From assembly GCA_016188625.1 (NCBI GenBank), contig JACPHL010000062.1, forward strand, positions 1 through 9,197: a DNA stretch of 9,197 bases, in the 5' to 3' direction. The notes beneath the pieces are model-generated. The model did not search any database. It had not been told where the DNA came from and worked only from the letters and a program-made list of their open reading frames with translations. Positions 1-9,197 of this stretch are shown here, piece by piece. Numbering within the stretch: the first letter of the stretch is position 1; each line of letters opens with the position of its first letter. The DNA is from Candidatus Rokuibacteriota bacterium. Its GTDB lineage: Bacteria > Methylomirabilota > Methylomirabilia > Rokubacteriales > JACPHL01. A program made the position numbers and the translations under genes.

Positions 1-62
1 CCCCTCGCTCCACACGCTCCGCGGCGCACCCGTCTGTGGCTCGCCGGGCGGGGCCCCTCCTG

Positions 63-110
63 GTCGTGTTCCGCCCGCGAGCCGGCTTCCCCACCCGGCT
101 CGCTCACGAC
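63..110. repeat. Compound inverted repeat able to form a long stem-loop
   Basis: Two nested inverted repeats are seen. The outer arm GTCGTG (63-68) pairs with CACGAC (105-110). The inner arm GCGAGCCGG (77-85) pairs perfectly with CCGGCTCGC (95-103) around a 9-nt loop. The internal loop between the arms is asymmetric, 8 nt on the left and 1 nt on the right. The element lies in the gene-free left end (1-226), beyond the 3' end of the minus-strand HD-like gene. No T-tract follows on either strand, so it is not a standard intrinsic terminator. It may be a dispersed palindromic repeat or a structured RNA; nothing here decides between them. The rest of 1-226 shows only G/C-rich short palindromes. 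Confidence 0.5.
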
Positions 111-179
111 GGGGACCCGCGCCGCTCCGCTTAACGTTCCGCTCGGGGCCGCCGCCTCCCCCGGAGGTGCTCGGAGGGG

Positions 180-198
180 AAACGGGGGGTTGCCCCCG
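180..198 (-). terminator. Possible weak intrinsic terminator after the HD-like gene
   Basis: Read on the minus strand, a 6-bp stem CGGGGG/CCCCCG with a CAAC loop is followed by only three T residues. It starts 28 bp beyond the stop of the minus-strand HD-like gene, a sensible place to end the thioesterase/HD transcript. The short T-tract keeps this tentative. Confidence 0.3.
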
Positions 199-226
199 GG
201 GCCTCCAAGGCGCAGGGGGCCGGGGC

Positions 227-796
227 TCAGGGTCGGCGGAGGAGCTTCCGCTCGGCCTCCTCGAGCCGCTTTCGGAGCTCGGGGAGGAGCGGGCAGCGCG
301 GCCAGCTCCCCCGGACCGCCTCGTAGACCCCGCGGGCGAGGCGGAGCTGCTCCTCGATCGGCCCCCCGAACCGCAGCCCGCCCTCCCCGCCCGGGGCCTC
401 GCGCGCCCCGATGAGGGCGATGAGGGTGGCGATCACGTCGGCCGAGGCGACCAGGAGCGAGGGGTTCGGGGTGCTCGACAGCCGCCGGAGGTAGCGCGCG
501 GTGCGGGTCCCCCACGGCAGCTCGCGGAGCGGCTCGGCGACGCCCCGGATCATCCCGACGACGCGAGGGCCGAACTCCCGCTCGAGCGCCTCCGCGGCGG
601 TCGGGTCCTGCAGGGCGTCGAGGAGGAGCCCGGCGATGAGGACGTCCTCGTCGTCGCTGTAGCGGGAGAGGATGAGGGCGACCGTGACCCCGTGGGCGGC
701 CGCCTGGGCGGCCGGACCGTCCTTCGGGGGCGCGGGCCCCCGGCCCTGCAGGACCCGGACGACCGCGCGCTCGAGCCGTGCGGTGAAGATCGCCAT
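227..796 (-). CDS. Small protein with degenerate RelA/SpoT-like HD domain
   Basis: This 189-residue protein follows the pattern of small single-domain HD phosphohydrolases related to the RelA/SpoT hydrolase domain. The fold landmarks are visible: His35 in HGVTVALIL, the segment LIAGLLLDALQDP (53-65), REFGPRVVGMIRG (73-85), the LPW..R segment (93-98) and Asp120 in ASAD. In active members the metal site reads HD, then ED, then ADxxHN. Here these have become Leu59-Asp60, Gln63-Asp64 and ADVIAT, so the metal-binding His, the acidic Glu and the terminal His/Asn are missing. I infer a pseudo-hydrolase with a binding or structural role, comparable to the inactive HD domain of RelA. The ATG start is used; no good Shine-Dalgarno sequence precedes it. 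It lies 30 bp after the thioesterase gene and is probably co-transcribed with it. The C-terminal 20 residues are Arg/Glu/Leu-rich and helical. Confidence 0.65.
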   Translation of the reverse strand: MAIFTARLERAVVRVLQGRGPAPPKDGPAAQAAAHGVTVALILSRYSDDEDVLIAGLLLDALQDPTAAEALEREFGPRVVGMIRGVAEPLRELPWGTRTARYLRRLSSTPNPSLLVASADVIATLIALIGAREAPGGEGGLRFGGPIEEQLRLARGVYEAVRGSWPRCPLLPELRKRLEEAERKLLRRP

Positions 797-826
797 GCCG
801 GCGCCGAGCCAGCCCGCGAGGGCGGA

Positions 827-1228
827 TCAGGGGCGGGCCCTGGCCTTCTCCTGGATCCGCTGGAGGAAGCGCTCCTGGTGGACCTGGAAGCGCTCGTGGA
901 CCCCGTCGGCGACCTTCTCGACCTCGTCGTGGGCCTCGACGTCGAAGACCAGGCGGCGGCCGTCCACCTCCCGGAGCACCGCCCGGGCCCGCACCCGCAT
1001 CCCCAACGGGGTGGCCGCCAGGTGCCGCATCTCCACCCGGATCCCGACCGACCCCTCCCCCGGCGCGAGACCGGCCTGGATCGCGGCCATGGAGGCCTCT
1101 TCGATGAGCCGGACCAGCCGCGGCGTCGAGAGGACGTTCACCCCTTCGTTCCCCGCCGCGTCGGCCGTGTCCCCGGGCGTCACCACCAGCTCGACCTCCC
1201 CCACCAACCCCGGCCTGAGCTCCGTCAC
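827..1228 (-). CDS. FlK-like hotdog-fold acyl-CoA thioesterase
   Basis: The 133-residue protein aligns by memory over its full length with fluoroacetyl-CoA thioesterase FlK of Streptomyces cattleya, at a constant offset of seven residues. The catalytic triad Thr42/Glu50/His76 of FlK corresponds to Thr35 (VLSTPRLV), Glu43 (LIEEAS) and His69 (MRHLAATPLG). Gly62 and Arg113 match FlK Gly69 and Arg120. The FlK lid phenylalanines 33 and 36 fall on Gly26 and Gly29, so the hydrophobic gate is absent. A generic short or branched acyl-CoA substrate is therefore likelier than fluoroacetyl-CoA. The GTG start is well supported: AAGGAGG lies 9 nt upstream on the minus strand. The protein is cytoplasmic, with no signal peptide. 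It is first gene of a two-gene minus-strand unit and divergent from a quinone oxidoreductase. Confidence 0.85.
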   Translation of the reverse strand: MTELRPGLVGEVELVVTPGDTADAAGNEGVNVLSTPRLVRLIEEASMAAIQAGLAPGEGSVGIRVEMRHLAATPLGMRVRARAVLREVDGRRLVFDVEAHDEVEKVADGVHERFQVHQERFLQRIQEKARARP

Positions 1229-1297
1229 GGCTCTCTCCCTCCTTATAATCCGCTCGCTGTGAGCCTGCCCCAGCCGGGCAGGACGCGGTGACCGGGT

Positions 1298-1309
1298 TAG
1301 TGTACACTA
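1298..1309. promoter_or_regulatory. Perfect 12-bp palindrome in divergent spacer, possible operator
   Basis: TAGTGTACACTA is a perfect palindrome and one of the few AT-containing stretches in the 207-bp spacer between the minus-strand thioesterase gene and the plus-strand oxidoreductase gene. Size and position fit a dimeric repressor operator controlling one or both genes. No regulator gene lies next to it, and I could not recognise convincing -35/-10 pairs for either gene, so this is inference. Confidence 0.4.
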
Positions 1310-1435
1310 TTTCGCCGGTGCACGGCCTGCGGGTCATCGGTCTGGGTTACCGGTGGCCGGGGCCGCCCCGCTCGCTCAGTGGTATAAAGGGGGAGTGGAT
1401 GTCCATCTCACGGTGACAGAGAGGAGCGTGCGCCT

Positions 1436-2404
1436 ATGAGAGCGATCAGGGTTCACGAGTACGGGGGGCCGGAGGCGATGCGGGTGGAGGAGCTGCCGAC
1501 CCCGACGCCCGGGGCCGGGCAGGCGCTGCTCCGGCTCGAGGCGGTCGGCGTCAACTTCATCGACGTCTATCAGCGGAGCGGGCTCTACAAAGGCGCCCTG
1601 CCGTTCACCCTGGGGCTCGAGGGCTCGGGCGTCGTCGAGGCCGCGGGGCCCGGGGTCTCCGAGGTCCGGATCGGCGATCGGGTGGCCTACACCGGCGTCC
1701 CCGGGGCGTACGCCGAGCACGCCGTCGTCCCCGCGGCCCGGCTCGTGACGCTCCCGGCCGGGCTGGGCGCCCGGGACGGCGCCGCGGCGATGCTCCAGGG
1801 GATGACGGCCCACTACCTCGTGCGCGCCACCTACCCGCTCAAGGCCGGCGAGACCTGCCTGATCCACGCGGCGGCGGGCGGGGTGGGGCTCCTCCTCTGC
1901 CAGCTGGCCAAGCAGGCCGGGGCCCGGGTCATCGGGACGGTCTCCACGGAGGCGAAGGCCCGCCTGGCGAGGGAGGCAGGGGCCGACGAGGTGATCCTCT
2001 ACACCCAGCAGGACTTCCTGGCCGAGGTCAAGCGCCTCACCGACGGCCGCGGGGTCCAGGTCGTGTACGACTCGGTCGGCAAGACGACCTTCGAGAAGGG
2101 CCTGGACTGCCTGGCCCCGCGCGGCTACATGGTGCTCTACGGGCAGTCGAGCGGCCCGGTGCCGGCCCTCGCTCCCAACACCCTGAACACCAAGGGCTCG
2201 CTCTTCCTCACCCGGCCGAGCCTCTTCCACCACGTCTCGACCCGCGAGGAGCTCCTCCAGCGGGCCGGGGAGGTCCTCGGCTGGATCGCGGCCGGCAAGC
2301 TGCGGCTCCGCATCGGCGCCACGTTCCCCCTGGCCGAGGCCGCCGAGGCCCACCGCCAGCTCGAGGGGCGCCAGACCACGGGCAAGGTCCTCCTGCTCCC
2401 CTGA
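1436..2404 (+). CDS. qor: NADPH:quinone oxidoreductase, QorA/zeta-crystallin type
   Basis: The 322-residue protein is a zinc-free medium-chain dehydrogenase/reductase. It resembles E. coli QorA (327 residues) throughout and should catalyse NADPH-dependent one-electron reduction of quinones, or of related enones, in the cytoplasm. Recognisable blocks are the N-terminal HEYGGPE (7-13), [12 protein letters not shown] (40-51), GDRVAY (80-85), the Rossmann nucleotide-binding loop HAAAGGVG (144-151), VVYDSVG (209-215) and the family block [11 protein letters not shown] (253-263). The cysteine ligands of zinc-dependent alcohol dehydrogenases are absent, as expected for this branch. The ATG start is preceded by GAGGAG about 9 nt upstream. 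The gene stands alone: divergent from the thioesterase gene and convergent, with a 10-bp gap, on the metallopeptidase gene. The true electron acceptor cannot be read from sequence. Confidence 0.93.
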
Positions 2405-2420
2405 GGCGGCCCGCTCAGGG
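2399..2420. terminator. Hairpin shared by two convergent stop codons
   Basis: CCCTGAG (2399-2405) pairs perfectly with CTCAGGG (2414-2420) around an 8-nt loop. The arms contain the TGA stop of the plus-strand oxidoreductase gene and the stop of the minus-strand metallopeptidase gene. Its place between convergent genes suits a bidirectional terminator, but there is no T-tract on either side, so the function is inferred from position only. Confidence 0.35.
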
Positions 2421-2939
2421 CTCGCCCGTCGCCTGCGACGGGGTCGGCGCGGGGACCAGCTGGTGGAAGAGGCTGGACTCGCGCTTGTAGAACCCCTCGG
2501 TGTGGAAGGAGTCGGGGAGGCCGAGGAGCTCGTAGTCGAGGTGGTGGCCCAGCTCGTGGAGGACCGTCCGGAGGAAGGTCCGGAAGGCCACCACCCGGCG
2601 CCGGCGCGCGGTCCGCATCCAGACCGTCACCCGCGCGGGTCGCCCGCGCCCGCCGCGGACGTAGAGCCCGTGGAGCTCCCCCCAGCGCCGCGACGGCCGG
2701 GCCGCCAGCACCTCGACCCGGCAGCCCGGGACCCCGAGGGCCGACGTGAGCCCGGCGACGAGCCGTTGCGTCGCCGCCTGGGTGGCGCCGCGGTCTTCGC
2801 TCTCGAGCGCCCGGGCGAGTGTCTCCACCAGCGGCTGGAGCGAGCCGGCCTCGGGCAAGGCGAGGCCGGGGACCTCGTCGCTCCGCCGGTAGACCCGCTG
2901 CTGGGCGGGGGTCAGCCGCTCGTAGTAGCCGAAGACCAC
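2415..2939 (-). CDS. Small HExxH metallopeptidase-like protein
   Basis: This 174-residue protein has a zinc-peptidase signature in its C-terminal third: HELGHH (128-133) within a predicted helix, followed by DYELLGLPDSFHTEGF (135-150) and YKRESSLF (151-158). His128 and His132 would bind zinc with Glu129 as general base. His146 or Glu154 are candidates for the third ligand. The preceding part looks like a compact alpha/beta domain, with strands VEVLAA and RVTVWM. There is no signal peptide or membrane segment. I do not recognise the exact family; the layout recalls SprT/WSS1-like minimal metallopeptidases. The GTG start fits the NH2 terminus FGYYERLTPAQQ but lacks a clear Shine-Dalgarno sequence. 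It lies 127 bp downstream of an unrecognised gene on the same strand, with a strong hairpin in the gap. Confidence 0.7.
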   Translation of the reverse strand: MVFGYYERLTPAQQRVYRRSDEVPGLALPEAGSLQPLVETLARALESEDRGATQAATQRLVAGLTSALGVPGCRVEVLAARPSRRWGELHGLYVRGGRGRPARVTVWMRTARRRRVVAFRTFLRTVLHELGHHLDYELLGLPDSFHTEGFYKRESSLFHQLVPAPTPSQATGEP

Positions 2940-2979
2940 CGCCGGCGCCCGGGCCGGTCGGGCCCGATCACTGGTCCAC

Positions 2980-3013
2980 CTTGGGGGGGGAGCGGCGTCG
3001 CTCCTCCCCCAAG
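2980..3013. repeat. 15-bp near-perfect hairpin between two minus-strand genes
   Basis: The arm at 2980-2994 pairs with 2999-3013 over 15 bp with a single G·U pair and a 4-nt loop (GCGT). It lies between the unrecognised 165-residue gene and the metallopeptidase gene. Neither strand has a T-run after it, so it may be a processing or mRNA-stabilising element, an atypical terminator, or a dispersed palindrome. Its minus-strand arm contains TTGGGGGAGG, which recurs on the plus strand at 4509-4518, beside the hairpins ahead of the anti-sigma gene. Confidence 0.6.
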
Positions 3014-3066
3014 CCCCCCCACCGCCCGGGGCCCCGGGTGGGTGGCGACAGGGCCAGGCGGGTGGC

Positions 3067-3564
3067 TCATCCGACCCGGAACTCCTCGTCGAGGATCTCG
3101 GTGATGAAGCGGTCGAGGGAGACCGGGTAGCAGCGGATGTCGGGGGCGAGGATCACCCCGGTGTTGATGACCTCGCGCCGCGCCAGGTCGTCGAGGGCCC
3201 GGCCGATCTCGGCGCGCGGCTCCCGGTCGGTCTTGGAGATCGTGAGCTCCTCGGACTCCAGGATGACGTTGCGGCGGGGCGTGAAGGCGAAGCTGAACAG
3301 TCGCGCCACCAGGGCCCGGTCCATGATCTCGGGGTCGTCGAAGAGCTCCCCGTAGGTCTGCCCGACCCCGCGGGGCGAGATGACGAGCCGGGGCGAGACC
3401 CGGATCTTGCCCCGGATCTCGACGGACCGGTGGGGGCGGTCCTCCTGGGCGCCGACCAGGATGTAGGGGAGGAGGTGATAGCCGGCCACGATCCCCGTGA
3501 TCGGCTTCCGGAGGATCTGGGTCTGCTCGAAGATCGATCGGAGGTACTCGGGGTCGTATCGCAT
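3067..3564 (-). CDS. Conserved-looking hypothetical protein, 165 residues
   Basis: I do not recognise this protein. It starts at an ATG giving MRYDPEYLRSIF; the same frame stays open much further upstream, but that stretch is proline/arginine-rich, low in complexity and antisense to the sigma factor gene, so it is excluded. The composition is that of a real soluble protein: mixed alpha/beta, with strand-like YILVGAQ and KIRVSPRLVISP in the middle and a segment with acidic and basic charges, SEELTISKTDREPRAEIG (104-121). A helical C-terminus ends in DRFITEILDEEFRVG. There are no membrane segments, and the single cysteine is Cys145. GGAGG lies about 20 nt before the ATG, too far for a normal ribosome site. 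A minus-strand TTGACA (3673-3678) upstream offers a promoter. The metallopeptidase gene follows in the same direction, so they may be co-transcribed. Confidence 0.7.
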   Translation of the reverse strand: MRYDPEYLRSIFEQTQILRKPITGIVAGYHLLPYILVGAQEDRPHRSVEIRGKIRVSPRLVISPRGVGQTYGELFDDPEIMDRALVARLFSFAFTPRRNVILESEELTISKTDREPRAEIGRALDDLARREVINTGVILAPDIRCYPVSLDRFITEILDEEFRVG

Positions 3565-3649
3565 CCCTGCCGGCGTCGGCCAGGCCCTCCTCCGGGCGTT
3601 GTACTCGAATCCCGGGGGTTGCACGGGGACGCGGCCGAGGCCGCCTCCC

Positions 3650-3678
3650 AGGATGGGGGGCGGGGAGAGGGCTGTCAA
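3650..3678 (-). promoter_or_regulatory. Candidate promoter for the unrecognised 165-residue gene
   Basis: On the minus strand a perfect -35 box TTGACA (3678-3673) is followed after 17 nt by CATCCT (3655-3650), a poor -10 box. Transcription would start some 75-80 nt before the ATG at 3564. A second -10-like TACAAC occurs on this strand near 3602-3597, without a good -35. Confidence 0.4.
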
Positions 3679-3723
3679 CGGCTTTTTGGGCCCCCGAGCG
3701 CCGTCGCGCGGGCCCGGGGGCTT

Positions 3724-3737
3724 GGGGTTGCAACCCC
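3724..3737. promoter_or_regulatory. Perfect 14-bp palindrome over the sigma-gene -35 box
   Basis: GGGGTTGCAACCCC is a perfect palindrome whose centre TTGCAA is also the -35 box of the promoter reading toward the sigma factor gene. A protein bound here would block that promoter. It could equally be a chance G/C palindrome. Confidence 0.45.
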
Positions 3738-3756
3738 GCGTCGGCCCTGCTACAAC
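3728..3756 (+). promoter_or_regulatory. Sigma-70-type promoter for the ECF sigma operon
   Basis: TTGCAA (3728-3733), a 17-bp spacer and TACAAC (3751-3756) give a good housekeeping-type promoter. The likely start is near 3763, about 60 nt before the sigma factor start codon. The pattern is of the housekeeping class, so the sigma gene need not depend on its own product. Together with the minus-strand TTGACA at 3673-3678 it forms a back-to-back promoter pair in the 258-bp spacer (3565-3822), which holds no gene. Confidence 0.6.
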
Positions 3757-3822
3757 TGGACTCGACGGGCGGCGTTCGCGGGAATAGGCGACCCGGACCG
3801 GCTGTTTCTCCAATGAGGGACG

Positions 3823-4410
3823 GTGGGCCGCGACACCACCAGCGCTCGGAGCGGGCTCTTGCACGATCGGCAGCAGGCGTTCGAAGACGAGGCGCTGGTC
3901 CACCTGGACTCGCTCTACCATGTGGCGTATCGGCTGGGCAGGAGCCGGTCGGAGGCGGAGGACCTGGTGCAGGAGACCATGCTGAAGGCGTTCCAGAGCT
4001 TCCACCAGTACGACCGCGGGACGAACTGCCGCGCCTGGCTCCTGACCATCCTCCACCACACGTTCCTGAACCGGCTGAAGCGCTCGGCACGGGAGTTCCT
4101 GGAGCCCGACGGCCAGCTCCCGGAGCCGGGCGAGGGGCGCTGGGAGTACTCGTCGGCGATCTATAACCCCGAGGAGGCGTTCTTCCAGAGCTTCATGGAC
4201 CCCGATGTGGAGCGGGCGCTGGAGGCCCTGCCGGCCCCCTTCCGGGAGGTGGTGGTGCTGGCGGACCTGGAGGAGTGCTCCTACAAGGAGATCGCCCAGA
4301 TCGTGGGGTGCCCCACCGGGACGGTGATGTCGCGGCTCTACCGGGGCCGCCAGCTCCTCAAGCAGGCCCTCCTCGAGCGGGCCCGCCAGCGGGGCTACAT
4401 CCGAGGCTGA
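3823..4410 (+). CDS. ECF-family RNA polymerase sigma factor
   Basis: The 195-residue protein has the two-domain layout of group 4 (ECF) sigma factors. Region 2 spans about residues 22-90, with the core-binding helix AEDLVQETMLKAFQ (45-58) and the promoter-melting/-10 recognition segment NCRAWLLTILHHTFLNRLKR (68-87). A variable linker (91-126) follows. Region 4 (127-182) ends in the helix-turn-helix YKEIAQIVGCPTGTVMSRLY (154-173) that reads the -35 element. There is no extra C-terminal domain. The next gene encodes a zinc anti-sigma factor, its expected partner. The start is uncertain: the GTG used here has GAGGGA only 2 nt upstream, while an in-frame TTG at 3859 has GGAG at better spacing and would remove 12 non-conserved residues. 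Cys152 and Cys163 flank the recognition helix, a possible but unproven redox feature. Confidence 0.92.
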   Translation: MGRDTTSARSGLLHDRQQAFEDEALVHLDSLYHVAYRLGRSRSEAEDLVQETMLKAFQSFHQYDRGTNCRAWLLTILHHTFLNRLKRSAREFLEPDGQLPEPGEGRWEYSSAIYNPEEAFFQSFMDPDVERALEALPAPFREVVVLADLEECSYKEIAQIVGCPTGTVMSRLYRGRQLLKQALLERARQRGYIRG

Positions 4411-4482
4411 AGGCCTGTCAGAGTCATGCCGATACTGCTCGCACGCTCTCGATGCTCGGCTCGCGGATGGGTGGTCCGCTCC

Positions 4483-4510
4483 GGGCGCGGGCTTGGCCCG
4501 CGCCCCTTTT
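4483..4510 (+). terminator. Terminator-like hairpin between sigma and anti-sigma genes
   Basis: GGGCGCGGGC (4483-4492) pairs perfectly with GCCCGCGCCC (4496-4505) around a 3-nt TTG loop and is followed by CTTTT. This is the best intrinsic-terminator candidate in the window, although four T residues is short. It sits inside the presumed operon, 72 bp after the sigma stop, so it could reduce transcription of the genes downstream. Confidence 0.5.
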
Positions 4511-4520
4511 GGGGGAGGTT

Positions 4521-4547
4521 CGGAAGGGGGGCGTCAGCCCCCCTCCG
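4521..4547 (+). promoter_or_regulatory. Second hairpin just upstream of the anti-sigma ribosome site
   Basis: The arm at 4521-4532 pairs with 4537-4547 over 11 bp with one bulged A and a GTCA loop. It ends directly beside the GAGG ribosome-binding sequence (4547-4550) of the anti-sigma gene; its last base is the first G of that site. It may modulate translation of the anti-sigma factor or protect the 5' end of a processed mRNA. This is inference from position and pairing. Confidence 0.4.
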
Positions 4548-4555
4548 AGGTTAAA

Positions 4556-5368
4556 ATGGCGATGACCTGTCAGGAAGTCCGCGCCTACCTCGAGGCCTAC
4601 CTCGACCGGGAGCTCCCGATCAGGGAGACCCTGGAGGTGGACGCCCATCTGACCTTCTGCATGCAGTGCCAGTGGATCCAGGCCAAGGAGCGCGAGTTCC
4701 GCGCCCTGCTCCGCACCCGTCTCCGCCGGGAGGCCGCGCCCGAGACCCTGGCGGCCCGGATCCGGCATGGGATCCGGGGGCTCGAGCGGCGGAGCCGCTG
4801 GCAGTCGATCCGGCGGGGGCTCCGCTGGGCCCCGCTCCCCCTGGCTCTGGCCGCCGGCCTCCTCCTGGCGGTGCACCTCGCCGATCGCCGAGAGCCGCCG
4901 AAGCCCGATCCGGCCCGGGCCCTGGCCGCCGACCTGGTGCGGAAGCACGTGACCTACTCCCAGGTCGAGGAGCCGGCCGAGGTCGTCTCCTCGGACCGGC
5001 TCCAGCTCGCGGGCTGGTTCCGGGACCGCGTCCGCTTCGACGTCCCCGTCCCGGATTTCTCCCCGTCCGGCATCCGGCTCCTCGGCGGGCGCCTCTCCGA
5101 CCTGGGGGACCGACCGGTGGCCTACCTCTTCTACGCCAAGGGCCGGCAGCTCCTCTCCCTCTACGCCTTCCCCCGGCGGGAGCTCGACCTCCCCGAGGGA
5201 GGGTGGACCGAGGTCAACGGCGAGCGCTACTTCCTGACCCAGTCCCAGGGCCACGCGGTGGTCCTCTGGGGCCGGGGGGAGACCCTCTTCGCCCTCGTCT
5301 CGCTCCTCCCCCAGGAGGAGCTCCTGGACTGCGCCCTGACCCTCTCGCGCCTCCTCCCCCGGACCTGA
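4556..5368 (+). CDS. Membrane-anchored zinc (ZAS) anti-sigma factor
   Basis: This 270-residue protein begins with a zf-HC2-type anti-sigma domain: Cys5, then H-x3-C-x2-C at His31, Cys35 and Cys38, the ligand set of zinc-binding anti-sigma (ZAS) factors. It would hold the ECF sigma factor encoded just upstream at the inner face of the membrane. One hydrophobic segment (about 92-107, WAPLPLALAAGLLLAV) follows a basic stretch, giving cytoplasmic-N, outside-C topology. The remaining ~160 residues form an extracytoplasmic domain, with PSGIRLLGGRLSDLGDRP and AYLFYAKGRQLLSLYAFP, of a kind seen in other transmembrane anti-sigma regulators. The ATG has GAGG 5 nt upstream; the open frame extends 21 codons further but through the hairpins, so it is excluded. 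The TlpA gene starts 9 nt after the stop. The signal sensed is unknown; Cys/His zinc sites in some family members respond to thiol oxidation. Confidence 0.88.
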   Translation: MAMTCQEVRAYLEAYLDRELPIRETLEVDAHLTFCMQCQWIQAKEREFRALLRTRLRREAAPETLAARIRHGIRGLERRSRWQSIRRGLRWAPLPLALAAGLLLAVHLADRREPPKPDPARALAADLVRKHVTYSQVEEPAEVVSSDRLQLAGWFRDRVRFDVPVPDFSPSGIRLLGGRLSDLGDRPVAYLFYAKGRQLLSLYAFPRRELDLPEGGWTEVNGERYFLTQSQGHAVVLWGRGETLFALVSLLPQEELLDCALTLSRLLPRT

Positions 5369-5377
5369 TCGCGCCCC

Positions 5378-5953
5378 TTGCGTCTCCTCCCGGCACGGCT
5401 CCTCGTCCTGACCCTGGCCCTCGGGGCCGTCGTCGCGCTCTTCGGCGCGGCGAGGAGCGCGAAGGAGGCCAGGGACAAGCCCGAGGCCCTCTACGAGGCC
5501 CTCCGCCTCATCCGGCCGGAGAAGCCGCTCACGGCCAAGGCGTTCACCCTGCCGGCGCCCGGCGGGGGGACGGTGCGCCTCGCGGACTTCCAGGGGCAGG
5601 TGATCTTCCTGAACTTCTGGGCGACCTGGTGCCCGCCGTGCAAGGAGGAGATGCCGGCGATGGAGCGCCTCTACCGGAAGCTCAAGGCGAAGGGGTTCGT
5701 CGTCCTGGCCGTCTCCATCGACACCGACGGCGAGGCCGCGGTCGTCGCCTTCCTCCGGGAGCACGGTCTCACCTATCCGGTCGCCCTGGACCCCACGATG
5801 GAGGTCGCCCGGCTCTACACGGTGCGGGCGCTCCCCTCCACCTACCTCATCGATCGGAAGGGCCGGATCGCGGCCATGGCGCTCGGGGCGCGGGAGTGGG
5901 ACGGCCCGGAGGCCGTGGCCCTCATGGAGGCCCTCCTGGCCCAGCCCTCTTGA
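5378..5953 (+). CDS. TlpA/ResA-family membrane-tethered thiol-disulfide oxidoreductase
   Basis: The 191-residue protein has an N-terminal signal anchor (about 5-24, PARLLVLTLALGAVVALFGA) followed by an AhpC-TSA/Redoxin-type thioredoxin fold. The active site is WCPPC (84-88) in NFWATWCPPCKEEMP, with the cis-proline loop ALPSTY (151-156) and the insertion LREHGLTYPVALDP (126-139) typical of TlpA/ResA. It would reduce disulfides outside the cytoplasmic membrane, for example in apocytochrome c or other envelope proteins. No lipobox cysteine is seen, so it is probably an uncleaved anchor. The start is a TTG, 9 nt after the anti-sigma stop and in the same frame, without a clear ribosome site, which suggests translational coupling. 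CcdA, the usual electron donor to TlpA/ResA proteins, follows 31 bp later. The specific client is not readable. Confidence 0.9.
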   Translation: MRLLPARLLVLTLALGAVVALFGAARSAKEARDKPEALYEALRLIRPEKPLTAKAFTLPAPGGGTVRLADFQGQVIFLNFWATWCPPCKEEMPAMERLYRKLKAKGFVVLAVSIDTDGEAAVVAFLREHGLTYPVALDPTMEVARLYTVRALPSTYLIDRKGRIAAMALGAREWDGPEAVALMEALLAQPS

Positions 5954-5984
5954 TTTTCCGCGTCTGGTAAGCTATAGAGGACCG

Positions 5985-6719
5985 ATGGCGTTCGGCGATC
6001 TCTCCCTCCTGGTGGCCTTCTCGGCCGGGCTCTTCTCCTTCCTCTCCCCGTGCGTCCTGCCGCTGTTCCCCTCGTACCTCTCCTTCATCACCGGCATGTC
6101 CGTGGAGGAGCTCCAGGAACCGGTCCGGGGCCGCCGCCAGATCGCCCTCCACTCCCTGGCCTTCATCGTCGGGTTCTCGGCGGTCTTCGTGGCCATGGGG
6201 GCCTCCTTCAGCGTCCTCGGCCAGCTCCTCTTCGGCTACCGGGAGGTGGTCCGCTACGTCGGGGGCGCGCTGATCATCGCCTTCGGCCTCTACATCGCCG
6301 GGGTCCTGCCCCTTCGCTGGCTGGGTCGCTACCGGCAGGTCCAGCTTCGGGCCAAGCCCGCCGGCTACCTCGGGACCTGGCTGGTGGGGGTGACCTTCGC
6401 CATCGGGTGGACCCCCTGCGTGGGGCCCATCCTGGGCTCGATCCTCACCCTGGCCGGCACCACCGAGACGGTTCAGACCGGGGTCGTGATGCTCACCGCC
6501 TACTCGGCGGGCCTGGCCCTCCCCTTCTTCCTCGGCTCGATGGCCCTGGGCTCCTTCCTCACCGCCTTCCGGCGCTTCCGCCCCTTCATCCCCGTCGTCG
6601 AGCGGGTGGCGGGGGCGCTCCTGATCGCGGTGGGGCTCCTGGTCGTCACCAACTACTTCACCGTCCTCAACGCCTACGCCATCAGCCTGACCCCGGAGTG
6701 GCTCCTCAAGCGCCTGTAG
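5985..6719 (+). CDS. ccdA: CcdA cytochrome c biogenesis / DsbD-like transmembrane electron carrier
   Basis: The 244-residue integral membrane protein has about six hydrophobic segments, as in CcdA, the minimal form of the DsbD transmembrane domain. The redox cysteine pair is present: Cys23 in LSPCVLPLFPS and Cys145 in GWTPCVGPILG, both within the two conserved proline-containing helices. It takes electrons from cytoplasmic thioredoxin and passes them to extracytoplasmic thioredoxin-like proteins, most obviously the TlpA-family protein encoded just upstream. The ATG is preceded by AGAGGA 3 nt away. The length is typical. The 3' end meets or overlaps the homoserine kinase gene, implying co-transcription. 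No ccmF/ccsB-type cytochrome assembly gene lies in the window, so a role in cytochrome c maturation specifically is inference. Confidence 0.93.
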   Translation: MAFGDLSLLVAFSAGLFSFLSPCVLPLFPSYLSFITGMSVEELQEPVRGRRQIALHSLAFIVGFSAVFVAMGASFSVLGQLLFGYREVVRYVGGALIIAFGLYIAGVLPLRWLGRYRQVQLRAKPAGYLGTWLVGVTFAIGWTPCVGPILGSILTLAGTTETVQTGVVMLTAYSAGLALPFFLGSMALGSFLTAFRRFRPFIPVVERVAGALLIAVGLLVVTNYFTVLNAYAISLTPEWLLKRL

Positions 6720-7627
6720 GGACGCGCCGGGTCCGCGTGCGGGTCCCGGCCACGGCCGCCAACCTCGGTCCCGGCTTCGACGCCCTCGGCCTGGCCCTGA
6801 CCCTCTACAACGAGGTCGAGCTGGAGGAGGCCGAGGGGATCGAGGTGGAGATCGGGGGCGAGGGGGCGGCGACCCTGCCCCGCGGCGAGGAGAACCTGGT
6901 CGTCCAGGGGGCCCGGGCGGTCTACCGCTCCACCGGGCGTCCCTTCCGCGGGCTCCGGGTCCGGCAGACCAACCGGATCCCGCCCGGCCGCGGCCTCGGC
7001 GGGAGCGCCTCGGCGTGGCTCGGCGGGATGCTGGGGGCCAACGCCCTGCTGGGCGATCGGCTCTCCCGCGAGGCGGTCCTGGACCTCGCGATCCAGCACG
7101 AGGGGCACCCCGACAACCTGGCCGCCGCGCTCCACGGGGGGCTGATCGTGGTGTGCTGGGAGCCGGAGGCGCGCCTGGTGGCGAAGCTCCCGGTCCCCGA
7201 CGGGATCGGGCTCGTCCTCCTGGTCCCCGACCGCGAGGCCTCCACCCGCGAGGCCCGCGCGATCCTCCCCGAGGTCGTCCCCCGCCAGGACGCCGTCTTC
7301 AACGTGGGACGGGCCTGCCTGCTCCTGGCGGCCCTCTGGCAGGAGCGCTGGGATCTCCTCGCCCCCGCCATGGCCGACCGCCTTCACCAGCCCTACCGTC
7401 GGGGCCTGTTCCCGTGGATCGACGGGGTCTTCGCGGCCGCCCGCCGGTCGGGGGCTCTCGGCTGGGCCCTGAGCGGGGCCGGGCCCTCGGTCCTCACCGT
7501 GGTGCGCGGGGCCCCGGAGCCCCTGGCGCGGGCGCTCGAGGCGGCCCTGGCGGCGGAGGGGCTCAAGGGGCAGAGCCTCGTCCTCGGGGTGGACCGCGAG
7601 GGGGCCCGGGTGGAAGAAATGAGTTGA
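6698..7627 (+). CDS. thrB: Homoserine kinase (GHMP kinase family)
   Basis: This GHMP kinase phosphorylates homoserine with ATP to O-phosphohomoserine, the penultimate step of threonine synthesis, in the cytoplasm. The three family motifs are in order: VRVPATAANLGPGFDALG (14-31), the phosphate-binding loop PPGRGLGGSASA (95-106) and the C-terminal SGAGPSVLTV (259-268). EGHPDN (135-140) is also characteristic of ThrB. The phosphate loop has Gly102 where GLGSS is usual. The start is uncertain. GTG at 6698 keeps the whole first beta-strand and gives 309 residues, but overlaps ccdA by 22 nt. GTG at 6737 avoids the overlap but leaves only MRV before the first motif. Neither has a good ribosome site, which fits coupling to ccdA translation. 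No other threonine-pathway gene is in the window. The stop codon lies inside the -35 box of the next promoter. Confidence 0.9.
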   Translation: MAPQAPVGTRRVRVRVPATAANLGPGFDALGLALTLYNEVELEEAEGIEVEIGGEGAATLPRGEENLVVQGARAVYRSTGRPFRGLRVRQTNRIPPGRGLGGSASAWLGGMLGANALLGDRLSREAVLDLAIQHEGHPDNLAAALHGGLIVVCWEPEARLVAKLPVPDGIGLVLLVPDREASTREARAILPEVVPRQDAVFNVGRACLLLAALWQERWDLLAPAMADRLHQPYRRGLFPWIDGVFAAARRSGALGWALSGAGPSVLTVVRGAPEPLARALEAALAAEGLKGQSLVLGVDREGARVEEMS

Positions 7628-7653
7628 CGCCCCGGCGGGGGGCCTGCTATCGT
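7624..7653 (+). promoter_or_regulatory. Sigma-70-type promoter for the zinc-ribbon gene
   Basis: TTGACG (7624-7629), an 18-bp spacer and TATCGT (7648-7653) form a promoter that overlaps the thrB stop codon. The predicted start near 7660 leaves a leader of about 230 nt before the zinc-ribbon start codon. The leader (to 7890) shows short G/C palindromes but no riboswitch I can name. Confidence 0.5.
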
Positions 7654-7890
7654 CAGGCTGAGAGTTCGACGTCCATCCCGAGCGACCAGCCGCGGAACCC
7701 CTGGAGTGATCAGCACCTGGCCGGTTGTCCTGGCCCCCCCGATGCCGTCCGCCGTCATCCCTGAGGCGTCCGCCCCACCATGGGGAGTCGCGTCCATCGC
7801 GGCTCAGCCTACCTCGACGGGAGGTGAGATCGGTAGTCACGTCGTGCCCCAACGCCCAGCCACCCGATAGCCACGAGGAGACGTGAGGGT

Positions 7891-8211
7891 ATGGATTTCC
7901 AGGACAAGGTGTTGACGTGCCGGGAGTGCGGGAAGGAGTTCCTCTTCTCAGCCGGTGAGCAGGCCTTCTACGCCGAGAAAGGGTTCCAGCACGAGCCGAC
8001 GCGGTGCCGCAACTGCCGGACGGCCCGGAAGCAGGGGACGTCCTCGGACGCGGGGGCGCGGACCCTCTACCCGGCGGTCTGTTCCGAGTGCGGGAAGGAG
8101 ACCCAGGTCCCCTTCAGGCCGACCCCGGGCAAGCCGGTCTACTGCCGGGACTGCTTCCAGAAACGCGCCAGCAACCCCCCCCGCCGGAGTCCGGCCTTCT
8201 TGGAGCCGTAG
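7891..8211 (+). CDS. Double zinc-ribbon protein (zf-trcl plus CxxC-x17-CxxC)
   Basis: The 106-residue protein carries two treble-clef or ribbon-like zinc modules. Module one uses Cys10, Cys13, Cys39 and Cys42, with the block FYAEKGFQHEPTRCRNCR (26-43) typical of the probable zinc-ribbon domain family (zf-trcl). Module two uses Cys64, Cys67, Cys85 and Cys88, spaced as CxxC-x17-CxxC. A basic, proline-rich tail follows (residues 90-106). Such proteins are common in bacterial genomes but their role is largely unknown; RNA or nucleic-acid binding is a reasonable guess, not shown here. There is no signal peptide. The ATG has GAGGG immediately upstream and GAGGAG about 10 nt upstream. It is expressed from its own promoter and is convergent with a small membrane-protein gene. 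Confidence 0.85.
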   Translation: MDFQDKVLTCRECGKEFLFSAGEQAFYAEKGFQHEPTRCRNCRTARKQGTSSDAGARTLYPAVCSECGKETQVPFRPTPGKPVYCRDCFQKRASNPPRRSPAFLEP

Positions 8212-8292
8212 CCAGCCCCGTTTCCGCCTCACCCTCCCGTCAGGGCCGCCCGCGGCGGTCGCGTTCGGAGGCCGTGCCCGGGGCGGTCCGGA

Positions 8293-8505
8293 TCACTCCC
8301 GGACCCCCTCGTAGATGAGCAGGACGAGCCCGACGAGGCCGAGCAGGATGCCGGTGGCGATGCCGGCGGGGACGGGGGAGGGGAGGACCTTTCCGGAGAG
8401 GAACATCAGCCCGAGTCCGAAGGCCAGGAGCCCGAACCCGGCGCGCATCAGGCGGGTGAAGATCGGCTCGTCCCCCGTTCGCATCTCGCGGCGCCACTCT
8501 ACCAC
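8293..8505 (-). CDS. Small two-helix membrane protein, hypothetical
   Basis: The 70-residue product has a short charged N-terminus, two hydrophobic segments (about 19-37, LMRAGFGLLAFGLGLMFLSG, and 46-65, PAGIATGILLGLVGLVLLIY) and a short charged C-terminal tail, YEGVRE. This hairpin topology would place both ends on one side of the membrane. I do not recognise a family. The start is uncertain: GTG at 8505 is used, while ATG at 8484 gives MRTGDEPIF; neither has a good ribosome site. The hydrophobic pattern with charged flanks supports a real gene, though G/C-rich DNA can yield such frames by chance. It is divergent from dcd and convergent with the zinc-ribbon gene. Confidence 0.55.
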   Translation of the reverse strand: MVEWRREMRTGDEPIFTRLMRAGFGLLAFGLGLMFLSGKVLPSPVPAGIATGILLGLVGLVLLIYEGVRE

Positions 8506-8557
8506 GACCCCGGGCGCGCGCTCAAGCGGCGAGGGCGCCCCAGGAGGGGGAAAACCC

Positions 8558-8587
8558 TTGACTTCCCGCGCGCGCGAGGGGTAGCAT
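8558..8587 (+). promoter_or_regulatory. Sigma-70-type promoter for dcd
   Basis: TTGACT (8558-8563), an 18-bp spacer and TAGCAT (8582-8587) precede the dcd start by about 30 nt. The spacer equals that of the promoter at 7624, and the alternating CG run in it (8568-8576) is notable. The short leader holds a G-rich stretch that may serve as the ribosome site. Confidence 0.6.
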
Positions 8588-8616
8588 GAAACCGTAGTCC
8601 GGGGACGGGCGGGGGC

Positions 8617-9168
8617 GTGATCAAGAGCGACCGGTGGATCAAGCGGATGGCCCTGGACAAGGGGCTGATCACCCCCTTCGAGGAGCGCCAGGTCCGGGCC
8701 GGGACCATCTCCTACGGCCTCTCCTCCTACGGCTACGACATCAGGATCGCGGATGAGTTCAAGATCTTCACCAACATCAACACGACCATCGTGGACCCCA
8801 AGCAGTTCGACTCGCGCTCCTTCGTGGACTACAAGGGGGAGGTGTGCATCATCCCGCCCAACTCCTTCGCCCTGGGGCGGTCGGTGGAGTACTTCCGGAT
8901 CCCCCGGAACATCATGACCCTCTGCGTGGGGAAATCGACGTACGCCCGGTGCGGGATCATCACCAACGTGACCCCCTTCGAGCCGGAGTGGGAGGGGTAC
9001 GTGACCCTGGAGATCTCCAACACCACCCCCCTCCCGGCCAAGATCTACGCCAACGAGGGGATCGCCCAGGTCCTCTTCTTCGAGGCCGACGAGGTCTGCG
9101 CGGTCTCCTATGCCGACCGGCAGGGGAAGTACCAGGCGCAGCAGGGGATTGTCCGCCCGCGGGTCTAG
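8617..9168 (+). CDS. dcd: dCTP deaminase
   Basis: The 183-residue enzyme deaminates dCTP to dUTP, feeding dUMP and thereby dTMP synthesis in the cytoplasm; it works as a trimer. It matches well-known Dcd proteins closely (the Pseudomonas version is 188 residues): [11 protein letters not shown] (2-12), [13 protein letters not shown] (31-43), [12 protein letters not shown] (51-62), [12 protein letters not shown] (77-88) and [20 protein letters not shown] (105-124). By comparison with the E. coli enzyme, Ser107, Arg111 and Glu132 correspond to catalytic Ser111, Arg115 and Glu138. It is about five residues shorter than the Pseudomonas protein, in the loop before ISYG (around residue 29). The GTG start is used, with only a G-rich sequence upstream; it gives the canonical N-terminus. 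It has its own promoter. Only 29 bp follow before the window ends, with nothing recognisable. Confidence 0.96.
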
Positions 9169-9197
9169 GACCGCTCGGGTGAAGGGCTGGGGTAGGG

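Follow-up and report, generated by a model that had tools for sequence, protein, structure and literature searches.

Comparison of the window, the whole 9,197-nucleotide stretch of Rokubacterial DNA analysed here, with related genomes suggests a previously undescribed sigma/anti-sigma circuit for thiol or metal protection. We think it rather probable that a regulon for envelope thiol protection is controlled by an autoregulated ECF sigma factor together with its zinc anti-sigma factor, which is membrane-bound. Promoter comparisons support the prediction that the sigma gene and genes for exported NPCAAK cysteine-repeat proteins share a SigH/SigR-type promoter, GGAATA-N17/18-GTT, which would reach tlpA and ccdA through the sigma operon. 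The Rokubacteria, an uncultivated phylum, are little-known bacteria of soil and groundwater. The comparison set comprised 59 genomes, with G000 denoting the genome under study (2.6 Mb).

Architecture of the locus

The features of the window that bear on the circuit are as follows.

3780–3806, plus strand: predicted promoter for autoregulation, GGGAATA-N17-GTT (SigH/SigR type), with its end 16 nt 5′ of the sigma start
3823–4410, plus strand: ECF sigma factor, 195 amino acids, GTG start (Pfam Sigma70_r2, 3e-18; Sigma70_r4_2, 5e-16)
4411–4555: sigma/anti-sigma gap (145 bp), with a dispersed hairpin-rich repeat of ~138 bp at roughly 4413–4550
4556–5368, plus strand: transmembrane zinc anti-sigma factor, 270 amino acids, ATG at 4556 to stop at 5368 (C5, H31, C35, C38)
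about 4835–4882, plus strand: sole membrane-spanning segment of the anti-sigma factor, seen in the translation as the hydrophobic stretch LPLALAAGLLLAVHLA
4883–5365, plus strand: outer domain of the anti-sigma factor, ~160 residues, RseB C-terminal-like fold
5378–5953, plus strand: TlpA/ResA-type exported thiol-disulfide oxidoreductase, TTG start, NFWATWCPPC (AhpC-TSA, PF00578, 2.5e-33)
5985–6719, plus strand: CcdA-type membrane electron carrier (DsbD_TM, PF02683, 4.8e-18)
6737–7627, plus strand: thrB, homoserine kinase (TIGR00191, 250 bits, above cut-off)

Coordinates and Pfam matches confirm the order proposed by the sequence-only reading (sigma factor, transmembrane CHCC anti-sigma factor, WCPPC-containing TlpA, CcdA) and its gaps of 9 bp from anti-sigma factor to TlpA and 31 bp from TlpA to CcdA. 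Cys5, His31, Cys35 and Cys38 are present exactly as it gave them, and an outer domain of ~160 residues does follow a single transmembrane segment. That reading did not mention the 145 bp that separate the sigma and anti-sigma genes. Comparison with relatives indicates that the anti-sigma start may be the ATG at 4562.

The sigma factor is assigned to the ECF (group 4) proteins by regions 2 and 4 scoring above cut-off, its 195-residue length and the adjoining anti-sigma gene; TIGR02937 matches it at 88 bits (cut-off 42.9). Its best NCBIfam match is TIGR02947 (SigH_actino), but at 156.8 bits this lies under the curated cut-off of 251.55, so it is not assigned as a SigR/SigH orthologue. The anti-sigma factor carries the ZAS pattern C/H-x25-HxxxCxxC in its N-terminal anti-sigma domain and is predicted from its sequence to bind zinc. 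TlpA combines an AhpC-TSA domain, WCPPC and a hydrophobic N terminus, as in TlpA/ResA proteins, and scores 122 bits with the ResA model NF002854 (cut-off 170). CcdA has the DsbD_TM domain and two conserved cysteine motifs, SPCVLP and TPCVGP; PF02683 is the right family, PF13386 (DsbD_2) detecting not the window protein but one on another contig. An Rfam search of the whole window gave no match, and a promoter/terminator scan of the window found no sigma70 promoter.

The pair precedes a core thiol-redox block in one lineage

A single-sequence query recovered few relatives of the anti-sigma factor, and a profile search was required. The pairs were sorted into close orthologues (n = 8) and more distant pairs (n = 53), and tiers A, B and C were used in the counts. 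Within the Rokubacteria, seven of the eight close orthologous pairs stand before tlpA-ccdA, and none of the 53 more distant pairs has these genes behind it. The sequence-only reading had called for this comparison and named pairs mostly lacking tlpA/ccdA as evidence against its circuit; that is what we find across the distant pairs, but not among the orthologues. The four-gene order was found in seven genomes, a recurrence that argues against chance, and is kept across ~50% protein divergence, five genera and two families. TlpA-like matches were present in the fetched region at three tier B loci and at none of 39 tier C loci.

The downstream genes are far more widespread than the pair. CcdA relatives occur in 56 of the 59 genomes, thrB comes after ccdA in most related loci, and tlpA-ccdA-thrB forms a core block in genomes most of which lack the pair. 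Where the pair is missing, tlpA has a conserved TATACT-type −10 element. Since the block elsewhere is a core unit with its own promoter, it was apparently captured in this lineage, the pair having been placed in front. We also considered a GGAAT...GTT promoter for tlpA in the pair-less genomes and rejected it because the apparent matches overlap or adjoin the TATACT-type −10 element. The thrB gene is probably just the co-directional third member of the core block, with a functional tie to the pair unlikely.

A predicted SigH/SigR-type promoter at sigma and cysteine-repeat genes

GGGAATA-N17-GTT was initially spotted by eye and then checked at other loci. It lies 5′ of the sigma gene at all seven intact orthologous loci, where it conforms to the SigR/SigH type (GGAAT-N18-19-GTT), a specificity predicted from sequence. 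All 10 key bases are the same as in G000 in six relatives, within flanks that are 25–31% identical, that is, random. The predicted promoter equals the Corynebacterium glutamicum SigH consensus, as in trxB1 (GGAATA-N17-GTT; PMC10012870). Conserved gene order (7 of 8), conserved zinc ligands (8 of 8) and a SigH/SigR-type promoter (7 of 7) together make an autoregulated loop reaching tlpA-ccdA likely, and to this extent the feedback circuit of the sequence-only reading is well supported; its RsrA-like redox release is not.

Across the 59 genomes, GGGAATA-N17-GTT occurs at 102 sites, compared with 9 for the reversed pattern. Fourteen of these are upstream of sigma, and 13 precede NPCAAK genes at a distance of at most 800 nt, where ~0.01 would be expected. 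The looser GGAATA-N17/18-GTT has three sites in G000: the sigma gene, the sole NPCAAK gene of that genome (71 nt 5′ of the gene, with a spacer of 18 rather than 17 nt) and one probable chance site. The motif is missing at several NPCAAK genes (G030, G044:C112, G039:C423, G025:C32).

NPCAAK proteins are exported and contain many cysteines at regular intervals; in some cases the repeats form tails on cytochrome c, cytochrome P460 or DUF5666 domains. The string NPCAAK was not found in the literature searched, and no family model clearly matches. These exported proteins, which tie the circuit most strongly to thiol chemistry, are encoded outside the window. We found a DUF5818-like exported protein, usually with NPCAAK repeats at its end, in 12 genomes, each of which also carries a pair of tier A or B (p = 1e-7, or 1e-4 when counted per genus). 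Such a protein directly follows the second orthologous pair of G037; none was found in G000. Seven genomes have NPCAAK genes with no tier A or B pair detected.

One possible, still doubtful, alternative is that the pair responds to copper or another soft metal and that NPCAAK proteins act as metal sponges in the manner of bufferins, with TlpA-CcdA as an accessory. Besides the export and cysteine spacing of these proteins, it draws on the tier B pair of G016, one of the more distant pairs, which is oriented divergently from a complete BufA1-MNIO-DUF2063-DoxX operon for a copper-chelating bufferin, with the motif on both sides. This is the layout of gigPABT and rpoQ-rsqA, in which gig is induced by copper (PMC10304878). 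Against it, full-length MNIO (PF05114) was found only in G016 among the 24 genomes searched, which have NPCAAK genes or a tier A/B pair, so that NPCAAK proteins can be called at most candidates for modification or metal binding, and the tails on cytochrome and DUF5666 domains would equally fit anchoring or electron-transfer roles. Partial MNIO matches in G000 (C132) and G025 (C249) are not on the contigs that carry the NPCAAK genes. Given the MNIO distribution and the lack of any DUF2282 model match in the scanned NPCAAK proteins, we rejected their assignment as MNIO-modified bufferins.

The zinc motif is not diagnostic of redox release

The CHCC ligands are kept in all eight orthologues, so that the loss in close relatives that would have told against the sequence-only reading is not seen. 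The same ligands are present in 49 of 49 family members checked, among them pairs that lack redox genes and have another type of promoter. Its invariance across all tiers led us to reject the motif as evidence for redox release. Over the first 77 residues the PDB profile matches are weak, RsrA being the best (E = 0.037) and RsiW following at E = 0.66.

A switch of the RsrA kind, in which oxidation of the cytoplasmic CHCC site to a disulfide expels zinc and frees sigma directly, with the outer domain secondary, seems unlikely to us. It would fit the retention of all four ligands, including the N-terminal cysteine that RsrA needs for redox sensing (PMC4960319), the RsrA profile match, and a promoter class that is that of the disulfide-stress factors SigR and SigH. 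However, CHCC is just as invariant in 41 distant pairs without tlpA-ccdA, and although Cys5 is present, the RsrA sensitivity residues E39, E40, L45 and E46 correspond to T33, F34, Q39 and W40 here (compared with PMC4960319 and PMC5358783). RsiW, a membrane CHCC factor, is redox-insensitive and stays on sigma when oxidised (PMC5358783), and zinc sites of membrane anti-sigma factors may be structural (PMC7406223). Such a switch would also leave the conserved 160-residue outer domain without a role. Release by thiol oxidation of the zinc motif, as first proposed, is thus not supported.

The outer domain resembles RseB

As AlphaFold gave a model of poor quality for the whole protein (pLDDT 60), we modelled the outer domain by itself with AlphaFold2 (pLDDT 78.5). 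With this model, Foldseek placed RseB/MucB in the lead (E = 2.9e-3, probability 1.00), and in a second structure comparison RseB/MucB took all of the top six rows (Z = 8.8–9.2), most other matches reaching 6–7 and 1vr8 8.4. The modelled domain resembles the RseB C-terminal domain, a likeness of fold only; Pfam did not detect the outer domain, and there was no RseB/MucB Pfam match in the seven members scanned. Contact between this domain and TlpA had been suggested earlier. Distant pairs without tlpA-ccdA carry the domain too, so that it is not in general a partner of TlpA, and a TlpA-specific docking role is unsupported.

The RseB-like fold bears on a further alternative, an envelope-stress pair of the RsiW/RseA type with proteolytic release, for which tlpA-ccdA would be mere downstream core genes and thiol chemistry not the signal. 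MucB, a relative of RseB, protects its anti-sigma factor against AlgW (PMC7400510). Near the tier B pair of G058 lies an HtrA-like protease gene (recognised by eye), and the core block exists without the pair in most genomes. The same promoter class nevertheless recurs at exported cysteine-repeat genes and at a bufferin operon, which indicates thiol or metal chemistry, and the TlpA-like matches are confined to tier B in the comparison with tier C. We consider this alternative improbable in that form.

A dispersed repeat separates the pair in G000

The repeat in the sigma/anti-sigma gap has at least 41 copies in its own genome, at 79–95% identity. In relatives without it, the two genes overlap by 1–4 nt. 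The region has an RNA fold z of −3.6, with strong hairpins, one followed by CTTTT; the promoter/terminator scan of the window did not call them terminators. In this genome the inserted repeat could uncouple or terminate the sigma operon. Chance adjacency of the pair and tlpA-ccdA, with separate transcription or use, might be suggested by this insertion and by the missing tlpA-ccdA at more distant pairs, but is very unlikely in view of the order kept despite divergence, the short gaps between co-directional genes and the promoter footprinted by conservation upstream.

Discussion

The circuit shares parts with several known systems. SigR/RsrA of Streptomyces and SigH/RshA of Corynebacterium and Mycobacterium likewise join an ECF sigma factor to a zinc-type anti-sigma factor, with a near-identical promoter (GGAAT-N18-19-GTT) and thioredoxin genes among the targets (PMC10012870). 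Here, in contrast, the anti-sigma factor sits in the membrane, has a large outer domain and is without the flanking residues that are linked to redox sensitivity in RsrA, the predicted targets are exported thiol proteins, and the sigma factor falls under the SigH_actino cut-off. SigW/RsiW of Bacillus has a transmembrane CHCC anti-sigma factor that matches over the first 77 residues, is redox-insensitive and is freed by proteolysis. We know of no link between SigW/RsiW and TlpA-CcdA or NPCAAK proteins. The outer domain fold is that of the RseB/MucB C-terminal domain in RpoE-RseA-RseB and AlgU-MucA-MucB (Z = 9.2), but there RseB is a protein of its own, no zinc site exists in RseA, and the regulon and promoter are unlike those here. 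Both components of the CcdA-ResA/TlpA thiol-reducing pathway recur here and are again encoded in a single operon, but in one lineage a dedicated ECF pair stands ahead of them and probably drives their expression. Exported cysteine peptides also lie beside an ECF sigma factor and a membrane anti-sigma factor in bufferin operons with ECF regulators (gigPABT, rpoQ-rsqA), and one tier B pair adjoins a true bufferin operon; NPCAAK proteins differ in not belonging to DUF2282 and in mostly occurring without an MNIO enzyme in the genomes checked.

In the envelope thiol-protection circuit that we favour, the RseB-like outer domain would sense envelope stress, probably thiol-oxidising or from a soft, copper-like metal, and the anti-sigma factor would be inactivated, most likely by regulated proteolysis. 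Freed sigma would then direct production of the exported cysteine-repeat proteins and of CcdA-TlpA. The former may bind metal or buffer oxidants, and the latter would pass cytoplasmic electrons outward to keep exported thiols reduced; on this view NPCAAK proteins may also be TlpA substrates. More tentatively, they may be a new class of exported multi-cysteine thiol/metal buffers, made without MNIO, maintained in the reduced state by CcdA-TlpA and induced by an ECF sigma factor whose anti-sigma factor is RsrA-like inside and RseB-like outside. That would make a self-contained Rokubacterial circuit for envelope thiol homeostasis, functionally parallel to bufferins.

These comparisons give an ECF/ZAS pair of an uncultivated phylum a concrete predicted regulon, point to capture of a core thiol-reducing operon by a stress sigma factor, and bring to light a large family of exported NPCAAK cysteine-repeat proteins. 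If these proteins bind metal or buffer thiols, they would be a functional parallel to bufferins that works without a modifying enzyme.

Gene Order at the Locus and in Relatives

The window, bases 1–9197 of contig C197 in a metagenome-assembled genome that is 84% complete (G000), carries the following features in succession.

3823–4410, sigma factor
4413–4550, dispersed hairpin-rich repeat of ∼138 bp, filling the gap between the sigma and anti-sigma genes
4556–5368, anti-sigma factor
5378–5953, TlpA
5985–6719, CcdA
6737 (start), thrB, the next gene after ccdA

Coordinates and translation bear out the sequence-only reading's description of sigma factor, anti-sigma factor, TlpA and CcdA in this order, with gaps of 9 bp (anti-sigma to TlpA) and 31 bp (TlpA to CcdA). 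The numbering of the anti-sigma zinc ligands (CHCC; Cys5, His31, Cys35, and Cys38) is exact for translation from the ATG at 4556; in relatives, the start codon corresponds to the ATG at 4562. Those relatives that bear names are, without exception, from Candidatus Rokubacteria.

A profile built from five anti-sigma factors was run over 60 genomes of the order and separated sigma/anti-sigma pairs into three tiers: the eight orthologous pairs (tier A, E < 1e-130, from seven genomes), 14 pairs with E values of ∼1e-44 to 1e-67 (tier B), and tier C, of which 39 loci were examined. The tlpA-ccdA genes follow seven of the eight tier A pairs, mostly with thrB too; behind the eighth (G037:C26), their place is taken by an exported protein whose tail consists of cysteine repeats. 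They were found behind none of the 14 tier B and 39 tier C pairs, about five of these loci ending at a contig edge just past the pair. Relatives of ccdA are present in 56 of 59 genomes, and most of the best 30 ccdA loci comprise a tlpA-ccdA-thrB block lacking any sigma pair; in most of those examined, tlpA is preceded by a conserved −10 of the TATACT type. These data are most simply explained by placement of the pair, in the tier A lineage, ahead of a core tlpA-ccdA-thrB block. At one pairless locus (L255, G028:C22), the block adjoins the dehydrogenase gene found beside the pair in several tier A genomes, an arrangement that may represent either secondary loss of the pair or the state before insertion.

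The 145 bp separating sigma from anti-sigma in the window had gone unmentioned in the sequence-only reading. The repeat filling this gap has at least 41 copies in G000, at 79–95% identity among those scored (at most 40 of 244 first-look candidates), and an RNA fold z-score of −3.6; similarity to it in the relatives' fetched loci is weak and partial. Because the relatives' sigma and anti-sigma genes overlap by 1–4 nt, the repeat probably broke a translationally coupled pair in G000. Partial transcription termination within it is possible, since CTTTT trails one hairpin; a terminator scan of the window did not call this hairpin.

A Predicted SigH-Type Promoter and Regulon

The motif GGGAATA-N17-GTT lies upstream of sigma at each of the seven tier A loci whose upstream DNA is intact; as it was picked by eye in G000, its occurrence there is not independent, while those elsewhere are. 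In motif-anchored alignments of G000 with each of six relatives, the ten key bases are all identical, with only 25%–31% identity over 55 upstream bases. The motif matches the SigH consensus of C. glutamicum, for example at trxB1 (GGAATA-N17-GTT; PMC10012870), whereas several tier C sigma genes are preceded by sites resembling the SigE consensus (GGAAC-N17-18-cGTT; PMC10012870). At tier A sigma genes (L057, L059, L061, L062, and L063), a second conserved element, ATGATATGCTGGC, possibly a housekeeping −10, precedes the SigH-type motif by ∼13 bp; in the window, only CTACAACTGG stands at this position.

On both strands of the seven tier A genomes, the strict SigH-type motif (GGGAATA-N17-GTT) has 25 sites against 1 for the reversed control. 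It also precedes a DUF5818-like exported protein with an NPCAAK/QPCAAK tail in five of these genomes, and short exported NPCAAK-repeat proteins in two. Across 59 genomes there are 102 sites (control, 9), of which 45 are no more than 12 kb from a tier A/B pair or an NPCAAK gene, 14 lie upstream of tier A/B sigma genes, and 13 lie at most 800 nt upstream of NPCAAK genes, where about 0.01 would be expected. The looser form, GGAATA-N17/18-GTT, occurs three times in the 2.6 Mb of G000: at the window promoter, inside an unrelated ORF, and, as a predicted sigma-type promoter, 71 nt ahead of the sole NPCAAK gene detected in this genome.

C96:8050–8403 (L178:4051–4404), exported protein of 118 aa with 14 NPC/QPC repeats and 15 Cys

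Searching the DNA with a pattern for NPCAxKNPC located NPCAAK genes in 23 of 59 genomes (control hits, 0); most tier B genomes have them no more than a few kb from the pair. Such genes occur in 16 of 20 genomes with a tier A/B pair, compared with 7 of the remaining 39 (p = 5e-6), and the DUF5818-like protein in 12 genomes, all of which have such a pair (Fisher 1e-7; per genus, 10/10, p = 1e-4), these p values being inflated by shared ancestry.

Proposed Release of the Sigma Factor

Part of the original interpretation stands, in that there is probably an autoregulated circuit that extends to tlpA-ccdA; the specific redox switch and the contact with TlpA that it proposed are not supported. The CHCC ligands are conserved in 49 of 49 members checked, across all tiers, and therefore mark the family as a whole, not this redox setting in particular. 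Cys5 is equivalent to Cys11 of RsrA, from which the trigger disulfide is formed (PMC4960319), but the sensitivity-linked RsrA residues E39, E40, L45, and E46 correspond here to T33, F34, Q39, and W40 (PMC5358783). RsiW, a membrane CHCC factor, keeps hold of its sigma when oxidized (PMC5358783), and a family survey argues for a possibly structural role of the zinc sites in anti-sigma factors of the membrane-bound kind (PMC7406223). Modeled by itself (pLDDT 78.5), the outer domain best matches the RseB/MucB C-terminal domain (Z 9.2, rmsd 2.8 over 95 residues; Foldseek E 2.9e-3), with a Z exceeding that of other folds only moderately; sequence-family support for this identity was not found. MucB protects MucA against AlgW (PMC7400510). 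Considered together, the family-wide ligands, the divergence from RsrA, the redox insensitivity of RsiW, and the RseB/MucB-like outer domain lead us to favor envelope sensing with proteolytic release of sigma over a cytoplasmic redox switch, which is still a live rival.

Exported Cysteine-Repeat Proteins

Some short exported proteins are made of NPCAAK repeats; elsewhere the repeats are tails of DUF5818-like, DUF5666-like, cytochrome c-like, and cytochrome P460 domains, the last three in exported proteins at L182, L191, L192, and L190. Attached to these different domains, the repeat acts like a tail module that is mobile. Repeats coding for NPCAAK also occur outside the order in the same class (L247, G088:C46; L246, G077:C221), so they are not confined to it.

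In one genome (G016; L075, G016:C122), a tier B pair and a complete bufferin operon are divergently arranged; the operon's MNIO matches PF05114 (1e-102), and the motif stands in front of both sides. The operon also encodes, by our reading of the sequence, BufA1-like precursor, DUF2063-like, and DoxX-like proteins. This layout equals that of gigPABT with rpoQ-rsqA in Cupriavidus metallidurans, where gig is induced by copper (PMC10304878). The other NPCAAK genomes searched gave no full-length MNIO match; the NPCAAK proteins may buffer metal or thiols. Of 24 genomes searched, just two, G000 (L244, G000:C132) and G025 (L245, G025:C249), showed a diverged MNIO-family protein (PF05114, 90–97 bits, partial match) beside an ATP-grasp-like gene, and the two genes are possibly a peptide-modification cluster.

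The system falls within ECF/anti-sigma regulation; of most interest is the wider predicted circuit, which takes in the exported cysteine-repeat proteins.
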